From positions 86,675 to 150,674 of the IMG/VR virus record IMGVR_UViG_3300031521_000014: DNA of 64,000 nucleotides, one strand, 5' to 3'. The notes beneath the pieces were generated by a model. It searched no databases, was not told where the DNA came from, and saw only the letters and a list, made by a program, of their open reading frames with translations. Numbering within the stretch: the stretch's first letter is position 1; each line of letters starts with the position of its first letter. Made by a program: the position numbers and the translations under genes. This document shows, piece by piece, positions 1-64,000 of the stretch. This DNA is from a virus.

Positions 1-1935
1 GCTGCAACAATGATTGCTAAACTTGGTAGCTTTGATGTTTATAAAAATGTTGCTGGTACAAAAGCAGCTTCAGCTAACGCTGGTGTTGTTACATCTGAAC
101 AACTTGGTTACAATTCAGGTACTGTTTTTGGTTCACTAGGTAATGAGGCTTATTCTGAGCAAGAGTATGACAACAGTCTTTACTACTCTATCATGTTTAA
201 CTATGCTGTCGTACGCCAAGAAGACCTTATTGAAGCATTCTTCCCTACTATCGTCATTGATCCTGCACAAACTGCTATCGAAGTCGAGATCAGCCTTCTT
301 AGCTATATGAAAGACTTTGTACATCCTCTTGATGGTTCACCTATCGAAGATACGATGGAAAAAGACTATGTTATCAAAACGCTTTACTCTGAAAAATGGC
401 TTGCAAGTAACAACCTTAAAATCGTTCCTGTTCTTAAAGCTGAAACAGCTGCAAGATTCATGACAGACCTTACTGTTGTTGATAGTTCAGGTTATGAGAC
501 AGTTGATACAGCTCCGTTACTTGTTAACCAAGATCACAACCTTATCTCATTGAGTGCAACTGATCTTATGCTAGATCGTGGTATCATGGATAGATCTGAT
601 TACCTTGACAAAACACTTAAAGTTAAAAACATTTATGTTAAAGTTACAAGTGTTGATGGTACAGGTGCAGATGTTTCTGAAACATTCCGTATCCCGTTAA
701 GTATTTACCTTGCTTCTAACTTCATGCCTGTTCAACAAGGTGAAGTAAGACGTTACCAATTGAATTTTGAGACAAATGATATCATCCTTGATAGCACTTT
801 GAAAACAGCTAAAAACTCTATCTCAAATATCTTTAAAACGTTACTTGCTGCAAATGCCGTTAAACTACATGTATCACTTTCTGGTAAAGTTGATTTACGT
901 ACAGGTACTATGAGTGTTGCTCCGATCAAAACTGAATTGTACAAAGTGTACGATACTGTTGGTAATGAAATTTCTAAAAAAGATCCTTCATATGCTACGA
1001 TCCTTGCTGGTTTCAAATCAATCGAAGTTACAGCTTATGATCCTGAAGCATATAGAACCAATGAGAACACAAGAACTCCAGGTGTTTATTTAACATCTGA
1101 TGTTGTTAAACATGCTTACCAAGTTCCATTCTTATCAGACACAAGTATTCTTGGACCTGAAGTAAAAATCGGTGGTAACCTTTCTGATCTTAGCACTATT
1201 TCTTCTGTTATCGTTTCTACAGGCGCTAGACAATCACTTGCTGGTTTCAAACGTTTGAAAGACACTGCAACTGAATTGAGTTATATTGCTAAATATGGTA
1301 TCAGTGCAAATGCAAGTATTACAGGTATCGGTAGATATTTTGTAAACCCTTACTTTATTGCTGCGCAAATCAATGTTAACGAATCTGTTGACAGTATGTC
1401 TTCAAGTGATCGTTTTGAAGATGTATCTGCTATGCTTAGAAATAAACTTCGTGATGCAGCTATGGAAATGGCTCTTAACTCTAACTATTATGTTGCGTAC
1501 AGAACACTTCGTCCAGGTAAACCACTTCGTGTTGTTATCGGTACAGGTGCAAGAACAAAAATGTATATCATGGGTAAAAACAACGAAGACGTTATCAAAC
1601 TTTCAGATGAGATTGAAGCATATGTATATGCTACTCCATACTCTGAGCTTGAAGGCGTTGTCTATATGTCATTTGCTACAGATGAAGGTTCTAAAGATTC
1701 TAAAATGGATCCATTTAACTTTGGTAACACAATCTGGTCACCATCATTTGTTGTTGATGTTAAGAAACAAACAAACGGTGCAAATAACCGTCTTATCTCT
1801 AACGTTCCTCGTTATGCGCATATCGTTAACCTTCCAGTTCTTTACTATGCAGAGATTTCTGACTTTGGTAGTGTTCTTGGTAAAGTTAGCAAAAATGTTA
1901 ACATTCTTGGTACTGTTGAAATCGAACAAAAATAA
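1..1935 (+). CDS. Probable major capsid protein, 5' end outside the window
   Basis: The frame is open to the window edge: codons for A-A-T precede the first Met at position 10, so the true start may lie upstream and at least 641 residues are present. The protein alternates beta and alpha segments, has an N-terminal region with 'FFPTIVIDP', and ends in beta-rich sequence around 'RYAHIVNLPVLYYAEIS', which fits a large HK97-fold capsid subunit. Codon use is unlike the next genes: Leu is mostly CTT, Ile is ATC or ATT with almost no ATA, and AAC and TTC are frequent, as expected for a very abundant protein. A strong terminator follows directly. In phiKZ the capsid gene is followed by two unknown genes and an RNA polymerase piece, then the portal; the same order appears here. 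An abundant non-virion protein such as the phage nuclear shell is the main alternative. Confidence 0.65.
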   Translation, partial: AATMIAKLGSFDVYKNVAGTKAASANAGVVTSEQLGYNSGTVFGSLGNEAYSEQEYDNSLYYSIMFNYAVVRQEDLIEAFFPTIVIDPAQTAIEVEISLLSYMKDFVHPLDGSPIEDTMEKDYVIKTLYSEKWLASNNLKIVPVLKAETAARFMTDLTVVDSSGYETVDTAPLLVNQDHNLISLSATDLMLDRGIMDRSDYLDKTLKVKNIYVKVTSVDGTGADVSETFRIPLSIYLASNFMPVQQGEVRRYQLNFETNDIILDSTLKTAKNSISNIFKTLLAANAVKLHVSLSGKVDLRTGTMSVAPIKTELYKVYDTVGNEISKKDPSYATILAGFKSIEVTAYDPEAYRTNENTRTPGVYLTSDVVKHAYQVPFLSDTSILGPEVKIGGNLSDLSTISSVIVSTGARQSLAGFKRLKDTATELSYIAKYGISANASITGIGRYFVNPYFIAAQINVNESVDSMSSSDRFEDVSAMLRNKLRDAAMEMALNSNYYVAYRTLRPGKPLRVVIGTGARTKMYIMGKNNEDVIKLSDEIEAYVYATPYSELEGVVYMSFATDEGSKDSKMDPFNFGNTIWSPSFVVDVKKQTNGANNRLISNVPRYAHIVNLPVLYYAEISDFGSVLGKVSKNVNILGTVEIEQK

Positions 1936-1943
1936 TACGTCCT

Positions 1944-1981
1944 TACTACACCTACCTGGAGCAATCCAGGTAGGTGTAGTA
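1944..1981 (+). terminator. Intrinsic terminator after the capsid gene
   Basis: Perfect 17-bp stem (1944-1960 with 1965-1981) around a GCAA tetraloop, followed by a T run at 1991-1996. It begins nine bases after the capsid stop codon. Confidence 0.9.
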
Positions 1982-2002
1982 GTACTTTCGTTTTTTCTTA
2001 AC

Positions 2003-2013
2003 GATATATTATT
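2003..2013 (+). promoter_or_regulatory. Candidate phage promoter (TATATTATT motif)
   Basis: GATATATTATT lies between the capsid terminator and the next start codon, 33 bases upstream of the ATG. The same core occurs upstream of other first genes at 32758, 58393 and 60737. It resembles the AT-rich TATATTAC early promoter reported for phiKZ. Confidence 0.5.
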
Positions 2014-2046
2014 CATTTAGAAATCTGTGTAATAAAAAGGTTGGTT

Positions 2047-3276
2047 ATGGCTATAAAACTACATGATGTAGGAGTTACAGATGTCATTGACGATGAAAAA
2101 CCGTACAGTGACCTTATCTTCTGCGGTGGACCAAATTTATTAAATAACCCTACTGGGTTAAATAGCATAATAGACGATCCTGAGTATAGACACCCAGATC
2201 GTACTAGATATGTATTTACAAATATGGGAAATGATATCTATATGTTAGATGCTAACAATATAGTATCTCCTGTACGATACAAACACTCTCTTACAAATAT
2301 GGGAGTTATTAGTATATTAGAAAAGACCTTTAATATAAAGAGTCTTGAAAAGGGTATTTTCGTAGTTGACTACATTCATATGTACAATACGCCTAATACC
2401 AAATATGCACCTATTTTAGATTACTATATGTCCTCGGACAATGTTGAGATTAGTAGTAAAGAAAAAGAAAAACTATTAAAATTACTAACTCAAAAAGTAG
2501 GTAGGCAATATGCTTCCAAAATGACCATTAGACTTATAAACTTTATTCCTGCCTCAGCACTAGATGAATATAATTATGTTTATTCTAAAGCAGTAGGTTT
2601 ATGTTTTACAAATGGGGAATTGACAGAAGCCTTTACACACCCTTCTAGCAAACATTACACAGAATGCTATAAGGAAGTAACGGATAAACACAGAAATGTG
2701 ATCGTTATAGACATTGTTAACAATGAAAAAGATACATCATACTTTATGAAAATAGGTAATCAAATTACACGGGTATTATCTAGACAAGATCCAACTGCTA
2801 AATCGGGATGTACAGTTGTAATCAAAAAGAATGGTAGTAAAGGTATAACTAAAAAAGTTCCATTATCAGATACTCGATCACTAGGTGTTTATAAAACACA
2901 TGATGAAGCCTATGCTGCTGGTGATATTAGTCTTATGAATGAAAAAGAGAAAATAGAGATAGAAAAACAAAAGATCAAAAATGAAATGGAGAAATTAAAA
3001 ACCGATATTGAATTATATCGCTTGAAAGCTAAAGTTGAATTTAACACAAATGAACAAAAATTACAAATGAGTATATTAGATATGAGAAGTAAGCTTTTAT
3101 CTATCAAAGCGGAGGAGATAAAAGTAGTTCTTGGTATCAAGCAGGCTAACAGTAAATACTATGCTGAGTTATCGTATATGTATAAGAAACAAGAGATAGA
3201 AATAACAAAAGCAGGTATGGATTTAGCAGTTAAAGTAATAACAGTGTTTCAAAGTATCTATAAGTTATTTAAGTAA
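2047..3276 (+). CDS. Unknown protein with C-terminal coiled coil (409 aa)
   Basis: I do not recognise a family. The first ~270 residues are mixed alpha/beta. From about residue 295 to 375 the sequence is rich in E, K, I and L with heptad-like spacing ('EKEKIEIEKQKIKNEMEKL'), so a long coiled coil is likely, followed by a short hydrophobic C-terminus. ATG 2047 is chosen over the in-frame TTG at 2041 because AAAAAGG at 2034-2040 is then six bases upstream. It is the first gene of a unit that runs into the beta-like gene 16 bases downstream. Its position next to the capsid gene and before an RNA polymerase piece matches phiKZ, but that does not give it a function. Confidence 0.85.
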   Translation: MAIKLHDVGVTDVIDDEKPYSDLIFCGGPNLLNNPTGLNSIIDDPEYRHPDRTRYVFTNMGNDIYMLDANNIVSPVRYKHSLTNMGVISILEKTFNIKSLEKGIFVVDYIHMYNTPNTKYAPILDYYMSSDNVEISSKEKEKLLKLLTQKVGRQYASKMTIRLINFIPASALDEYNYVYSKAVGLCFTNGELTEAFTHPSSKHYTECYKEVTDKHRNVIVIDIVNNEKDTSYFMKIGNQITRVLSRQDPTAKSGCTVVIKKNGSKGITKKVPLSDTRSLGVYKTHDEAYAAGDISLMNEKEKIEIEKQKIKNEMEKLKTDIELYRLKAKVEFNTNEQKLQMSILDMRSKLLSIKAEEIKVVLGIKQANSKYYAELSYMYKKQEIEITKAGMDLAVKVITVFQSIYKLFK

Positions 3277-3292
3277 CCATGGGGAGGAAAAT

Positions 3293-5017
3293 GTGAACGA
3301 TATACTGGCTAGAATTATATCTACTACGGCGCCTAAGTTTAATACCAACATAACAGATGGTACTGCAGGTGAGATACTTAAGGGTATACCTGATTTTCTA
3401 GATGATCTTTTTAGAAGAACCATCGCAGATATTGGTGTGACGATACCACTTTCGTATAAAGGGTATAGAAGATTAACTCCTAAAGAAGAGTTTACACGAT
3501 CTTTATTAAATAACAGTAATAAGACTATCTTGGATCTTGCAGAGTCTGATTTCTATATGATTGAATTTCTGTTTGAATACGATGGAAGAGTTATCGTTAA
3601 ACCGCTATATTTACCTTTTGCTGGCGATGGTAATATTATGCGTATTAGCAATACTCCATACATTGTTGTTCCCGTATTATCCGATACCGTTATTTCTCCT
3701 TCCTATAATGAGATATTTGTCAGGTTGCTGATTGACAAGTTTAATATCATAGGACAACTTAGAACCTTTATTATTAATGGTGAGAAAGTACCAGGTCAAG
3801 TAGTTTACAGTAAGATTATGAAAGGAACACCTGTTGGTGATAAGATAGGAAAACCCGTTACACCTGTTTCACTTTATCTATTAGGTAAATATGGTTTTGC
3901 TAAGGTACTTAGAAAATACTGTAATATTACTGATTTCATAGTTACTAATGAAAATGTCGATCATCTTCGTGAAACACATAATGTGTATGAGTCAACAGGA
4001 TTAAAACCTATTAACCTTATCACACCAGGTTATGCACCTCATGATATTAAGATTTGTATACCTATGAAGTATGAGCCTACAACATTCTTAAATAACTTCA
4101 TCTTTGGAATCTTGTATGTCTTTGATATACTTCCTAAAACAGCAGATGAATTCCTCTATCTTCTTAACGGTCGTGAGATTGATGGTAGGGTATACCCCCC
4201 TAATGTTAAGGATGAAATATATATCCATTGGAGAACTATCCTGGGTAGATTATCCTATCGCGACATGTTCTCTATTATGAGAATCACAACAGATGTTAAA
4301 GACCACTTCAACTCTTTAGATACCTATCTTGATAACTTTAATAAAATAAAGTTACAGAACAATGGTATCATGGTAAATGATTTTTACGATATGCTACATT
4401 ATATCATGTTGAACTTTGATACATTGTTACTAACAAGTAAAGAATACAGCAGTGATATTCAAAATAGGTATATTGATATCACTTACTATATGACGAACGA
4501 TATCATCATCGCATTTAACAAGTTGATACAAATGATCAAGCGCAGATCATCTCGTAAATCTATCGTATCTGAAAAAGAGATTCTTAAGATCTTTAAAGAT
4601 GAATTAAAGAGTAAAATTATTTATGGTCTTATTAGCAGCAAGCAAGGACTTAATATTAGTATATCACCTGCTGATTATGTGGGCGATATTAAGTACATGA
4701 AGTGTACTTCCTTATTGCAAGATCAAAACAGAGGTAATGGAGTAAGAGTTAACAGCAACAACTCCTTCCCAGAAAATACAAGAACTCTAAGAGGTCCAGA
4801 TCTCTATCTTGGATCAGTTTATTTCTTACGAAAGTCTTGTCCATCTCCTCGATTTGAATTTAATCTTTATTTAGATTATGACATCCATACTGGTAAGATT
4901 AACATGCCAGAAGATATTAAAAGAGCTGTGGATAAGCTTGATAAATTATTATCAGGTAAAGTTGTCAATGATAACATACCACTTCTTGAATCGGATGAAG
5001 TTATCGGAGAAGATTAA
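3293..5017 (+). CDS. RNA polymerase beta N-terminal-like protein, likely non-virion enzyme (574 aa)
   Basis: GTG start with GGGGAGGA five bases upstream. Around residues 100-125 the pattern 'LPFAGDGNIMRISNTPYIV' resembles 'FPVVNEDGTIRLSGNQYRM' in the 1431-residue beta protein at 47491 and the beta-subunit segment that contains 'INGTERVVVSQ' in bacteria. This suggests the protrusion and lobe part of a second, separate beta subunit. phiKZ-like phages carry two RNA polymerases, and the non-virion enzyme has its beta subunit split in two; in phiKZ the N-terminal half (gp123, from memory) lies three genes after the capsid gene, as here. No catalytic residues are expected in this half. The match is by pattern only, and the gene could be another structural protein of the capsid cluster. 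Confidence 0.5.
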   Translation: MNDILARIISTTAPKFNTNITDGTAGEILKGIPDFLDDLFRRTIADIGVTIPLSYKGYRRLTPKEEFTRSLLNNSNKTILDLAESDFYMIEFLFEYDGRVIVKPLYLPFAGDGNIMRISNTPYIVVPVLSDTVISPSYNEIFVRLLIDKFNIIGQLRTFIINGEKVPGQVVYSKIMKGTPVGDKIGKPVTPVSLYLLGKYGFAKVLRKYCNITDFIVTNENVDHLRETHNVYESTGLKPINLITPGYAPHDIKICIPMKYEPTTFLNNFIFGILYVFDILPKTADEFLYLLNGREIDGRVYPPNVKDEIYIHWRTILGRLSYRDMFSIMRITTDVKDHFNSLDTYLDNFNKIKLQNNGIMVNDFYDMLHYIMLNFDTLLLTSKEYSSDIQNRYIDITYYMTNDIIIAFNKLIQMIKRRSSRKSIVSEKEILKIFKDELKSKIIYGLISSKQGLNISISPADYVGDIKYMKCTSLLQDQNRGNGVRVNSNNSFPENTRTLRGPDLYLGSVYFLRKSCPSPRFEFNLYLDYDIHTGKINMPEDIKRAVDKLDKLLSGKVVNDNIPLLESDEVIGED

Positions 5018-5020
5018 AAA

Positions 5021-5030
5021 CATATTATTT
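5021..5030 (+). promoter_or_regulatory. Weak TATATTATT-like promoter motif
   Basis: CATATTATTT immediately follows the preceding stop codon and shares eight bases with the motif seen upstream of other units. It is 112 bases from the next start, further than the other copies. Confidence 0.3.
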
Positions 5031-5075
5031 AATTAATAACGAACAAGTACGTTAGTAATTGTGAGTTAAACTAGC

Positions 5076-5105
5076 AACCTATAACTAGTTTACTAGTTGC
5101 TGGTT
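5076..5105 (+). other. Leader hairpin of unknown role
   Basis: AACC-TAT-AACTAGT, TT, ACTAGTT-GCT-GGTT forms a 7-bp inner stem, a 3x3 internal loop and a 4-bp outer stem. No T run follows, so it is not a classic terminator; it would lie in the 5' leader of the gene at 5143. The rest of the 5018-5142 gap is AT-rich with a strong AAAGGAAG ribosome site before the ATG. Confidence 0.35.
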
Positions 5106-5142
5106 AACTATAAAAATAAATAAAAACCCAAAGGAAGTAAAC

Positions 5143-6615
5143 ATGTCGAACATAGGTACGGCTCCATTAGAAAATCGTATAATGGAAATTGAAAGAGCTC
5201 TACGTGGCATCTACGTAGATTGTAATCAGGCACGAGCTGATATTAGGAATTATGGTAGAAACATAGTTCCTTTATTAAACGAGGCCAGAGCAATTGATTC
5301 ACAGTTAGGGGCATACGGTTATCCTCCTATCGTAAGTCTTCCTGATTTTGAATATATCAAATATCTTTCGAGTATTTTCCCAGAGAACCAGAATATGTAT
5401 CCGCAACAACAACAGTACCCAATGCAGTCTGTTGGCGGTGGATACATGCAGCCACAAGTAAGAGCACCACAACCACAGGTAACACTTCCTACCCTAGGTG
5501 GTGGGTATGCTATGGGTGGTACAAGTTCTCCTGTAGATTCTACAGATAGATTTGATAAATATGCCCAAGCTCGTCAGAATGTTATTAACCCAACTGCGGC
5601 AGCCATACCAGATCCATTTGATGGATTTGGGAACACAACAACTACTCCAGTAGCTGCTCCTAAGGCTGAGACTAAACCAGTTTATAAACCTTTTGATGGT
5701 AGTGAGTATCCATTGATGTTAGCATCAGGTTTAACAGCTGTTCTTGATAAAGATATTGGTAACTATATCAAATACGATGTGGTTGGTAAGTCTAAAATTG
5801 AAGGTAGAATGAGTGATGATATTTATACTATCAAAAACTTTACCATCTCCAGTACTGACAGAACATCCAGTTTACAATGTATGTGTGCTACAGAGTGTCC
5901 TAAGACATTGGTAACGACGGTGCCAAATATTAAGCGTTTTTATGTTGATAAAGGGTATGTTGATATTTCAGACATTCTTAAGCTCATTGACTACGCTAAT
6001 GATCAAACAGTGTATGATATCGATACGTTATCTACCATGATGCACATGCTGTACGAAATACGTGCTACCGCATTTGCTACATTGGGCAGCTGGGTTGAAG
6101 ACAAATTGGTTATTAAGTTCATTAACCATATGTTATTCTCTGCAGTACTTAAAAACAATATGACTATTAATTCTGACTTTGTTAGTGTTACAGATAACCT
6201 TGAAGTTTTAAAGACTAGACTTATTGATAACACTAAGATTAAACCAGCGATTACTGCTCACAATGCTGAAACATTTGGCATCTTAGCTAAATATGTTTTT
6301 AACCTGATAGGTAATATGACCGTAGAAGAGGAAGAGGACTATCTCTATTTAGAACTTTCTGAGCCATTAACTTTTATTGGTATTACGGATGACTATTTAG
6401 CATCTGATATTACATCTATCGAAAAAGGTCAGGCATGGTTAGTACGCGCTGATAGTTATCCAGAGTTATTTAAATTGTTGGATATTGTTTATAACCTATC
6501 AGATATTTTCAAAGCAACGCGTACGGCAACTATTTACACGCTAGATGAAAAACAAAATGATGTACGTTACACCGTTTACAAAGATATTAATGGTAATTTT
6601 GTTATTGTAAAATAA
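5143..6615 (+). CDS. Unknown protein with Gln/Pro/Gly-rich linker (490 aa)
   Basis: Three regions can be seen. Residues 1-85 are helical. Residues ~86-185 are low complexity, rich in Q, P, G, A and T ('YPQQQQYPMQ', 'VRAPQPQVTLP'), so probably disordered. Residues ~186-490 are a folded alpha/beta region with 'CMCATECPK' near residue 245, a Cys cluster that could bind a metal but has too little context to call. AAAGGAAG lies eight bases before the ATG. The gene is followed after ten bases by the next one, so they are co-transcribed. It lies between an RNA polymerase piece and the portal, in the capsid region of the genome. No family recognised. Confidence 0.85.
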   Translation: MSNIGTAPLENRIMEIERALRGIYVDCNQARADIRNYGRNIVPLLNEARAIDSQLGAYGYPPIVSLPDFEYIKYLSSIFPENQNMYPQQQQYPMQSVGGGYMQPQVRAPQPQVTLPTLGGGYAMGGTSSPVDSTDRFDKYAQARQNVINPTAAAIPDPFDGFGNTTTTPVAAPKAETKPVYKPFDGSEYPLMLASGLTAVLDKDIGNYIKYDVVGKSKIEGRMSDDIYTIKNFTISSTDRTSSLQCMCATECPKTLVTTVPNIKRFYVDKGYVDISDILKLIDYANDQTVYDIDTLSTMMHMLYEIRATAFATLGSWVEDKLVIKFINHMLFSAVLKNNMTINSDFVSVTDNLEVLKTRLIDNTKIKPAITAHNAETFGILAKYVFNLIGNMTVEEEEDYLYLELSEPLTFIGITDDYLASDITSIEKGQAWLVRADSYPELFKLLDIVYNLSDIFKATRTATIYTLDEKQNDVRYTVYKDINGNFVIVK

Positions 6616-6625
6616 GGAGAGTCCT

Positions 6626-7438
6626 GTGGAATCTTTACACGAAAAAGGCCGGATCGTTGTAGTTGACCCTATTAATAGGGTCCCGTTTCTTAAAGCTATG
6701 TTAGCTGAATTTCCTAAGATGGATGACCTCTGGGCAGATGTTATTCAATGTCATACGATGTATGGCAGGAAAGTATATTTTGAAGGCTTAACTGCTGCTG
6801 ATGGAACTTATTTTATCAACAAACTTTTTAACGATGCAACGTCTATGTTAGACTTGCGTGAAAAACTTTATCATAGTATCAAAGATCCTATCCTATTAAA
6901 AGAGATAGATGGATTTCTGACAGTAGCTTTTAACAATTTATCAACACGTATCAACCCTGATAAAACAGTAAAAGCTGCAAGTTTGTTAACGGATCTTGAT
7001 TCTATCCTAGGTACTATAGAACATGTTCCAAGTAATGAATACAGTAATATTTGTTCGTTTGCTTTAGATTCTCTTTTCGAGTATCTTAAAGTATCTTCAG
7101 ATGAAGTCATGACTGAATTATTTGGAGATGATTCTTGCGATGGTTACAATATCATCTCAGATGATCTAGAAATCATTTGGTTACCTATCTTTACACTTGA
7201 GACACTTGTGGTGCTTAATAAGCAAGAAAGTATTGATTCTATCAATACTCATATTCGATACAAGAAACCAGATTTTAAATGGTTTGATGCTATCAATGAT
7301 GTTTTCAATAATGAAAACTTTAATCACAACTTTAAGAAAACACGTACATGTCGCATCTTTATTAATGATCCGTATGTAGGTGTTAAAGATTATAAGCTGC
7401 ATATAAGCAAAGTTGGAAAGCCTGTACTTTTTACGTAA
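6626..7438 (+). CDS. Unknown protein (270 aa), last gene of capsid-side unit
   Basis: GTG start, supported by AAGGAGA five bases upstream; there is no in-frame ATG nearby. The sequence is mixed helix and strand, acidic in the middle ('TELFGDDSCDGYNIISDDLE' near residue 165) and ends in a basic, strand-rich tail. No transmembrane segment, signal peptide or known motif was seen. It converges on the portal gene with a shared terminator between them. No function can be given. Confidence 0.85.
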   Translation: MESLHEKGRIVVVDPINRVPFLKAMLAEFPKMDDLWADVIQCHTMYGRKVYFEGLTAADGTYFINKLFNDATSMLDLREKLYHSIKDPILLKEIDGFLTVAFNNLSTRINPDKTVKAASLLTDLDSILGTIEHVPSNEYSNICSFALDSLFEYLKVSSDEVMTELFGDDSCDGYNIISDDLEIIWLPIFTLETLVVLNKQESIDSINTHIRYKKPDFKWFDAINDVFNNENFNHNFKKTRTCRIFINDPYVGVKDYKLHISKVGKPVLFT

Positions 7439-7447
7439 AAAAATACA

Positions 7448-7481
7448 ACTACACCTATAGCCACATGGCTATAGGTGTAGT
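7448..7481. terminator. Bidirectional terminator between unknown gene and portal
   Basis: Perfect 15-bp stem (7448-7462 with 7467-7481), ACAT loop. An A run precedes it and T-rich sequence follows, so it can end transcripts from both sides. Confidence 0.85.
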
Positions 7482-7494
7482 ATGTTCTTATTCT

Positions 7495-10452
7495 TTATTT
7501 TTTAGCATCTTCTTTAGCTTTGTCTTCTTCTTCTTTTTTCTTCTTAGCCTCATCATCTGCTTTTTTCTTTTCTTCTTCTTCCTTAGCTTTTTTATCAGCT
7601 TCGGCTTTATCATCTACTTCTTTATCCGTAGTTGCATCTGAGTTTTCATCTGTAGTCTCTTCAGGAGCTTCTTCTGCCTTTTCAGGTTCAGGCTCATCTT
7701 CCGTACCGGTATCAGTTGTGTCTGGTTCTTCAGAAGTACCTTCTTCTACAGGTTCATCGGTAGATTCTTCACTTCCTTCATCTGGTGTAGCTTCCGGTTC
7801 TTCTGCGGTATCATTTTCATCACCACCGAAATTATCACTGAAGTCATCACTGCCACCTATATCTCCACCATTAGTATCAGTGTCAGTATCGCTACCTTCT
7901 TCACCTCCACCAGATGTCTCACCATAAGTATCTTCAGTATCACTAGCACCATCTGCAGGAGCACTCACTTTTTCCATCTTGATATCAAGTTTTGTTGTCA
8001 TCTTTTGTAATTCACCAAGGAACGGAACAATAGAGTCACCAAGATTTTTCATAAAGGATGTGAAGTTACCAAATGCATTAAAGACATAACCATTAGTATC
8101 ATCTTTAATAATAAATTCTGATAACTCTGGCATATAGTCATTATCGGCCATCCATTTACGAATCATAACTGCTTTTAATACACCTTTAATAATATCAATC
8201 TTACCACCTACAGCACCAATAAGTTCTGAACCCATAACTTCAGCTGGGAACATAATATCAATGTTCTCTTCTAGTGCTGTTTTAAAGGACTGGAAGGCAT
8301 CGTGGAGTGTTTGAGCTTCAGTTGTCTCTGGAGATGGTAGTTCAGTCTTTATTTCGCTTATGATAATATCTATTAACGCATCTAATAAGTCGTCATCTTT
8401 TAAATTCTTAATACTACCAACACTATCTTCATTTAGTATATCACGATCGTCATTATTTTTACCAACAGAACGAACATGTTTTTTAATCTCAGCAAGCTGT
8501 GCTTTTAAAAGTATTTTTAATTTATCTTTAAAAGCGTAATCATTCTTACAAAGTTTTCTGACATGTTTTGTTACCATAATCATTAGTCTGGTTTGTAACT
8601 GTTTTGTTTGTTTAGCAAACAATAAGTTCTTAGCAACAACAGAGGTTGCAAAATCTGAACTATACCCTGATTCTACGATTTCAGGTGTTAAGCCGTATGC
8701 TAAGTAGATCATTGTTCTAACAGATTCATCTGTACTATCATCAGGTATAACTTTGCTACCACCTTCATTAGAGATATCTAATGACATGTTAGGTAACCCA
8801 GCAGCTTCACCTTTAGGATCAATAATGATACCTGCAGATTGTCCCCACGCTACAAGATCATTAATATTTGATAAACCAAAAGGTGCAGTACTCGCACGTG
8901 TCTTAATATACTCTGATCTAACCATATCAATAGTACCCTGAGGATCAGTATCATTCTCATCAAGATCAATAGATATTTTGGTAGTCGTTGTACTGTTCTT
9001 AATAGATGCTAGTACTTTTGTAAATAATAAGATAGAACGTATAGAGTGTAACATAGCTGTTTTCTCTATAAGAGATTTACCTGTTCCATTCTCTCTATAA
9101 TCAAAAGCATAGAACGCCATATTTTCAGCTGGGATGTAAACTAATTTTGTACGTTTAGATCTCAAAGCTCTAAAGAACATTACTCTATAGATATCCGTAT
9201 TATCTCTGATTGTAGCAAGTGAATCATACCCACCTTTTTCAATTGCTTTACGAATAGCATCATCAACAACACGATTATAGATTTCTTCAATGTTCTTAAT
9301 AGTTGGTTCTTTAGAAGTAATACCTACCAAAGCTGACTTAGCTCTGTTAATAACACTGTTCTCTGTAGCTTGTAACATATTCGTTCGCATCATATTAGAC
9401 ATCTGATCTTCATTATATTCAGTTGTTGTTCTAATAGGAGAACCTTTCTCATCAAGCATTGCAAAGAATCCTATTTGTTTTGTAGGATCGTTAATAACGT
9501 ATAATGGTATCAGTGACTCAACAGGTATTTTAAATACCATGGCTTTACCAATAGATTTTCTATCTGTTAGATCATCTGGGGTAATAGATACAAACTCTTT
9601 AAACTCATCACCATCATTAATCCTGAATAAACTATAAAGTTCATCATAAACAGGTTGTACGTTAAAATCAATAGACTCTTTACTTAACTCTTGTTCACGT
9701 TTTTCATACGCTCTAGCCGGTTTAAACATGATTGTTTTATCATCAGTGATGTCAAACATAAGATCATCAGTAGTAAATTTTACATTAGCACCTTTGTCCT
9801 CTAATGAGACACCGTCTTTTTTATAAGCAAGACGTGTTACTGAAGATGCCAGTTCACTTTCTGTATATTCAAAAGAAAGATTTTCCGTAGAAACATGTTT
9901 AATTTCTGGATCAGGATCTATTAACTTTCTATCCTCTCCTGATAATTTCTTGTAGTTATCCATATTGACTTTACCATCAGTCTTAATGGCATCGGTACCA
10001 TTAATAAGCATATCGACTGCGGCCTCTGATACAATTACTTGTGCCCATGAACCTTTTGTAAAATAAGCTTCTCTTAAGATATCGGTTAGCATTTCTTCAA
10101 AGTTAAATTCTTTATTTAAATATTTCTCAGTAAGAGAAGCGATCGAAGATTTTAAATCATCGGGTAAGTTAACTGTTGATAAAGAATATGATATAGTTGT
10201 TGATAACAAGTTATTAGGAGATAAGATACTAGCGGTGATGATTTGTATACATTTTTCAATATCTGGAAATAATTCTGTAATGTTATCATTGTTTTTTATC
10301 TTGTCAATATTATGACGTATCACACCTTGATAATCCACTGTTCTCGCCGGAACGGTCATTTCTCTGGCGCTAACGTTCAATTTAGTGATTATGGCGGCAG
10401 TTCCTAGATCGCCCTTTTCTAACTTAGGTATCAAACCTTTATTTGTATTCAT
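7495..10452 (-). CDS. Portal protein with long charged C-terminal tail (985 aa)
   Basis: Forms the ring at the capsid vertex through which DNA is packaged. The N-terminal two thirds show portal-like features: 'EKCIQIITASILSP', then 'YDYRENGTGKSLIEKT', then a long clip/stem-like section with 'STTTTKISIDLDEND' and 'AYGLTPEIVESG'. It is longer than typical portals because residues ~830-985 are low complexity: first strongly acidic (D, E, T, S, G, P) and finally ~45 residues of alternating K and E/D. ATG 10452 is preferred over 10458 because AAGG then lies eight bases upstream instead of two. It is divergent from the gene at 10475 with only 22 bases between start codons. Head-to-tail order with the capsid cluster supports the call, which rests on pattern and context. 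Confidence 0.65.
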   Translation of the reverse strand: MNTNKGLIPKLEKGDLGTAAIITKLNVSAREMTVPARTVDYQGVIRHNIDKIKNNDNITELFPDIEKCIQIITASILSPNNLLSTTISYSLSTVNLPDDLKSSIASLTEKYLNKEFNFEEMLTDILREAYFTKGSWAQVIVSEAAVDMLINGTDAIKTDGKVNMDNYKKLSGEDRKLIDPDPEIKHVSTENLSFEYTESELASSVTRLAYKKDGVSLEDKGANVKFTTDDLMFDITDDKTIMFKPARAYEKREQELSKESIDFNVQPVYDELYSLFRINDGDEFKEFVSITPDDLTDRKSIGKAMVFKIPVESLIPLYVINDPTKQIGFFAMLDEKGSPIRTTTEYNEDQMSNMMRTNMLQATENSVINRAKSALVGITSKEPTIKNIEEIYNRVVDDAIRKAIEKGGYDSLATIRDNTDIYRVMFFRALRSKRTKLVYIPAENMAFYAFDYRENGTGKSLIEKTAMLHSIRSILLFTKVLASIKNSTTTTKISIDLDENDTDPQGTIDMVRSEYIKTRASTAPFGLSNINDLVAWGQSAGIIIDPKGEAAGLPNMSLDISNEGGSKVIPDDSTDESVRTMIYLAYGLTPEIVESGYSSDFATSVVAKNLLFAKQTKQLQTRLMIMVTKHVRKLCKNDYAFKDKLKILLKAQLAEIKKHVRSVGKNNDDRDILNEDSVGSIKNLKDDDLLDALIDIIISEIKTELPSPETTEAQTLHDAFQSFKTALEENIDIMFPAEVMGSELIGAVGGKIDIIKGVLKAVMIRKWMADNDYMPELSEFIIKDDTNGYVFNAFGNFTSFMKNLGDSIVPFLGELQKMTTKLDIKMEKVSAPADGASDTEDTYGETSGGGEEGSDTDTDTNGGDIGGSDDFSDNFGGDENDTAEEPEATPDEGSEESTDEPVEEGTSEEPDTTDTGTEDEPEPEKAEEAPEETTDENSDATTDKEVDDKAEADKKAKEEEEKKKADDEAKKKKEEEDKAKEDAKK

Positions 10453-10460
10453 ATTCATTA

Positions 10461-10468
10461 CCTTAAGG
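10461..10468. promoter_or_regulatory. Palindromic ribosome-binding site shared by two divergent genes
   Basis: CCTTAAGG is its own reverse complement. Read on the plus strand its AAGG precedes the ATG at 10475 by six bases; on the minus strand it precedes the portal ATG at 10452 by eight bases. There is no room for promoters between the genes, so each must be transcribed from inside or beyond the other. Confidence 0.7.
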
Positions 10469-10474
10469 ATTAAG

Positions 10475-12946
10475 ATGTTCAGTACTCTTGACGAATACAA
10501 TGAGAAACTCTTGTATCTCACTAATTCCCTAAATATAAAATTAATAGATGTAGCTGCAGCTATGAATAATGGGGTTGTTGCTGCTGGATATTCCATCCCT
10601 GATAATAAAGAGGAATGGAAATACTTTTTAAATATTTCTGGTCAAAGACATATTACCAATAGCGATGTTAAAATAACCATTATAGAAACATCTGAAGTAG
10701 TTTCTCTTACTAAAGAAATATTAGTAAAATACCCTTATACAAAATCAGAATTGTTAAAACAAGATAAGTATTATATCAATCTTACAGAAGCATATCCTAA
10801 TGATACTTTATTTATTAAAGGGTGTATGTACCCTTGTGATATATCTGCAGCAGTAGCTGCTGATGAGGGAACTATACTTTCTTATGATACTAATCTGGTA
10901 GAAGTTTCTGAATATACCCTAATTTCTGATTTAGAGGGTTATGTTCAACGTTTTCTAAAACGTTGGAATGTCAAAGCATATACTATTGTTGATGGGCTTT
11001 ATCTATCAGGTTTAATAGCAGTACTCTATGCTAATATACCGCCACAAATTACAGCAATACGTGTAAGTAAGATAAACACTGCTGAAGTACATAGTTTCTT
11101 TTTAGAACATTTCTTTCGTTCTAATCTTAATCTGTGGGATGATGTACAGGTACTTAAGCCACAAACGATCTATTGGTTATACCGAAATCTAAAATACTTA
11201 AGAAAAAACTTAGGTAAACAAAAGACATTAGACCTCATACTAACAAAAGTATTTGATACTAACAGTTATGGTGTTGGAACGTATAATATAAAGATACCAG
11301 ATCAGTTAGTTAATACTAACTTTATAAATGATCCAACAGTCCCGTATTTTAAACGACAAGATCCTATCGTTGTTAGTGAAGGTCTTAATAAATCATTTAC
11401 AACAGATAACTCTGAAACATTAACACTACCTGAGTTTATAACATTAGAAGAAACTAGAAGTGTTAATATGGATATAGTTCCAACAACAGATATTATAACC
11501 TTTGATACAAGTATCTTACAAAATAACTTAAAGTATCAAAGACACAACACTGTTAAAACAAAAGCTATTACCGTTAGTACTATTAAACTTTTTGATAGTA
11601 AGAATGTTGACATCTTAGAGCTTATCCTTTATTACTGGGCACATGCTGTTAAGAATGATAGTTATAACACAGTTGTTGACTATACAGAACCTAATACAGT
11701 TTCTATAAGTGCTGATACGTTAATAGATTATACGGATCCTAATAGTAATCAGTTCTTCACATTGACACCTAGACAAGGTTTATTGTTTTTAATTAAGCAA
11801 CTATTGTTTATAACTGGTAATACAAGTTTACCATTATCAACTTTAAATTATGCTGTATTATCAACAGATACAGATCGTTTTGATACTGTTGTCAAGAACT
11901 CTTATCACGATGGGTATACTGAAACATTCGTACCTTTTATTAAGGATGCCCTACCAAAAGACATGGGTGATATGAATAGTGTTTTAGAATTCAACACCTA
12001 TCTTACTAAAGTGATGGACTACCATGGTTTAGTATGGACACTTGATAGTAATAGTGAAAATGCTCTTGTAAGTATGAATATTAAAAATATCATGGGTAAG
12101 ATGTTATTATCCGATACTTTTGATTTAACAACAGCCGGTAAATCATTAACAATTGATGAGCTTATTCTTAAAGAGAATAAAACCTATACGATGACAAATA
12201 ACTTTAATGTTTATAACTCTATGACTGTTTTAATAAAAGCATTTACGGGTATAGATATTGATCCTTATTTAAATATTAGAGATAGGCTAACATGTCTTAC
12301 GAATATTCTTAATAAGTTAACATCGTATACAGTACAGTGTATTAAGCCTGATGCTGTTAAAGATGAAATTCCTGTATACTACAATAACATACAGAACGTT
12401 CGTGCAATTAACGGCCTTGTAGCGTGTTTAGATGCCGATCTAACTCCTCTAGAATTAAACTATGTCCATATTAAGGCAATAGCCAATGATTTTAGAGACA
12501 GACTTACATTTTTTAGTTATATCACTAATCCGTTAGCAGGGATGTGTTCTAAACCTATTTCAGGATATGCCGTTATTGATGATACCGTTAATGAGTTTGA
12601 GATAGAGACGAGCACACCAGCTACAAGAATAAGTGTTATGGATAAAGTTATCTGTGATGCTAAGTATGTTAATTACAAAGACCAATTCTTAATAGGAATA
12701 ACCAGTGAAGTCTATCCTAATGAGAAATTTATAGGTAATGTTGTTGCTAGCTCTGAGGTCCCTATAGACGCAGTAGCAAGTTTTAGTACAACTAGCCCTG
12801 ATACAAGAGTTATTGTCTCTAAGGACCAGCTAGAGGGTCTAGCTGTTGTTATAGAGGATGATGATTTTGAAATCTATCAACCGTCTCCTATTAGAGATAT
12901 AGTTGTCTCTGATATTGAAACAATTTATACTGTAGAAAAGCCATAG
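10475..12946 (+). CDS. Large unknown protein, probably structural (823 aa)
   Basis: The ATG at 10475 is chosen because AAGGAT lies directly upstream and the open frame further upstream only covers the start of the portal gene in antisense. The protein is strand-rich with several 'YTEPN' and 'YTDPN' turns near residues 410-430 and no coiled coil, signal peptide or membrane segment. The C-terminus is acidic ('VVIEDDDFEIYQPSP'). Its place beside the portal and its size suggest a virion protein (phiKZ also has a large unknown gene next to its portal), but no motif confirms this. Confidence 0.8.
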   Translation: MFSTLDEYNEKLLYLTNSLNIKLIDVAAAMNNGVVAAGYSIPDNKEEWKYFLNISGQRHITNSDVKITIIETSEVVSLTKEILVKYPYTKSELLKQDKYYINLTEAYPNDTLFIKGCMYPCDISAAVAADEGTILSYDTNLVEVSEYTLISDLEGYVQRFLKRWNVKAYTIVDGLYLSGLIAVLYANIPPQITAIRVSKINTAEVHSFFLEHFFRSNLNLWDDVQVLKPQTIYWLYRNLKYLRKNLGKQKTLDLILTKVFDTNSYGVGTYNIKIPDQLVNTNFINDPTVPYFKRQDPIVVSEGLNKSFTTDNSETLTLPEFITLEETRSVNMDIVPTTDIITFDTSILQNNLKYQRHNTVKTKAITVSTIKLFDSKNVDILELILYYWAHAVKNDSYNTVVDYTEPNTVSISADTLIDYTDPNSNQFFTLTPRQGLLFLIKQLLFITGNTSLPLSTLNYAVLSTDTDRFDTVVKNSYHDGYTETFVPFIKDALPKDMGDMNSVLEFNTYLTKVMDYHGLVWTLDSNSENALVSMNIKNIMGKMLLSDTFDLTTAGKSLTIDELILKENKTYTMTNNFNVYNSMTVLIKAFTGIDIDPYLNIRDRLTCLTNILNKLTSYTVQCIKPDAVKDEIPVYYNNIQNVRAINGLVACLDADLTPLELNYVHIKAIANDFRDRLTFFSYITNPLAGMCSKPISGYAVIDDTVNEFEIETSTPATRISVMDKVICDAKYVNYKDQFLIGITSEVYPNEKFIGNVVASSEVPIDAVASFSTTSPDTRVIVSKDQLEGLAVVIEDDDFEIYQPSPIRDIVVSDIETIYTVEKP

Positions 12947-12954
12947 TTCGGTGA

Positions 12955-12991
12955 ACAGATAACACTAACCAGAAAGGTTAGTGTTATCTGT
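12955..12991 (+). terminator. Intrinsic terminator
   Basis: Perfect 16-bp stem (12955-12970 with 12976-12991), AGAAA loop, then TTTCCAATGTTTTTT. It separates the 823-residue gene from the small membrane peptide gene. Confidence 0.88.
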
Positions 12992-13011
12992 ATTTCCAAT
13001 GTTTTTTAAGA

Positions 13012-13022
13012 ATATATTATAA
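13012..13022 (+). promoter_or_regulatory. Candidate phage promoter (TATATTAT motif)
   Basis: ATATATTATAA directly downstream of a terminator and 51 bases before the small gene at 13074. It shares the TATATTAT core with other unit starts. Confidence 0.45.
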
Positions 13023-13073
13023 TATTGTAAATGAGTCGAAATTATTTACAAAAAACATCTTAAGGAGTAATCC

Positions 13074-13229
13074 ATGTTGCCAAGTATCAAAGGTTCTAGT
13101 GTCTTAGAAAATGCTATTGCAAAATCGCTTAATGCCAAGATTGATCAGATTGAAAAATCTGAAAGAGTCTCACGTGTCGCAGGGTTAGTAGTTATTGCTA
13201 CTATCCTTATATTCTTATTCGTATTATGA
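13074..13229 (+). CDS. Small single-pass membrane protein (51 aa)
   Basis: ATG start with AAGGAG seven bases upstream, TGA stop. The N-terminal ~33 residues are helical and mixed-charge ('KIDQIEKSERVSR'); the last ~17 are fully hydrophobic ('AGLVVIATILIFLFVL'), a tail-anchored membrane segment. The gene is its own unit: promoter-like motif and terminator upstream, bidirectional terminator downstream. That isolation and the good ribosome site make it credible despite its size. Possible roles include holin-like or membrane-associated regulator, but nothing in the sequence decides this. Confidence 0.8.
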   Translation: MLPSIKGSSVLENAIAKSLNAKIDQIEKSERVSRVAGLVVIATILIFLFVL

Positions 13230-13232
13230 TAT

Positions 13233-13267
13233 AAGATACAGGATGGGTATTACCCATCCTGTATCTT
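13233..13267. terminator. Bidirectional terminator
   Basis: Near-perfect palindrome (13233-13249 with 13251-13267; 15 bp of stem with a five-base loop) between the small membrane gene and the convergent gene at 13304; T-rich sequence follows on the plus strand. Confidence 0.88.
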
Positions 13268-13303
13268 TATTATTATTTTTTTTTTATTTCTGTTCACCGA
13301 ACA

Positions 13304-13984
13304 TTATCGTTCTAGTACATTTGCTTTAATATGCATCGCTTGAAAATAAGTTTCTAATGTTTTACCACTGGTAACACCTGAAGAATAATTTCTTAGATCA
13401 GCTTGTGAAGCCTCACCAGTATTGAATAACATACTAACTAAGGCATTACCTTCACCTTCATCACCACCACGAGTTTTCATAAGCTCAACGATACTTTCAT
13501 CGAACCCTTGACCTATTAGGATATATAGCTCTGGTCCTGTTAGTTTTGAAGATTTAGAATCTCCCGTTACTTGTCCTGTTAAAGAATCTATTTTTTTATA
13601 ATCTGTTGGTATTGATATCTTCTTCGTTAACAGCTGCGCTACTCTACGAATAGGTAGTAACAATACTAGTGACTCATGAGGTATAGTGTAACCTGGCAAG
13701 TCTTCAGTTTCACTTACTGATAATTTTTGAAAGAAACTATAGCCAAGTTCTTTAGCTATCTTAGTATTATTCTCAACACTAATCTTACCTTCAGTATCAG
13801 TAGGGACTATAACTGATAAGGTAATCTTATCATTTTCTAGATCTTTCATAAAGACATCAAATTGCTCATCTGACATTTTAGAAAATACCTGTTTCTCATA
13901 AAGCTCAGATGTAAACGTACTTCCAGTTATTTTTGTAATATACATTAACGCCATATCTTGTACTTTTTTACGTGCTGCATTCAT
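13304..13984 (-). CDS. Putative RNA polymerase beta C-terminal piece (226 aa)
   Basis: The stretch 'IDSLTGQVTGDSKSSKLTG' followed by 'PELYIL' (near residues 135-160) resembles the beta C-terminal 'DGRTGExF...VTVGxxYML' segment, and the end 'GKTLETYFQAMHI' resembles 'GEMEVWALEAYG'. The 1431-residue beta protein at 47491 stops just before this region, so this gene could supply the missing part, including the clamp-anchoring switch. In phiKZ the virion polymerase beta C-terminal part is a short separate gene (gp149, from memory) lying between the portal and the recombination genes, as here. AAAAGG lies eight bases before the ATG. Evidence is pattern plus context; a profile search would decide. 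Confidence 0.5.
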   Translation of the reverse strand: MNAARKKVQDMALMYITKITGSTFTSELYEKQVFSKMSDEQFDVFMKDLENDKITLSVIVPTDTEGKISVENNTKIAKELGYSFFQKLSVSETEDLPGYTIPHESLVLLLPIRRVAQLLTKKISIPTDYKKIDSLTGQVTGDSKSSKLTGPELYILIGQGFDESIVELMKTRGGDEGEGNALVSMLFNTGEASQADLRNYSSGVTSGKTLETYFQAMHIKANVLER

Positions 13985-14000
13985 ATCATAACCTTTTAGT

Positions 14001-14028
14001 TATGTAGTAGGGAATTCCCTACTACATA
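14001..14028 (-). terminator. Palindromic hairpin between two minus-strand genes
   Basis: Perfect 28-base palindrome. Its right arm contains the stop codon of the 282-residue gene, and on the minus strand it is followed at once by the AAAAGG ribosome site of the 226-residue gene, so it may set their relative expression. No long T run follows. Confidence 0.6.
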
Positions 14029-14870
14029 CCATATTCAATATAAAGATTTCTATCACCTGGTTTGATTAAACCGATGTTAAATGTTTTGTGTTGCACTGGA
14101 GAATATCCATAAACTTGATAAGGCGCTACATAAACATCTGATGTATCTGTAATAAAATCAGATACTTTTCCAAGTTTAATAAGTACACGTGGGCGAGTTT
14201 CACCACGCATTATGAATGTCTGATTGGAACCTGTTTGTTCAAAAAGATTGGTATCCCTATAGGCACTATCAGGATCAGTACCTTGTAGTGTTACAAGTAA
14301 CGTGGTTGTGATTGAATTCTCAATACCATCTGGTAATTCCATATGAGTCTGTGCTGTAACAAGGTTACCCTCATTAATGAACTTATCATTGTCATCGATA
14401 TTGGTAATATTAAGAATAGTGCCAACCATATCAATAAGGTTATCTTTAACAATCATACTATCACTGTTTCTAAAGAATGAAATCTCAGATATAAATAGAA
14501 AATCTGAGAACTTTCTATCGTAAACAACCATACCGCCTGAACTCATAATAGGATTGATAACATCACCCACACGAATAAATCTTTTCTTATTGGCATTGCG
14601 TTTCTCGTACACTTCGTCACAGATGAAAGTTTCGTAATCTACATTACCAAGTTTAACAGGCACAGGGGTGTTAACTGTTTTATAAACAAATCGTGATAGT
14701 TCAGCATCATCAATTGTCATAAATGGTCTACCTGCTTTTAAAGAAAATCTTAAAACTATTTTTGATACCTTACGCTCATACGTACCATCAGCATTTTTAA
14801 CAGTGTTGTATACGGTAGCATACCTGTCTTCTAATTTGTCAGCATAATCATTTACTATTTTTACAGCCAT
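14022..14870 (-). CDS. Unknown protein, possibly structural (282 aa)
   Basis: Strand-rich protein with no membrane segment or coiled coil. Seen features: a charged N-terminus 'DYADKLEDRYATVYNTV', 'CDEVYEKRNANKKRF' near residue 87, and a C-terminus rich in Y and G ending 'GDRNLYIEYGM'. AGGAT lies upstream of the ATG. It follows the 148-residue gene by nine bases in a four-gene minus-strand run after UvsX. The beta-rich composition would suit a head-tail connector or baseplate protein, but I recognise no family. Confidence 0.85.
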   Translation of the reverse strand: MAVKIVNDYADKLEDRYATVYNTVKNADGTYERKVSKIVLRFSLKAGRPFMTIDDAELSRFVYKTVNTPVPVKLGNVDYETFICDEVYEKRNANKKRFIRVGDVINPIMSSGGMVVYDRKFSDFLFISEISFFRNSDSMIVKDNLIDMVGTILNITNIDDNDKFINEGNLVTAQTHMELPDGIENSITTTLLVTLQGTDPDSAYRDTNLFEQTGSNQTFIMRGETRPRVLIKLGKVSDFITDTSDVYVAPYQVYGYSPVQHKTFNIGLIKPGDRNLYIEYGM

Positions 14871-14879
14871 TGTTATATC

Positions 14880-15326
14880 CTAAGCTAAAGTTTCATAAAC
14901 TCTGTTATGTTTAAAGAATCCGCATACTCGTGAGTAAATACGTTCAAGCCAAGACATAACATCGCCATCATTAAAAAACTCTAAAAAGATGGGTAATACA
15001 GAATTTCCAGATCTGCTTACGTATCTTAGAGAGATTAATCTAAAGTGTCTATTAATAATACAGCGCTGCACATCACTTGATTTATCCTTAATTGCTATAA
15101 TAGAAGGATCGGATGTAAAGGCCTTGATAGCCTCTGGCATAGCAGCAACTTTAAAGCATCTTACAATTAAATCATATACGTCAACATCATTAACATCTTT
15201 TGGAGCAAAATAACGCTCCACGCCTTCAGCAATAGGTTTTCGTCCGGAACCATTTACTAATTTTAATCCGGCTTTCTTAGCTTCTTCCCTAACATCAACC
15301 GGGACTGAGGGTTTATTACTTCTCAT
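14880..15326 (-). CDS. Unknown protein (148 aa)
   Basis: Begins 'MRSNKPSVPVDVREEAKKAG', with a helical C-terminal half ending 'IYSRVCGFFKHNRVYETLA'. The start overlaps the stop of the 65-residue gene (ATGA), with AAAAGGAAG upstream, so translation is coupled. No domain recognised. It belongs to the same minus-strand unit as UvsX. Confidence 0.85.
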   Translation of the reverse strand: MRSNKPSVPVDVREEAKKAGLKLVNGSGRKPIAEGVERYFAPKDVNDVDVYDLIVRCFKVAAMPEAIKAFTSDPSIIAIKDKSSDVQRCIINRHFRLISLRYVSRSGNSVLPIFLEFFNDGDVMSWLERIYSRVCGFFKHNRVYETLA

Positions 15327-15520
15327 AACACTTCCTTTTCTTCTTTTATTTTTTCTTCAATACAGGATATTATTGTTACATTATTTTTGGGATAGTCATT
15401 TTTAAATTCCATTACAGCATAATCTTTAGCTTCCTCTTCTGAAGAAGCTATCTTTACTATATGTTTATCCCCTAATGATTTTACATCACTTCTTAGCAAC
15501 AGGTTGTACAAACTTAGCAT
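15323..15520 (-). CDS. Small unknown protein (65 aa)
   Basis: Overlaps the end of uvsX by 35 bases and the start of the 148-residue gene by four, with GAAGGAG before its ATG. The sequence reads as beta-alpha-beta ('KHIVKIASSEEEAKDYAVMEF', then 'NNVTIISCIEEKIKEEKE') with a charged end. A small accessory factor to the recombinase is possible from position alone. Confidence 0.75.
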   Translation of the reverse strand: MLSLYNLLLRSDVKSLGDKHIVKIASSEEEAKDYAVMEFKNDYPKNNVTIISCIEEKIKEEKEVL

Positions 15521-16949
15521 ATTGCTCCTTCACCGTCTTGTCTTCATTAAGAAAATAAGGAAAGTATAAACCTTTACGCATTTTCAGTAAATCAACGCTA
15601 CTTAGGTATGGTACCGGATTATCATATTGATTAATAGTCCAATATTCACGTGTTTGCAATAGCATATTCCAATCATAACCTTGCGCTTTAAGATCGTCAT
15701 AAAGTTCTTTAGGCGTACAGAGTAAACCGATACGTTCTATTTCAGATTTATAAATACTGATCTGAAACAATTCAGATGTAATATTAAGAGCTCTTCGTAA
15801 TAGCGCATTGTTATCAATCTTTTCACGTACCGTTGTTCTGCTTAACGTTACATCTGGTAAAAGATCTAAGCTGTAATACTTATCATTACCGCCAATACCA
15901 TACCTACCATTTTCTTTAATGTTGTGAAACTCGGACAATGCTGGCATCACACCATCTGTTTGCGATACGACTAAAGTAATAGTACAACCACTTACACCTG
16001 TTTTACTTCTTAGAACACTAAGTCTAACCGTATTAAGATCAGTATCATTATGGTCGGTAGGGCCATTAGGATACTCAGGACCTTTAGTACCTTGATTCTT
16101 AAGTACAGAAGCGGTATGAGCAAACCAACCGTTTGTTAATAAAAATGTAAACTTACTACTAACACCTTTTAAAGCATCCCCTGTCTTAAGAAACTGAAGT
16201 TGTCTTGTCGGTTGATTATAAGCAGCAGGACCTGTAGCCATGTCTACTTTAGTACCAATATGTGCCGTCATTAGCAGACATGTGTTTGACGAGTCTGTTA
16301 GTCGTGGTAATGTTGACATCCATTTTGTTTTAAACTTGCTTTGCTGTAAAGCATAAGTATTTGTATCCGATTTATCAATATCCTTTTCTAACATAATAGC
16401 GGTACTGGATGCTTCAAATTCAGTAATACTGTCAACTGCTGTAAAGCTTGGTATATAGGTTACCAACTCTTTTTTAGTATAAGGATCTGTAAAAGCTTGA
16501 TACACCATTTTGCTATTTTTATCTTTAAGCTTTTCTTTAATATACTCTCCAAAAATATTAGCAAACTCATCTGCGAACATATGACCTTTATCGGTTACTG
16601 TCCATGCTGCTTCGGCTCCTGTGATAATCTCAGGAGGTAGATTAGGAAATCTAGCAGCTAATGTTTCTAAACGACTTAAGGATGTATTGTTTTCAGTGTC
16701 ATAGGTTAGCATAACTGTTTTCATTGCTTCAAAAATTCTATTTGCTGCCTGTAACATCATGTATTGTATAATAGTGCTTTTAAAGCTATTACCAGGACCA
16801 ACAACAGCTGTTACTTGTCCTAAGCCGCCATTGATAATTGTCTCGCCTCTCTTACCTATAATAAACGACGCTGTAGGTATATCTAGCAAAGCGCCAATGT
16901 TAATTAAAATCTTTGGGGTTGTCTTTTCTTGTACGTTAAAACCTACCAT
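15486..16949 (-). CDS. uvsX: UvsX-like RecA-family recombinase/ATPase (487 aa)
   Basis: A RecA-fold ATPase that in phages drives strand exchange for recombination-dependent replication and repair. Residues 51-59 read GPGNSFKST, a P-loop in which the usual GK(T/S) glycine is Phe; T4 UvsX has the same SFKS form. 'VMLTYDTENNTS' near residue 80 and 'NTCLLMTAHIG' near residue 225 fit the following ATPase strands. Length is above T4 UvsX (~390), with an extra C-terminal region ('TPKELYDDLKAQGYDW'). It is first in a minus-strand run of five genes and lies near RNase H and a RuvC-like gene, a replication and recombination neighbourhood. A DnaB-like helicase is the alternative, but the SFKS loop argues for UvsX. 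Confidence 0.7.
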   Translation of the reverse strand: MVGFNVQEKTTPKILINIGALLDIPTASFIIGKRGETIINGGLGQVTAVVGPGNSFKSTIIQYMMLQAANRIFEAMKTVMLTYDTENNTSLSRLETLAARFPNLPPEIITGAEAAWTVTDKGHMFADEFANIFGEYIKEKLKDKNSKMVYQAFTDPYTKKELVTYIPSFTAVDSITEFEASSTAIMLEKDIDKSDTNTYALQQSKFKTKWMSTLPRLTDSSNTCLLMTAHIGTKVDMATGPAAYNQPTRQLQFLKTGDALKGVSSKFTFLLTNGWFAHTASVLKNQGTKGPEYPNGPTDHNDTDLNTVRLSVLRSKTGVSGCTITLVVSQTDGVMPALSEFHNIKENGRYGIGGNDKYYSLDLLPDVTLSRTTVREKIDNNALLRRALNITSELFQISIYKSEIERIGLLCTPKELYDDLKAQGYDWNMLLQTREYWTINQYDNPVPYLSSVDLLKMRKGLYFPYFLNEDKTVKEQYAKFVQPVAKK

Positions 16950-16987
16950 TTTTCATCCTTACTATATATTCTATCTAAAAACGTGTT

Positions 16988-17011
16988 TATAAAATATTGC
17001 CAGTTAATTGA
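16988..17011 (+). promoter_or_regulatory. 24-bp conserved upstream element, copy 1
   Basis: Starts TATAAAATATTG and ends CAGTTAATTGA; matches the element at 20563-20586 in 23 of 24 bases. Both copies lie 21-28 bases upstream of a plus-strand start in a divergent gap. It includes TTGCCA, a possible -35-like hexamer, but no clear -10. Confidence 0.5.
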
Positions 17012-17039
17012 CTAAATACCCTAATTAAGGAAGATACCC

Positions 17040-17969
17040 ATGAATAAAGAACTAGCTGTTGAACATGCTGAAATCATCGAAAGTCTTAATGACATTAAAA
17101 AACACGGTGAATTCATGTCAACAATCGCACATGAAGATTTAGCTTCTGTTTTGGTTAGTATTAAACAGTACTTTACTAAATTCATTCCAAATGTTGCTAA
17201 AGCATTTGCGGAAAATGCTGATAGATTAACAAAGTTTGATAAAGATCATTACAATAGTTTTATCAGACAGATCTATGAAATTGAAACAGATATTAAGAAA
17301 ATTGCAGAGGTTCCTTATAGCTCTGTAATGGATGTTAAAGTACCTGTCATGCTAGGTATGAAACAAAACCTACTCACCACAGCTAGCGAGCTTAAGAAAG
17401 CATCAACAGTTATCAATGATAATCTAAGAGTACTCCTAGAATATACTGACATCTTTATTTCACTTGTATTGTCAAATGAAGATTTTAGAACAGCTTCTCG
17501 TGTTAACTATGCTATGTTGTATCAACGTTATCGCGAAGATCATAAGGGTAACCCTTTAACAGCTGATAAGATCTATGGTATTACCTATGAGCTAGAGGCT
17601 ATTGTAGATAAACTTATTGACCCTAAGAATCATAGCGATCAAAGATTTATTAAGGAACTTGTTCCTAATATTAATAGTCTTTACTTCGTACAAGCAGATA
17701 TACTAGAAGCTGCTAAAGGTACAACATTTGCAGATACTGAAAATATTCAAACTGAAGTAACAAAATTATCAGAACGCGCTGATGTACTTTATGATGTTAT
17801 CACAACGGATACAGAGTTTAAAATTAATAAAGCCTTGATCAATGAGTTAGCAGGTGTACTAGAAGATAGCGGTAGAGCTATTACTTCTGCAGTGACCCTA
17901 TGGCACATTATGAATCAAACGGCAACCACATTAAAATTTACTGTTGACACTATCAAACGTTTTAAATAG
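17040..17969 (+). CDS. Unknown helical protein (309 aa)
   Basis: Almost entirely alpha-helical and mildly acidic, with no signal peptide or membrane segment; 'NADRLTKFDKDHYNSFIRQI' and 'ISLVLSNEDFRTASRVNY' are typical stretches. AAGGAAG lies five bases before the ATG and the conserved 24-bp element is 28 bases upstream. It stands alone as a unit, converging on the RNase H gene with a shared terminator that contains its stop codon. In phiKZ a virion protein sits in this neighbourhood (from memory), so a structural role is possible; no domain seen. Confidence 0.85.
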   Translation: MNKELAVEHAEIIESLNDIKKHGEFMSTIAHEDLASVLVSIKQYFTKFIPNVAKAFAENADRLTKFDKDHYNSFIRQIYEIETDIKKIAEVPYSSVMDVKVPVMLGMKQNLLTTASELKKASTVINDNLRVLLEYTDIFISLVLSNEDFRTASRVNYAMLYQRYREDHKGNPLTADKIYGITYELEAIVDKLIDPKNHSDQRFIKELVPNINSLYFVQADILEAAKGTTFADTENIQTEVTKLSERADVLYDVITTDTEFKINKALINELAGVLEDSGRAITSAVTLWHIMNQTATTLKFTVDTIKRFK

Positions 17970-18000
17970 TATAACACAGGGATATCCCTGTGTTATACTA
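17967..18000. terminator. Bidirectional terminator containing both stop codons
   Basis: Perfect 34-base palindrome. The plus gene's TAG is its first three bases and the minus gene's TAG is its last three, so both reading frames end in the outermost bases of the hairpin. A T run follows on the plus strand at 18004. Confidence 0.92.
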
Positions 18001-19488
18001 AGATTTTTTACCTTTAGGTTTAGCACCTTGTAATAGAACGTTGTTATTATAGAAATTACACCATATAGAAATATCACCTGTTGTTCTACAGTCTATAAGG
18101 ATATAATAGTTCAATAGGTTATCACCTACTTTTTTAATTACCAACATAACCTTTGGTTCAAGATCTTCTATTTGTTTAAAATGGTCTCGAGTGATACAAT
18201 CTTTACCTAAGAACACAGGGAACTTAATAATATTACCATCAAGATCAACATCCATAAGCATGAATGATTCTTTGTTAGTAATGTTTATAACGTTCTTACC
18301 TTTTTCATTTACGGTAAAGATTTTATCCGTTATATCAATATACTCTCTAAGAGGTTTTTCTTTATTTAGTTTAGAGTATTCGTCAACAATGTCATAGAGC
18401 AACACTGTTCTCTCTACAGCACTGTTAGCTAAACCTGGAGGGCGTATTGCTTTAACAACTGTTTCTTCATCTCTGAACTTTAAAGCTGTAAAGTAATTAT
18501 CAAAGTTATACATCTTCTCTTTAAAGAGTTCATGTAAGGTTCTGACATTTCTACTGTATAAAACATCAAGATCAATCGTTGAAATTAAAGCAGTTGGTCT
18601 TAACTTTTGAGTATACCATGAAATAACATCCTCTATTAAAGGTTGTTTGGTTTTTAAAGAAACCAATCCAAAGATAGCCTCATGTGATGCCCTACCTGGT
18701 TCAATATCCTTCTTATACTCCATAACACTATAGATAGCTCTTTCATCTTTTAAAGTAGTTATACCCATAAAGTATAAGTTACTAAATCTTAAGAAAGGAT
18801 GCCTGTCTTCTGTACCTGGTGCGTAATACTTTTTAGCAGGACTAATTTTAAAATCAACCTCAGTTATATTTTTATAACTGTACATTCTAGCCATAACGGC
18901 CATCCTGTCCGCATTGTTATTACCTAAAGATATAGAATGACCTTTAACCTTAACAAGATCTAGTTCTATATCTCTTACTTTGACTTCTCTCACAACTGTC
19001 CGCATCAATTCAACATAATCTAAATTCTTTTTAATACGATCTCTCCACGCAACTGCATCATAATTCTTAACTGCATTATAAACAGCTATAGCGTACTCGC
19101 TGTCTAACTTTATGGTTATTTTTTTAATATCAAGATCTGTTATTTTTAATAACTCCATAAGTGTCAATGTTACAGCTTGGAGCTCTCCAGTATTATTAGT
19201 ACCTGTCCCTTCAAAAGAATAACAGGCGTTAATATAGTGTGTTGGTGTAACATCTTGATATGGTTCTCGTTCTAGTTCATCTTTAAAAACATATCCTATA
19301 TTTGTAACAGCATAATTAGTAGGTCTATTAGCTGTTTTCTTACCTAAAGATGACAATGGATAAACATATCCATGAACACCAGAGCCCCAAAAACCAGGAT
19401 TGGACGGACCACAACTTCCATCAGTGTAAGCCACGACGGCATATTCCTCAGCACTACTTATGGTTTCAGTATTTTTAATTTTACTCAT
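17998..19488 (-). CDS. Ribonuclease H with long C-terminal extension (496 aa)
   Basis: Cleaves RNA in RNA-DNA hybrids, for example primers or R-loops. Residues ~15-200 are an RNase HI domain with all four acidic catalytic residues: D23 (YTDGS), E102 (TGELQAV), D129 (IKLDSEYA) and D194 (NNNADRMA), plus 'VKGHS'. Bacterial RNase HI is ~155 residues; here ~300 more follow with no recognised motif. The ATG at 19488 is preferred over 19494, since GAGGA is then seven bases away and the start resembles the broken copy upstream ('MASKK', 'EEYAV'). A nuclease gene with a frameshift lies directly upstream, and its restored frame runs into this ORF without a stop. Confidence 0.88.
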   Translation of the reverse strand: MSKIKNTETISSAEEYAVVAYTDGSCGPSNPGFWGSGVHGYVYPLSSLGKKTANRPTNYAVTNIGYVFKDELEREPYQDVTPTHYINACYSFEGTGTNNTGELQAVTLTLMELLKITDLDIKKITIKLDSEYAIAVYNAVKNYDAVAWRDRIKKNLDYVELMRTVVREVKVRDIELDLVKVKGHSISLGNNNADRMAVMARMYSYKNITEVDFKISPAKKYYAPGTEDRHPFLRFSNLYFMGITTLKDERAIYSVMEYKKDIEPGRASHEAIFGLVSLKTKQPLIEDVISWYTQKLRPTALISTIDLDVLYSRNVRTLHELFKEKMYNFDNYFTALKFRDEETVVKAIRPPGLANSAVERTVLLYDIVDEYSKLNKEKPLREYIDITDKIFTVNEKGKNVINITNKESFMLMDVDLDGNIIKFPVFLGKDCITRDHFKQIEDLEPKVMLVIKKVGDNLLNYYILIDCRTTGDISIWCNFYNNNVLLQGAKPKGKKS

Positions 19489-19568
19489 CAACATATCCTC
19501 TATTTGATTAAATTCTTTATACGAAATTCTTAACAGCTTGTAGCCATTATCTAAAGCTATTTTATTTT

Positions 19569-20360
19569 TTATAGCATCTCTTTTTTGTATGTTTTTTTAA
19601 GTTCTTCAATACCACCCCAACTGTTGTGCTTAAAATGTTGCCGTCCGTCATATTCAATAAGCAAGTTATAATCTGGTAAATAAAAATCGTAACTATACCT
19701 GAATGGAACTATCTTGTATTGTCTAACAAATCTTATATTTTTAAAAGATAGCAATATATCTAGCTTATCCTCTCCTTTAGAATTTGTTTTACACCACGGG
19801 CAGCCAGCGCCCTGTAAATGCGAACTTGCATTTTGCTCAAAATCACCATGTTCTAAACATGTTATAATGATCTTATTGCAATCTCCGGTATAGATTATGT
19901 TATCGTAATAATATCTTTCACCGTGTACATTTTTAGCGTCTGCTATAAATTGATCTTTAGTTTTTAATTTTAACTTACTTACATATTCCTCGCCACATTT
20001 TCTACACCCGTGACCGCTCATATGTAACTTCGGGCTTTGCATAAAATAACCGTGCTTGAAACATCTTATTTTAACAGGGGTTACTCTATTTATAAAGTCT
20101 ATTTCGGCATATCCGTATCTATCGCCGTGGGTTATTTTAGCTCTTTCTAGAAAAGATTCTTTCGTGACCTCTGTTTTCCCACCACACGTAAAACAACCTC
20201 TTCCTTGTATATGCGCGTACGCCTTTTGCTCAAAAGCGCCGTGCATGGGACATATGATTATAACTTTATCATGTGCCCTAGTGTATATTGTTTTACTGTA
20301 GTCATATTTATTATTATGTATAAAATTAGCTCTTTTTATAAATAACTTTGTTCTATCCAA
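19569..20360 (-). CDS. Homing-type endonuclease with three zinc repeats, frameshifted at its 3' end
   Basis: A free-standing mobile nuclease of the kind scattered in phage genomes. It has three ~65-residue repeats with the pattern A-x(4)-HG-x-x-Y-x-Y ... C-x-x-HG-x-F-x-Q ... GCxxC, each likely binding zinc through two CxxC/CxxHG sites, then a PD-(D/E)XK/Vsr-like nuclease domain with 'YDFYLPDYNLLIEYDGRQHF'. TTG 20360 is the likely start, with AAAGGA six bases upstream; a GTG at 20381 is the alternative. The frame stops at 19569, but the -1 frame continues with 'RDAIKNKIALDNGYKLLRISY', the usual end of such nucleases. The break lies in two A runs (minus strand, 19581-19598), so the gene is probably inactive, programmed to slip, or misread. 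Confidence 0.8.
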   Translation of the reverse strand: MDRTKLFIKRANFIHNNKYDYSKTIYTRAHDKVIIICPMHGAFEQKAYAHIQGRGCFTCGGKTEVTKESFLERAKITHGDRYGYAEIDFINRVTPVKIRCFKHGYFMQSPKLHMSGHGCRKCGEEYVSKLKLKTKDQFIADAKNVHGERYYYDNIIYTGDCNKIIITCLEHGDFEQNASSHLQGAGCPWCKTNSKGEDKLDILLSFKNIRFVRQYKIVPFRYSYDFYLPDYNLLIEYDGRQHFKHNSWGGIEELKKTYKKEML

Positions 20361-20394
20361 GTGAATTCCTTTCGCGTACACAGCTGTGTGTATG

Positions 20395-20523
20395 TTAAGT
20401 ATTATCAGTGTGCGACATTAAGAAATAATAAGATTTAAATTTGGGATTTGCTGAACCATCACTGTAGCAGATTACAGCGTATTCTTCTGGAGCAGTTTCT
20501 TCCACTATTTTCTTAGAAGCCAT
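20395..20523 (-). pseudogene. Truncated second copy of the RNase H N-terminus (42 aa)
   Basis: ATG at 20523 with AAGGAT seven bases upstream opens 42 codons. Residues 13-29 read 'EEYAVICYSDGSANPKF', matching 'EEYAVVAYTDGSCGPSNPGF' at the start of the intact RNase H, including the first catalytic Asp. After that the match ends, and the frame stops at 20395. It lies just upstream of the homing-type nuclease, so the order is broken RNase H, nuclease, intact RNase H. This looks like the scar of a nuclease invasion or of recombination with a related phage. It has a usable ribosome site and a promoter-like motif, so a short peptide could still be made. Confidence 0.75.
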
Positions 20524-20557
20524 GATTTTATCCTTAAATCTATTTCTATTAAATACC

Positions 20558-20566
20558 CCTAATATA
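20558..20566 (-). promoter_or_regulatory. Candidate promoter on the minus strand (TATATTAGG)
   Basis: TATATTAGG on the minus strand, 34 bases before the ATG at 20523. It shares the TATATTA core and spacing with the plus-strand motifs and would drive the RNase H region. Confidence 0.35.
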
Positions 20567-20586
20567 AAATATTGACAGTTAATTGA
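20563..20586 (+). promoter_or_regulatory. 24-bp conserved upstream element, copy 2
   Basis: One mismatch from 16988-17011. It includes TTGACA at 20572-20577 and lies 21 bases before the ATG at 20608. Its left end overlaps the minus-strand TATATTAGG motif. Confidence 0.5.
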
Positions 20587-20607
20587 ATATCACAGTAAAG
20601 GCTGGCT

Positions 20608-21117
20608 ATGAATGAAGAAATTGATACACTTGCAGTGCAGGAAGAAAACCCAGTTCCCGAGCCTACTGGCGAAACTGGAAATTTAAATAATAAAGATAGT
20701 GGATTTTTAACCACTAAAGACCAACAAATGTTGGATAAATCAATCGACTTAAGATTCAAAATAGTGGATAACTTTTTTAAGGATGGTGACCCTACAGATA
20801 ACCGAGATATCAGAGTTATAAATGAACTATTGACAGGTGTTGATGCGAGTATCCATAAGAGAGCTGAATCACGATTAAAGTACACTTCTGTTAATAATAC
20901 AGGTAAGCTTGTTGACATCGCTATAGCTACATTAAAAGCTAAGCGTAGTGGTAAAGTAGATGATCTTATGCTACTTACAGGTACTGGAACTATTCCTAAC
21001 ATAACAGATGACATTATTGATGTTGAAATTGTTCACGGTGAACTAGAGCTTAATCCTGATCCATTAGATATTGAGGACTTTGTTAATAACGCACAATTAC
21101 CTAAGGATCTACTATGA
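20608..21117 (+). CDS. Unknown helical protein (169 aa)
   Basis: The first ~35 residues are acidic and Pro-rich, probably flexible; the middle is helical ('LDKSIDLRFKIVDNFF', 'DASIHKRAESRLKYTSV') and the end is acidic. The stop overlaps the next ATG (ATGA), so it is coupled to the 270-residue gene and then the resolvase. The helical middle and small size would suit a DNA-packaging small subunit, but this is a weak guess with no motif to support it. Confidence 0.8.
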   Translation: MNEEIDTLAVQEENPVPEPTGETGNLNNKDSGFLTTKDQQMLDKSIDLRFKIVDNFFKDGDPTDNRDIRVINELLTGVDASIHKRAESRLKYTSVNNTGKLVDIAIATLKAKRSGKVDDLMLLTGTGTIPNITDDIIDVEIVHGELELNPDPLDIEDFVNNAQLPKDLL

Positions 21118-21926
21118 CCATTAATGGACAGCGTACTATGTACGGTATACATGTTGAGTTAAGCAGGCTTTTAGGGAAAGAATACACGCCATTAGCAAAT
21201 ACAACTCTAAATGAAAAATTTGATATTATTCCTAATATTGAGTTAGCAGACTCGTTATATCCAACATTAGGTTATTATGCCATAGGTGTCGGCGGTGATC
21301 CTATTATTGTAGGCAACCCTGGGTATACTTATTCTAAACATTCTCCCGTAGATGCAGCTTTGTTTAAGCATGTCCCATTTTTAATGCGAACACTTACCAA
21401 TGATCTTAGTAATGATGAGCGCAGTGCCTACAGATTAAGAGTTATAGAAACTATTAACAATGTAGATTATGCTTGTTATTATTTAAAAGCTATACCCTTA
21501 ATAGAACTAAGGGATTATTTCTATAAAATAGTAACCGTTAATGATGAGACAGTACTTCGTGTTTTTACAACAGATACAGATAAATTATTAAACCCTGTCC
21601 CTCAAACACGATCAGTAGATACAACAGACATTACAACTTCTAACTATGTTACTAACATAGCTAAACTAAAATTTGCTTTAACATTAACAGAGATGGAAGA
21701 TTTAAAAACAGTTTTTAGTTTAAGAGGTATAAGTGAATTAAAAATCACTGAGATAGGATTAGTTATGGGTATAGATCAAACACAAGCAGACGGACTACCT
21801 GAGCTAGCAGTAGCGCAAATATCTCACCATGTAGAAGTATCATTAGATCTTGCAGTACAACTGGCTAATGCTGAGAGTATTGTACGTGCTATTGAAATAG
21901 GTGGCAGTGAGCCGCTCTTACTATGA
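21114..21926 (+). CDS. Unknown protein, possibly structural (270 aa)
   Basis: Mixed alpha/beta with 'LYPTLGYYAIGVGGDPIIVG' near residue 48 and 'HVPFLMRTLTNDLSNDERSA' near residue 85. The middle and C-terminal parts ('TDTDKLLNPVPQTR', 'ITEIGLVMGID') look like a virion protein, perhaps from the tail or baseplate. It overlaps its neighbours by four bases on both sides (ATGA), so the three genes 20608-22522 form one coupled unit. I recognise no family with certainty. Confidence 0.82.
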   Translation: MTINGQRTMYGIHVELSRLLGKEYTPLANTTLNEKFDIIPNIELADSLYPTLGYYAIGVGGDPIIVGNPGYTYSKHSPVDAALFKHVPFLMRTLTNDLSNDERSAYRLRVIETINNVDYACYYLKAIPLIELRDYFYKIVTVNDETVLRVFTTDTDKLLNPVPQTRSVDTTDITTSNYVTNIAKLKFALTLTEMEDLKTVFSLRGISELKITEIGLVMGIDQTQADGLPELAVAQISHHVEVSLDLAVQLANAESIVRAIEIGGSEPLLL

Positions 21927-22522
21927 ACACATTTAAGTTACTTGCTATTGATCCTGGTAAGAATATTGGTGTTACCGTCCTAACGGTACGTGTTGACGAA
22001 TTTATACCTTTTAATAAAATGAAAGCTCATGATGGCGTGCCTGTAAGTGTTTCTTTTACAATAGTAAATATTGAGACACATTACATAGGATTAGATAATC
22101 TCATACCTCGTGATGCAGTAGATAAGCAACTAGCGAGAATAGGTATACTCCAACAGGTTATGGGTAACATAATGAGTTATTTTCAACCTGATGTTTTAGC
22201 TATTGAAGAAGCTTTCTTAAATGTAAATTATGCTACTGCTGTAATGCAGCTATCACAATACTTATCAGTTATCTTAAACGCAGCTATCAATGCCAACCCT
22301 TATATCAAACTCTTTAGATATTCTCCTAAGAGTATTAAAAGTGGTTTTGGTGCTGGTGGTGGAGCTAATAAGGATGACATGTTAACCAGAATTTCAACGA
22401 TTACAGAATACACTTCTATGGTTGATATTACTAAGTTAACAGAACATGAGATAGACTCTATGGCTATTGCTCATGTTGCGCTTTCTGAAATACGTAACTA
22501 TCCATTTTTGTTATACACATGA
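21923..22522 (+). CDS. RuvC-like Holliday junction resolvase (199 aa)
   Basis: A RuvC-fold endonuclease that would cut branched DNA before packaging or after recombination. The three motifs are present: D10 in 'LLAIDPGKNIG', E95/E96 in 'DVLAIEEAF', and D178 with H184 in 'EIDSMAIAHVAL'. Length is close to bacterial RuvC (~170). A glycine-rich loop 'GFGAGGGANKDDM' near residue 140 sits where RuvC has a DNA-contacting segment. It is the last gene of a coupled unit that ends in a terminator overlapping its stop codon. UvsX and RNase H lie nearby. Confidence 0.85.
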   Translation: MNTFKLLAIDPGKNIGVTVLTVRVDEFIPFNKMKAHDGVPVSVSFTIVNIETHYIGLDNLIPRDAVDKQLARIGILQQVMGNIMSYFQPDVLAIEEAFLNVNYATAVMQLSQYLSVILNAAINANPYIKLFRYSPKSIKSGFGAGGGANKDDMLTRISTITEYTSMVDITKLTEHEIDSMAIAHVALSEIRNYPFLLYT

Positions 22523-22545
22523 CTCTTGTGAGTCATGTGTATAAC
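22510..22545 (+). terminator. Intrinsic terminator overlapping the resolvase stop
   Basis: Perfect 16-bp stem (22510-22525 with 22530-22545), TTGT loop, then TTTTGGTATTTTG. The resolvase TGA lies in the left arm. Confidence 0.88.
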
Positions 22546-22582
22546 TTTTGGTATTTTGTCTTATTAATGAAAAGGAGTACAT

Positions 22583-23074
22583 ATGGGTATATATTCCAGT
22601 ATTAAGAAAGTATTTAAAACCATTGGCTACGCCACTAATATTAAGAAACCTAATTCCTTAATAGAGAAACTAGAACGTTTAAAAACTATTGATTTTTACC
22701 CCTATTCCGGCATCTACAGAGGGGTTATGATTAACAGTATCTTTGACAACATTATTACCTATACCTATAAACTAGATATTCTTTCTAGAGCTGATTATAC
22801 AAAACATCATTATCGAGGGAATATTAATAATGAGATTATGAAAACAATAAATGTTACAGAATGGTTTTGTAATAGAAATAGCCTATTAAAAGATCCTGTT
22901 AGGGATCTACATAAATGGATAGATCTTGCTGCATCTTTTATAGAGCTGCACAGTAAGATGAGGTTGGAATCTGATAACGATCTTGAAAGAAAGAATTTTA
23001 TTATTTTTCAAACATATATCATTAACATAGAGCATATCACAGAGGTTCTATTAAGTATACATGATTCACACTAA
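22583..23074 (+). CDS. Unknown helical protein (163 aa)
   Basis: Begins with a basic amphipathic stretch ('MGIYSSIKKVFKTIGYATN') and is helical throughout, with 'VTEWFCNRNSLLKDPVRDLH' in the middle. AAAGGAG lies six bases before the ATG. First of four genes that run to a shared terminator at 24709. No domain seen. Confidence 0.82.
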   Translation: MGIYSSIKKVFKTIGYATNIKKPNSLIEKLERLKTIDFYPYSGIYRGVMINSIFDNIITYTYKLDILSRADYTKHHYRGNINNEIMKTINVTEWFCNRNSLLKDPVRDLHKWIDLAASFIELHSKMRLESDNDLERKNFIIFQTYIINIEHITEVLLSIHDSH

Positions 23075-23106
23075 GTGCTGAAAGTATTAACCGAGAAGGA
23101 GGACGT

Positions 23107-23577
23107 ATGGCGTCTGAATTTATTATAGATAAGGTTCCTGTTAGCAACACTGCTAACGGTGCTTTAAGTTTGTTGTTCCGTAAGTTCTTAAAGACGGGCA
23201 ATTTAGTACGAGGTGTACCTTATCTCGTGGAGCGTTATCTTGCAAAGAAACGTAAAGAGAAGTCCTTATCAACAGCTGAGAATGTTAAGACAGTGTCAAG
23301 TGCAACACTGTATAAAAACATTTTAGCTCCTGAGATGACTTGGAAGACTTTTTTAGATCTTATTATCAATTTCTATGGTGCTGATAGAATTGAAGTATCT
23401 ATAAAAGTATATAACCCATCCTATACGGTTAAACCTATCATAACAACAATACTGATAGATGGTAATGGTATTGAGGATGACGAGTTACTAAATGATGGTG
23501 AGTTTGAATTGAAGAAGTCAGCTTTACTAGACGCACTAAAAGAAAATAGAGTTAAAGAGGAGAAGACGGATGGATGA
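23107..23577 (+). CDS. Unknown protein (156 aa)
   Basis: Basic N-terminal half ('VERYLAKKRKEKSLS'), then an alpha/beta part with 'MTWKTFLDLIINFYGADRIE' and an acidic, charged C-terminus. GAAGGAGGA precedes the ATG. The stop overlaps the start of the next gene by eight bases. No family recognised. Confidence 0.82.
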   Translation: MASEFIIDKVPVSNTANGALSLLFRKFLKTGNLVRGVPYLVERYLAKKRKEKSLSTAENVKTVSSATLYKNILAPEMTWKTFLDLIINFYGADRIEVSIKVYNPSYTVKPIITTILIDGNGIEDDELLNDGEFELKKSALLDALKENRVKEEKTDG

Positions 23578-24127
23578 GATAACTGTATATGATCGATGTA
23601 AAGCAGCCTTTAGAGAACTAGTCTCATTGCATGTTAATGGTGCTGATTTTAGAATTAAGATAAAACTGGATGGTGTTGATACCACACAGGGTCATCGTAA
23701 GCTATCTGAGTTATCAGAGATATTTGATATTATTAATGAAAAATATACATCAAGTATCCTATCAGTAACAAGTCTAGGCAGTATCTCTGGAATAGCAGAT
23801 ATTGATATAAGAACTCTTCTCGATGATCTTATGTGCAGATATGCGTTATTGCTACGTATGCACCATGTTCGTTTTGAGGATTATCGTGTTCTTGTTAAAG
23901 ATATAGGTTTTCTCTCTAAGAACACTGTTCTTGAGAAAGCCACATCCTCTAACTATGTTATAGCCAATGAGGCTAATGTTGTAAATGCTTTAGATGCCAC
24001 GCAAGCAGCAAACTTACAGTACTATTGTTTAATTCTATTATTCAGCCTCTTTATAAATTACGGTAAAAATGTCATTAATGAAATCACTAACACCGAAGGG
24101 ATCACGAATGAAAAACAACAAAAATGA
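23570..24127 (+). CDS. Unknown helical protein (185 aa)
   Basis: Helical with 'RCKAAFRELVSLHVNGADFR' at the start and a hydrophobic C-terminal stretch 'YYCLILLFSLFINYG' that could be a buried helix or a weak membrane segment. AAGAGGAGAAG precedes the ATG. The start overlaps the previous gene and the end overlaps the next by 20 bases, so translation is coupled. Function unknown. Confidence 0.82.
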   Translation: MDEITVYDRCKAAFRELVSLHVNGADFRIKIKLDGVDTTQGHRKLSELSEIFDIINEKYTSSILSVTSLGSISGIADIDIRTLLDDLMCRYALLLRMHHVRFEDYRVLVKDIGFLSKNTVLEKATSSNYVIANEANVVNALDATQAANLQYYCLILLFSLFINYGKNVINEITNTEGITNEKQQK

Positions 24128-24707
24128 TATGCTACAACCTGTTATGGTTAAAACAGAAGCGCATATTAATATCAATAGCCGATCAACTACTGACTTAGGT
24201 AAACGTTTATGTTACAGCTATCCTTTTGCTATAAAAACGATTTGTGGTCCTGCTGGCAGTATTCGTAACTTTATAGACTTTCTTTGTAAAGAAGGTTATC
24301 CGGCTGAACTTTTACCTAAAACCAGAATGACTAAAGATGATATTCTTCGTGTTCCTAAACTTCCTAAACGTGTTAATAATTATCTCGCTATCTTAGCTTA
24401 TATACTTACACAACGTATACTACAGGATAAACGATTGCAAGTAAGTATGAAATCCAATACACTACCTTATACGAGTTATCGTGAAACTCGTAAAGAGACT
24501 TTGTTCAACTCTGTTATTGAACTTAGTATTCCAGATGTGAAGATGTGGAAGTATGTGTTTGTTGTTAATAAGATCGATGAACTTGTTAAAGCAGATAACT
24601 TTAACAAAGCTACTGCTAACGCTCTTGTAGAGAGCTGCATGAAAGACCCTACGTCTAAACTCTTTAAAGGTACCAATATAGAGAACCTCGTTAACGATGA
24701 GAAATAA
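24108..24707 (+). CDS. Unknown basic protein (199 aa)
   Basis: ATG 24108 is preferred to the ATG at 24069, because GAAGGG lies seven bases before it. The protein is basic, with 'ININSRSTTDLGKRLCYSYP' near the start and 'ILRVPKLPKRVNNYLAILAY' in the middle. Last gene of the four-gene unit, converging on the giant transglycosylase gene. No motif recognised; the first half may be strand-rich like small tail proteins. Confidence 0.8.
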   Translation: MKNNKNDMLQPVMVKTEAHININSRSTTDLGKRLCYSYPFAIKTICGPAGSIRNFIDFLCKEGYPAELLPKTRMTKDDILRVPKLPKRVNNYLAILAYILTQRILQDKRLQVSMKSNTLPYTSYRETRKETLFNSVIELSIPDVKMWKYVFVVNKIDELVKADNFNKATANALVESCMKDPTSKLFKGTNIENLVNDEK

Positions 24708-24708
24708 G

Positions 24709-24740
24709 CTACAGAGACTGGGATATCCCAGTCTCTGTAG
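24709..24740. terminator. Bidirectional terminator
   Basis: Perfect 32-base palindrome between convergent genes; it starts two bases after one stop codon and ends one base before the other. Confidence 0.92.
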
Positions 24741-24741
24741 T

Positions 24742-27700
24742 CTACCACGTTGTTTTTCTTTTTAAATTCACAGCAGGTGTTCCCATATCTGTAGACATCG
24801 GTTGCTTGCTAGTATTATTAACCGGAGTATTTCCAGTCTCAGAAGTATTACCATTGTCGCTATTCATAGACAATGTTTTATTTAATAAAGAAGCATTACT
24901 TGCAACTAACTGTTCTAGTAAATTAACCATCTTAGTTTGTGTATCTAACGATCTTGTTAATGTTCCACTAATCGTTTTAAGATTACTGTTACTATCTCCT
25001 GCTATTTCTAATTTAGCCACATCTGATTTAGCATTAAATGTCGTATCAGGTGTTTGCGTTTTATTAACAGCATCTGCTATTCCTGCTGTAGGTGAACTTG
25101 GATTAACCGTAGGAACATCTGTTATAGGAGCACTTGTATTGCCAGCAGGTTTACCAGCACCTGCGTCACTAGGAACAGGCGGTGTACTAGAAGTAGGAGC
25201 AGTATCAGTATTATTCGTACTACTTCCTGCGTCGCTTGGTGTAGGAGTGGTTGGTCCAACTGGAGTATTGCCATTAACATCACTCGTTGTACTATTAGTA
25301 TCACTTGTATTGTTAGCAGGTTGTGCACCTGGACTAAATCCATATTCAGAAGCACGCGATACTAATCTACTCTCTAGTTCAGTATAGATCTCACTAATCG
25401 ATCTGGCTCGGCCTTTACCTTTATTAGTGTAAAATATGCTATCATTGGCTTTTGCTTCTTTAGGCATCATATCTGCGCCAATAGCATCAGGAGGGGCTTT
25501 TAAGAATTTAGTTGCTCCACCCGCTCCTAAAAAGTGTGCCAAGTATAAATCGGTAACATTAGGATTAGGCTTAACCTTCTCTATGACCTTAGCATTTTCT
25601 TTAAGGAACTCTGCTCCCATTGTAGCATTTGCTTCTGCATTAAAAGGTGAGGTTGATTTATCAATTCCATACTTGCTACCGTATTTCTGTAACATAGTAG
25701 CCCAGGTACTATTTAAAAATTGAAATAGTCCTGATGCCGAAGAGGTTCCAGCTTTATCATTAGGATTTAATCCCGACTCTATAGCAGCAAAAGTTTTTAA
25801 TATGTTGGCATTAACACCTGTTTTTAAAGCTACCCCGTCTAACATTTCTAGAATCTTAGACTTGTCACCTTTAACAGCATTATTATTGAAACTACCTGTA
25901 CTAAAAAAGTTACCAACCCCAGATTTAACAGAATCATAAGCCGAGCTAGCTTTATCAGCTATATTACTAGCGGTTTCTTTAACACTTGTTTTGGCAGAAT
26001 CGTAAGCAGCCCCGGCTTTACTTTTAAAGCTAGTCATATAGTCCTTAACTTTATCATAATAGGATTGCTTATCTTTTTCTTTCTTATCCTTCTCACTTTG
26101 AGGGCTGCTAACATTATCTTTACCATTACCACCGTTAGCACCTGATGGATCTTTATACTTAACGTCTAGATCTTCATCTGGTTTTATAGGATTGCCATTT
26201 TCGTCTAAGATAGGATCACTAGGGTCATCTATATTAAAACCAAAATAATGTTCTGTAATAGCACCTGATAATGTTAAGTTGTCTGAAGCCATTAGTTTTG
26301 TTATAGAAAAGATGTCATAGGCTATCATAGCTTGACCTAAGAATGGTACCATTCTAGCTGTAATCTTAGCAGTCATAACGGCTGCTAGTCTACCGCCAGC
26401 AATGGTTCCTAACTTCTTAATGATTTTACCTTTTATAGATTCCATCATTGTTAATAACTTTGTAGGTTTCAGTTTTGCTAATAACCCGCCAGCCTCAGCT
26501 CCTGCTTCTCCTACTTTCAATGCAGCACCACCGGCTTCGGCTACTTTAACACCGGTGCTACCCGCTTTACTCATAACCTCACCTGCGCCAGTTACACCTT
26601 TATAAGCACCATAAGCCCCCATGACACCACCAGCAACAGCAGTACCTGCTTTACCAGCAAAACCTAATACACTTCCAGCACCTTTAAGTAGCCCTGGTAA
26701 GAATTTACCAAATAGTGCAGGGAGTAACTTAATAACACCCCATATACTCGCACCTATCGTAAATATTTTACCCATAGCTCCTGTTAATAAAGGAAGAGCC
26801 ATTTTTAATAAGTCAAATATACCCGAGCTATCTTTAGTAAGACCTGCTGTCTTAATAGCCGTATCTGAAGCTTTAGGTTTCTTACCAAATATTCCTAGCC
26901 TATCTCTCCAGTCTCCATCGCGCTTACCACTACCGTCTCTATCAAAGGGATTTTTGGTATCTTTATTCTTATCTTTAGTCGGCTTTTTAACTTTAGGTTC
27001 CTCTTCAGTATCATCAGGGGCATTACCTCCAAAACCTAACATAAGACTAAGAATACTTCCAATACCACCAACAGTACCTTTGGCTGCCTTGTATCCAAAT
27101 TTACCTAACTTGCCAATACCTCTTAAAACAGCAGGTACCTTTCCAACAGCTTTAGGGACATTTCCTATTATCTTTTTATCAAGCCCTCTAAGTTGTTTCA
27201 TTTTATCGGACATAAGAATATTGCCAATACCCTTAGCACCTTTCCAACCATACTTAGCAGCAAAGTAAGGAATCTTAAAGGCTGTCTTAATACCTGTTTT
27301 AGCTAACCCGGCAGCACCATGGAATAATTTACTATCCAGACCACGAGCACTACTAAACGCATTCTTAATATTGGTTTTAGCTTGTCTTTTTCTAAAGGCC
27401 ATAAAGTCTTTCTTAATATCAAAGCCTGTGTTTTCTGCCCAGGTTTTAAAATCTTTAATATACCCCGCTTGATACTCAGGACTTTTAAAGAACTCTTCTT
27501 TAAGCTGATCAACTTCTTCAGGTTTAGTAACCTTAACCTTTTTAAATTTATCTTTAGCTGCTTTAAGTATCGGTTCTTCTTTCTTAACTTCTTCAGACTG
27601 TTCTTTTATAACGGTCTTAGTAAATTCATTCATATCGATATCTTGACTAATACCTTGAGCTTCCATCCATGTTTTAAAGTCAGTAATGGTTTTATTTTTA

Positions 27701-30132
27701 AACTCATTACTTCCAAAAAACTCAGCACGAAAGTTTCTTAATTTGCTAAAGTCAAATTTAGGTCTATCAATATACCTTTCTTTAATCTGTGAGAATAATC
27801 CAGTTTTTGGAGTAGTCTCTGGTTTTTTAACTTCTGGTTCAACAAGTTTCTCAATCTCATCTTGTTTATACCCTAATCCAGATAACCACTCTCCTAATGT
27901 TTTAGCATTGCCAAATTTATAAGCATCACTTGAGAAGAACGCCTCACGTAGGGATGTTCTGTTATTAGTATCTGTAGCGTGTTTAGTACGTCTAGATTTT
28001 ATTCTATCCAATAACCTATCACCTACAGTTGCTTGTTCTGCAACTTCTGGGCCAGTATTTAAAAATCCACGTGCTGATTTAAGACCTTTTGTTATCTTAC
28101 CATTCACAGTATTCTTTTTGGCATCTTCTTTAGCTTTAAGCTCAGCACGGTATTTTAATTCATTCTCGGTATCATAATTACTGATGTCGCCTATAGAATT
28201 TTTAAGTAACTCTTTTGTACTGTCCTGATTATACTTATAACCATCTGTACGAACATCAAACCCCATCGCACCTAATCGTGTACCTACATCATTATATCCT
28301 AAATCATGTAGTTTACTTAAGGTAGCGTTAATATTAGGTATACCACTTTTGATACCTTTTAAATCATAATGTATATAATCTAAATAGGAAGGATCTTCTT
28401 TGCCTTGATCAAGCATCTTAGTAATAGCAGAGGTTAGTTTATTTTTTAGTCTTCCTGTAAAGTTAACTAAAAATCTCTCTGAGACTAATGAGGATGGGGC
28501 TATAGACCCACCTGCTGTAAAATAAGACATCAAGCCTTTTTTAATACTTGTTTTCTCATTAGCACTAAGTTTAAGACCACCATCTGTTTCTAGTTTATTA
28601 ATAAAACTTTCCATAGCCGGCGTAACATTTCTATTAACCGTTAATGCGATGTCTCTTTTTATATTATCAACCATACCATCTGAGGTTGTAAACTTATTAC
28701 GAGTATGATCATAATACAATTCGTGTTTATCAGGAGTTGAATCTTTTAGACGTAATGATTTAATCTCACCGTAGATCTTACTTAATAATCCAGGTATAAC
28801 CTTAACAACTGAATTCTTGGTTTTAACATCAAATTGTGCCGCATCATTAAGATTTTCAGTATTAAAATTAAGAGTATGCGTCCTATTTGGATTACTAAGA
28901 TCGGCGAGTGTTCCAAAGATTCCTCTTTTAGCACCGGCAAGTAGACCATCACCTTTTGCAGAATAGGCTTGATTCTTGAAAAATTCATTAACATCCATAC
29001 CCGCATTCTTAGCACCATAAACGGCTCTCTTGCCTAGATTAGTTTTACCTAGTTTATTGCCTGCTATATTAGCCAGTTTATCTCTAGCAAACTGCCCGGC
29101 CATTTGACCAGCCATAAAACCTTTACCACCCATCATAGAGGAAGCATCATTAAGACCTTCACCCATCTCAGCCATATCACCGACACCACTTATGCCGTCT
29201 TTAAAGTTTTCAGCTGTTTCAGTAATAGTAGACATTAGGTTACGTTTTAAAGCCATCAACGGATTAATATCAGAATAGAATAGATCTGTCACACCTTGAC
29301 GTGATCTGTTCATCACAGATTCTTTTAATAACTCTGAGTTACGAGCTTTAATAACATCTGGTAATCCAGTGTTATGAATCATACTTTCAAATTGTGATTT
29401 AAAACCTATAAGACTAGATTTTAAAAGACTGAATTGTTCTTTGGCTATAAAAAGTGATTTGTACTTTAATTCTAAATCTCTACGTTGGTATGCTGCCGTT
29501 ATCTCAATATCGTATTTAAAACTTCTACCAGTATAAGATGAGATACTTGCAAGTATCTCATTAGTAGACTTATAACGTTTTTCGTCGATACCTTCTTTAA
29601 TAAGATCATCAATACGTTCTTTTTTATACTGCTCTCCGAATACTTCATTCATAGCAGTTGTAATCATTACCGTTTCAGGATCAGGTTCATTTCTACCTCT
29701 ACCTGTATCTTCAGTACCTAATTTACTTTTTATCTTTTCTATAATATTGCGTGTTAATCCAGATTTAGGGGCAATCCTATCCATTGCAGCTAAAGTGACT
29801 CTTGAAGTTTTCTTAACATCTGCAATAGAAGATTTAACTTTATCAGAAAGTTCATTATGAACAGATAGAATATCGCTTATCTCAGAAGATAAAGATTTCG
29901 GCATCGCTTTGTTTGCTAAGTCAATTGCACCCTTAATACTAAGAGCTTCCTTACCAGCTTCTTTAAAACCTTTTCCAACACTTTTGACAGATTTAGTAAC
30001 AGCTTCTCTAGAGCCTGGTTCTGGCTCTTCAGCATCCATATCAAAAATATCGTCAAAGCCTTCTAAATCTTTCGACAGGCCTGCGTCATCGTCAATATCG
30101 AAATCTTCGATAGAGTCTTTTTTCTTCGCCAT
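24742..30132 (-). CDS. Giant virion protein with lytic transglycosylase domain, tape-measure-like (1796 aa)
   Basis: An SLT-type transglycosylase domain lies at residues ~1430-1570: 'NILKTFAAIESGLNP' with catalytic Glu at 1452, then 'SASGLFQFLNSTWATML' and 'LYLAHFLGAGGATKFL'. It would cut peptidoglycan during DNA entry. Upstream, residues 727, 800 and 876 start three copies of a ~40-residue repeat (L-R-x-E-F-F-x-S-x-E-[FY]-x ... D-F-K-T-W-x-E), and residues ~1090-1290 are Gly/Ala-rich and hydrophobic, as in tape-measure proteins. The N-terminus is acidic and the last ~200 residues are Thr/Ser/Pro/Asn-rich and disordered. AAGGAGGTC precedes the ATG. phiKZ has a similar giant transglycosylase gene next to a virion RNA polymerase gene; here it is divergent from beta'. 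Confidence 0.82.
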   Translation of the reverse strand: MAKKKDSIEDFDIDDDAGLSKDLEGFDDIFDMDAEEPEPGSREAVTKSVKSVGKGFKEAGKEALSIKGAIDLANKAMPKSLSSEISDILSVHNELSDKVKSSIADVKKTSRVTLAAMDRIAPKSGLTRNIIEKIKSKLGTEDTGRGRNEPDPETVMITTAMNEVFGEQYKKERIDDLIKEGIDEKRYKSTNEILASISSYTGRSFKYDIEITAAYQRRDLELKYKSLFIAKEQFSLLKSSLIGFKSQFESMIHNTGLPDVIKARNSELLKESVMNRSRQGVTDLFYSDINPLMALKRNLMSTITETAENFKDGISGVGDMAEMGEGLNDASSMMGGKGFMAGQMAGQFARDKLANIAGNKLGKTNLGKRAVYGAKNAGMDVNEFFKNQAYSAKGDGLLAGAKRGIFGTLADLSNPNRTHTLNFNTENLNDAAQFDVKTKNSVVKVIPGLLSKIYGEIKSLRLKDSTPDKHELYYDHTRNKFTTSDGMVDNIKRDIALTVNRNVTPAMESFINKLETDGGLKLSANEKTSIKKGLMSYFTAGGSIAPSSLVSERFLVNFTGRLKNKLTSAITKMLDQGKEDPSYLDYIHYDLKGIKSGIPNINATLSKLHDLGYNDVGTRLGAMGFDVRTDGYKYNQDSTKELLKNSIGDISNYDTENELKYRAELKAKEDAKKNTVNGKITKGLKSARGFLNTGPEVAEQATVGDRLLDRIKSRRTKHATDTNNRTSLREAFFSSDAYKFGNAKTLGEWLSGLGYKQDEIEKLVEPEVKKPETTPKTGLFSQIKERYIDRPKFDFSKLRNFRAEFFGSNEFKNKTITDFKTWMEAQGISQDIDMNEFTKTVIKEQSEEVKKEEPILKAAKDKFKKVKVTKPEEVDQLKEEFFKSPEYQAGYIKDFKTWAENTGFDIKKDFMAFRKRQAKTNIKNAFSSARGLDSKLFHGAAGLAKTGIKTAFKIPYFAAKYGWKGAKGIGNILMSDKMKQLRGLDKKIIGNVPKAVGKVPAVLRGIGKLGKFGYKAAKGTVGGIGSILSLMLGFGGNAPDDTEEEPKVKKPTKDKNKDTKNPFDRDGSGKRDGDWRDRLGIFGKKPKASDTAIKTAGLTKDSSGIFDLLKMALPLLTGAMGKIFTIGASIWGVIKLLPALFGKFLPGLLKGAGSVLGFAGKAGTAVAGGVMGAYGAYKGVTGAGEVMSKAGSTGVKVAEAGGAALKVGEAGAEAGGLLAKLKPTKLLTMMESIKGKIIKKLGTIAGGRLAAVMTAKITARMVPFLGQAMIAYDIFSITKLMASDNLTLSGAITEHYFGFNIDDPSDPILDENGNPIKPDEDLDVKYKDPSGANGGNGKDNVSSPQSEKDKKEKDKQSYYDKVKDYMTSFKSKAGAAYDSAKTSVKETASNIADKASSAYDSVKSGVGNFFSTGSFNNNAVKGDKSKILEMLDGVALKTGVNANILKTFAAIESGLNPNDKAGTSSASGLFQFLNSTWATMLQKYGSKYGIDKSTSPFNAEANATMGAEFLKENAKVIEKVKPNPNVTDLYLAHFLGAGGATKFLKAPPDAIGADMMPKEAKANDSIFYTNKGKGRARSISEIYTELESRLVSRASEYGFSPGAQPANNTSDTNSTTSDVNGNTPVGPTTPTPSDAGSSTNNTDTAPTSSTPPVPSDAGAGKPAGNTSAPITDVPTVNPSSPTAGIADAVNKTQTPDTTFNAKSDVAKLEIAGDSNSNLKTISGTLTRSLDTQTKMVNLLEQLVASNASLLNKTLSMNSDNGNTSETGNTPVNNTSKQPMSTDMGTPAVNLKRKTTW

Positions 30133-30164
30133 ATGACCTCCTTAATTTCTGTGTACATGATTCC

Positions 30165-30173
30165 ATGAATATT
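30165..30173 (+). promoter_or_regulatory. Candidate promoter (ATGAATATT motif)
   Basis: ATGAATATT 22 bases before the beta' start in a divergent gap. The same nine bases occur at 34816 and 51828, and a one-base variant at 44265, each upstream of a first gene. Confidence 0.4.
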
Positions 30174-30195
30174 AACTTAATATCAAGGAAACGTG

Positions 30196-32325
30196 ATGAT
30201 ATTACAGAGATTTATAAAGAATCCCAGCACATTTAACATAGAACTACTATTAGTTTTGACTCCTGAAAACTCTAGGATGTTGAAAGAAGTAAAGAAACCT
30301 ACTATATTTGAACCTAATACGCAAGTGTTTGATAAAGAAGGATTATTTTCTACAGAAATATTTGGTCCAGTTGGATCTACTATGCGTAAAGTTTTACCGG
30401 GCTATATTGATTTAGGGGTATCTGTTATTCACCCTGAGATATATGATTCTATATCACAACTTGGATCAATTTACGCTAGCATCATGTCAGGTGAACAAAG
30501 AGTAAGATACAATAAGATTACACGTAACTTTGATCCTGTCACAGATGAGGAAGAAGGACAAACAGGTTATAAGTATTTTCTAGATCATTACTTCGCAGGT
30601 AAGATTTCTTTTATGGAGAATGATAGTAGTAAGCGACAGTATAACTTAAAAATAGTTGAAAACGGAATGGATGTTACCAAAACGATTACTAAAATGATCG
30701 TGTTGCCAGCAGGACTTAGAGATTATACCATTAACAAGTCTGGAAGGGGTGAAGAAGACGAAGTTAATACTCTCTATAGAAAAGTACTCGCCATTACGAG
30801 TATGGTTAAAAACACCACTCTAGATGATGATAACTTAGCACTACTTGATCCGATGCGTTTTAGATTACAGATGGCGTTTAACGAGATCTATAATCACTTT
30901 GCCGATCTTATGGATGGTAAGAATAAATTCTTACAAAGTAAATTTTCAAAACGTGCTATCATGTTTGGTACACGTAATGTTATTACATCAACACCTAACT
31001 ATATTACAGATTTAAAATCTCCGACCAAAACAGGTGTGAACCATACGATTGTTGGTATTTATCAATTTATAAAAAGTATAACACCTATTGCTGCTAATAA
31101 GGTTATTAACATTTTTATTAGTCGATTTATGAACCCAACAACTAACACGGCAATATTAGTTAACCCCAAAACAATGAAAACTGAAATTGTTGATATTCCT
31201 GTTAAAAAGAGAGATGACTGGATATCGTTAGACGGATTAAATAATCTGTTTAATAAATTTGCACAAGATAGTTTTAAAAGTTTACCTGTTAAGATTAATG
31301 GTTATTATCTTATGCTAATTTACGATGACGGTAAAAATGTTAAGTACTATTTTAACACCGATGATATTGATGAAAAAACAGATAGAAAGTATATCAGGCC
31401 TATTACCTATATTGAGCTTGTTTACATGGCGATATACGATGTTAAAGATAAATACCCAGCATTCTTAACACGTTATCCTGTCGCTGCTCTGGGCGGTATC
31501 TATCCAAGTTATCAATACGTTAAAACAACTATAAACGGTAGAACTGTTAACTTTAGTATGGACAACATTTCTAAAACAGTTTATGAGTATCCTAAACTAG
31601 GTGATGAGTACGTTAACTCTATGTCAATTTCACAATACCATCTAAAGCGAGCTGGCGCAGATTATGATGGCGATATGATGAGCAGTAATGGGCTATTAAC
31701 AGCAGAGTCTATAGCTGAAGTAAAAAGGATTCTTAATACAAAAGAATACTATATTACTCCAGACGGTGAAGCTACCTATACTATAGCTACAGATACTTTA
31801 GAATATGTTATGGCTCATTTATCAGATACTAGTCTATTATCTAAGGTATATCAATTTCAAGAGCTAACAGATTTCATACCTGTTGATAAACTTTGCACCG
31901 CTTTAACAAAAATTTATAATACTTCTTTTGGTCATAATGAAACTGTAGAAACATTTAAAAAATGGTTAGAGACACGAATATACCGAGAAGGTGATGAAGT
32001 TGATGTTGTTGCTAATGGTAAAGGTGATATATACGGATATGGTAGATACCGAGAATTTAATAAAGGTACAGAGATTTACTCACCTCTTTCTAAAACTAAG
32101 AGATATGGTTTTATTTCAGATCTAGCCAGTGTTGTTAAAGGAACTGGTACTAAGATACTAAACCATATATTAACCGAAGTAGATACTAAGAAAATAGATG
32201 TGATGCTTTTAGCTAGAACTGAAAGTCTTATACCTTACTATGAGAAATTTGGATTTAAAGTTGTTGATGCTAAAGGTGTCAATGTAAAGATAACTAAACC
32301 TTTGATGGTGAGGTACGCACAGTAA
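30196..32325 (+). CDS. RNA polymerase beta' N-terminal part, catalytic, probably virion enzyme (709 aa)
   Basis: Carries the magnesium-binding loop of multisubunit RNA polymerases: 'RAGADYDGDMMSSNG' with D489, D491 and D493 corresponds to NADFDGDQMA. Upstream, 'AFLTRYPVAALGGIYPSYQYV' fits the beta' segment NRAPTLHRLGIQAFEP, and the N-terminal 'NTQVFDKEGLFSTEIFGP' fits the start of bacterial beta' ('GLFCERIFGP'). Length 709 covers only about the first half of beta', so the C-terminal half must be another gene, not seen in this window. ATG 30196 is preferred over GTG 30193 for spacing to AAGGAA. It is divergent from the giant virion protein and its stop overlaps the HNH gene. In phiKZ a beta' piece is adjacent to the transglycosylase gene, which suggests the injected virion polymerase. 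Confidence 0.88.
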   Translation: MILQRFIKNPSTFNIELLLVLTPENSRMLKEVKKPTIFEPNTQVFDKEGLFSTEIFGPVGSTMRKVLPGYIDLGVSVIHPEIYDSISQLGSIYASIMSGEQRVRYNKITRNFDPVTDEEEGQTGYKYFLDHYFAGKISFMENDSSKRQYNLKIVENGMDVTKTITKMIVLPAGLRDYTINKSGRGEEDEVNTLYRKVLAITSMVKNTTLDDDNLALLDPMRFRLQMAFNEIYNHFADLMDGKNKFLQSKFSKRAIMFGTRNVITSTPNYITDLKSPTKTGVNHTIVGIYQFIKSITPIAANKVINIFISRFMNPTTNTAILVNPKTMKTEIVDIPVKKRDDWISLDGLNNLFNKFAQDSFKSLPVKINGYYLMLIYDDGKNVKYYFNTDDIDEKTDRKYIRPITYIELVYMAIYDVKDKYPAFLTRYPVAALGGIYPSYQYVKTTINGRTVNFSMDNISKTVYEYPKLGDEYVNSMSISQYHLKRAGADYDGDMMSSNGLLTAESIAEVKRILNTKEYYITPDGEATYTIATDTLEYVMAHLSDTSLLSKVYQFQELTDFIPVDKLCTALTKIYNTSFGHNETVETFKKWLETRIYREGDEVDVVANGKGDIYGYGRYREFNKGTEIYSPLSKTKRYGFISDLASVVKGTGTKILNHILTEVDTKKIDVMLLARTESLIPYYEKFGFKVVDAKGVNVKITKPLMVRYAQ

Positions 32326-32747
32326 TGGCAACGTTAGTAGAAATTGACAAACTTGATGTTAAATTTCTAAACAACCTTGATAGTGAACGTTTTGATAGGA
32401 GATATGCCTGTAACGATAGCGGACAAGTCTATTTGATTAAACAAGATGGTGGGAAGACATGGGTTGCGCAACCCATGTCACCCTTTGTCACTCGCGATGG
32501 TTATGTAGAATATGTTTTAACGTCTATAACTAAAAGAAAGATACATATACAGGCGCAACGTATCGTTGCTGGGTTATATTGTAAAAAGAAACCTGGTTGT
32601 AATTATGTTAATCATAAGAATGGTATTCGTTACGATAACCACTATAAGAATTTAGAGTGGGTTACCCAATCTGATAATATTAAACATTCTTATAGAGTTT
32701 TAAGAACACGCTGGAATAGTAAAGCCAGTAAGTTTGAATTGTATTAA
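32325..32747 (+). CDS. HNH homing endonuclease (140 aa)
   Basis: Shows the HNH_3-type motif 'VNHKNGIRYDNHYKNLEWV' at about residues 99-117, followed by 'TQSDNIKHS', the common end of this family, with a preceding strand-rich part typical of NUMOD4-like HNH proteins ('QARIVAGLYC'-type segment before the motif). It cuts DNA and spreads itself by repair copying. Its ATG shares one base with the beta' stop (TAATG), so it is translated by coupling to beta'. There is no sign that it interrupts beta'. A terminator is absent; a new promoter motif follows at once. Confidence 0.88.
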   Translation: MATLVEIDKLDVKFLNNLDSERFDRRYACNDSGQVYLIKQDGGKTWVAQPMSPFVTRDGYVEYVLTSITKRKIHIQAQRIVAGLYCKKKPGCNYVNHKNGIRYDNHYKNLEWVTQSDNIKHSYRVLRTRWNSKASKFELY

Positions 32748-32756
32748 TTTTTGAAC

Positions 32757-32766
32757 ATATATTATT
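32757..32766 (+). promoter_or_regulatory. Candidate phage promoter (TATATTATT motif)
   Basis: ATATATTATT 27 bases before the ATG at 32794, directly after the HNH gene. Spacing is nearly the same as for the copy at 58393. Confidence 0.5.
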
Positions 32767-32793
32767 AACATAGAACAGCTCAAAGGAACAGTA

Positions 32794-33111
32794 ATGTCTG
32801 TGAAGTTTGTTTGTGTCGATTGTAGTGAGATTTTTGAAGCAGCCTCTATAGAGGATATTGCTTTAAGAGAAAAAAGGTGCGGCTATTGCTATAGCTGTTA
32901 TATACAAAGTAAACGTTCTGGCTTAAGAGATTTACAACTACGGAAGGAAAAGGTTATACATGTTGATGATAAGCACAAATTAAAGCATATTTTCATATGT
33001 TCAAATTGTGGTACATCGACTAAGCCACTTTCAGTTCCACCTCATAAGTGTCCAGAGTGTTTTAAAAAAGCATTTAAAAAACAAAAGGAGTGCGTCCATG
33101 TTATTATTTAG
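32794..33111 (+). CDS. Small zinc-ribbon protein (105 aa)
   Basis: Two Cys clusters: C7-x-x-C10 with C29-GYC-YSC near the N-terminus, and 'CSNCGT' paired with 'CPEC' near the C-terminus, so two zinc sites are likely. The linker and tail are Lys-rich ('KKAFKKQKE'), which suggests nucleic-acid or polymerase binding. First gene of a unit leading to the tubulin gene; its end overlaps the next ATG by 14 bases. The specific role is unknown. Confidence 0.82.
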   Translation: MSVKFVCVDCSEIFEAASIEDIALREKRCGYCYSCYIQSKRSGLRDLQLRKEKVIHVDDKHKLKHIFICSNCGTSTKPLSVPPHKCPECFKKAFKKQKECVHVII

Positions 33112-33406
33112 CCAATTACCGCAAGAAGAAAGAACTGAGATTACAGACACGCTGAGCGAAAGATTTACAGAGTTATTAGAACACAATGTAAAAGACTTTA
33201 AAGTTGTTTCAACAATACCAATGGGCGAAGAGACAGCCTATGATTATGAATCTGCTAGCGAATTCTTAGATATTGAAAATCTAAGCGAATTATCAAAAGA
33301 CTGCTCTATTGAAGCATTAGTAAATCTTTTGTACTATCTCAGCGAGTCTAAAAACCTTACAGTTGCTTTGAACTTTGTTCCAGGTAACTTCATCGTTCTG
33401 GAATAA
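33098..33406 (+). CDS. Small unknown protein, paralogue of the next gene (102 aa)
   Basis: ATG 33098 is chosen because AAAAGGAG lies seven bases upstream. An acidic helical N-terminus leads to 'TIPMGEETAYDYESASEFL' and ends 'LNFVPGNFIVLE'. The next gene has the same end pattern (P-x-G-x-E-x-x-Y, then F-x-x-x-PGNF-[IL]), so the two look like a tandem duplication. No known family. Confidence 0.8.
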   Translation: MLLFSQLPQEERTEITDTLSERFTELLEHNVKDFKVVSTIPMGEETAYDYESASEFLDIENLSELSKDCSIEALVNLLYYLSESKNLTVALNFVPGNFIVLE

Positions 33407-33411
33407 CTGCC

Positions 33412-33714
33412 ATGGTGTATGGTGATATACCTAGACCATTATCGGATACGTTTAAAAAACACATTACTGAAGCAGTTAATCGTATGGTAATGGATCAGCC
33501 AAATCTTATCATTGAGAGTGCTGAAGAAGAGGCGTTATTTAATCGTAAAGTCGCAGCTAGGTATTTAAAACTAGCTCCGATAATGCCTTCTGGAAATGAA
33601 CCTATTTATAATATTGTTTCTTCCCAACATCTTGCTGGGTTACAATATTATATCAGTACGTGTGGTGACCAGGATTTAATGTTCGATCTTATCCCAGGAA
33701 ACTTTCTAATTTAA
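33412..33714 (+). CDS. Small unknown protein, paralogue of the previous gene (100 aa)
   Basis: Basic helical N-terminus ('DTFKKHITEAVNRM'), then 'PIMPSGNEPIYNIVSSQHL' and the end 'FDLIPGNFLI', which matches its upstream neighbour. It follows that gene by five bases. Its ribosome site is weak, so translation probably depends on coupling. It lies 20 bases before the tubulin gene. Confidence 0.8.
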   Translation: MVYGDIPRPLSDTFKKHITEAVNRMVMDQPNLIIESAEEEALFNRKVAARYLKLAPIMPSGNEPIYNIVSSQHLAGLQYYISTCGDQDLMFDLIPGNFLI

Positions 33715-33734
33715 AAATAAAATAAGGAATATCA

Positions 33735-34772
33735 ATGTCTAACAAAATTGTAATTCATGCGTGCGGTGGTGCTGCCATCTCTGTTAGTAGTAAAGTTATC
33801 ATGGCTAATCTTCCAGTAGGTTTTGGTTATGCTGAAGTAGATATTCACGCTGTTGATACTACTGATGCTGACTATAAAGATTCAAATCTTCTGAACCCAT
33901 TATGGCTTATCAGTGGTGATTCACACTCTAAAGGTGTTATCAATGGTTCCGGTGGTGAAAGAGGTGAGAACCTAAATGACATCAAAGCAGGTATTCCTAA
34001 CTATCTTGATGACAAAGGTTTTAAACATCTTAAAGATGGCGAGTTTCATATTGTTATGTCAGCCCTTGGTGGTGGTTCTGGATCAGTTATAGGACCTATT
34101 ATTTACAAAGGTCTTGCTGAGAGAAACATTCCTACGATCTATATCGGTATTGGCGATTCTAGAGATTTCCTACACGGTAATCACACCATCAACACTATCA
34201 AAACATTAGAGTCATTTGCTAAAAAAGCAGCTAAAGCATGCAGCTTTATTTATCTTAATAACACGACTGCTGATAAGGTGATGAATGTTGGTGAGGAAAA
34301 AGTCAATATGGAGATTAAAAATATCCTAACCGGGTTAACAATCTTCTTATCTGGTGAGAATCAGTCTTTGGATAATAAAGATATGATTAACCTCATGTGT
34401 ATGGACGAGTATACCTCTATCGATATTCAACCAGGTATTTATGGTTTGAGTTTAGTGTCTAAAGTCCCTACGCCACCAACAGGTTCTATCCCATTGGTAG
34501 CTAGGACATTGACGATTCCAAACATAAGTCCTGATCTTAACATTCAGACTTTCCATCACAAGTACGGCTATGTTAAATCCCCAGAAATCATTGAGATCGT
34601 TGAAAAACAACTACCATTACATCTTATCAGCTATGGTAATGTTTTCGGTGCCATTACTCGTGAGATTAACGAGATGGTATCAAAACAAAAAGAAGTGATC
34701 AGCTCTATCGTATATGATGGTGTTACTGGATCAGACAGCGCTACTGCAGACGATGACGGTATGTTTATTTAA
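33735..34772 (+). CDS. phuZ: Phage tubulin, PhuZ-like (345 aa)
   Basis: A GTPase of the tubulin/FtsZ superfamily that in phiKZ-like phages forms the spindle that centres the phage nucleus and carries capsids. The signature loop is 'ALGGGSGSVIG' with GGGSGS at residues 112-117, and an N-terminal 'ACGGAAIS' at 9-16 fits the first nucleotide loop. 'YIGIGDSRDF' and 'NHTINTIKTLESF' follow as in tubulins. The C-terminus ends in an acidic stretch 'SDSATADDDGMFI', like the acidic tail by which PhuZ subunits contact each other. Length is near known PhuZ proteins. Codons are biased to ATC/ATT and CTT, suggesting strong expression. It ends a four-gene unit, with a terminator just after. Confidence 0.88.
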   Translation: MSNKIVIHACGGAAISVSSKVIMANLPVGFGYAEVDIHAVDTTDADYKDSNLLNPLWLISGDSHSKGVINGSGGERGENLNDIKAGIPNYLDDKGFKHLKDGEFHIVMSALGGGSGSVIGPIIYKGLAERNIPTIYIGIGDSRDFLHGNHTINTIKTLESFAKKAAKACSFIYLNNTTADKVMNVGEEKVNMEIKNILTGLTIFLSGENQSLDNKDMINLMCMDEYTSIDIQPGIYGLSLVSKVPTPPTGSIPLVARTLTIPNISPDLNIQTFHHKYGYVKSPEIIEIVEKQLPLHLISYGNVFGAITREINEMVSKQKEVISSIVYDGVTGSDSATADDDGMFI

Positions 34773-34780
34773 TGTCAAAC

Positions 34781-34816
34781 TAACACTATAGAGAGGGAAG
34801 CCTCTCTATAGTGTTA
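34781..34816 (+). terminator. Intrinsic terminator after the tubulin gene
   Basis: Perfect 16-bp stem (34781-34796 with 34801-34816), GAAG loop, then TATTTTTTCT. Confidence 0.9.
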
Positions 34817-34824
34817 TGAATATT
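34816..34824 (+). promoter_or_regulatory. Candidate promoter (ATGAATATT motif)
   Basis: ATGAATATT begins on the last base of the terminator stem, 43 bases before the first gene of the eight-gene unit. Confidence 0.4.
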
Positions 34825-34867
34825 TTTTCTATTTCAGGTGTATATATGATAAGAGGGGGGAGTATCT

Positions 34868-35254
34868 ATGGTCACTTATAATAATACAACAGATTGCTTA
34901 TTAGTAATAGATATCGATGATGTACTATTTTCACTCATAAACAATCTAAGAGAACGCAATATTGGAATACTAAAAAAACATGTTGATACTATTGTACTGA
35001 ACTCAATTGTCTATAGTTTAAACATGTTTGGATATTTTACAGTAAACTATGAACCTCCATTAACACCAAGATCTTTTAGTGTTATGCGGGGTAGGAATCT
35101 TATTTATGATTTCTATACTAGCATACGTGAAACTATGCTATCTAAAATCTTTAGTATACTTTCAAGTACTCCATTAGTTTTTAATAAAGCTTACTTTATA
35201 CGGGCTATAACTGTCAATACAAAAATATTCATAATATTAACAACTGAAAGGTAA
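34868..35254 (+). CDS. Unknown protein (128 aa), first of an eight-gene array
   Basis: Starts 'MVTYNNTTDCLLVIDIDDVLF', a strand followed by helices, and ends in a hydrophobic strand 'KIFIILTTER'. The ribosome site is an unusual G-rich run (AGGGGGGAG) five bases before the ATG. The strand-plus-helix beginning with an acidic 'IDID' recurs in the next gene. No known family. Confidence 0.78.
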   Translation: MVTYNNTTDCLLVIDIDDVLFSLINNLRERNIGILKKHVDTIVLNSIVYSLNMFGYFTVNYEPPLTPRSFSVMRGRNLIYDFYTSIRETMLSKIFSILSSTPLVFNKAYFIRAITVNTKIFIILTTER

Positions 35255-35259
35255 TACCT

Positions 35260-35973
35260 ATGGGTAGTGAATCACATGTACACAATACTGAATACCGTGA
35301 AGAAGAAGGACTCTGCGTTATACGCTATACGCGTAACCCAATGCTTTTGGAAAACAACTATATTATTCGTGAACAAAAAGCTCCGCACCGAACTGTCATT
35401 ATTGATATTGACAATGAGCTCATCGTTATAGAAAATATACTTAAAAAATATATTCCAACTTCAAAATACTGGTGGTTTACAGCGTCTACACGTTATCCTT
35501 TAACAGTAGAAGAAAAAATAGCATACTCTGAAACACATAAGATAGTTAACACGCCTTATTATCCTTTTATAGGATTGCCTATCGTATTAGAGATACTTAA
35601 AAATATGGCTGTTGTAAACAGTGATGCTTATGAGCTATATTTTGGTAATCCTGTGCTAGATAAAAAAGAAGCTATCGTGTATGCCAATAGGGATAGAGTT
35701 AATACACAGCATGTTAATATAGTATTAGACTATATCGAAGATAACTCATCTGTTAATCTTAGGAATAGTGAACTTCTGAATGATGTGTCCTTTATAGTCA
35801 AGATTGTTGAAGAATTATTTACAAATAAGATAGCTTCTTTAGCGGCTGCATTTACAACGCACATCATTGATTTTAATGTTACTGGCAAGTATGTTGTTAT
35901 GTACAGTTATGGCGAAGCAGGATTAATTAGACTAGATGAAGCTACGGAGGTGATACGTGAGCGAGTATCTTAA
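35260..35973 (+). CDS. Unknown protein (237 aa), array gene 2
   Basis: After ~40 variable residues it reads 'RTVIIDIDNELIVIENIL', similar to the start of array gene 1, then helices with 'YYPFIGLPIVLEILKNMAVV'. GAAAGG precedes the ATG. It overlaps the next gene by 17 bases. No known motif. Confidence 0.78.
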   Translation: MGSESHVHNTEYREEEGLCVIRYTRNPMLLENNYIIREQKAPHRTVIIDIDNELIVIENILKKYIPTSKYWWFTASTRYPLTVEEKIAYSETHKIVNTPYYPFIGLPIVLEILKNMAVVNSDAYELYFGNPVLDKKEAIVYANRDRVNTQHVNIVLDYIEDNSSVNLRNSELLNDVSFIVKIVEELFTNKIASLAAAFTTHIIDFNVTGKYVVMYSYGEAGLIRLDEATEVIRERVS

Positions 35974-36544
35974 TAACCCAGATGTTCTTTACAGTATAGA
36001 GGATATGTACAGCCCTAAGAAAGCTAAAAAAGAGATGTTGGTTATACCTGCGGATATGCTACTTGAATTACTTCCTGAGAAGTTCCTGCCATTATGCACT
36101 ACTGCATACGCAGTTTTAACTTCAGATGAAAAGAATATGATACAAGCTGGTTTACTGGAAGGTCTTATACGATTTATCACTACCTTTGGTTATGACGATT
36201 TATCAGTATGCCGAGTTAACCAACAATTTGTAAATACCTTTATTTCTATTTACTCTTATATTACAGAGATACACTTTATAACGTATAATATTCTTGATAT
36301 ATCCTTAACAGAGAGTCAGGTGTACGAATATGTTTTCTTATTGAGACAAGCTGTTAATGATTTGCTACATAATAATAACGTTGGATATAAAGATCTATCC
36401 GCAGCTGAGGATCCATCTGAGTTTAACATGTGCATGAAGTATTATGTTTATCTTGATGCTGATATTTCGTTAATAACAGATAACCATAAGAAGCAACCTT
36501 ATTGTAACCTGTTTATAAAAAGGGTTACCTGTGCGCGAAATTAA
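35957..36544 (+). CDS. Unknown protein (195 aa), array gene 3
   Basis: GTG start, supported by ACGGAGG six bases upstream. Contains 'EMLVIPADMLLELLPEKFL' and a long helical part with 'LLEGLIRFITTFGYDDLSVC'. Ends in a basic tail. Overlaps both neighbours, so it is translated by coupling. No family recognised. Confidence 0.78.
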   Translation: MSEYLNNPDVLYSIEDMYSPKKAKKEMLVIPADMLLELLPEKFLPLCTTAYAVLTSDEKNMIQAGLLEGLIRFITTFGYDDLSVCRVNQQFVNTFISIYSYITEIHFITYNILDISLTESQVYEYVFLLRQAVNDLLHNNNVGYKDLSAAEDPSEFNMCMKYYVYLDADISLITDNHKKQPYCNLFIKRVTCARN

Positions 36545-36971
36545 AACAACCGTTATTGAAATTAACCTAACAAGGCTTATGGGTCTAACTGGCAATATGA
36601 TCCAAGACAGTCCAATAGAGTTGGAACTTATACCCTTATATAAGTATAGACATACAGAGGATAGCAACACGTACACATTGTTCACAAACATCGTATTAGA
36701 AAAGTTATATGGCTCTGTTAAAAACTATACCCTAAGTGATATATACACGTTCATACCTAAAAAACGTTATGAACATTGTTTCTTAAACTTTGTTCATACG
36801 TTGGAGATATTTATACTTAATAAGATACGACCTAATCCACTGGATATTGTGTTTCTTAAGTATAAAGTATTTACTAAAGAAAGTATCATTGCTATCTTTA
36901 GAGTTGATTTTCTTAAGGAGAATTATAATGACGCTTTACCCATCGCTACTGACTCAGTATGTGCCGGATAA
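36531..36971 (+). CDS. Unknown protein (146 aa), array gene 4
   Basis: GTG start with AAAAAGGG seven bases upstream. Begins 'KTTVIEINLTRLMGLTG', again a strand then a helix, and has a helical second half ('FVHTLEIFILNKI'). It overlaps the next gene by 44 bases, the largest overlap in the array. Function unknown. Confidence 0.75.
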   Translation: MREIKTTVIEINLTRLMGLTGNMIQDSPIELELIPLYKYRHTEDSNTYTLFTNIVLEKLYGSVKNYTLSDIYTFIPKKRYEHCFLNFVHTLEIFILNKIRPNPLDIVFLKYKVFTKESIIAIFRVDFLKENYNDALPIATDSVCAG

Positions 36972-37437
36972 GATATCGTTTCTAGAATTTTCAGCAGTAG
37001 ATCTATCTGACTTTGCCAATATTATTATGGGGGTACTTTCTAAAAACTACTCATATGACAAGGGCACACTTCTTAATATTACTTTTTGTTTATTAGAATA
37101 TGTTGCGATGGATTCAACTGAAGAAAATACTGATGCTGATACAGGGTTCTCTATTATTAGTTATCATATGGAATACACCTTTGGATATAAAGTAACTGAG
37201 AAAGTATTAAGAAAACTATCGCCTGTCTTTGAACAAGCTTTAAAACGTATTCGAATCGTTACATCCACATGCTTTAAAGACAATAACTCTGTTACTCCAA
37301 AATGCTGGCTGTATGACGATATGACAGGTACGTTTAAACTCTATCTCTTATCAGAGAGAAAGTATAAATATAACAGTGAGCTAATTGTTAATATTGCCGA
37401 TAGAGTATATGATAGCATTCATAAGATAAGGAATTAA
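36928..37437 (+). CDS. Unknown protein (169 aa), array gene 5
   Basis: ATG 36928 is chosen because AAGGAG lies seven bases upstream; the longer frame from 36790 lacks a site. Contains 'DKISFLEFSAVDLSDFANII' and a helix 'LLNITFCLLEYVAMDST', the same order as its neighbours. No known motif. Confidence 0.78.
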   Translation: MTLYPSLLTQYVPDKISFLEFSAVDLSDFANIIMGVLSKNYSYDKGTLLNITFCLLEYVAMDSTEENTDADTGFSIISYHMEYTFGYKVTEKVLRKLSPVFEQALKRIRIVTSTCFKDNNSVTPKCWLYDDMTGTFKLYLLSERKYKYNSELIVNIADRVYDSIHKIRN

Positions 37438-37438
37438 A

Positions 37439-37942
37439 ATGACCGATTTATCCTTAACCTTATATGGTGCTGAGGAGTATAAGCAGACTAAGTTTGAATA
37501 TGAGGAAGGTATTAGATATACTATTGATTTAACCGATATTTTTATCATTCATGAGCATCTCTTTAAAGAAGAGGGTATGTCCATTACCGATACTGTTATG
37601 ACGTTTAAATTTCTAGTAGAAGAGTACCTCCTAGCCATACGAGAACATGCAGATGTAAATACTTTTTTACAAGCAAGTAAAAGTGATTGGTTTGCTTTGA
37701 AGTACGCAACCTGGGCAAGTGAGAATATTGTTGAGATACCTGATGTATCACATCATGGATTTATGAAACTTTATACTGAACCTTTTTATTATCAAAAATT
37801 GATAGGTGAAATCACTGAACGTATTTTACTTCTTTGCAATCCAGATGATCTTGGCCGTAGATTAATAACAATACCTGAAGAATGGTATATCATGCATAAT
37901 AAGCATGATATTGTTTTTGTAAAATTAAAACTAATACTGTAA
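37439..37942 (+). CDS. Unknown protein (167 aa), array gene 6
   Basis: Starts with an acidic segment, then 'IRYTIDLTDIFIIHEHLF' and helix 'FKFLVEEYLLAIREHADV', matching the strand-acid-helix outline of the array. AAGGA is six bases before the ATG. The C-terminus is a strand-rich hydrophobic tail. No family. Confidence 0.78.
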   Translation: MTDLSLTLYGAEEYKQTKFEYEEGIRYTIDLTDIFIIHEHLFKEEGMSITDTVMTFKFLVEEYLLAIREHADVNTFLQASKSDWFALKYATWASENIVEIPDVSHHGFMKLYTEPFYYQKLIGEITERILLLCNPDDLGRRLITIPEEWYIMHNKHDIVFVKLKLIL

Positions 37943-37952
37943 GGAGTATCCT

Positions 37953-38330
37953 ATGAATGATAAACAGTATCTTCATATACCACATCCAGAGATGTTAACA
38001 ATGTATTTGACATCTAACGGTATCATGATGCATACAGAGTTTACTAAAGTATTTTACGAAGAAGTACTTCATCTTGGTCCATCACGTATTTATGACACTG
38101 TTGGAGATGACTTTAGAGCTCTTCTAGAAGATAAGACTTATAGGTTAGCCCTGCAGAAAACTCCCTTAGGTTTGGTTGAGTGTGAAAAAGTTATCAAGAC
38201 TACTTTGGATGTACTACTACAATATATCCCTATAAGTCGTATAACCGATTATATTCATATCATCGACATTAAAGATACGCTCATTAATCTTGAGCTTGAA
38301 ACTATTAATCTTGAATTAGAAAAAACATAG
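37953..38330 (+). CDS. Unknown protein (125 aa), array gene 7
   Basis: Helical throughout, with 'MMHTEFTKVFYEEVLHLG' and an Ile/Leu/Glu-rich end ('NLELETINLELEKT') that looks like two copies of a short repeat and may form a coiled coil. AAGGAG lies six bases before the ATG. Function unknown. Confidence 0.78.
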   Translation: MNDKQYLHIPHPEMLTMYLTSNGIMMHTEFTKVFYEEVLHLGPSRIYDTVGDDFRALLEDKTYRLALQKTPLGLVECEKVIKTTLDVLLQYIPISRITDYIHIIDIKDTLINLELETINLELEKT

Positions 38331-38339
38331 GAGTGACAC

Positions 38340-38744
38340 GTGGCTGAAGCAAAAACTTTCGAGTTAGGTAAGAGTTATGATTTTGAAACCCTAGCTCCCA
38401 TTATATTAAATGCTAGTTATAAAAACGTCAGAGTTTTACAGATGATGCTTGCAGAGAAGGCTATAACTGAAGGTGATGTTGTCACAACACATGAGGTTTT
38501 AAAAGCGTATATCTCTGGATTACCAAACTCTATAAATGATTGTTCTTTTATACAATTTGTTACTCAAGATGGTGTTGAGTTTATTCTTGCTAAAGAATAT
38601 ATCAATCCTTACAGTATCGTACAAGTTACTAAAACAAATCTTGTGTTAACTGCCGTTAGTGTAACCTCTACGGATATCGCTAACGTCTTAAATGTCGTAA
38701 AAGAACTCGGTATTAGTTATACCTATACTACAGTAACAGAGTAG
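38340..38744 (+). CDS. Unknown protein (134 aa), array gene 8
   Basis: GTG start with ATAGGAG six bases upstream. Begins 'FELGKSYDFETLAPIILNAS', then a helical middle and a strand-rich C-terminus ending 'YTYTTVTE'. The terminator hairpin begins inside its last codons. No known family. Confidence 0.78.
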   Translation: MAEAKTFELGKSYDFETLAPIILNASYKNVRVLQMMLAEKAITEGDVVTTHEVLKAYISGLPNSINDCSFIQFVTQDGVEFILAKEYINPYSIVQVTKTNLVLTAVSVTSTDIANVLNVVKELGISYTYTTVTE

Positions 38745-38769
38745 ATCCTTTAAGGATCTACTCTGTTAC
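38733..38769 (+). terminator. Intrinsic terminator overlapping the gene end
   Basis: Perfect 18-bp arms (38733-38750 with 38752-38769); the stop codon and the last codons of array gene 8 lie in the left arm. ATTTT follows. Confidence 0.88.
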
Positions 38770-38843
38770 AATTTTCCTCACAGCTTTCTTTTTTGATTTA
38801 GGCACTAGTATGAAAATATGAGTTAAAACACAAGGGGAAATAT

Positions 38844-41042
38844 ATGGATTCTGAAGTAACAGATATTAATAATCTATATAATGAAAAGTATGATCCGTAT
38901 ATATTTAAACGTGCCAATACGGCTTATGATATTCATCTTTCACCTGTAAGTGAGTATTTTAAACAAAGTACCTCTTATATTAGTAAGATGACAGGTATGT
39001 CAGATGAGCTAGCTAATAAATGGGTTAAAAAAGCTTTAAAAACATTTAAATTAAAAAATCCAGAAGTAACCTATAATGAGAAACAAGAAAATGGTGATAT
39101 GGAAGTTAGTAGTTGTAAACTTACAGATTATATTAAAAATGTTTTAGCTTCAGGAGATGTTGTCGTACCCTCTTTTACAACATACATGCATCCTAGCAAA
39201 GAGAAAAGTCTACACGCTGACTTCTTGTCTATCAACATTGCTGCACGTAAATCTGATAAGAAGATGTCTCATAAGTTTGAACAAGCTTCAGAATCTGAAA
39301 CAGCAACTCCTTCTGAAAAAGCTACTGCTAAAGATAAAGCATTATACTATGAGGTTATGCAGAAAACTCGTAAGGTTGCAAACAACTCATTATCAGGAGC
39401 ATATGCTAGTAAATCATCTATCTTATTCAATCCATCAGCGCACTATACCTTAACCAGTATGACACGTTGTGTCGCTAGTATTGGTAATGCCATTACTGAA
39501 TCTATGGTAGCAGGTAATAAGATGTTTAAAACACCCCAGGTAGTTTTAAATTATTTGGTTGCTATTGTAAGTAATATTAGTAAAGCTAAGGTTAACTATG
39601 CTTTACACAAATATAACTTACATGTTCCTACGCCAGAAGAGATTCTTAAAAGTATTAAACTAAGTTCTGATAGGTATTGGCTTAACGCTGAGACAGATCA
39701 AGAGGTACTTGATTATTTAAATAAACTTGATGATGCTGAAAGAGCTGCTGTGCTCTATACTAACGATATGTGGAATATGCGTAACTATAATGAAGATGTT
39801 GTGCGTATCCTAATAAGGCGAATGATTAAACGTGTTGAAAAAGGTTCCGTTAACCAACTTGATGATTTATACCATTCACCTGAAGGTGTTACAACTACAG
39901 CTCACTTTATTTGTGCTAATGAAATCAAAGGTAAGAATATAGAATACGATAAGATGGTTGGATCAGAATTATTAGAAACATTAGCCTCTACAACACGTAA
40001 TATTTCTACGTGGTTGATATATTATAAACCTTTAATAGAAGCTTTCTTTACAACAGATATTTTACCATTGGATATTACCTATATTAGAGAGATGCTGCGT
40101 GATGTTATCGTGTTATCAGATACTGATAGTACATGTGGCTCTTACGATGAATGGGTACGTTGGTATTGTGGTGAGGATAACTTTGAAACGGTAGGGTCGT
40201 CTGTTGCGGCATGTGTTATGATGTTTAATACACAAGCTATGGATCATAACATTAAACAGTTTGCACGTAATATGAATATTGATCCTGATAGGGTAGAACT
40301 TCTTAAGATGAAAAATGAATTCTATTGGCCAGTGTTTATTACGGCTAATAAGAATAAACATTATTTTGCTATGACCGCTGTTAAAGAAGGTAATGTTTTT
40401 GCTAAACCGAAACTAGAACGTAAAGGCGTCCATCTTATTGCTTCTGCTATTGATCAAGATCTTGTTAAAGTAAGTGAAGAGATGATGATAGAGGTCTCTA
40501 ATAAGATTATTAAAAGAGAAGGTATTAATCTTTTTAGTTATGTTAAAAGAATAGCAGATATAGAAAGAGAGATTATACGTAAAATAGATAGCGGCGCTGT
40601 TAGTATGTATAAGCTTGAAAAAGTTAAGAATAAAGATAGCTACAAGAACGATGAAGACAAATCTCCTTATATGCATCACATTGTATGGCGAGAGGTCTTT
40701 GCTGCCAAATATGGGTCAGCAGGTGATCCTATGTACATGGTTGTTAAAATACCTTTAAAAATAAAAGGTAAGAATGAATTGAAAGCATTTATGGAAAGTA
40801 TCAAAGATACTGATATACGTGAACGTTGGTTGAAACTACTGGATGATTATGATAAAGATAGTATTGGTACTTTTAAACCTCCTGTTATGATTGTGAATAC
40901 ACGTGGTATTCCTGAAGAAGTCAAAGCGGTTATTGATATTAAACGTATTGTTTTTGATAACTGTACCGTATTCTATAACATCCTAGAGTCATTAGGCTTT
41001 TATAGAAAACCTAAGATGATGATTTGTGAGATGGGTTACTAG
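38844..41042 (+). CDS. Family-B DNA polymerase, palm/thumb part only (732 aa)
   Basis: Motif B is present as 'QKTRKVANNSLSGAYAS' near residues 173-189 (family pattern K-x3-NSxYG), and motif C as 'VLSDTDST' near residue 424 (YGDTDS). No 3'-5' exonuclease motifs and no motif A (DxxSLYP) can be seen in the first 170 residues, and the length is short for a complete family-B enzyme, so the N-terminal part must be encoded elsewhere. Divergent, split polymerases occur in the phiKZ group. It is first in a unit with a possible baseplate protein and the Gp49-like protein. CAAGGGGAAA precedes the ATG. Confidence 0.82.
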   Translation: MDSEVTDINNLYNEKYDPYIFKRANTAYDIHLSPVSEYFKQSTSYISKMTGMSDELANKWVKKALKTFKLKNPEVTYNEKQENGDMEVSSCKLTDYIKNVLASGDVVVPSFTTYMHPSKEKSLHADFLSINIAARKSDKKMSHKFEQASESETATPSEKATAKDKALYYEVMQKTRKVANNSLSGAYASKSSILFNPSAHYTLTSMTRCVASIGNAITESMVAGNKMFKTPQVVLNYLVAIVSNISKAKVNYALHKYNLHVPTPEEILKSIKLSSDRYWLNAETDQEVLDYLNKLDDAERAAVLYTNDMWNMRNYNEDVVRILIRRMIKRVEKGSVNQLDDLYHSPEGVTTTAHFICANEIKGKNIEYDKMVGSELLETLASTTRNISTWLIYYKPLIEAFFTTDILPLDITYIREMLRDVIVLSDTDSTCGSYDEWVRWYCGEDNFETVGSSVAACVMMFNTQAMDHNIKQFARNMNIDPDRVELLKMKNEFYWPVFITANKNKHYFAMTAVKEGNVFAKPKLERKGVHLIASAIDQDLVKVSEEMMIEVSNKIIKREGINLFSYVKRIADIEREIIRKIDSGAVSMYKLEKVKNKDSYKNDEDKSPYMHHIVWREVFAAKYGSAGDPMYMVVKIPLKIKGKNELKAFMESIKDTDIRERWLKLLDDYDKDSIGTFKPPVMIVNTRGIPEEVKAVIDIKRIVFDNCTVFYNILESLGFYRKPKMMICEMGY

Positions 41043-41063
41043 TTTAAATAAAAAAGGAATAAC

Positions 41064-41858
41064 ATGGGGTATGATAAAAGTATATCCTTTTATGGCATAG
41101 GTATCGTAGCTAAGAATAAAGAAGTTAATAGTCTCTATATAGAAGTAACACCTACAGAGACTATGCCTACTATGGATGGTGAGCTTGGTAAACAAAATAT
41201 TGTAACCTCTGAGTCTACAGATTCTTCTGGAAATGCCAGTATTAGTAAAGTAGATAAAACAGGAGCTATAACCGCAAGGTGGCTGAATGATAATACCAGT
41301 AATGTTATCTCACCACCTCAAGTACGTGTAGGTGAGCAGGTTAAGCTTTATGTATTAGCAGGTGGTAATGAGTATGGTTGGAAAACCTTAGGTTCTGATC
41401 ACGATCTAAGAGATCGTGATCGCTATATCGTATTTGCTTCTAGTAAACCTGAGAAGTCTTCTGACTGGATAACTAAAGGTTATTACGTATTGCTAGACGC
41501 TATTGATAAAAAAGTACAAATACATACTTCTACTGCTGATAGTGAACCAGTAGGATTTGATATGGTGTTTGATACTAAAGAAGGTGCATTCTTTTTGGTT
41601 GATACACTTGGTAACTATATCAAGCTAGACTCTGTTAAAGGTAACTACGAGATTGGTCTTATTAATAAGATGGATATAAAGCTTAAAAAGTTCTCTGTTG
41701 ATAATGGTACATGTAATCTAGTACAAACTCTTTCTGATCTATGCTCTGTATTAATAGCACAGTCACACATAGATAGCATGCGCGGGCATACAACTATTTC
41801 ACCAGAGACTAAGAGTGCCATAGAAGGCATAAAGTCTAAATTAAATACATTTATATAA
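41064..41858 (+). CDS. Possible baseplate or spike protein (264 aa)
   Basis: Strand-rich with 'PQVRVGEQVKLYVLAGGNEY' near residue 82 and 'GAFFLVDTLGNYIKLDSVKG' near residue 172, the alternating, turn-rich style of OB-fold and beta-prism tail proteins. The helical C-terminus ('SAIEGIKSKLNTFI') would fit a trimer-forming end. AAAAAGGAAT precedes the ATG. It lies directly after the DNA polymerase gene. No firm family; the baseplate call is from composition and is weak. Confidence 0.4.
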   Translation: MGYDKSISFYGIGIVAKNKEVNSLYIEVTPTETMPTMDGELGKQNIVTSESTDSSGNASISKVDKTGAITARWLNDNTSNVISPPQVRVGEQVKLYVLAGGNEYGWKTLGSDHDLRDRDRYIVFASSKPEKSSDWITKGYYVLLDAIDKKVQIHTSTADSEPVGFDMVFDTKEGAFFLVDTLGNYIKLDSVKGNYEIGLINKMDIKLKKFSVDNGTCNLVQTLSDLCSVLIAQSHIDSMRGHTTISPETKSAIEGIKSKLNTFI

Positions 41859-41869
41859 AGGATAAAAAT

Positions 41870-42187
41870 ATGCATGAGAGTACAGTTGAGGCGTTATTAA
41901 AATTAAGAAAAGCTTGGGCACCACGTTTAACGCCAGAGTTGATAGATGCTGCTATTATTAAAGAGAGCTATTTAATCTTTCCAGAGACAACTGTTACCGT
42001 ATGCTGTTTAACACTTGTAAATGGCTTTAACGTAGTTGGGTATAGCAGTTGTGCCTCTATAGAGAATTTTAATAAAGAGATAGGCGAGAAAGTTGCTAGA
42101 ACTAATGCTAGAGATAAAATCTGGGATCTAGAAGGTTATCTTCTTAAACAAAAACTGTATGAGGACGCACAAAATGTCACTGCCTAA
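41870..42187 (+). CDS. Gp49-like phage protein (105 aa)
   Basis: The segment 'TVTVCCLTLVNGFNVVGYSS' with the end 'IARTNARDKIWDLEGYLL'-type helix (here VARTNARDKIWDLEG) fits the small Gp49-like phage family (Pfam Phage_gp49_66): a strand pair with NGFxVxG, then a conserved ARxxAxxKIWxLEGYLL helix. The family is widespread in tailed phages and has no known function. AAAGGAT precedes the ATG, and the end overlaps the next gene by 14 bases. Confidence 0.78.
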   Translation: MHESTVEALLKLRKAWAPRLTPELIDAAIIKESYLIFPETTVTVCCLTLVNGFNVVGYSSCASIENFNKEIGEKVARTNARDKIWDLEGYLLKQKLYEDAQNVTA

Positions 42188-42803
42188 TACATATGTTATA
42201 CCGCCTATCGGTACTAAAGGTGTCTTTAGTTTTAAAGCACCTTTTGATACAGTAGATAAGATAGGAGCTACAGAGGAGTTAACGGTTACAGCGGTAAGAT
42301 CTCTTATTGAGTTGGTTAACTCTGATGAGAAACCCTACGATACTATTTATACACCAATAGGTTTAACAATTACTGAGTATAAAGAGGATCTTGATACTAA
42401 TGTACCTATCATTGTTTTAATCAAAACAAACGGCGATCACTTTTATGTCCCGGCAGATAGAATAAAAAGTCTTCCTGACATTTCAGGTTATAGATATCGT
42501 AAGGTTATGATAGGTATGAATTTAGGTTCTTTACCAATGGATTATGATCTTACTTTACTTAAGGCTAACCTTGAAAGTTCTGTTAAAGAGAGTACGGGTA
42601 TAGTGACCGTAGCCACGGCTATTCCTATGTCGGCTATTACTTACGTAACTGCTGCAGAGCATAATAAGCTAAAAGCCTTATTAGAGAATAAATCTTCTGT
42701 TGATTTATCTTATAAAACTCTTTATGAACAACAGCTCTCGCTTAACACCACATTAAAAACTACAATTACCTCTCTAGAAAATGAATTGAAGAAACATGTA
42801 TAA
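42174..42803 (+). CDS. Unknown protein with C-terminal coiled coil (209 aa)
   Basis: ATG 42174 is preferred to the ATG at 42159, which itself overlaps the likely GAGGA ribosome site. Strand-rich N-terminal half with 'YVIPPIGTKGVFSFKAPFD', then helical C-terminus 'TLYEQQLSLNTTLKTTITSL' that looks coiled. The domain outline (small beta part plus trimeric stalk) is common in tail proteins, but no family was recognised. Confidence 0.8.
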   Translation: MSLPNTYVIPPIGTKGVFSFKAPFDTVDKIGATEELTVTAVRSLIELVNSDEKPYDTIYTPIGLTITEYKEDLDTNVPIIVLIKTNGDHFYVPADRIKSLPDISGYRYRKVMIGMNLGSLPMDYDLTLLKANLESSVKESTGIVTVATAIPMSAITYVTAAEHNKLKALLENKSSVDLSYKTLYEQQLSLNTTLKTTITSLENELKKHV

Positions 42804-42833
42804 CACTACAGAGACATTGTCTCTGTAGTGTTA
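42801..42833. terminator. Bidirectional terminator
   Basis: Perfect 15-bp stem (42801-42815 with 42819-42833), three-base loop; it starts on the plus gene's stop codon and ends six bases before the minus gene's stop. Confidence 0.88.
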
Positions 42834-42838
42834 TTTTC

Positions 42839-43663
42839 TTAACTGTTGATTGGTAACATACTTTTTATAAAAGCTGATTTAGATATGTTGTTATTAAAGA
42901 AGGCAACTTTCTTCCAGCGTTTTAATTCATCTGCATAGATTTGTGCTGCATCAGAATATTCATCTATTGTTTCTTTTACAGTAGAGAGCTCATGACCACC
43001 TAGAACATAACCCTTATCTAACTTTATTCTAAGATGTTTAAAAATATACATCTTGATACATGCTACAACAAGATCCCCAAAAGCTAGATAAGATCTTGGA
43101 TTAATATTTTCAAGATTCTTACTATTCTCTACAGTACATTTTAGGACACCTGTTGTAATCATAAAGTTAGGTTCTTCTACAATGATAGTATTCTCACCTA
43201 TAACTTCTAATCGCGCTGTTTGGACTATGTTAAGATCGCTTAGCGCATTCATCATTTTTAATCCAGCTGTTAGCATAGGAGAAACCGTTAAGTTATTAAA
43301 ACCATCATACCACATATTGCTGTTATTAGAAAAATAGGAATTAGCGTACATTGTGTTAGTAGAAAGAATAGTGTTAGCACTAACGATACTGGCACCGTTA
43401 GTAAGTGATTTAGGTATTTCTAGAATAAATTTAGTAGGTTCTAATCTGCGAACATTCGCAGGTGAAAAGGGTACGACTAGGTCAATACCGCCAACAATGT
43501 TACAGTCTATTAATACCTTAGGACGTATAACCTTACACATTATTCGTTCATCAATACTGATGACTTGATTTACCCTGTGTGTATTATCTATAAAGGCTAT
43601 TTCTAAAACTTCTTCAGGTATTCTAAAATGGATTTCATTAAGTCCATAAAGTATTGCATTCAT
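42839..43663 (-). CDS. Unknown protein, possibly structural (274 aa)
   Basis: Strand-rich N-terminal two thirds ('NEIHFRIPEEVLEIAFIDNT', 'IDLVVPFSPANV'), an Asn/Ser-rich middle ('SYFSNNSNMWYDGFNN') and a helical C-terminus. GAGAGGAT precedes the ATG. Terminators lie on both sides, so it is a single-gene unit or is read from the upstream membrane-protein gene past a leaky hairpin. No domain recognised; composition suggests a virion protein. Confidence 0.8.
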   Translation of the reverse strand: MNAILYGLNEIHFRIPEEVLEIAFIDNTHRVNQVISIDERIMCKVIRPKVLIDCNIVGGIDLVVPFSPANVRRLEPTKFILEIPKSLTNGASIVSANTILSTNTMYANSYFSNNSNMWYDGFNNLTVSPMLTAGLKMMNALSDLNIVQTARLEVIGENTIIVEEPNFMITTGVLKCTVENSKNLENINPRSYLAFGDLVVACIKMYIFKHLRIKLDKGYVLGGHELSTVKETIDEYSDAAQIYADELKRWKKVAFFNNNISKSAFIKSMLPINS

Positions 43664-43691
43664 GATGATCCTCTCATGGTGATAATATCAA

Positions 43692-43726
43692 CTAAGATAG
43701 TACTGGATTATCCAGTACTATCTTAG
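43692..43726 (-). terminator. Terminator after the signal-peptide protein gene
   Basis: Perfect 16-bp stem (43692-43707 with 43711-43726), three-base loop, directly downstream of the gene at 43733 on the minus strand. No strong T run follows, so some read-through is likely. Confidence 0.75.
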
Positions 43727-43732
43727 CATTAT

Positions 43733-44230
43733 CTATTTTGTAGCAGGGGGCGTGTCTAGTACACCATCGCCGTCAGAATCAGTCCAACCTGTTTTACCAA
43801 TGGAAACTGCTTTATCTTTAACATATGTTTGTACGGCTGCGCCATAAGTATTAATAAGACCTGGGTCAACTTCTTTTAAGAAGTCAATACTGTGTTTATT
43901 TTTAGAAACAGCTGCACCAATAGCAGTTTCAGCCATTTTCTCTGCAAAGGTAATCGCACCCATAACTAAAGATTCAAAATGAGTTTCGTCATAACCGAAC
44001 TCATTTAACTTCGCTTTAAAGCTATCACTAGAACGTGTTTTCTTAAACAGATAGTACGAACCAATCAATAGAATGGCTACAATAATAACCATCACTACTT
44101 GAGTAATTAGCGCGTTAGTAGATGCTAACGCCGGATCAGGAACAACGGCTGTGCTATTTGCATCATCCGCAAAAAGAAAGCTTAAACAACTAGAAAACAT
44201 TAACCCCATGAAAAAAAGCAATTTTTTCAT
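43733..44230 (-). CDS. Exported single-pass membrane protein, possible holin-like (165 aa)
   Basis: Residues 1-21 form a signal peptide (MKKLL, hydrophobic core, 'SFLFA|DD'). Residues ~43-63 ('ITQVVMVIIVAILLIGSYYLF') are a transmembrane helix followed by 'KKTR', so the C-terminus should be cytoplasmic. The rest is helical with 'MGAITFAEKMAETAI', similar in style to the LL-H type holin family, and the end 'TDSDGDGVLD' is a calcium-binding-like loop. A signal peptide is unusual for a cytoplasm-replicating phage protein. AAGGAGT precedes the ATG. Holin or a host-envelope modifier are both possible. Confidence 0.78.
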   Translation of the reverse strand: MKKLLFFMGLMFSSCLSFLFADDANSTAVVPDPALASTNALITQVVMVIIVAILLIGSYYLFKKTRSSDSFKAKLNEFGYDETHFESLVMGAITFAEKMAETAIGAAVSKNKHSIDFLKEVDPGLINTYGAAVQTYVKDKAVSIGKTGWTDSDGDGVLDTPPATK

Positions 44231-44264
44231 ATGTGACTCCTTACGATAAGAATTTGAATAATCA

Positions 44265-44273
44265 TTGAATATT
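44265..44273 (+). promoter_or_regulatory. Variant ATGAATATT motif
   Basis: TTGAATATT, one base off the motif, 29 bases before the ATG at 44303 in a divergent gap. Confidence 0.3.
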
Positions 44274-44302
44274 GTTTGATATTAATATTCTAAGGATCAT
44301 TA

Positions 44303-44566
44303 ATGCCGTGTCTTTCAATTTCAGCAAAGTTACGAATAGAGACTAGCATAAAGAACATCGAAGACGAGCATCTTGAACGACACATGACCTCTGCCGAAAG
44401 TGCTTGTTACGAAAATGCTAAAAAGATTAAAGAGACCTTTACTATAAAAGTAATGGGTACAGATTATCCTGTTAACACTTATGAAAAACTCCAAAGACAC
44501 TTATTAAAAGTATCTAATGAGTTAAGTAACCTTGTGTGTATACTGCGAAAAAGAAGTTATAAGTAA
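44303..44566 (+). CDS. Small unknown helical protein (87 aa)
   Basis: Charged helical protein with 'NIEDEHLERHMTSAESACYE' in the middle and a basic end 'ILRKRSYK'. CTAAGGAT precedes the ATG. Single-gene unit that converges on the helicase gene, with its stop codon inside the shared terminator. Function unknown; a small basic tail could bind nucleic acid. Confidence 0.78.
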   Translation: MPCLSISAKLRIETSIKNIEDEHLERHMTSAESACYENAKKIKETFTIKVMGTDYPVNTYEKLQRHLLKVSNELSNLVCILRKRSYK

Positions 44567-44592
44567 GAGAAGCGGATATCCGCTTCTCTTAC
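44563..44592. terminator. Bidirectional terminator containing both stop codons
   Basis: Perfect 30-base palindrome. The plus TAA (44564-44566) and the minus TAA (44589-44591) lie at mirrored positions in the arms. Confidence 0.92.
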
Positions 44593-47396
44593 CATGATTT
44601 CATCAACTCTTCTAAACCTATTCTTCCGTACTGTATCGTTGGGGGTATCTCTTTATAATCCTCTGTCGATACATTCATATCCGCCTCATTAATAATATCA
44701 ACATCAGATGAGTAACCTGTTATCTTTTCCACTTCATCTTTAAAGAACGCGATAATATCAATATTACGACTGTTAATATTAGGAACTTCTCCTGTATCTA
44801 ATAGTGGTATATAAACATATGTTTGTTTATCTTGACCTCTACGCCACACACGGGCTATCGCTTGATCGTATATGTACATCCTGAATGGGGTATCTAAGAT
44901 GATAACAATATTAGCCGCTACAACAGGAACAGATTCACCTAGTGATTTGTAAGTCGCTATCAATGGGTTAACATTCTCATTCTCTGTAAATAACTTAACG
45001 GTTTGTGTTAAATGTTTAACATTTTCACCGTAGACACTAACAGGACTGTATCCCTCATTTCTTACATTTTTAAGAGCAGCATCACAAACATCTATATAGC
45101 TACTGAAAATAAGTGTTTTCTTTTCGGTAGATTCTATAATCTCTGTGAAATCAAAATGATACGCCATATCCCTATGACATTCAATTCTAGCTTTACCTAT
45201 AACCCCCGCTAACGCTTCACCCTGTACTTTTAAAGAAGGATATTTATAAATAGTTTTAGCCTCTTTAAACAGTTTCTTTTCATCTCCCTGTAAAACAGGA
45301 AGCAAATACTTATTCTCAAAAACATTAGCATCTTTAATCGTTTGCGACATAAACATTAATTGTTTTCGTTTATAGCCATTTACGATATCTCTAATATTCT
45401 TTTCATAAGTATTAAAAAACTTAGGATCCACTTTATTTTTTAATTGTATCGCCTTAGCTTTCTCATAAAGTGACGTATAAAGTTTAGCATAGAGTTCTGC
45501 TTGCTTCTCAAGTTCTTCCATTCTCCTAGTTATAAATATTTTTAAATTAGTAGCTATAACTGGCAATGTGTAATCAACACCATTATCTAGTACCATGGGT
45601 ATATTTCTAACAATAGGTTTTGGCCCAACATTATCTTTAGAAACTCTAACTGAGAAGTCCCCGTACCGCATTCGTAATGTTTCTTTAAAAACATTACCAG
45701 GGTTCCTATATAATGCTAAGAAACGTTTTACAACAGCTCCTCTGAAGCGTAAGTCTAACATACTGATCAATACTGCTAATTCAGCAACACCTGACTTAAT
45801 AGGCGTTCCTGATAGTAATATAATATCTTCTGTATTTATAAGATCTAGTAACTTTAACAAAGCTACTGTTCTATTAGACTTAGCATCTAAGAAGTTATGT
45901 ATTTCGTCTATGATGACAGTAATCTTCTTACCACTTATCTCTGGTAAAATATCAAAAAGTTTCTCTATTGACTCATAGTTACTTAAAATGAATTTTTCAT
46001 TCTTATAACCTGTTTCATTCTTGACATTATAATAAGATTGTGGTTTCTTATAAATCTCTGTTGTCAATCCCTTTATCCAAACATTATCAACAGAGTTATT
46101 AGGAATAATACAGATAGCTACTTCAGTATTAACACATTCTGAAATAGCCAATGCTGTAAATGTATTATGGGTAGTAATGTAATTATCAACAACAAATAAA
46201 TGATCTACATTATCTACTGCTATACAAGTAGCGTAATCAGATTTTGTTTTAACAATACTTTCTATGCCTAATAACATTTTTGTTTTAATAGGCTCAATAG
46301 TATTTATTAAATCCATATGGGCATTTGATGTAAAAAACTTATATGCTTCAGGGTGTTTAAACTTTAATACACAAAGTCTTTTCTTGTTGTTTATCTTTGC
46401 TACTCCGCCAAGACTAAAAATGATAGACTGTAGATCTTTAACAAGAATTTCTGAATATGATGTGAATATGAATTCACCTTCTTCGTTAACCGTGATATTT
46501 GCTTTATCAAAAATACCTTGCAATAAACTCCAGCGTTGTAATACACTACCATTCTTATACTCATTAGGTATATACCAGTCTGTCGTTGCTAAGAAGTAAG
46601 GATCCTCTGGTAATGAAATAGAATCTATTTTCTCTGGGGTAATTAAGTCTATACTGGCTTTATTTCCATTTATAGCTAGGAAATCAATAAGGTCCATTGT
46701 TGACATTATTTCATAATGACCTTGATTAACAAACGTATCCATTTCAGGATATATTTTCCATAAGTGATCACCACAGGATACTATCTCACGACCATCTTCA
46801 AAACGTACAGTATATAAACATACGATACCTTGAGGATGTACCGAAAGTACTTTAGTAGGTTTACCGTCATTACCTATAACTGTCTCACCTTTTATAAGAC
46901 TGCCTATTGGCTTCCAACCGCCTGGTACTCTAACAGGTGTATCATCCCTTAAGGCTTTACCTGTACCAGTTCCCATATCAAAAAGTAACCCACGATAATG
47001 AAGTTTACTTTTATTTATCTCATATTTATCAAAAGCAGCCTGCTGATCTTCTAGTATCTTATAATGCATTTTTTCATTAATAACCGATGTATCTAATGGT
47101 TCAACAGTATCATATTTTGATAGCTCTTTTATTTTAACAAGAAAAGCCCTTAAGGCTTTAATATTAACTCCGTACACGGAGTCACTGATAATAACATTCT
47201 CTAGGACATAAATAACTTCTGGAATAAAAAATCCATAGAAGCTAAAACCAATTAGTCCAAACTTAATAAACAGAGCATCTATTTTTTGTATACCTAATTT
47301 ACGTATAGATCTATTCCTAAAATTATTTCCGAAAAAACCTGTTACTGAGTATACATCATTTTTACTGTCATAATTTATCATAACATTATTGAACAT
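44589..47396 (-). CDS. SNF2-like superfamily 2 helicase interrupted by an intein (935 aa; 671 aa after splicing)
   Basis: An ATP-driven DNA translocase or helicase. The P-loop is split: GTGTGK ends at residue 147 and continues with T412 ('TFTALAI') after the intein, giving GTGTGKT when joined. Then come 'VIIDEIHNF' (DEAH-like motif II), 'LLSGTPIKSG' (motif III), and near the C-terminus 'IARVWRRGQDKQTYVY' (motif VI with arginine finger), the typical SNF2/RapA-style order. The N-terminal ~135 residues are a less clear domain. AAAGGAGAGG precedes the ATG. The protein is inactive until the intein is removed, since the ATP-binding loop is broken. Possible roles are transcription or replication support; the exact partner is unknown. 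Confidence 0.88.
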   Translation of the reverse strand: MFNNVMINYDSKNDVYSVTGFFGNNFRNRSIRKLGIQKIDALFIKFGLIGFSFYGFFIPEVIYVLENVIISDSVYGVNIKALRAFLVKIKELSKYDTVEPLDTSVINEKMHYKILEDQQAAFDKYEINKSKLHYRGLLFDMGTGTGKALRDDTPVRVPGGWKPIGSLIKGETVIGNDGKPTKVLSVHPQGIVCLYTVRFEDGREIVSCGDHLWKIYPEMDTFVNQGHYEIMSTMDLIDFLAINGNKASIDLITPEKIDSISLPEDPYFLATTDWYIPNEYKNGSVLQRWSLLQGIFDKANITVNEEGEFIFTSYSEILVKDLQSIIFSLGGVAKINNKKRLCVLKFKHPEAYKFFTSNAHMDLINTIEPIKTKMLLGIESIVKTKSDYATCIAVDNVDHLFVVDNYITTHNTFTALAISECVNTEVAICIIPNNSVDNVWIKGLTTEIYKKPQSYYNVKNETGYKNEKFILSNYESIEKLFDILPEISGKKITVIIDEIHNFLDAKSNRTVALLKLLDLINTEDIILLSGTPIKSGVAELAVLISMLDLRFRGAVVKRFLALYRNPGNVFKETLRMRYGDFSVRVSKDNVGPKPIVRNIPMVLDNGVDYTLPVIATNLKIFITRRMEELEKQAELYAKLYTSLYEKAKAIQLKNKVDPKFFNTYEKNIRDIVNGYKRKQLMFMSQTIKDANVFENKYLLPVLQGDEKKLFKEAKTIYKYPSLKVQGEALAGVIGKARIECHRDMAYHFDFTEIIESTEKKTLIFSSYIDVCDAALKNVRNEGYSPVSVYGENVKHLTQTVKLFTENENVNPLIATYKSLGESVPVVAANIVIILDTPFRMYIYDQAIARVWRRGQDKQTYVYIPLLDTGEVPNINSRNIDIIAFFKDEVEKITGYSSDVDIINEADMNVSTEDYKEIPPTIQYGRIGLEELMKSW
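46164..46955 (-). other. Class 3 intein, 264 aa (helicase residues 148-411)
   Basis: The insert begins 'ALRDDTPVRVPGGW' and ends 'YITTHN', followed by Thr. It has no Cys or Ser at position 1. Instead it shows the class 3 triplet: Trp in block B ('CGDHLW'), Cys in block F ('YATCIAVD') and Thr in block G ('TTHN'). In this class the block F Cys starts splicing. The middle (~intein residues 120-190) keeps a worn LAGLIDADG-like segment ('LLQGIFDKANITVNEEG', then 'DLQSIIFSLGG') but lacks clear catalytic acids in two copies, so the nuclease is probably dead. The insertion point in the GK/T of a P-loop is a favoured intein site. Confidence 0.88.
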
Positions 47397-47490
47397 AAGT
47401 CCTCTCCTTTAACTCTCATTGAAATCGATCTATCTATTATATAAGTATCTTAAAACTGGGGTATAGTTGATAAAACATGAAGGAATACAC

Positions 47491-50400
47491 ATGGTCTTTC
47501 CAGAATACAATAACCTATACCGGGCGGTGGGTACGACACGTTTAGTACACTTTGTAAGCCCTAGAATTATAGACGGCGCGACGTTTAAATTCTGTAAAAA
47601 TCCAATACTTTACTGGTTTACAGTTTCAGATATACCTGTTAAAATAGATAATACTTCTTCTTACTTAAAAGATATTAAGAAAACGTATATCAAAACTATT
47701 TTTGAATATATCGGTGAGGGTACGTTAGGTAACTTTCATAGGACTAATAATGTATCGACATCACAAGCAGTAAGCGAACTCGTTAAAAACGCACCTTACT
47801 TTAAATTCTTATCACCTACAGCAACAGAGTTAACAATGCCTAATACTACTCTAGCGATTGTTAATTATGGCTTATTAAATTCACGCTATCTGTATAGCTC
47901 TAACATACTTAATCCATATTATAAATGGTATAACGCTTTTCAAAAGATGTGTTCACAGCTATCTGATGCTACCTATAAAACAGATAGGCATCGTTTTGTT
48001 ACTATTAATCTTCCTACATCATTGCCAACACGTAATCGTTTGGATATGTTTGCTGAAAAGATATTATCATCACATCTTAAAGAACTCTCTATCTATCCTT
48101 ATTTTACACTAGTAGATATTTGGAGATTCTTAACACCAGAATTAAAACAAACAAGCCTATTGGCAACTGTTCCAGAAAGTGAGTATCCTAATATAGATTT
48201 CATGTTTATAGTAGATACCAAAATAGTTCTCTTAAACTTTGGTATATTAGCAGGTCTTGTAAAAGAATATAATCTACCAACAAAACTTCATGCTGATAGA
48301 GCTACCACTATTCGTAAACTCTTCTATCTGTTTTTACTTAATATTAACAGATTAACAAGTAAGCCTATTGATGAGATTATTAAAGATGGTGATAGTCAGC
48401 CTGATATCGCTATCACTGATAAACTCTTTGAGAAGATAGATACTTTTGGAACAGATGTAAATGCACCTATACCAGTTGTAAACAATCCTGCAGTAGATAT
48501 TAATCTAGAATTAGATAAACATGAGCCTGTTACGCCGGAAGAAGTTATTACAACGAATACTGATCTTCCTGAAGAATTAGTAGATGATTTTGACGAAGGT
48601 ATTGATATCACAGCAGGTGAGTTAAGAGATCTTGCTAGTAGTAGCGATCATGTTGTTTATGATAATAAGGCTGAGATCTATAAAGAAGTAGCGCAGCCAC
48701 AAGTCACCTTAGCAGTTCAAATAGGCGCTTTACAGGATTACGGTGTACTGACTAAATCTGAGGTAAACAAATACAATAACATCCTTATATCTCAAGAGTC
48801 ATTACCTTCTCCTTATCCAGGAGATGTAACGCCGTTAAAAGATATGCTAAATAGTGCTCTAGATGTTTATACACTGCCTGAAGAAGATTTAGCTATTACT
48901 GATAATCCTGTTGTTATTGACAAGAAAACACAAAAAGATGTTATAGGGACTATTAATAAAAACTATATCAAACATCAGCTTAAAAAAGATATTGTACGCT
49001 CCATCTATAAGATGCAAAGTGCGGGTGTTATCATCGATGACTATAAGGTAACTGATTCATCTACTATCCTAGGTGATTATAATCAGCATAGCTTTAGAAT
49101 GATCCCACTAGATGGTAAAGCCTCTACTATTAAAGTAGCTTTTCCTGTTGTCAATGAGGATGGTACAATTCGTTTATCCGGAAACCAATATAGAATGCGG
49201 GCTCAGCGTGCTGATTTTCCGATACGTAAGATAGATGCGACAACAGTATCTCTTTCTAGTAACTATGGTAAACTCTTTATAAGTAAAGCTGCTTATAAGA
49301 AGAATGATATAGGATATTGGTTACGAAATCTTATCATGACAAAGTATGATCTGAATGATGGATTAAGAGATCTTGTTTTAGCAGAAGTTGATAATGAGGA
49401 TTGTAAACAGCCATCACTTTACGGTTATCTATCCCGTTATATTAGATCTTTTAAGTACAACGATATTATCTTCTCATTTGATTATAAACTACGGTACACA
49501 TTATTAGCTAACACTACCGTTGAAGAGATTAAGAAGATTGAGGGCGATAAGTATATACTAATAGGTACAGAGAATGCTGTTCCAGTTTATGTTGATTTTG
49601 ATAATAAACTGTATCATTATGTTGATGGAACTTTTCAAGTGTATTCTTCACTCTATGATGTTATCGGCATTACTAAAGAGGATATGCCGTCAGAGCATAC
49701 TGTTGTTAAAGTATTTAAACGTAGTGTTCCTACGGTATTAATGTTATCTTACTACATGGGTATCACAAACCTTTTAAACATTTTAAAGGTTGAAGTTAGA
49801 TATGTAGACTTTACCAGTCACCCTGGTGTAAAGATAAGAGAGAAGATGCCGGTAGGTGAACATCGCTTTATGTTTAAAGATAAACTAGTCTATGTTAAAA
49901 AAGACTATGGCGATGCAGATCTTATTTTATCAGGTCTTAGTGAACTAGAGTCTTTAACACAACTATTTAACTTTGAGGCTTTTAATAATAAAGAATCTTT
50001 TGAAACTATTTTCATACGTAGCGGGTTTAGTTATATGTATGTTAATGAAGTTAAATTAATGGAGTCTTTATTTGTAGATCCTATTACCGAGACTATATTG
50101 AAAAAGATGGGTGAGCCATTAACTTTTAAAGGGCTATTACTAAGAGCCAATGAAATGCTCGTAGATGATAACTATAAACACAGTAACAATGTTACTGAGA
50201 TGACATTTAAAGGTTATGAGCGTGTACCAGGTATGTTCTATAATGAATTAGTTAAGGCAGTACGCGATCATGAGAACAGAAGTTACTGGACTAAGTCTAG
50301 AGTAGTATTTCCAGAGTATAAAGTTATTGCTAATATAACTGAGGATAGCACTACTGTTATGGTTGATGATACTAATCCTATAGCCTCTTTGAAGCAACGC

Positions 50401-51786
50401 GATGATACGACATACCTTGGCTATGGTGGGAGATCCCGTGAGGGAATGCAAAAGGATACTAGGCCTATTCATATTTCTGAAATAGGTATAACATCTGAAG
50501 CTACTAAAGATAGTGGAGATGTCGGTATTTCTTCTTATTTAACAGCTACTCCTAACCTAACGACTATACGTGGTAACCCTGGTGTAACTGATGTAGCAAA
50601 TGCTTCTTGGGGAGAGTTACTATCTGATACTGCCCTATTGTGTCCATTTTCCATAAATGATGATGCAAAACGTTTAAATTTTGCTGGTATTCAAGCAGCA
50701 CATGTTATTCCTATTATTAATTCTAGGGCTCCGTATGTAAGAACGGGACATGAAGCTATTATCCCTATTAAGGTAAAAGGTAGGTTCGTAACTATTGCAG
50801 AAGATAATGGAGTTGTTAAAAAAGTAACTTCTTCTAGTATGAAAGTTATGTATGAAAAACTAGGTGAAAAAGAGTATCCTATTTATTCATGGACAACCTC
50901 TAAAGAAGAATCCGGCTCATGTTATAGACATGATCTGGTTCCTAATCTTGTTGAAGGTGACGTGTTCGGAAAAGACGATACACTCATTTATGATATTGCT
51001 TTCTTTGAACCTGATATCTTTAATCGTAAACGTGTTGTTTATAAACAAGGTACTATGGTTAAAACAGCATTTATAGATGATCCAGATACATATGAAGATA
51101 GTGGTGGAATTAGTAAACGATTTTGCGAGTCTCTTAAAACAAGACAAACAAAATATACTTCAGAAGTTATTAGTAGTACAGACAATATACATAATCTTGT
51201 AAAACCTGGTGATAGAGTTGAAGCTACAACACCATTATTCAGTATAGCAGATGAGATGCTTAGTAATCTTGGTGATATGGACAAAAGAACTTTAAGTATT
51301 CTTCAAGAGTTAAAAATGAATACGCCTAAATCAAAAATAGCAGGTATCGTAAATAAGGTACACGTATTTTATAACTGTGCTTTAGAAGAACTTAGTCCGA
51401 CACTGTTAGCTTTAGCAACAGAAGCTGATGCTGATTTACTTAAGAGTGCAGGTCATACAGGTAGAGTAAATTCTAGTTATTCTATTGCAGGAGTTCCGTT
51501 ATTACCAAATCAAGTAGAGGTAAAAGTCTATATTGATCTTATTGATAATATGGGTCTTGGTGATAAGGCTATTTTGGCTAATCAACTTAAATTTACTGTT
51601 GGTACTGTTGCCGATTATGAAATGACTACGGAATCAGGTGAGCCTATTGATCTATGGTTTGGTATACGAAGTGTCTCAGCTAGAATTGTTAATAGTGCCT
51701 ATCTTATGGGAACTACAGCTTCTACTTTAGATGCTTTAAAAAACCTTATGGTTAAAACGTATAAAGAACTTAAAGGCTCTAAATAA
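47491..51786 (+). CDS. RNA polymerase beta subunit, probably of the virion enzyme (1431 aa)
   Basis: Forms half of the active site of the phage multisubunit RNA polymerase. Near residue 550 'DGTIRLSGNQYRM' fits the beta N-terminal segment. Near 1068 'LNFAGIQAAHVIPIIN' and 'RTGHEAII' fit the NMQRQAVP ... GTGME region. 'VEGDVFGKDDTLIYD' and 'YEDSGGISKRF' follow as in beta, and 'MGLGDKAILANQLKFTVG' (GDK at 1357-1359) fits GDKMAGRHGNKG; the second conserved Lys is kept, but GNKG is changed. It ends soon after 'IDLWFGIRSVSARI', so the beta C-terminal ~150-200 residues are missing and may be supplied by the gene at 13304. An acidic insert lies near residues 310-385. ATG 47491 has GAAGGA six bases upstream; TTG 47467 is rejected. 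Confidence 0.88.
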   Translation: MVFPEYNNLYRAVGTTRLVHFVSPRIIDGATFKFCKNPILYWFTVSDIPVKIDNTSSYLKDIKKTYIKTIFEYIGEGTLGNFHRTNNVSTSQAVSELVKNAPYFKFLSPTATELTMPNTTLAIVNYGLLNSRYLYSSNILNPYYKWYNAFQKMCSQLSDATYKTDRHRFVTINLPTSLPTRNRLDMFAEKILSSHLKELSIYPYFTLVDIWRFLTPELKQTSLLATVPESEYPNIDFMFIVDTKIVLLNFGILAGLVKEYNLPTKLHADRATTIRKLFYLFLLNINRLTSKPIDEIIKDGDSQPDIAITDKLFEKIDTFGTDVNAPIPVVNNPAVDINLELDKHEPVTPEEVITTNTDLPEELVDDFDEGIDITAGELRDLASSSDHVVYDNKAEIYKEVAQPQVTLAVQIGALQDYGVLTKSEVNKYNNILISQESLPSPYPGDVTPLKDMLNSALDVYTLPEEDLAITDNPVVIDKKTQKDVIGTINKNYIKHQLKKDIVRSIYKMQSAGVIIDDYKVTDSSTILGDYNQHSFRMIPLDGKASTIKVAFPVVNEDGTIRLSGNQYRMRAQRADFPIRKIDATTVSLSSNYGKLFISKAAYKKNDIGYWLRNLIMTKYDLNDGLRDLVLAEVDNEDCKQPSLYGYLSRYIRSFKYNDIIFSFDYKLRYTLLANTTVEEIKKIEGDKYILIGTENAVPVYVDFDNKLYHYVDGTFQVYSSLYDVIGITKEDMPSEHTVVKVFKRSVPTVLMLSYYMGITNLLNILKVEVRYVDFTSHPGVKIREKMPVGEHRFMFKDKLVYVKKDYGDADLILSGLSELESLTQLFNFEAFNNKESFETIFIRSGFSYMYVNEVKLMESLFVDPITETILKKMGEPLTFKGLLLRANEMLVDDNYKHSNNVTEMTFKGYERVPGMFYNELVKAVRDHENRSYWTKSRVVFPEYKVIANITEDSTTVMVDDTNPIASLKQRDDTTYLGYGGRSREGMQKDTRPIHISEIGITSEATKDSGDVGISSYLTATPNLTTIRGNPGVTDVANASWGELLSDTALLCPFSINDDAKRLNFAGIQAAHVIPIINSRAPYVRTGHEAIIPIKVKGRFVTIAEDNGVVKKVTSSSMKVMYEKLGEKEYPIYSWTTSKEESGSCYRHDLVPNLVEGDVFGKDDTLIYDIAFFEPDIFNRKRVVYKQGTMVKTAFIDDPDTYEDSGGISKRFCESLKTRQTKYTSEVISSTDNIHNLVKPGDRVEATTPLFSIADEMLSNLGDMDKRTLSILQELKMNTPKSKIAGIVNKVHVFYNCALEELSPTLLALATEADADLLKSAGHTGRVNSSYSIAGVPLLPNQVEVKVYIDLIDNMGLGDKAILANQLKFTVGTVADYEMTTESGEPIDLWFGIRSVSARIVNSAYLMGTTASTLDALKNLMVKTYKELKGSK

Positions 51787-51795
51787 TGTTATACT

Positions 51796-51823
51796 ACATT
51801 AGGCTGGGAAACCAGCCTAATGT
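51796..51823 (+). terminator. Intrinsic terminator after RNA polymerase beta
   Basis: Perfect 12-bp stem (51796-51807 with 51812-51823), GAAA tetraloop, TTTT after it. Confidence 0.82.
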
Positions 51824-51827
51824 TTTA

Positions 51828-51836
51828 ATGAATATT
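51828..51836 (+). promoter_or_regulatory. Candidate promoter (ATGAATATT motif)
   Basis: ATGAATATT four bases after the terminator and 21 bases before the ATG at 51858. Confidence 0.4.
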
Positions 51837-51857
51837 TTAAATTAAAGGACGGGACGT

Positions 51858-52058
51858 ATGATATCGAACTTAAGAGAGTTAAACACCACCAATTTACGTC
51901 TAATGGTAAGTGTTTCTAAGAAGACACTTGATGCTGTTGTATCTGGTGATAGAACCGAGGCTTTTAGTCAACCATCAAACGTGGCTGAACTTGATGCTTT
52001 TAATCAACAAGTAGAAGCTATTATTGTAGATAAAATAAGAAATAGATTGAAGGTGTGA
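51858..52058 (+). CDS. Small unknown helical protein (66 aa)
   Basis: Helical, with 'LRLMVSVSKKTLDAVVSG' and an Ile/Val-rich basic end. Its stop overlaps the region just before the next ATG (three bases apart), and its last codons contain that gene's ribosome site, so the two are coupled. First gene of the unit leading to the prohead protease. No family. Confidence 0.75.
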   Translation: MISNLRELNTTNLRLMVSVSKKTLDAVVSGDRTEAFSQPSNVAELDAFNQQVEAIIVDKIRNRLKV

Positions 52059-52060
52059 CC

Positions 52061-53359
52061 ATGGAAGAAATTGAAATCTTAGCTAATAAACTAGCTGAAA
52101 AAGGCTCTCTATTCGATATTAAATCTAACAGCATTTTTACTGTTAGCCAATTACCTGGTGGCAATGCTGACTTAGAAGAAATTGTGGCACAGGTAGGTAT
52201 CAAACTTAGAAATGAAACAAGCTTATTTAGGATGAAAATAAATCCTTTACTAGGTGAATATGTTTCCGCTGTCACCGATGAGATCTCACGTTTAAGAGAT
52301 ACCAGTGAAGTCACTAAGTACATTATTAAAGAATGTACTATACCTAGTATAGCAGAAGAACTAAATTCAAAAGTTAGTTCTAGCTTAAAAGGTAGTATTT
52401 CTGCTGTTGGTATTTCATTTAGTATCCCCACTCCTGAGACCATCAAAGACTATTTTAAACCTGTAGGTGATCTTAAGATCCCTGCGACAGAGTTCCTAGC
52501 AACACTAAGTGTTGATGTGATGATCGAGTTTTGGAATAAGTTTCTAACAAATATAAGTAGCGATAATACTAATTACAATATTTTTAAATCAGGATCACCT
52601 GTAAACATTACTGATCTATGTTTAAATATTTTAGCTATCACTTTCTTAAGAGAAAATCAGCCATCTTATGATACTACGGATAATACAGTTTATCGTAAAT
52701 TCATGACTGAGACTTTGGAAGAATTAAAAGGCTTCTTAGCGTTTGCCATCACCGTTTATAAAGGCGAGATCGATGTTAAGAAAGTAATCTCCGCTATTCC
52801 TGATAGATATACCGTTTATGTTAATCCGGCTGTATACGATGAGTTCTTAAAATTGGGTGGTAAGCCTGAGACTGTTTTAGGTTTCTTACTATCTGAACAA
52901 AAAGACAGTGAAAAATACATAGACACATTATTGAATAACGCAGCGATATTAGAAGGTGAGTGGTCTAGACGTTATAACCTTTGTAGATTAGAGTCTATTG
53001 ATCTTAATATCAGAAATCACAAAGCTATTCACAAGCTTTATGTTAATAAATTCTTTAACGAATTGTTACCAAAATATCTAGTGGATTACGTACGGTTAAC
53101 ACCTGCTGAATCAGAGAGTAAGATTGATGAATTATTATCAGGTGTTGATAGTGCTACGATCGTTGATGTTGAAAAGATAAGCAGACTTATTTTTGGTATG
53201 GTGTATTTTGCATCTACGAACTATTTTGCATTCACAGAGTATATGCTTAGTTATCTTAAATTGTTTAAAGACAATGATCTTAAGAAAGCTGCATCTTTTG
53301 CTGTGCTTGACATTATTTTAGACTATCTATTCACACAGGTGGATGTTAGAGGTATCTAA
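52061..53359 (+). CDS. Unknown protein, probably virion (432 aa)
   Basis: ATG 52061 is preferred to GTG 52055 because GAAGGTG lies seven bases upstream. Helical for most of its length, with 'ISFSIPTPETIKDYFKPVGD' near residue 118 and a helical C-terminus 'KLFKDNDLKKAASFAVLDII'. Stop and next ATG share one base (TAATG). Unknown virion genes sit beside the protease and polymerase beta genes in phiKZ as well, so a structural role is likely but not shown. Confidence 0.83.
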   Translation: MEEIEILANKLAEKGSLFDIKSNSIFTVSQLPGGNADLEEIVAQVGIKLRNETSLFRMKINPLLGEYVSAVTDEISRLRDTSEVTKYIIKECTIPSIAEELNSKVSSSLKGSISAVGISFSIPTPETIKDYFKPVGDLKIPATEFLATLSVDVMIEFWNKFLTNISSDNTNYNIFKSGSPVNITDLCLNILAITFLRENQPSYDTTDNTVYRKFMTETLEELKGFLAFAITVYKGEIDVKKVISAIPDRYTVYVNPAVYDEFLKLGGKPETVLGFLLSEQKDSEKYIDTLLNNAAILEGEWSRRYNLCRLESIDLNIRNHKAIHKLYVNKFFNELLPKYLVDYVRLTPAESESKIDELLSGVDSATIVDVEKISRLIFGMVYFASTNYFAFTEYMLSYLKLFKDNDLKKAASFAVLDIILDYLFTQVDVRGI

Positions 53360-54087
53360 TGGAAGTCATTTATCCTGATAAACTAACCAGAAATAGTGAA
53401 GCTATTAAAAGTTGTTTTAATATTATAGGGGATGTTACTATAGCAACTAGAGATATTAAGATTGTTTTTCCTACACGTTATATCAATAGGAATCTAGCGG
53501 TACTTGGTAGTACCGTTAAAACATTATCAGTATATGCTATTATCGACGAAGATGATAACTATGATATCTCAATCGCCCCTATTATTGAGGGGCTATCCCC
53601 TTACAGCGTTCATGATGCTGTACTTTATGAATCTGATTATAAGATACTTACCTTTAGAAAAAATGACGTTGTTATTGCAAATAACAATCTTGTTATGTCA
53701 GATGGTTTTCTTTATGAGATGTTTGATGAGTTTTTTATTAAAGGTAACATACCTTTTTTCTTAGACTACGACGATGTCGGTAATCTATTTTTAGAGACTA
53801 TGAAATATGCTAATAGCCGTATTGGTAAGAACATGCTAACTTTTGAATTATTAGCATCTATCATAGCAAGAGATCCTGATGATAAACGTATCTTTTTTAG
53901 GCAGACCCTTAAAACAGTAGAAGATCTTAAAAAGAAACCTGCTTACGTTGGAATCAATAACGTCTTCTATAGTTTAAATACAACTGCTGCTAAACTAATA
54001 GGTGGGTATTTTAGACAAGGAATTAAAACAGCTCTTGTAGATAATGAGGTAACTACCTCAAAACTTTCAGAGATATTAAGAAAATAA
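53359..54087 (+). CDS. Unknown protein (242 aa)
   Basis: Strand-rich first half ('YPDKLTRNSEAIKSCFNIIG', 'VSVYAIIDEDDNYDISIAPI'), helical second half ('YANSRIGKNMLTFELLASII'). Coupled to the gene before by TAATG and followed after 13 bases by the protease gene. In many phages a head-completion or tail-connector protein lies here, but no motif confirms that. Confidence 0.82.
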   Translation: MEVIYPDKLTRNSEAIKSCFNIIGDVTIATRDIKIVFPTRYINRNLAVLGSTVKTLSVYAIIDEDDNYDISIAPIIEGLSPYSVHDAVLYESDYKILTFRKNDVVIANNNLVMSDGFLYEMFDEFFIKGNIPFFLDYDDVGNLFLETMKYANSRIGKNMLTFELLASIIARDPDDKRIFFRQTLKTVEDLKKKPAYVGINNVFYSLNTTAAKLIGGYFRQGIKTALVDNEVTTSKLSEILRK

Positions 54088-54100
54088 CCAAGGTGATAAC

Positions 54101-54892
54101 ATGAGTTTACCAAGAATATCATTTACAAATATCGATGTCCTTCCTCAGAACAAGAAACTGGAGAAAGATGCTGATGGATATTATAAGATGGACGTTGGAG
54201 CATTTAACTGCTTCAACTCTGCTGGAGAATTTTATCTTAAAGACAATATAGAAGAAACGATCAAAGGTAGTTCGAGTGCATTCATGCGTCGTATTACTTC
54301 AGGATACCTTAAAGGTGAAGCAGGGCATCCTGCTTTTGTACCTGGTATGTCTGCCGCTCAGTATTATGCTAGAAACATGCGTATTGAATTAACAAATGTG
54401 TCACACCATATTAAGGCAGTTGATCTTGTTCCCACTGCTACCGATTCAGGATTAGCGGGTAAAGGTAACATTATTAAAGTTGTTGCCTGGTTAAGACCTA
54501 CTGGAGCTATGGGTGATGGTTTAGCTAAAGATCTTGAAGACCCTAATTGTAATGTTGCTTTTTCTATACGTTGCATTACTAATAACCAAATTATTGGTGG
54601 TGTAAATCATAAAGCATTAGACACTATTATAACATGGGACTGGGTTTTAGAACCTGGTATTAAATATGCTAATAAGGCGGATACTTTAAAAAATAGTTTA
54701 GGTTTAACTATTGAAAGTTTAGATACACAAACTCTTGATATTAAAGCTTTATTATCCGGTGTTTCACTGCAGCAGATTTTAGGTGGCGGTAACTTCTCGA
54801 TTGAAGATAGTGCTTATCTAAATGAAATCACAATGGAACTTAGGGCCAAATACTCTGTAGATCCTGCTTTTAAACATTTACGTAAATGGTAA
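54101..54892 (+). CDS. Prohead protease, T4 gp21/phiKZ type (263 aa)
   Basis: Serine protease that matures the capsid by trimming head proteins before packaging. The catalytic pair is visible: H76 in 'GYLKGEAGHPAF' and S155 in 'NCNVAFSIRC', with the expected ~80-residue spacing of the S21/S80 herpes-type protease fold. A second acidic or basic partner is not obvious. Length 263 is close to relatives. AAGGTG lies upstream of the ATG. It is the last gene in the unit from 51858, and a terminator overlaps its stop. In phiKZ the protease gene is also close to the virion polymerase beta gene. Confidence 0.83.
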   Translation: MSLPRISFTNIDVLPQNKKLEKDADGYYKMDVGAFNCFNSAGEFYLKDNIEETIKGSSSAFMRRITSGYLKGEAGHPAFVPGMSAAQYYARNMRIELTNVSHHIKAVDLVPTATDSGLAGKGNIIKVVAWLRPTGAMGDGLAKDLEDPNCNVAFSIRCITNNQIIGGVNHKALDTIITWDWVLEPGIKYANKADTLKNSLGLTIESLDTQTLDIKALLSGVSLQQILGGGNFSIEDSAYLNEITMELRAKYSVDPAFKHLRKW

Positions 54893-54923
54893 CTAACTTA
54901 GGGCTTAAGCCCTAAGTTAGTTA
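54890..54923 (+). terminator. Intrinsic terminator overlapping the protease stop
   Basis: Perfect 34-base palindrome that begins on the protease TAA, followed by TTTTTTT. Confidence 0.92.
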
Positions 54924-54956
54924 TTTTTTTGATTATGAGATTATAAGGAGCTTTAA

Positions 54957-57134
54957 ATGGCTGAAGATACAACTGGGTTAGGGATAACTGATTTATACCC
55001 AACCTATGATATAAGTTCCGTTATCAAAACAACAACTGATAAAGAAAGTGCTAATAATAACAGTGTTAAAGTTATTGATAAAGATTGGGTTGATTTTAGA
55101 TTTTTTATGTCAGATGATCAATTAGAAGATATAGATGCTGTTAATAGGTACTTTACAACAACAGCCTGGAAATTCTCAGATACAACACTAGGTGGTAATA
55201 TCGCCATTAATGCCAGACCACAATTTACACGCTATGCTGATATACGTAGTGGAAGTAGGGTTACACGTAACGAAGTTACAGTTCCATCTCATGAAGGTAA
55301 TTACGGTATGGGACGTTACTATTCTGAGGCTATAGATGATAACTTACAATTAATTTATTTTACGTTTGGTGTAGCTGAATTTAACAGTTTACCTAACTTC
55401 TTTACTAGAGCTATAGATTATACCGATAGTGTTGTAGCTAATACAGGTAAGGTTCCTGTTGGTTATATTGTAGGTCAATTTCTTGGAGATGGTATCATGC
55501 TTGCCGCATTCCCTATGATAACCTTATCGATATGGGCATTAAAGTTAGTTTCTAAATTGATATTAGGCAGTGAAGAATTTAACTTTTACTACATGAAACC
55601 CGCCATGCATGCCTATTGGGGTACTGTTAATACATTGGTAACTACATTAGCTACTGAAATGGGCATATTAATACCAGAGCTAATGAATGACTCTACTGTA
55701 GCACAACGTATGGGTTTACCGGTACGATTGAATCAAGAAGATCTAAGTGAGATGCGTAGACAATTTCCAATGTTACTAAGTAACAATAACTATATAGATG
55801 TTTATGCCATAGCCGCTAGACCACAAATCATTGCTAATCACCAACACTATTATGAACGAGAACTTTATGATCAAAATCCTGATGGTGCTTTTAACTTTGT
55901 AGGTTATGTTAAAAATGAAAACGCAACATCTTCTCAGAATAGTCCATCAAGTTTAATATCCATGATGAATACCGCTATATCCTTTGAAAGAACAGTTGTA
56001 AAATTTCAAGATTTTCTAGATAAGATGGTTAAAGGTAGTGAGTTATACGGAGAAAGATTTAACGATACGTCTACGGCAACTACATCGCAAACAGCCACAA
56101 CAACATCTGCTGATAGTACAACTACTAAGCCAAACTATACTAAAGATAATGCTGGTACCTATCCTGGTAAAGATGATCCGGATAGAGAGGGTTACTTAAA
56201 TAAGTTAACACGAGCTTTAGACTCTAGTATTAGAGATGGTGCTATGCATGCTGTGTTTGCTGTTGACTACTCCGGTCCTGTAAGTGAATCTTTTAGTAAC
56301 TCTACCGGCAATATAGGATTAGCAGATAAGATTAAAAGTGTCGCTACCGCTGCTAGAAATATTAAGTTTGATCTAGAGGGGGGTAATATTAATGATACTG
56401 TAACTGCTGGGCTAGCTACAGTTAAGAATGTTCTTTCTGGTGCATTAGATAGTGTGTCTTTTGGGTTATCTGGTGCTATAGCTACAGCTACAGGTAGCGC
56501 TTTCGTAGATATACCTAAAAAATGGGAAGATTCAGATATGAGCATGCCGTCAGCATCTTATACGATACAATTGATATCACCTTACGGTAATACTATATCT
56601 CAGATGCAAAATATTTATATACCACTTTGTATGCTACTAGCAGGGACGTTACCACTATCTGCAGGTATGAGTTCCTACGCTTCGCCTTATTTATGTTCTG
56701 CGTTTTGTAAAGGTGTACAAAATATTAAGATGGGTATGATAACGAGTTTAAGTATTACCAGAGGAACTTCTAACTTAGGGTTTAGTAAAACACGTAGACC
56801 ACTTGCTATTGATGTTAGTTTTACAGTTACAGATTTTAGTAATAAAATAACTGCACCAGTATCAAGTAGTATTTTTAGTTCATTTGGTGTTGCGCTTAAT
56901 GACAATACTCCTATGGGTAATTATCTAGCGGTACTAGGTTCTAGAGATATTCTAACCAGTAAGTATACTGTTCCTAAGATTAAATTAAGAGCTTCTAGGT
57001 TATTGATGTCTTTTGATCAAATGATATCACCTGCGTCTATGGGTGTTAGAATGGGTGCAGGAGGATTAAATAATATCCTAGGTGGTCTTCTTATGGATCA
57101 TACTGTTAACGTTAACCAGTTAAACAAATACTAA
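54957..57134 (+). CDS. Large structural protein (725 aa)
   Basis: Single-gene unit. Strand-rich start 'TGLGITDLYPTYDISSVI'; hydrophobic helix near residues 170-205 ('LGDGIMLAAFPMITLSIWAL'); a Ser/Thr/Asn-rich linker near 365-395 ('STATTSQTATTTSADSTTT'); and a strand-rich C-terminal half with 'YTIQLISPYGNTISQMQNIY'. The C-terminal half has the style of tail-tube initiator or baseplate proteins that contact the tube. AAGGAG lies six bases before the ATG. The hydrophobic stretch could also mean membrane contact during DNA entry. No certain family. Confidence 0.72.
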   Translation: MAEDTTGLGITDLYPTYDISSVIKTTTDKESANNNSVKVIDKDWVDFRFFMSDDQLEDIDAVNRYFTTTAWKFSDTTLGGNIAINARPQFTRYADIRSGSRVTRNEVTVPSHEGNYGMGRYYSEAIDDNLQLIYFTFGVAEFNSLPNFFTRAIDYTDSVVANTGKVPVGYIVGQFLGDGIMLAAFPMITLSIWALKLVSKLILGSEEFNFYYMKPAMHAYWGTVNTLVTTLATEMGILIPELMNDSTVAQRMGLPVRLNQEDLSEMRRQFPMLLSNNNYIDVYAIAARPQIIANHQHYYERELYDQNPDGAFNFVGYVKNENATSSQNSPSSLISMMNTAISFERTVVKFQDFLDKMVKGSELYGERFNDTSTATTSQTATTTSADSTTTKPNYTKDNAGTYPGKDDPDREGYLNKLTRALDSSIRDGAMHAVFAVDYSGPVSESFSNSTGNIGLADKIKSVATAARNIKFDLEGGNINDTVTAGLATVKNVLSGALDSVSFGLSGAIATATGSAFVDIPKKWEDSDMSMPSASYTIQLISPYGNTISQMQNIYIPLCMLLAGTLPLSAGMSSYASPYLCSAFCKGVQNIKMGMITSLSITRGTSNLGFSKTRRPLAIDVSFTVTDFSNKITAPVSSSIFSSFGVALNDNTPMGNYLAVLGSRDILTSKYTVPKIKLRASRLLMSFDQMISPASMGVRMGAGGLNNILGGLLMDHTVNVNQLNKY

Positions 57135-57170
57135 TAACACAGACTAGGACTAATGTCCTAGTCTGTGTTA
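57135..57170. terminator. Bidirectional terminator
   Basis: Perfect 16-bp stem (57135-57150 with 57155-57170), TAAT loop, starting one base after the plus stop and ending one base before the minus gene's stop. Confidence 0.9.
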
Positions 57171-57171
57171 C

Positions 57172-58335
57172 TTACGCCACTGCGTTTATTGCGTAGATAG
57201 TTTCTGATTCTGAAAGACTGGTATTATAAGTACCAGATGTATCTGTAGAACTTTTACCAGTAACATCTGTTGCCGATAGGGATGATAATCTTTTATTACC
57301 ATTAGTTCTATAATAGTTTGTATCTCCTGCAGAGTCTTTATTCCAAGAAGAGTCAACATTGTTTAAACCTGTAACAACATTCTTATAGTCACCTGTGCCA
57401 TAGGTAGTGTTAGTGTTTGTTGTGTTATCTAGATTACCTATAACGTTATCTAGACTTGATTTAGTATAATTTTGAGATAATGAACCTGAACCTGCTGGAT
57501 CTGTGCTTACAACTGAATTTAAAACAGAAAGCTTTGTCTCAGTATTATTATCATTTGTCCCACTTAAAGAATATCCTAAACCACTGTAGATAGTATCTCT
57601 ACTTGTACCATTTGATAGCATACCATCTATAAAGGTAGATGATGTTGCTGCGCCAGAGCTACTAACATGATTAATAACACTCCCTGTTGTAGCTGTTGTA
57701 ACACTACTATTTGACATAATACCACTAACAGCTTTAGTTAAACAACGTGCTAAACTAGAATTAAGTAAGTTTGTTAAACCTAGCTTTCTGGATAATGATG
57801 AACCTATCTTATTTAAGGCACTTAGGAGGCCACTCAGTACACTTCCTATCAAACAGACAGGTATTGATATCAAACCACCTATGGTTGACCCAAATAAGCT
57901 TGTAGCTGTAGAGTTAATCATATTCGTAAGACCCATGATACTGGTTGTTGGTAATCTTACACTAACGTTATCAAAACTACTTAAGTTATTAACATTTCCT
58001 AAAACACCGTCCATACCATTACTACGACGTCCATTACTACATAACGTTGAACCACCATAACCTAAATTTCTAGAATCACGAGAAGTATAATAGTTACTTC
58101 GTTGGTTAGAAGATAGTCCAGAGGTGTTACACGATGTATCAAACATTCCTAAAGATGATGATAAACTTTGATTACCCATTCTGACATTACTACCAATACC
58201 ACTCATAATGTCACTACCACTATCGGATAATGAACGAGTATTATTAACAGCATTAGTATCGGATGCTGTAGAGTAGTTACCGACTGGTATGTCGGTTAGG
58301 CTTGATAATGATAGCCTGTCCGTGGATATAGCCAT
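57172..58335 (-). CDS. Ser/Asn/Thr/Gly-rich protein with hydrophobic core (387 aa)
   Basis: Very low complexity: Ser, Asn, Thr and Gly make up more than half of the residues ('SSLSATDVTGKSSTDTSG'). The exception is a central stretch near residues 145-215, with 'LFGSTIGGLISIPVCLIGSV' and 'LLSALNKIGSSLSRKLGL', which could be a membrane-active hairpin. AGGAGG lies six bases before the ATG. It is divergent from the unit at 58430. Such composition fits a secreted, virion-internal or fibre-like protein. I recognise no family; despite the odd composition, the good ribosome site and unit structure make it a real gene. Confidence 0.78.
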   Translation of the reverse strand: MAISTDRLSLSSLTDIPVGNYSTASDTNAVNNTRSLSDSGSDIMSGIGSNVRMGNQSLSSSLGMFDTSCNTSGLSSNQRSNYYTSRDSRNLGYGGSTLCSNGRRSNGMDGVLGNVNNLSSFDNVSVRLPTTSIMGLTNMINSTATSLFGSTIGGLISIPVCLIGSVLSGLLSALNKIGSSLSRKLGLTNLLNSSLARCLTKAVSGIMSNSSVTTATTGSVINHVSSSGAATSSTFIDGMLSNGTSRDTIYSGLGYSLSGTNDNNTETKLSVLNSVVSTDPAGSGSLSQNYTKSSLDNVIGNLDNTTNTNTTYGTGDYKNVVTGLNNVDSSWNKDSAGDTNYYRTNGNKRLSSLSATDVTGKSSTDTSGTYNTSLSESETIYAINAVA

Positions 58336-58390
58336 AAGCTCCTCCTGTATATTTATAAATCAAAAAATACAGTTTAGACTATTGTATAGA

Positions 58391-58401
58391 CATATATTAT
58401 T
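58391..58401 (+). promoter_or_regulatory. Candidate phage promoter (TATATTATT motif)
   Basis: CATATATTATT 28 bases before the ATG at 58430 in a divergent gap; same core and near-identical spacing as at 32758. Confidence 0.5.
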
Positions 58402-58429
58402 TAAGTATAAACTACTAAAGGAGAATCCT

Positions 58430-59314
58430 ATGGGATTAGCAATTAAGGATATCAACATTACTAGACTGGCAACACATGATGCAGCCTTTGGTGATGTTAT
58501 TGAAAAAATAATAATCAGTATTAAGGATACTGATACTAATGTTGTAACAAACTATCCCATTGATGAGATGGAGATAGGTACTGATATCATTATAGCCGAT
58601 GATGTTACTGAAGGGGCTAGAGTTACAGTAATACTTAAAAATGGTAAACCTTCTAACAAGGAACAATCTATTAACCATGTTATAGGATTGTTTGTAGGTC
58701 GCGAAACAGCATATGTGTGCGTAAAAGCCAAGAATGGGTTTAAGGTTTTTGTAATTGGGTCTATAGAACATCTCGTTGGATTAAGTACAGCTAATAAGGT
58801 ATTTAAAACTGAACCGCATGTAACATGTAGCTTTGGTTGGTTTCCACTTTATGCTGGTGGTGTCACTAAGTATTTTAAATCTTTTAGTGCCGGAGCTGAC
58901 TTCATTGTTTATTACGCTGATAAGGCTGAAACAACCTATGCTGGTAAGAATAACTACGATGAGTATAGCGATGGAGAAGCACTATTAGCTTTACCATATG
59001 GTGTTGTTTATGCTAATAAAGTTTTAGTTCCAGATGTTAAACAAATAGAGGCTACTTTAAGTTACTCTGGGTTATGTAAAAATAAGCTTATTAATAACGC
59101 AGTAACAGTGTTAACAACTGAGATTAATCATAGACCTAATGCTACACTTAAATTGGTAAAGGGCCTTATGAATGATGTATTTGTAACTGTTACACCTGAA
59201 ACTAAAAAAGAGTGCGAAGCATTCCTAGCATTAAAAGAAGCGCAAGGAGGTATTCTATTACAGAATATTGATTTCGGTGGTGTTCTTGTTTTAAATAAAG
59301 AAAAGGGCAACTAA
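58430..59314 (+). CDS. Unknown protein (294 aa)
   Basis: ATG 58430 is chosen because AAAGGAG lies six bases upstream; the longer frame from 58289 overlaps the neighbouring gene. Strand-rich N-terminal half ('VIEKIIISIKDTDTNVVTNY', 'TVILKNGKPSN'), with 'CSFGWFPLYAGGVTKYFKSF' near residue 140. The stop overlaps the next ATG by one base (TAATG). No family; position near tail genes suggests a virion role. Confidence 0.8.
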   Translation: MGLAIKDINITRLATHDAAFGDVIEKIIISIKDTDTNVVTNYPIDEMEIGTDIIIADDVTEGARVTVILKNGKPSNKEQSINHVIGLFVGRETAYVCVKAKNGFKVFVIGSIEHLVGLSTANKVFKTEPHVTCSFGWFPLYAGGVTKYFKSFSAGADFIVYYADKAETTYAGKNNYDEYSDGEALLALPYGVVYANKVLVPDVKQIEATLSYSGLCKNKLINNAVTVLTTEINHRPNATLKLVKGLMNDVFVTVTPETKKECEAFLALKEAQGGILLQNIDFGGVLVLNKEKGN

Positions 59315-60699
59315 TGAAATATATTAATAACGAAAAACACCAGTTAGTATTAACAATTAACAGTCCGTTTGACCCATTCCCTTCTACGCTATCCCATCAA
59401 AAATTAAATACTATTGTTGATGAGGCTATCTGTTTTGAAGATGTTTTAGTGTCTTTTTACAAGGCTATGAAACTGCATTCTAAATCTATCGAGTTACTTG
59501 GTAAAGCTTATGTTTATAAAAATGAACTTGAAACTGATCCTAGTAAAGATTATATTAAACATATGAAAACGTTATCTAAACTTTACACAGAGCTTACACA
59601 GTTACTTAAAGAAACCGGTGCCGGTGTGATCAAAGATGTTAAAATCACCACTGAAGATAAAGAAATGATACTAACGATTACATACGAATATTTAGTAGTA
59701 ACTCTTCTTGATTTTATTAAGAAGGCTGAAAACTTCTTTAGGTCCGCTGGTAATACAAAGCCTATTACAGGAACACGAGAAACATATCTTAATCTGATTA
59801 GGGATGAGTCTTACACGTTTTTATCTGGATTTTCAAATGGTATATTGCACATTAACCCTGATAAAATACTTGAAAAGCTACTTATGACTAATGGTAGTAA
59901 AATGAATATTAGTACTATCATAGCTACAGCTGCTTTTATTAAATCAAGATATGATATTAGTAAAGTGCTTCAGGCCTATAATGATGACGGTATCAATACT
60001 TCCAGGAACTCTTTACATCTGGTTTTCGGTAAGGTAACCGATGCTTACACACAAGCCTTGAATAACCCTAAGTATGAACACTATATAAAATTTATTACTC
60101 GTAGCAAAAGTGATGAATCCTTCGAATTATCCTATGATGATAAAAGTATGGAAGATGTAAAACTTAATATCTCACATCTGATAAATGAACTTGATGTATT
60201 CGAGCCAACTGTGAATAATCGTTTTGCAGGTACTGTTATCCTAAATGCCGAGGCTACACTCTATAAGAACGAGCACTTGCTCACATCGCTTATAAAATAC
60301 AAAGATGTAGAACAACACTATGAGAAATATCTTAAGAAGGGTATTGATCCTGAAGGAGATATTGTTACATCAGAAGATACTATGTTGCCATCGACATTTA
60401 TGAATCTTGTACATACTTTGTTAAATATCAATATCGCTACTTTAATTAGTATGGATTTAGAAAAACGTCTTGATAAGAATAAATCTGAACCTATAGTTTT
60501 AAATAGAGATATCCTAACTCCCGAATTCTTAAAAGAGCAGCCTGGTGCATATGAGGATATTGTTCATTACAGTCTTATTGTACCAATGTTAGCTAAAGCT
60601 ACCAAGTTAGGTTATTTTTACAAACGTGTTGTTACTATGATAAATACGCTTACATTGTTAAGAATTATTCTTGATACTGATAAGCCAATGAGTAACTAG
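59314..60699 (+). CDS. Unknown helical protein (461 aa)
   Basis: Helical almost throughout, with 'FEDVLVSFYKAMKLHSKSIE' near residue 44 and 'IKYKDVEQHYEKYLKKGIDP' near residue 328. No membrane segment. It is coupled to the 294-residue gene by TAATG. No hairpin as clear as elsewhere follows; a weak 7-bp inverted repeat (GTGTTAA at 60710 with TTAACAC at 60730) lies before the next promoter motif. Confidence 0.82.
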   Translation: MKYINNEKHQLVLTINSPFDPFPSTLSHQKLNTIVDEAICFEDVLVSFYKAMKLHSKSIELLGKAYVYKNELETDPSKDYIKHMKTLSKLYTELTQLLKETGAGVIKDVKITTEDKEMILTITYEYLVVTLLDFIKKAENFFRSAGNTKPITGTRETYLNLIRDESYTFLSGFSNGILHINPDKILEKLLMTNGSKMNISTIIATAAFIKSRYDISKVLQAYNDDGINTSRNSLHLVFGKVTDAYTQALNNPKYEHYIKFITRSKSDESFELSYDDKSMEDVKLNISHLINELDVFEPTVNNRFAGTVILNAEATLYKNEHLLTSLIKYKDVEQHYEKYLKKGIDPEGDIVTSEDTMLPSTFMNLVHTLLNINIATLISMDLEKRLDKNKSEPIVLNRDILTPEFLKEQPGAYEDIVHYSLIVPMLAKATKLGYFYKRVVTMINTLTLLRIILDTDKPMSN

Positions 60700-60736
60700 A
60701 ACAGAGGTTGTGTTAATTGTTAATAAATTTTAACAC

Positions 60737-60745
60737 TATATTATT
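60737..60745 (+). promoter_or_regulatory. Candidate phage promoter (TATATTATT motif)
   Basis: TATATTATT 48 bases before the ATG at 60794, upstream of a gene whose codon use suggests very strong expression. Confidence 0.5.
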
Positions 60746-60793
60746 TAGTTAGAGTGTATACGCTCTAGAAAAAATCACCGGTGAGGAGAAAAT

Positions 60794-61258
60794 ATGTCAG
60801 AAGAGAAAAAACCAGTAGAGATTACGGGTTCGTTTAAAGTTGAAGTTGTCGGTAAAGTAGCGTCAGCTGTTCTTGATAATCAAGAAGCATTCGTTGAAGC
60901 GGCTAAAGGTCAAGGTATTACAAAAGTGGTTCTGGAAGATGTACAACGTTTTCAAAAAGCTTACATTGATGCTGCAGGTGAAAAAGCTGTTGAAGAAGGT
61001 AAGAAGATTCTTAAAGGTAACAAAGATCTTGATTCTGTTTCACTTCAAGCGCCATATACTACAAATGCAAATGGCTCTGTAGCGTATACTGTTACTCGTG
61101 AGAAAACCTTTACACCTGGATTCGGTTCTGGTGAGCCTGTAACAAAATCAACTATTCGTACCGTTATCACTGATCCTTATGCAAAACCAACACAAAAATT
61201 TATCAAAGGTTTGGAAGCGATGCTTACAAAAGACCTTCTTGGTATTGATCTAAAATAA
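60794..61258 (+). CDS. Unknown, probably abundant protein (154 aa)
   Basis: Single-gene unit with its own promoter-like motif, GAGGAGAAA ribosome site and terminator. Codons resemble those of the capsid gene: no ATA for Ile and mostly CTT for Leu. The N-terminal half is helical ('DVQRFQKAYIDAAGEKAVEE'), the C-terminal half strand-rich ('GSVAYTVTREKTFTPGF', 'TKSTIRTVITDPYAKPTQKF'). No domain recognised. Its place beside the tail tube and sheath and its codon bias suggest a virion component or another abundant phage protein. Confidence 0.83.
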   Translation: MSEEKKPVEITGSFKVEVVGKVASAVLDNQEAFVEAAKGQGITKVVLEDVQRFQKAYIDAAGEKAVEEGKKILKGNKDLDSVSLQAPYTTNANGSVAYTVTREKTFTPGFGSGEPVTKSTIRTVITDPYAKPTQKFIKGLEAMLTKDLLGIDLK

Positions 61259-61288
61259 CTGCTGGTGAAAGTCAAACTGTAAAAAATA

Positions 61289-61322
61289 ACAACTACATAT
61301 CCAGAAATGGATATGTAGTTGT
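61289..61322. terminator. Bidirectional terminator
   Basis: Perfect 15-bp stem (61289-61303 with 61308-61322), GAAA tetraloop, then a T run at 61334-61340. It lies in the 139-base gap between convergent genes; the rest of the gap shows nothing else. Confidence 0.88.
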
Positions 61323-61397
61323 GTGTTTATCTATTTTTTTGCTATCTAGCTGGCTCTAGAATCAACGATCCCTATAGCGTAGGTATCATTTATCAAG

Positions 61398-62282
61398 TTA
61401 AGCAGAAGGCGTGTCAGAATACCCAACACCTGTTTGTGCGGTAACACTTGAATCAATTGCTGTAGGAACAATGATCTTAGTGTCAGGCATATATTTAAGA
61501 GTGTTGATCGTTGGAAGAATCGTAGCTGCTAGAGCATGCGTTGCTTCGTTATTAATAGTAATGTTTTTAAATTCAATACTAATATCTTTAGTATCACCTG
61601 CTGAGTGTAAGTCACGTGAACCTGTTCTGTCACCTGCGGTTGAAGGATAGAAGTTAGTAGAATACCAAGCATCAACAACAACAAGTTGTGTAATATCTGG
61701 TTCGATAAACAACATAGTACCCGCATAGAAATCTGGAGTATACGCACCTGTAAATGCACTTGAAAAAGCATCTAAGTTTGCTACTAAAGGTTTCTTAGTA
61801 AATGGATCCATAATTGTGTAACGAATTACTTTATCCCAGAACTTAACAACAGACTTTAAACTCTTCTCTTTCCAAGTATAAGTAATACTGGATTGTGAAT
61901 AGGTACTGTTAGTTGGTTCTGATTGTTGTTCGCCACCACCACCAAATGGATGATCATCAGAATCAACCGTTAGTGTTGTGTTAAGACCATCAATAGTTTC
62001 CATCGCTGTTTCCAACAAATGCTTATACGCTTTAATCCACTCTTCAGAGTTTGGTAAATAAGTAAATGCTGTTGGAGCTGCAATAAGAATAGGAATAACA
62101 TTTCTACGTACATACGCTTGATTACTTACATAAACATGAGCGTATTCGCCACCATCCATAGCGCCAAGAACAGGCATCTGCCCACTTTGGCCACCACGGG
62201 ATAAATTCATACTTGCTGTATTGGTATCAGAATAGCCTGTACCCTTAGCTATCAATAAGTCGCTTAATGTTTTAGTTGCCAT
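61398..62282 (-). CDS. Tail tube protein (294 aa)
   Basis: Forms the inner tube of the contractile tail. Beta-rich with 'YVRRNVIPILIAAPTAFTYL' near residue 60, a Ser/Thr/Gln-rich loop at ~110-130 ('SEPTNSTYSQSSITYTW'), and 'DISIEFKNITINNEAT' near residue 235, a strand pair like those of tube proteins. It directly follows the sheath gene on the same strand (ten bases apart), the usual sheath-tube order. AAAGGAT precedes the ATG. Codon use is shifted to frequent codons, as for a major structural protein. The call rests on order, size and composition. Confidence 0.68.
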   Translation of the reverse strand: MATKTLSDLLIAKGTGYSDTNTASMNLSRGGQSGQMPVLGAMDGGEYAHVYVSNQAYVRRNVIPILIAAPTAFTYLPNSEEWIKAYKHLLETAMETIDGLNTTLTVDSDDHPFGGGGEQQSEPTNSTYSQSSITYTWKEKSLKSVVKFWDKVIRYTIMDPFTKKPLVANLDAFSSAFTGAYTPDFYAGTMLFIEPDITQLVVVDAWYSTNFYPSTAGDRTGSRDLHSAGDTKDISIEFKNITINNEATHALAATILPTINTLKYMPDTKIIVPTAIDSSVTAQTGVGYSDTPSA

Positions 62283-62292
62283 ATGCTATCCT

Positions 62293-64000
62293 TTAGTTGC
62301 TAGTTGATGTAAGATCAGATGCACGATATACACCTGTGTTATAGACTTGTTTAGTCTTAATAACATTACCATAAAGCTTACATATAGCATGCCAACTGTA
62401 ACCTCTGGCTGTGTCATTGTCGTCAATATAGACAACAGGAACAACAGTAAATAAGCTTCCGAACACATCTTTTAACTCTTTGTTGTAATCCGCTTTAACT
62501 TTATCTATGAACTCAGCATCTGTTAGTTTTGTACTACCAGTATTCATACGCCAAACTTTATCACTTGTTTTAGCTAACACTGTTAATGCAAAAGAACCCC
62601 ACCAGCTATTTAACACTGAGGTATCATCACTGTAGACAGTTTGCCATGCAGCAACATGATAAGATGATCTGTCATAAGGTTGTGCATAAACAAGACCGTT
62701 ATTCCATAATGTTGTTTTATAAGACTCAGGAATATCTTCAGGTTTGTAATTGATGATATAATCTAACTTAGCTTTAGGAGCTGTATCAAAAAGTTCGTCG
62801 ATTTTCCATAGTCCATTAGAGGCACCCATCATAGCTGCGTTTTTAACAGCAAGTTCATAAGTCAATGGTACCAAATTGGTATAGTCAGAATTTTTAATAT
62901 TACCTTCACCCAGACAAATGATACATCTCGCAACACTTGTTCCAAAATAGGTTGACTCTGGAGCTAACATCAAACGAGTTTCCAAGGCTGTTCCAATAGC
63001 AGCAGCATCTGTTAGTGATTGGTATTTTTCACCCATAGAGGCAAGATAGGTTGCTAATGCTACAGCAGTATCTTTACGTACAGTGATATAGTTAATCATA
63101 GCCATTTTAATAGGCAAAGAGAAACCTGAATCGTACATAATAGAATCGACATTGATAGCCGTATCCATAACACCCGTATCATCAGAATCTAAATAACGTT
63201 TTAACTCAACAGCAAAAGCATCTTCAAATGCTTGGTCTGTTAATGTACCATCGTCGCTACCTGATAAATAAATAGGTGTTGAACCTGAGAATTGTACTTC
63301 AGCTTGAGTACCTGTTAATGTAGAACTTTCAGTATCTTTACTAATTGTAAAATACTGTACAGCCGTAGATGATTTACATACGAATGGATTCATTAAGTAA
63401 ATATCATTTATAATTGCTGTAGCATCCGTAGTTGTAAAATCAAACCATGATGAAGATGCTGCATTGATGCCGTCGTTCCATGCTGCAGGTGTATTGCTAA
63501 GATACTTAACTTCTTCATTAACAAAAAGTTTAAGAGCAGTTTCAAAGTTACTTCTGTAGAAATACAACCCATCATACTCTTTATATGCAATACGTTTTGT
63601 TTTATCTGTTTCGTTAAACCATAAGTTTTTAAACACACTCTCAAAGTCAATCTTACCATTAGTAGCAGGGTGAATAGCTTTCTCTTTTAAAGAAATTATT
63701 ACTGAGGTTTCACCTGATAATGTTCTAACATTAATAGGGCTGCTGTTTTCAGTTACTTTGTTAACAAGATACAAACCATAAGGTAATGCTTTTGTTTTAG
63801 AAATGATTGTAGTATCAGCATCCGAATTATACATCGTTGTTAAACCAAAACCATTAAGATTATAACCTGAACCTTTTTCAGAAGCTCTTGCCTCATAGAT
63901 AGGAACCATAATGGATTGATTCGTACCATCTGTCATGGTACCTGTTTTAGATTTTTTAAGACCTAGAGGTACGCTATCAGGATCAAATGTAATTTTACCA
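62293..64000 (-). CDS. Tail sheath protein, 5' end outside the window
   Basis: The frame is open to the window edge: upstream of the ATG at 63936 it continues with 'GKITFDPDSVPLGLKKSKTG', so at least 21 more residues exist. The C-terminal half has sheath-like features, including 'LVYAQPYDRSSYHVAAWQTV' and 'GSFALTVLAKTSDKVWRMNT', and the final ~80 residues form an alternating helix/strand domain ('FIDKVKADYNKELKDVFGSL', 'NVIKTKQVYNTGVYRAS') as in contractile sheaths. It sits directly before the tail tube gene. If correct, the phage is a myovirus. Confidence 0.68.
   Translation of the reverse strand, partial: GKITFDPDSVPLGLKKSKTGTMTDGTNQSIMVPIYEARASEKGSGYNLNGFGLTTMYNSDADTTIISKTKALPYGLYLVNKVTENSSPINVRTLSGETSVIISLKEKAIHPATNGKIDFESVFKNLWFNETDKTKRIAYKEYDGLYFYRSNFETALKLFVNEEVKYLSNTPAAWNDGINAASSSWFDFTTTDATAIINDIYLMNPFVCKSSTAVQYFTISKDTESSTLTGTQAEVQFSGSTPIYLSGSDDGTLTDQAFEDAFAVELKRYLDSDDTGVMDTAINVDSIMYDSGFSLPIKMAMINYITVRKDTAVALATYLASMGEKYQSLTDAAAIGTALETRLMLAPESTYFGTSVARCIICLGEGNIKNSDYTNLVPLTYELAVKNAAMMGASNGLWKIDELFDTAPKAKLDYIINYKPEDIPESYKTTLWNNGLVYAQPYDRSSYHVAAWQTVYSDDTSVLNSWWGSFALTVLAKTSDKVWRMNTGSTKLTDAEFIDKVKADYNKELKDVFGSLFTVVPVVYIDDNDTARGYSWHAICKLYGNVIKTKQVYNTGVYRASDLTSTSN

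Follow-up and report, generated by a model that had tools for sequence, protein, structure and literature searches.

Class 3 inteins lack a nucleophile at position 1 and carry Trp at B:12, Cys at F:4, Thr at G:5 and Ser or Thr at +1, with a single known exception of Cys at +1 (PMC3196547, PMC5222942). Replacement of Cys F:4 by Ala blocked all splicing and N-terminal cleavage in three class 3 inteins (PMC5222942). The Snf2 intein of Deinococcus radiodurans is among the class 3 inteins that splice efficiently (PMC3196547). The point between Lys and Thr of P-loops has been described as a "classic" insertion, and a shared ancestor has already been argued for class 3 inteins of the DnaB and the terminase sites (PMC5050341). 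In group 1 jumbo phages, a Swi2/Snf2 helicase is often encoded near RNA polymerase genes (PMC7824862). The partial texts of PMC5259590, PMC5222942, PMC4031507, PMC7824862, PMC7664689, PMC3196547 and PMC5050341 contain no mention of inteins at the SNF2 site of phiKZ-type phages.

The intein analyzed here shares its class and an SNF2-family host with the D. radiodurans intein, which differs in residing in a bacterium and is likened by description, not by sequence or bond (PMC3196547). It shares the insertion between Walker A Lys and Thr with the TerL1-a inteins of mycobacteriophages, where the host is a terminase and the likeness is one of site (PMC5050341). MsmDnaBi1 and MchDnaB1 (6bs8 and 6rix) have a splicing domain within 1.4 to 1.8 Å, 31 to 32% identity and the same signature residues, but they are mini-inteins in a DnaB host and have no endonuclease remnant. 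EL ORF166, PhiPA3 gp233 and SL2 gp135 are homologous phiKZ-type helicases with an intein at the same Lys-Thr bond and with the same signature. Identity over the splicing blocks was 39% for EL, 40% for PhiPA3, 42% for SL2 and 42% for FishSpeaker, and several of the phiKZ-type helicase inteins retain more of the LAGLIDADG endonuclease.

The intein is therefore a new example of a familiar kind, and its novelty had been overstated in an earlier interpretation made from the letters of the DNA (the sequence-only reading). That reading expected an SNF2 host to extend the range of class 3 inteins, whereas the D. radiodurans Snf2 intein already belongs to this class (PMC3196547), EL ORF166, PhiPA3 gp233 and others carry an intein at the same bond, and bacterial SNF2 proteins carry class 3-type inteins at MGLGK/T (L109 and L128 with Ala1, L122 with Ser1). 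The SNF2 identity of the bacterial hosts was confirmed by Pfam in all three scanned. The same reading called class 3 inteins uncommon, which is at odds with the 372 phage records matched by the intein in tblastn (the class of each record being unsorted) and the at least 538 related stretches confirmed in a scan of viral contigs.

The window, that is, the whole stretch of 64,000 nucleotides that was analyzed, comprises bases 86675 to 150674 of a 150,674-base virus record. Analysis of the ORF that contains the intein (see the table) revealed a match to phrog_62 (DNA helicase; 1.2e-62), an SNF2-related domain (PF00176; 30.3 bits versus a cut-off of 24.9) and a helicase C domain (PF00271; 40.3 bits versus a cut-off of 23.5). 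Since both domains scored above their cut-offs, the ORF was classified as an SNF2/SF2 helicase, which agrees with the SNF2-like host named in the sequence-only reading. A DEIH motif was read from the translation in domain 1 of the C-extein. The adjoining ORF (47467 to 51786, plus strand) matches phrog_3148, a family of RNA polymerase beta subunits (1063.5 bits), and its position beside the helicase gene fits the remark on group 1 jumbo phages in PMC7824862.

Table. Features of the intein-bearing helicase gene in the window, and two further inteins of the same phage (the slash in sequences marks the insertion point)
Feature	Position	Strand	Basis or remark
Precursor, phiKZ-type SNF2/SF2 helicase with intein, 935 aa	44589..47396	-	phrog_62, PF00176, PF00271
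N-extein, aa 1-147, last residue Walker A Lys	46956..47396	-	
GTGTGK, N-terminal part of Walker A, aa 142-147	46956..46973	-	
Class 3 intein, 264 aa, aa 148-411 of precursor	46164..46955	-	homologue alignment, PDB sequence match, model
Ala1, codon GCC, non-nucleophile at intein position 1	46953..46955	-	
Block B His-Leu-Trp	46758..46766	-	His64 (B:10) and Trp66 (B:12)
His64 (B:10), CAC	46764-46766	-	
Trp66 (B:12), TGG	46758-46760	-	
LAGLIDADG homing endonuclease remnant, intein aa 124-189	46389..46586	-	alignment A1 with full-length relatives
Degenerate second LAGLIDADG motif LLQGIFDKAN	46497..46526	-	LxxGLxDTDG in relatives
Cys244 (F:4), TGT, putative initiating nucleophile	46224..46226	-	role from partial texts of PMC5222942 and PMC4031507
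Block G Thr-His-Asn (G:5, G:6, G:7)	46164..46172	-	
Thr262 (G:5), ACC	46170-46172	-	
Thr+1, ACA, Walker A Thr and putative C-extein nucleophile	46161..46163	-	
C-extein, remaining helicase domain 1 and domain 2	44589..46163	-	
Second class 3 intein	L015:1501-2229; about 22693-23421 of contig		outside window
Third class 3 intein	L022:1489-2361; about 38016-38876 of sister contig		

The same helicase gene was found on a 252,159-base IMG/VR contig, 100% identical across the intein and the C-extein. Scanning of IMG/VR with the intein protein alone gave two confirmed loci, namely, this 252-kb contig of the same phage and L018, whose host protein resembles a terminase as judged by eye. The scan with the C-extein found the 252-kb contig as the sole locus. 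A near-identical empty allele of the helicase gene was found in IMG/VR by neither of these two scans. Four PHROG matches named "terminase large subunit" on the window ORF cover aa 107 to 269, which are mainly the N-terminal part of the intein together with at most 41 residues preceding it.

The intein is seated between the Lys and the Thr of the Walker A motif, with the junctions LFDMGTGTGK/ALRDDTPVRV and YITTHN/TFTALA, so that GTGTGK stands before it and TFTALAIS after it. The reading frame is open on both sides. The coordinates proposed in the sequence-only reading were exact, as translation of the minus strand gave 264 residues, and its exact split of GTGTGK/T was confirmed at both junctions. 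It was also correct in reporting no nucleophile at position 1 and Thr at +1 (Ala1 and Thr+1). The residues of the triplet that it had placed in HLW, TCIAVD and TTHN are present, but the triplet Thr had to be specified as the second Thr of TTHN; His263 (CAT) and Asn264 (AAT) follow it at the end of the intein.

The residues at position 1, B:12, F:4, G:5 and +1 all correspond to those of class 3. A phmmer search against PDB sequences ranked MsmDnaBi1 (6bs8) first with an E-value of 6.4e-10, followed by MchDnaB1 (6rix and 6riy) and then gp41-1. With every signature residue intact and class 3 DnaB inteins as the best PDB sequence matches, the class 3 identification made in the sequence-only reading was upheld. 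In the phmmer alignment, the block B His and Trp and the block F Cys coincide with their counterparts in 6bs8; Trp lies in block B and Cys in block F, not outside these blocks as that reading had considered possible.

Alignment A2, comprising 68 inteins selected out of 148 nonidentical inteins, revealed exactly H64, W66, C244, T262, H263 and N264 as invariant columns. HxW, the block F Cys and THN were present in 148 of 148 inteins, as called with profiles that reward all signature residues (Trp, Cys and THN) at loci found with scan patterns that include VTHN in part but neither Trp nor Cys. No intein was called at the scan locus L155 or in PA1C. The +1 residue was Thr in 135 and Ser in 13 of the 148 inteins, and GK directly preceded the insert in 127. 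Ala1 was counted in about 109, the position 1 counts being approximate because the called N end was off in at least three inteins (L055, L069 and L100).

In eleven of the 148 triplet-bearing inteins, position 1 is Ser (8), Cys (2) or Thr (1) (L047, L052, L054, L070, L075, L081, L093, L097, L101, L122 and L151), a combination that places both possible initiating nucleophiles in one intein. Ser1 together with the class 3 triplet was reportedly described by Tori and Perler in 2011.

Taken by itself, the missing position 1 nucleophile of the window intein would also fit a class 2-like intein, in which Thr+1 attacks directly and the block F Cys is incidental. This is hardly conceivable: the window intein has both Trp B:12 and Thr G:5, which are invariant in 68 of 68 aligned inteins; its best matches by sequence in the PDB are of class 3; and class 2 inteins are described as KlbA orthologues with Ser at G:6 (PMC4031507), a position occupied by His in the window intein.

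To the putative class 3 intein, an AlphaFold2 model generated on alignment A2 assigned a pLDDT of 94.8 and a pTM of 0.92. Superposition of the splicing domain of the model (VIA-align) gave a Z score of 20.0 and an rmsd of 1.4 Å over 123 residues with 6bs8_C and a Z score of 19.9 and an rmsd of 1.8 Å over 127 residues with 6rix_B. Only slightly lower were the Prp8 intein (Z 19.4) and the gp41-1 intein (Z 18.4); as these splicing domains score nearly as high, the fold alone is not diagnostic of class, and the assignment of the window intein to class 3 rests on its signature residues, not on its fold. PI-SceI structures ranked first by Foldseek E-value and by Z, since they cover the endonuclease part as well. 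The whole-length match of the model to PI-SceI (1ef0_A; Z 21.2, rmsd 2.8 Å, 255 residues; VIA-align) agrees with an endonuclease remnant at the usual place. The predicted structure of the segment consists of a HINT splicing domain into which a shortened endonuclease domain is inserted.

Alignment A1 revealed that the first LAGLIDADG region, present in PhiPA3, BUCT660, CF8 and FishSpeaker, is deleted in the window intein. In the second motif, the last Asp, which we take to be catalytic, is replaced. Among the five inteins scanned with Pfam (window, PhiPA3, BUCT660, SL2 and EL), PF14528 was found in PhiPA3 (3.9e-10), BUCT660 (3.8e-10) and SL2 (2.6e-6), no LAGLIDADG family was found in EL, and none was matched in the window intein at an E-value of ≤10. 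The two motifs with acidic residues that mark an active LAGLIDADG endonuclease are thus not both retained. Because the first LAGLIDADG half is lost, as is the last Asp of the second motif, the window intein has probably ceased to home by itself, and self-homing appears unlikely from its residues.

Homologous helicases from 13 named phages, selected from 60 listed of 488 matching records, were compared at the insertion site. Nine carry an insert at the same bond (SL2, PA1C, PhiPA3, PDCC-1, phiKT1028, CF8, BUCT660, EL and FishSpeaker), and four have no insert, with GK running gap-free into T (201phi2-1, Noxifer, LucasX and RisingSun); 9:4 is not a frequency, because the 13 were selected and matches covering the intein ranked higher. 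The sequence-only reading had suggested such a comparison with an intein-less homologue and had considered that the segment might be a normal domain in homologues; the four helicases lack the entire segment and are joined exactly where it is seated. These four homologues, with their exact join, ruled out that the segment is a match by chance or an ordinary domain of the helicase.

In PA1C (L002:1360-4514), the annotation divides the SNF2 gene between two ORFs that overlap and differ in frame. The frame changes within the endonuclease region of the intein, and the N and C junctions lie each in a different ORF. A sequencing error, a broken gene or a two-piece gene may underlie this split. PhiPA3, which is related to PA1C, has one uninterrupted helicase ORF.

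The observed basis comprises the exact boundaries, the unbroken frame, the intact signature residues, the HINT fold of the model and the empty sites in homologues. On these grounds, the segment is almost certainly a class 3 intein whose LAGLIDADG endonuclease has decayed, seated at the Walker A Lys-Thr bond of a phiKZ-type jumbo-phage SNF2/SF2 helicase. By analogy with characterized class 3 inteins (PMC5222942, PMC4031507), Cys F:4, aided by His B:10, Trp B:12 and Thr G:5, would attack the Lys-Ala bond and hold the N-extein in thioester linkage. Transfer of the N-extein to the Walker A Thr+1 would follow, cyclization of Asn264 would release the intein, and an acyl shift would join the exteins to GTGTGKT, which would complete Walker A and restore the ATP site. 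The unspliced helicase should be inactive, and the intein may be retained because its imprecise loss would break the P-loop.

A decayed intein that no longer splices and leaves the helicase dead has a precedent in the class 3 pseudogene Arth_1007 of Arthrobacter (PMC3196547), and the endonuclease part of the window intein is indeed degenerate. Such a state is very improbable here, as Arth_1007 lacks Cys F:4 while the window intein keeps every signature residue (PMC3196547), the frame is open on both sides, and the helicase retains its DEIH motif and domain 2. A splicing-competent class 3 intein might also be kept as a regulatory switch, in which oxidation of Cys F:4 holds the helicase off until conditions permit splicing. 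A mycobacterial DnaB intein has been presented as an oxidative stress sensor (PMC6195587, which of two inteins being unspecified in the partial text), H2O2 inhibits N-cleavage of the class 3 MchDnaB1 intein (PMC7664689), and the window intein has kept its splicing residues although its endonuclease is lost. We consider a switch unlikely, because within the window intein itself the equivalent cysteine is the sole feature in its favor, and because 4 of the 13 homologues are intein-less, so that the helicase family needs no switch.

The class 3 intein of the helicase is accompanied by others. A second class 3 intein (243 aa) was found on the same contig in a phrog_2376 ATPase (606 aa), and a third (291 aa) was found on the 252-kb sister contig in a phrog_16 SF2 helicase (804 aa), both at the Walker A Lys-Thr bond. 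The DNA of the three insertion sites agreed in 19, 17 and 13 of 30 bases; there was no control set for these counts, and a shared homing site is therefore not claimed. Within a set of 47 inteins, the window intein was closest by splicing-block identity to L052 (52%), L041 (50%) and the ATPase intein of its own phage (50%), none of which is at an SNF2 site; its best SNF2-site relatives reached 42%.

A tree was calculated from these 47 of the 148 inteins, including the window intein, on 114 splicing-block columns. Its rows were hand-picked from the phage-rich part of a quick tree (minus nine rows), with a few bacterial and other rows added; the quick tree held 147 of the 148 inteins, left out the window intein (identical to L025) and served the choice of rows only. 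No class 1 rows were taken into the intein trees. The group of the window intein received 87/96 support and was not starred, and because of this support and its long branches the exact neighbor of the window intein is not fixed. The EL, PhiPA3, SL2 and similar helicase inteins fell outside this group. The fewest changes of site label on the tree numbered six, a count with no shuffled-label comparison.

AU tests were performed with the 15 nonidentical phiKZ-type SNF2-site inteins, which are all of those collected. A single clade of all 15 was rejected (p-AU 0.00036), as was a single clade of the 14 without the window intein (p 0.0099). A first round on 12 of these 15 rows yielded p values of 0.0404 with the window intein and 0.358 for the 11 without it, so the strong rejection leans on rows L040, L050 and L075, which joined after the first test and were chosen by host homology, not by tree position. 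When the window intein was constrained to pair with the ATPase intein of its own phage, the resulting tree exceeded that of the free search by 4.4 log units; the pair was not rejected (p 0.611) and is not thereby proven.

These results suggest repeated movement of inteins from P-loop to P-loop. If inteins move between Walker A loops, the SNF2 P-loop would have been invaded several times independently. We lean slightly toward the view that, in jumbo phages, class 3 inteins hop from the Walker A loop of one ATPase to that of an unrelated one, with several independent invasions of the SNF2 P-loop, and that the phage with three inteins, counted together with its sister contig, records such hopping. 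Since common ancestry across DnaB and terminase sites is argued in PMC5050341, this movement extends a known idea; it is a modest addition to a known pattern and mildly new. The P-loop inteins of phiKZ-type phages permit comparison of filled with empty sites within one helicase family and of several ATPases within one phage, which opens the route of inteins to nonhomologous P-loops to phylogenetic testing. Compact class 3 inteins with Thr+1 from these phages could also serve protein engineering.

Two further observations concern the annotation of related loci. L110, a phiKZ-type SNF2 helicase with a related intein, is located on the Caballeronia arationis contig NZ_FCOG02000011.1 (143,740 bases), and L075 (IMGVR_UViG_2724679462_000002; 143,740 bases) has the same range and the same intein; the contig filed under the bacterium is therefore probably phage DNA in the assembly. 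In phage records, the product name "DarB-like antirestriction" was found on intein-bearing proteins that are named otherwise in other records of the same phages, i.e., SNF2 helicase (PhiPA3), terminase (Eowyn and PS1) and primase-helicase (YC). The "DarB-like" names probably follow the intein and represent an annotation artifact.
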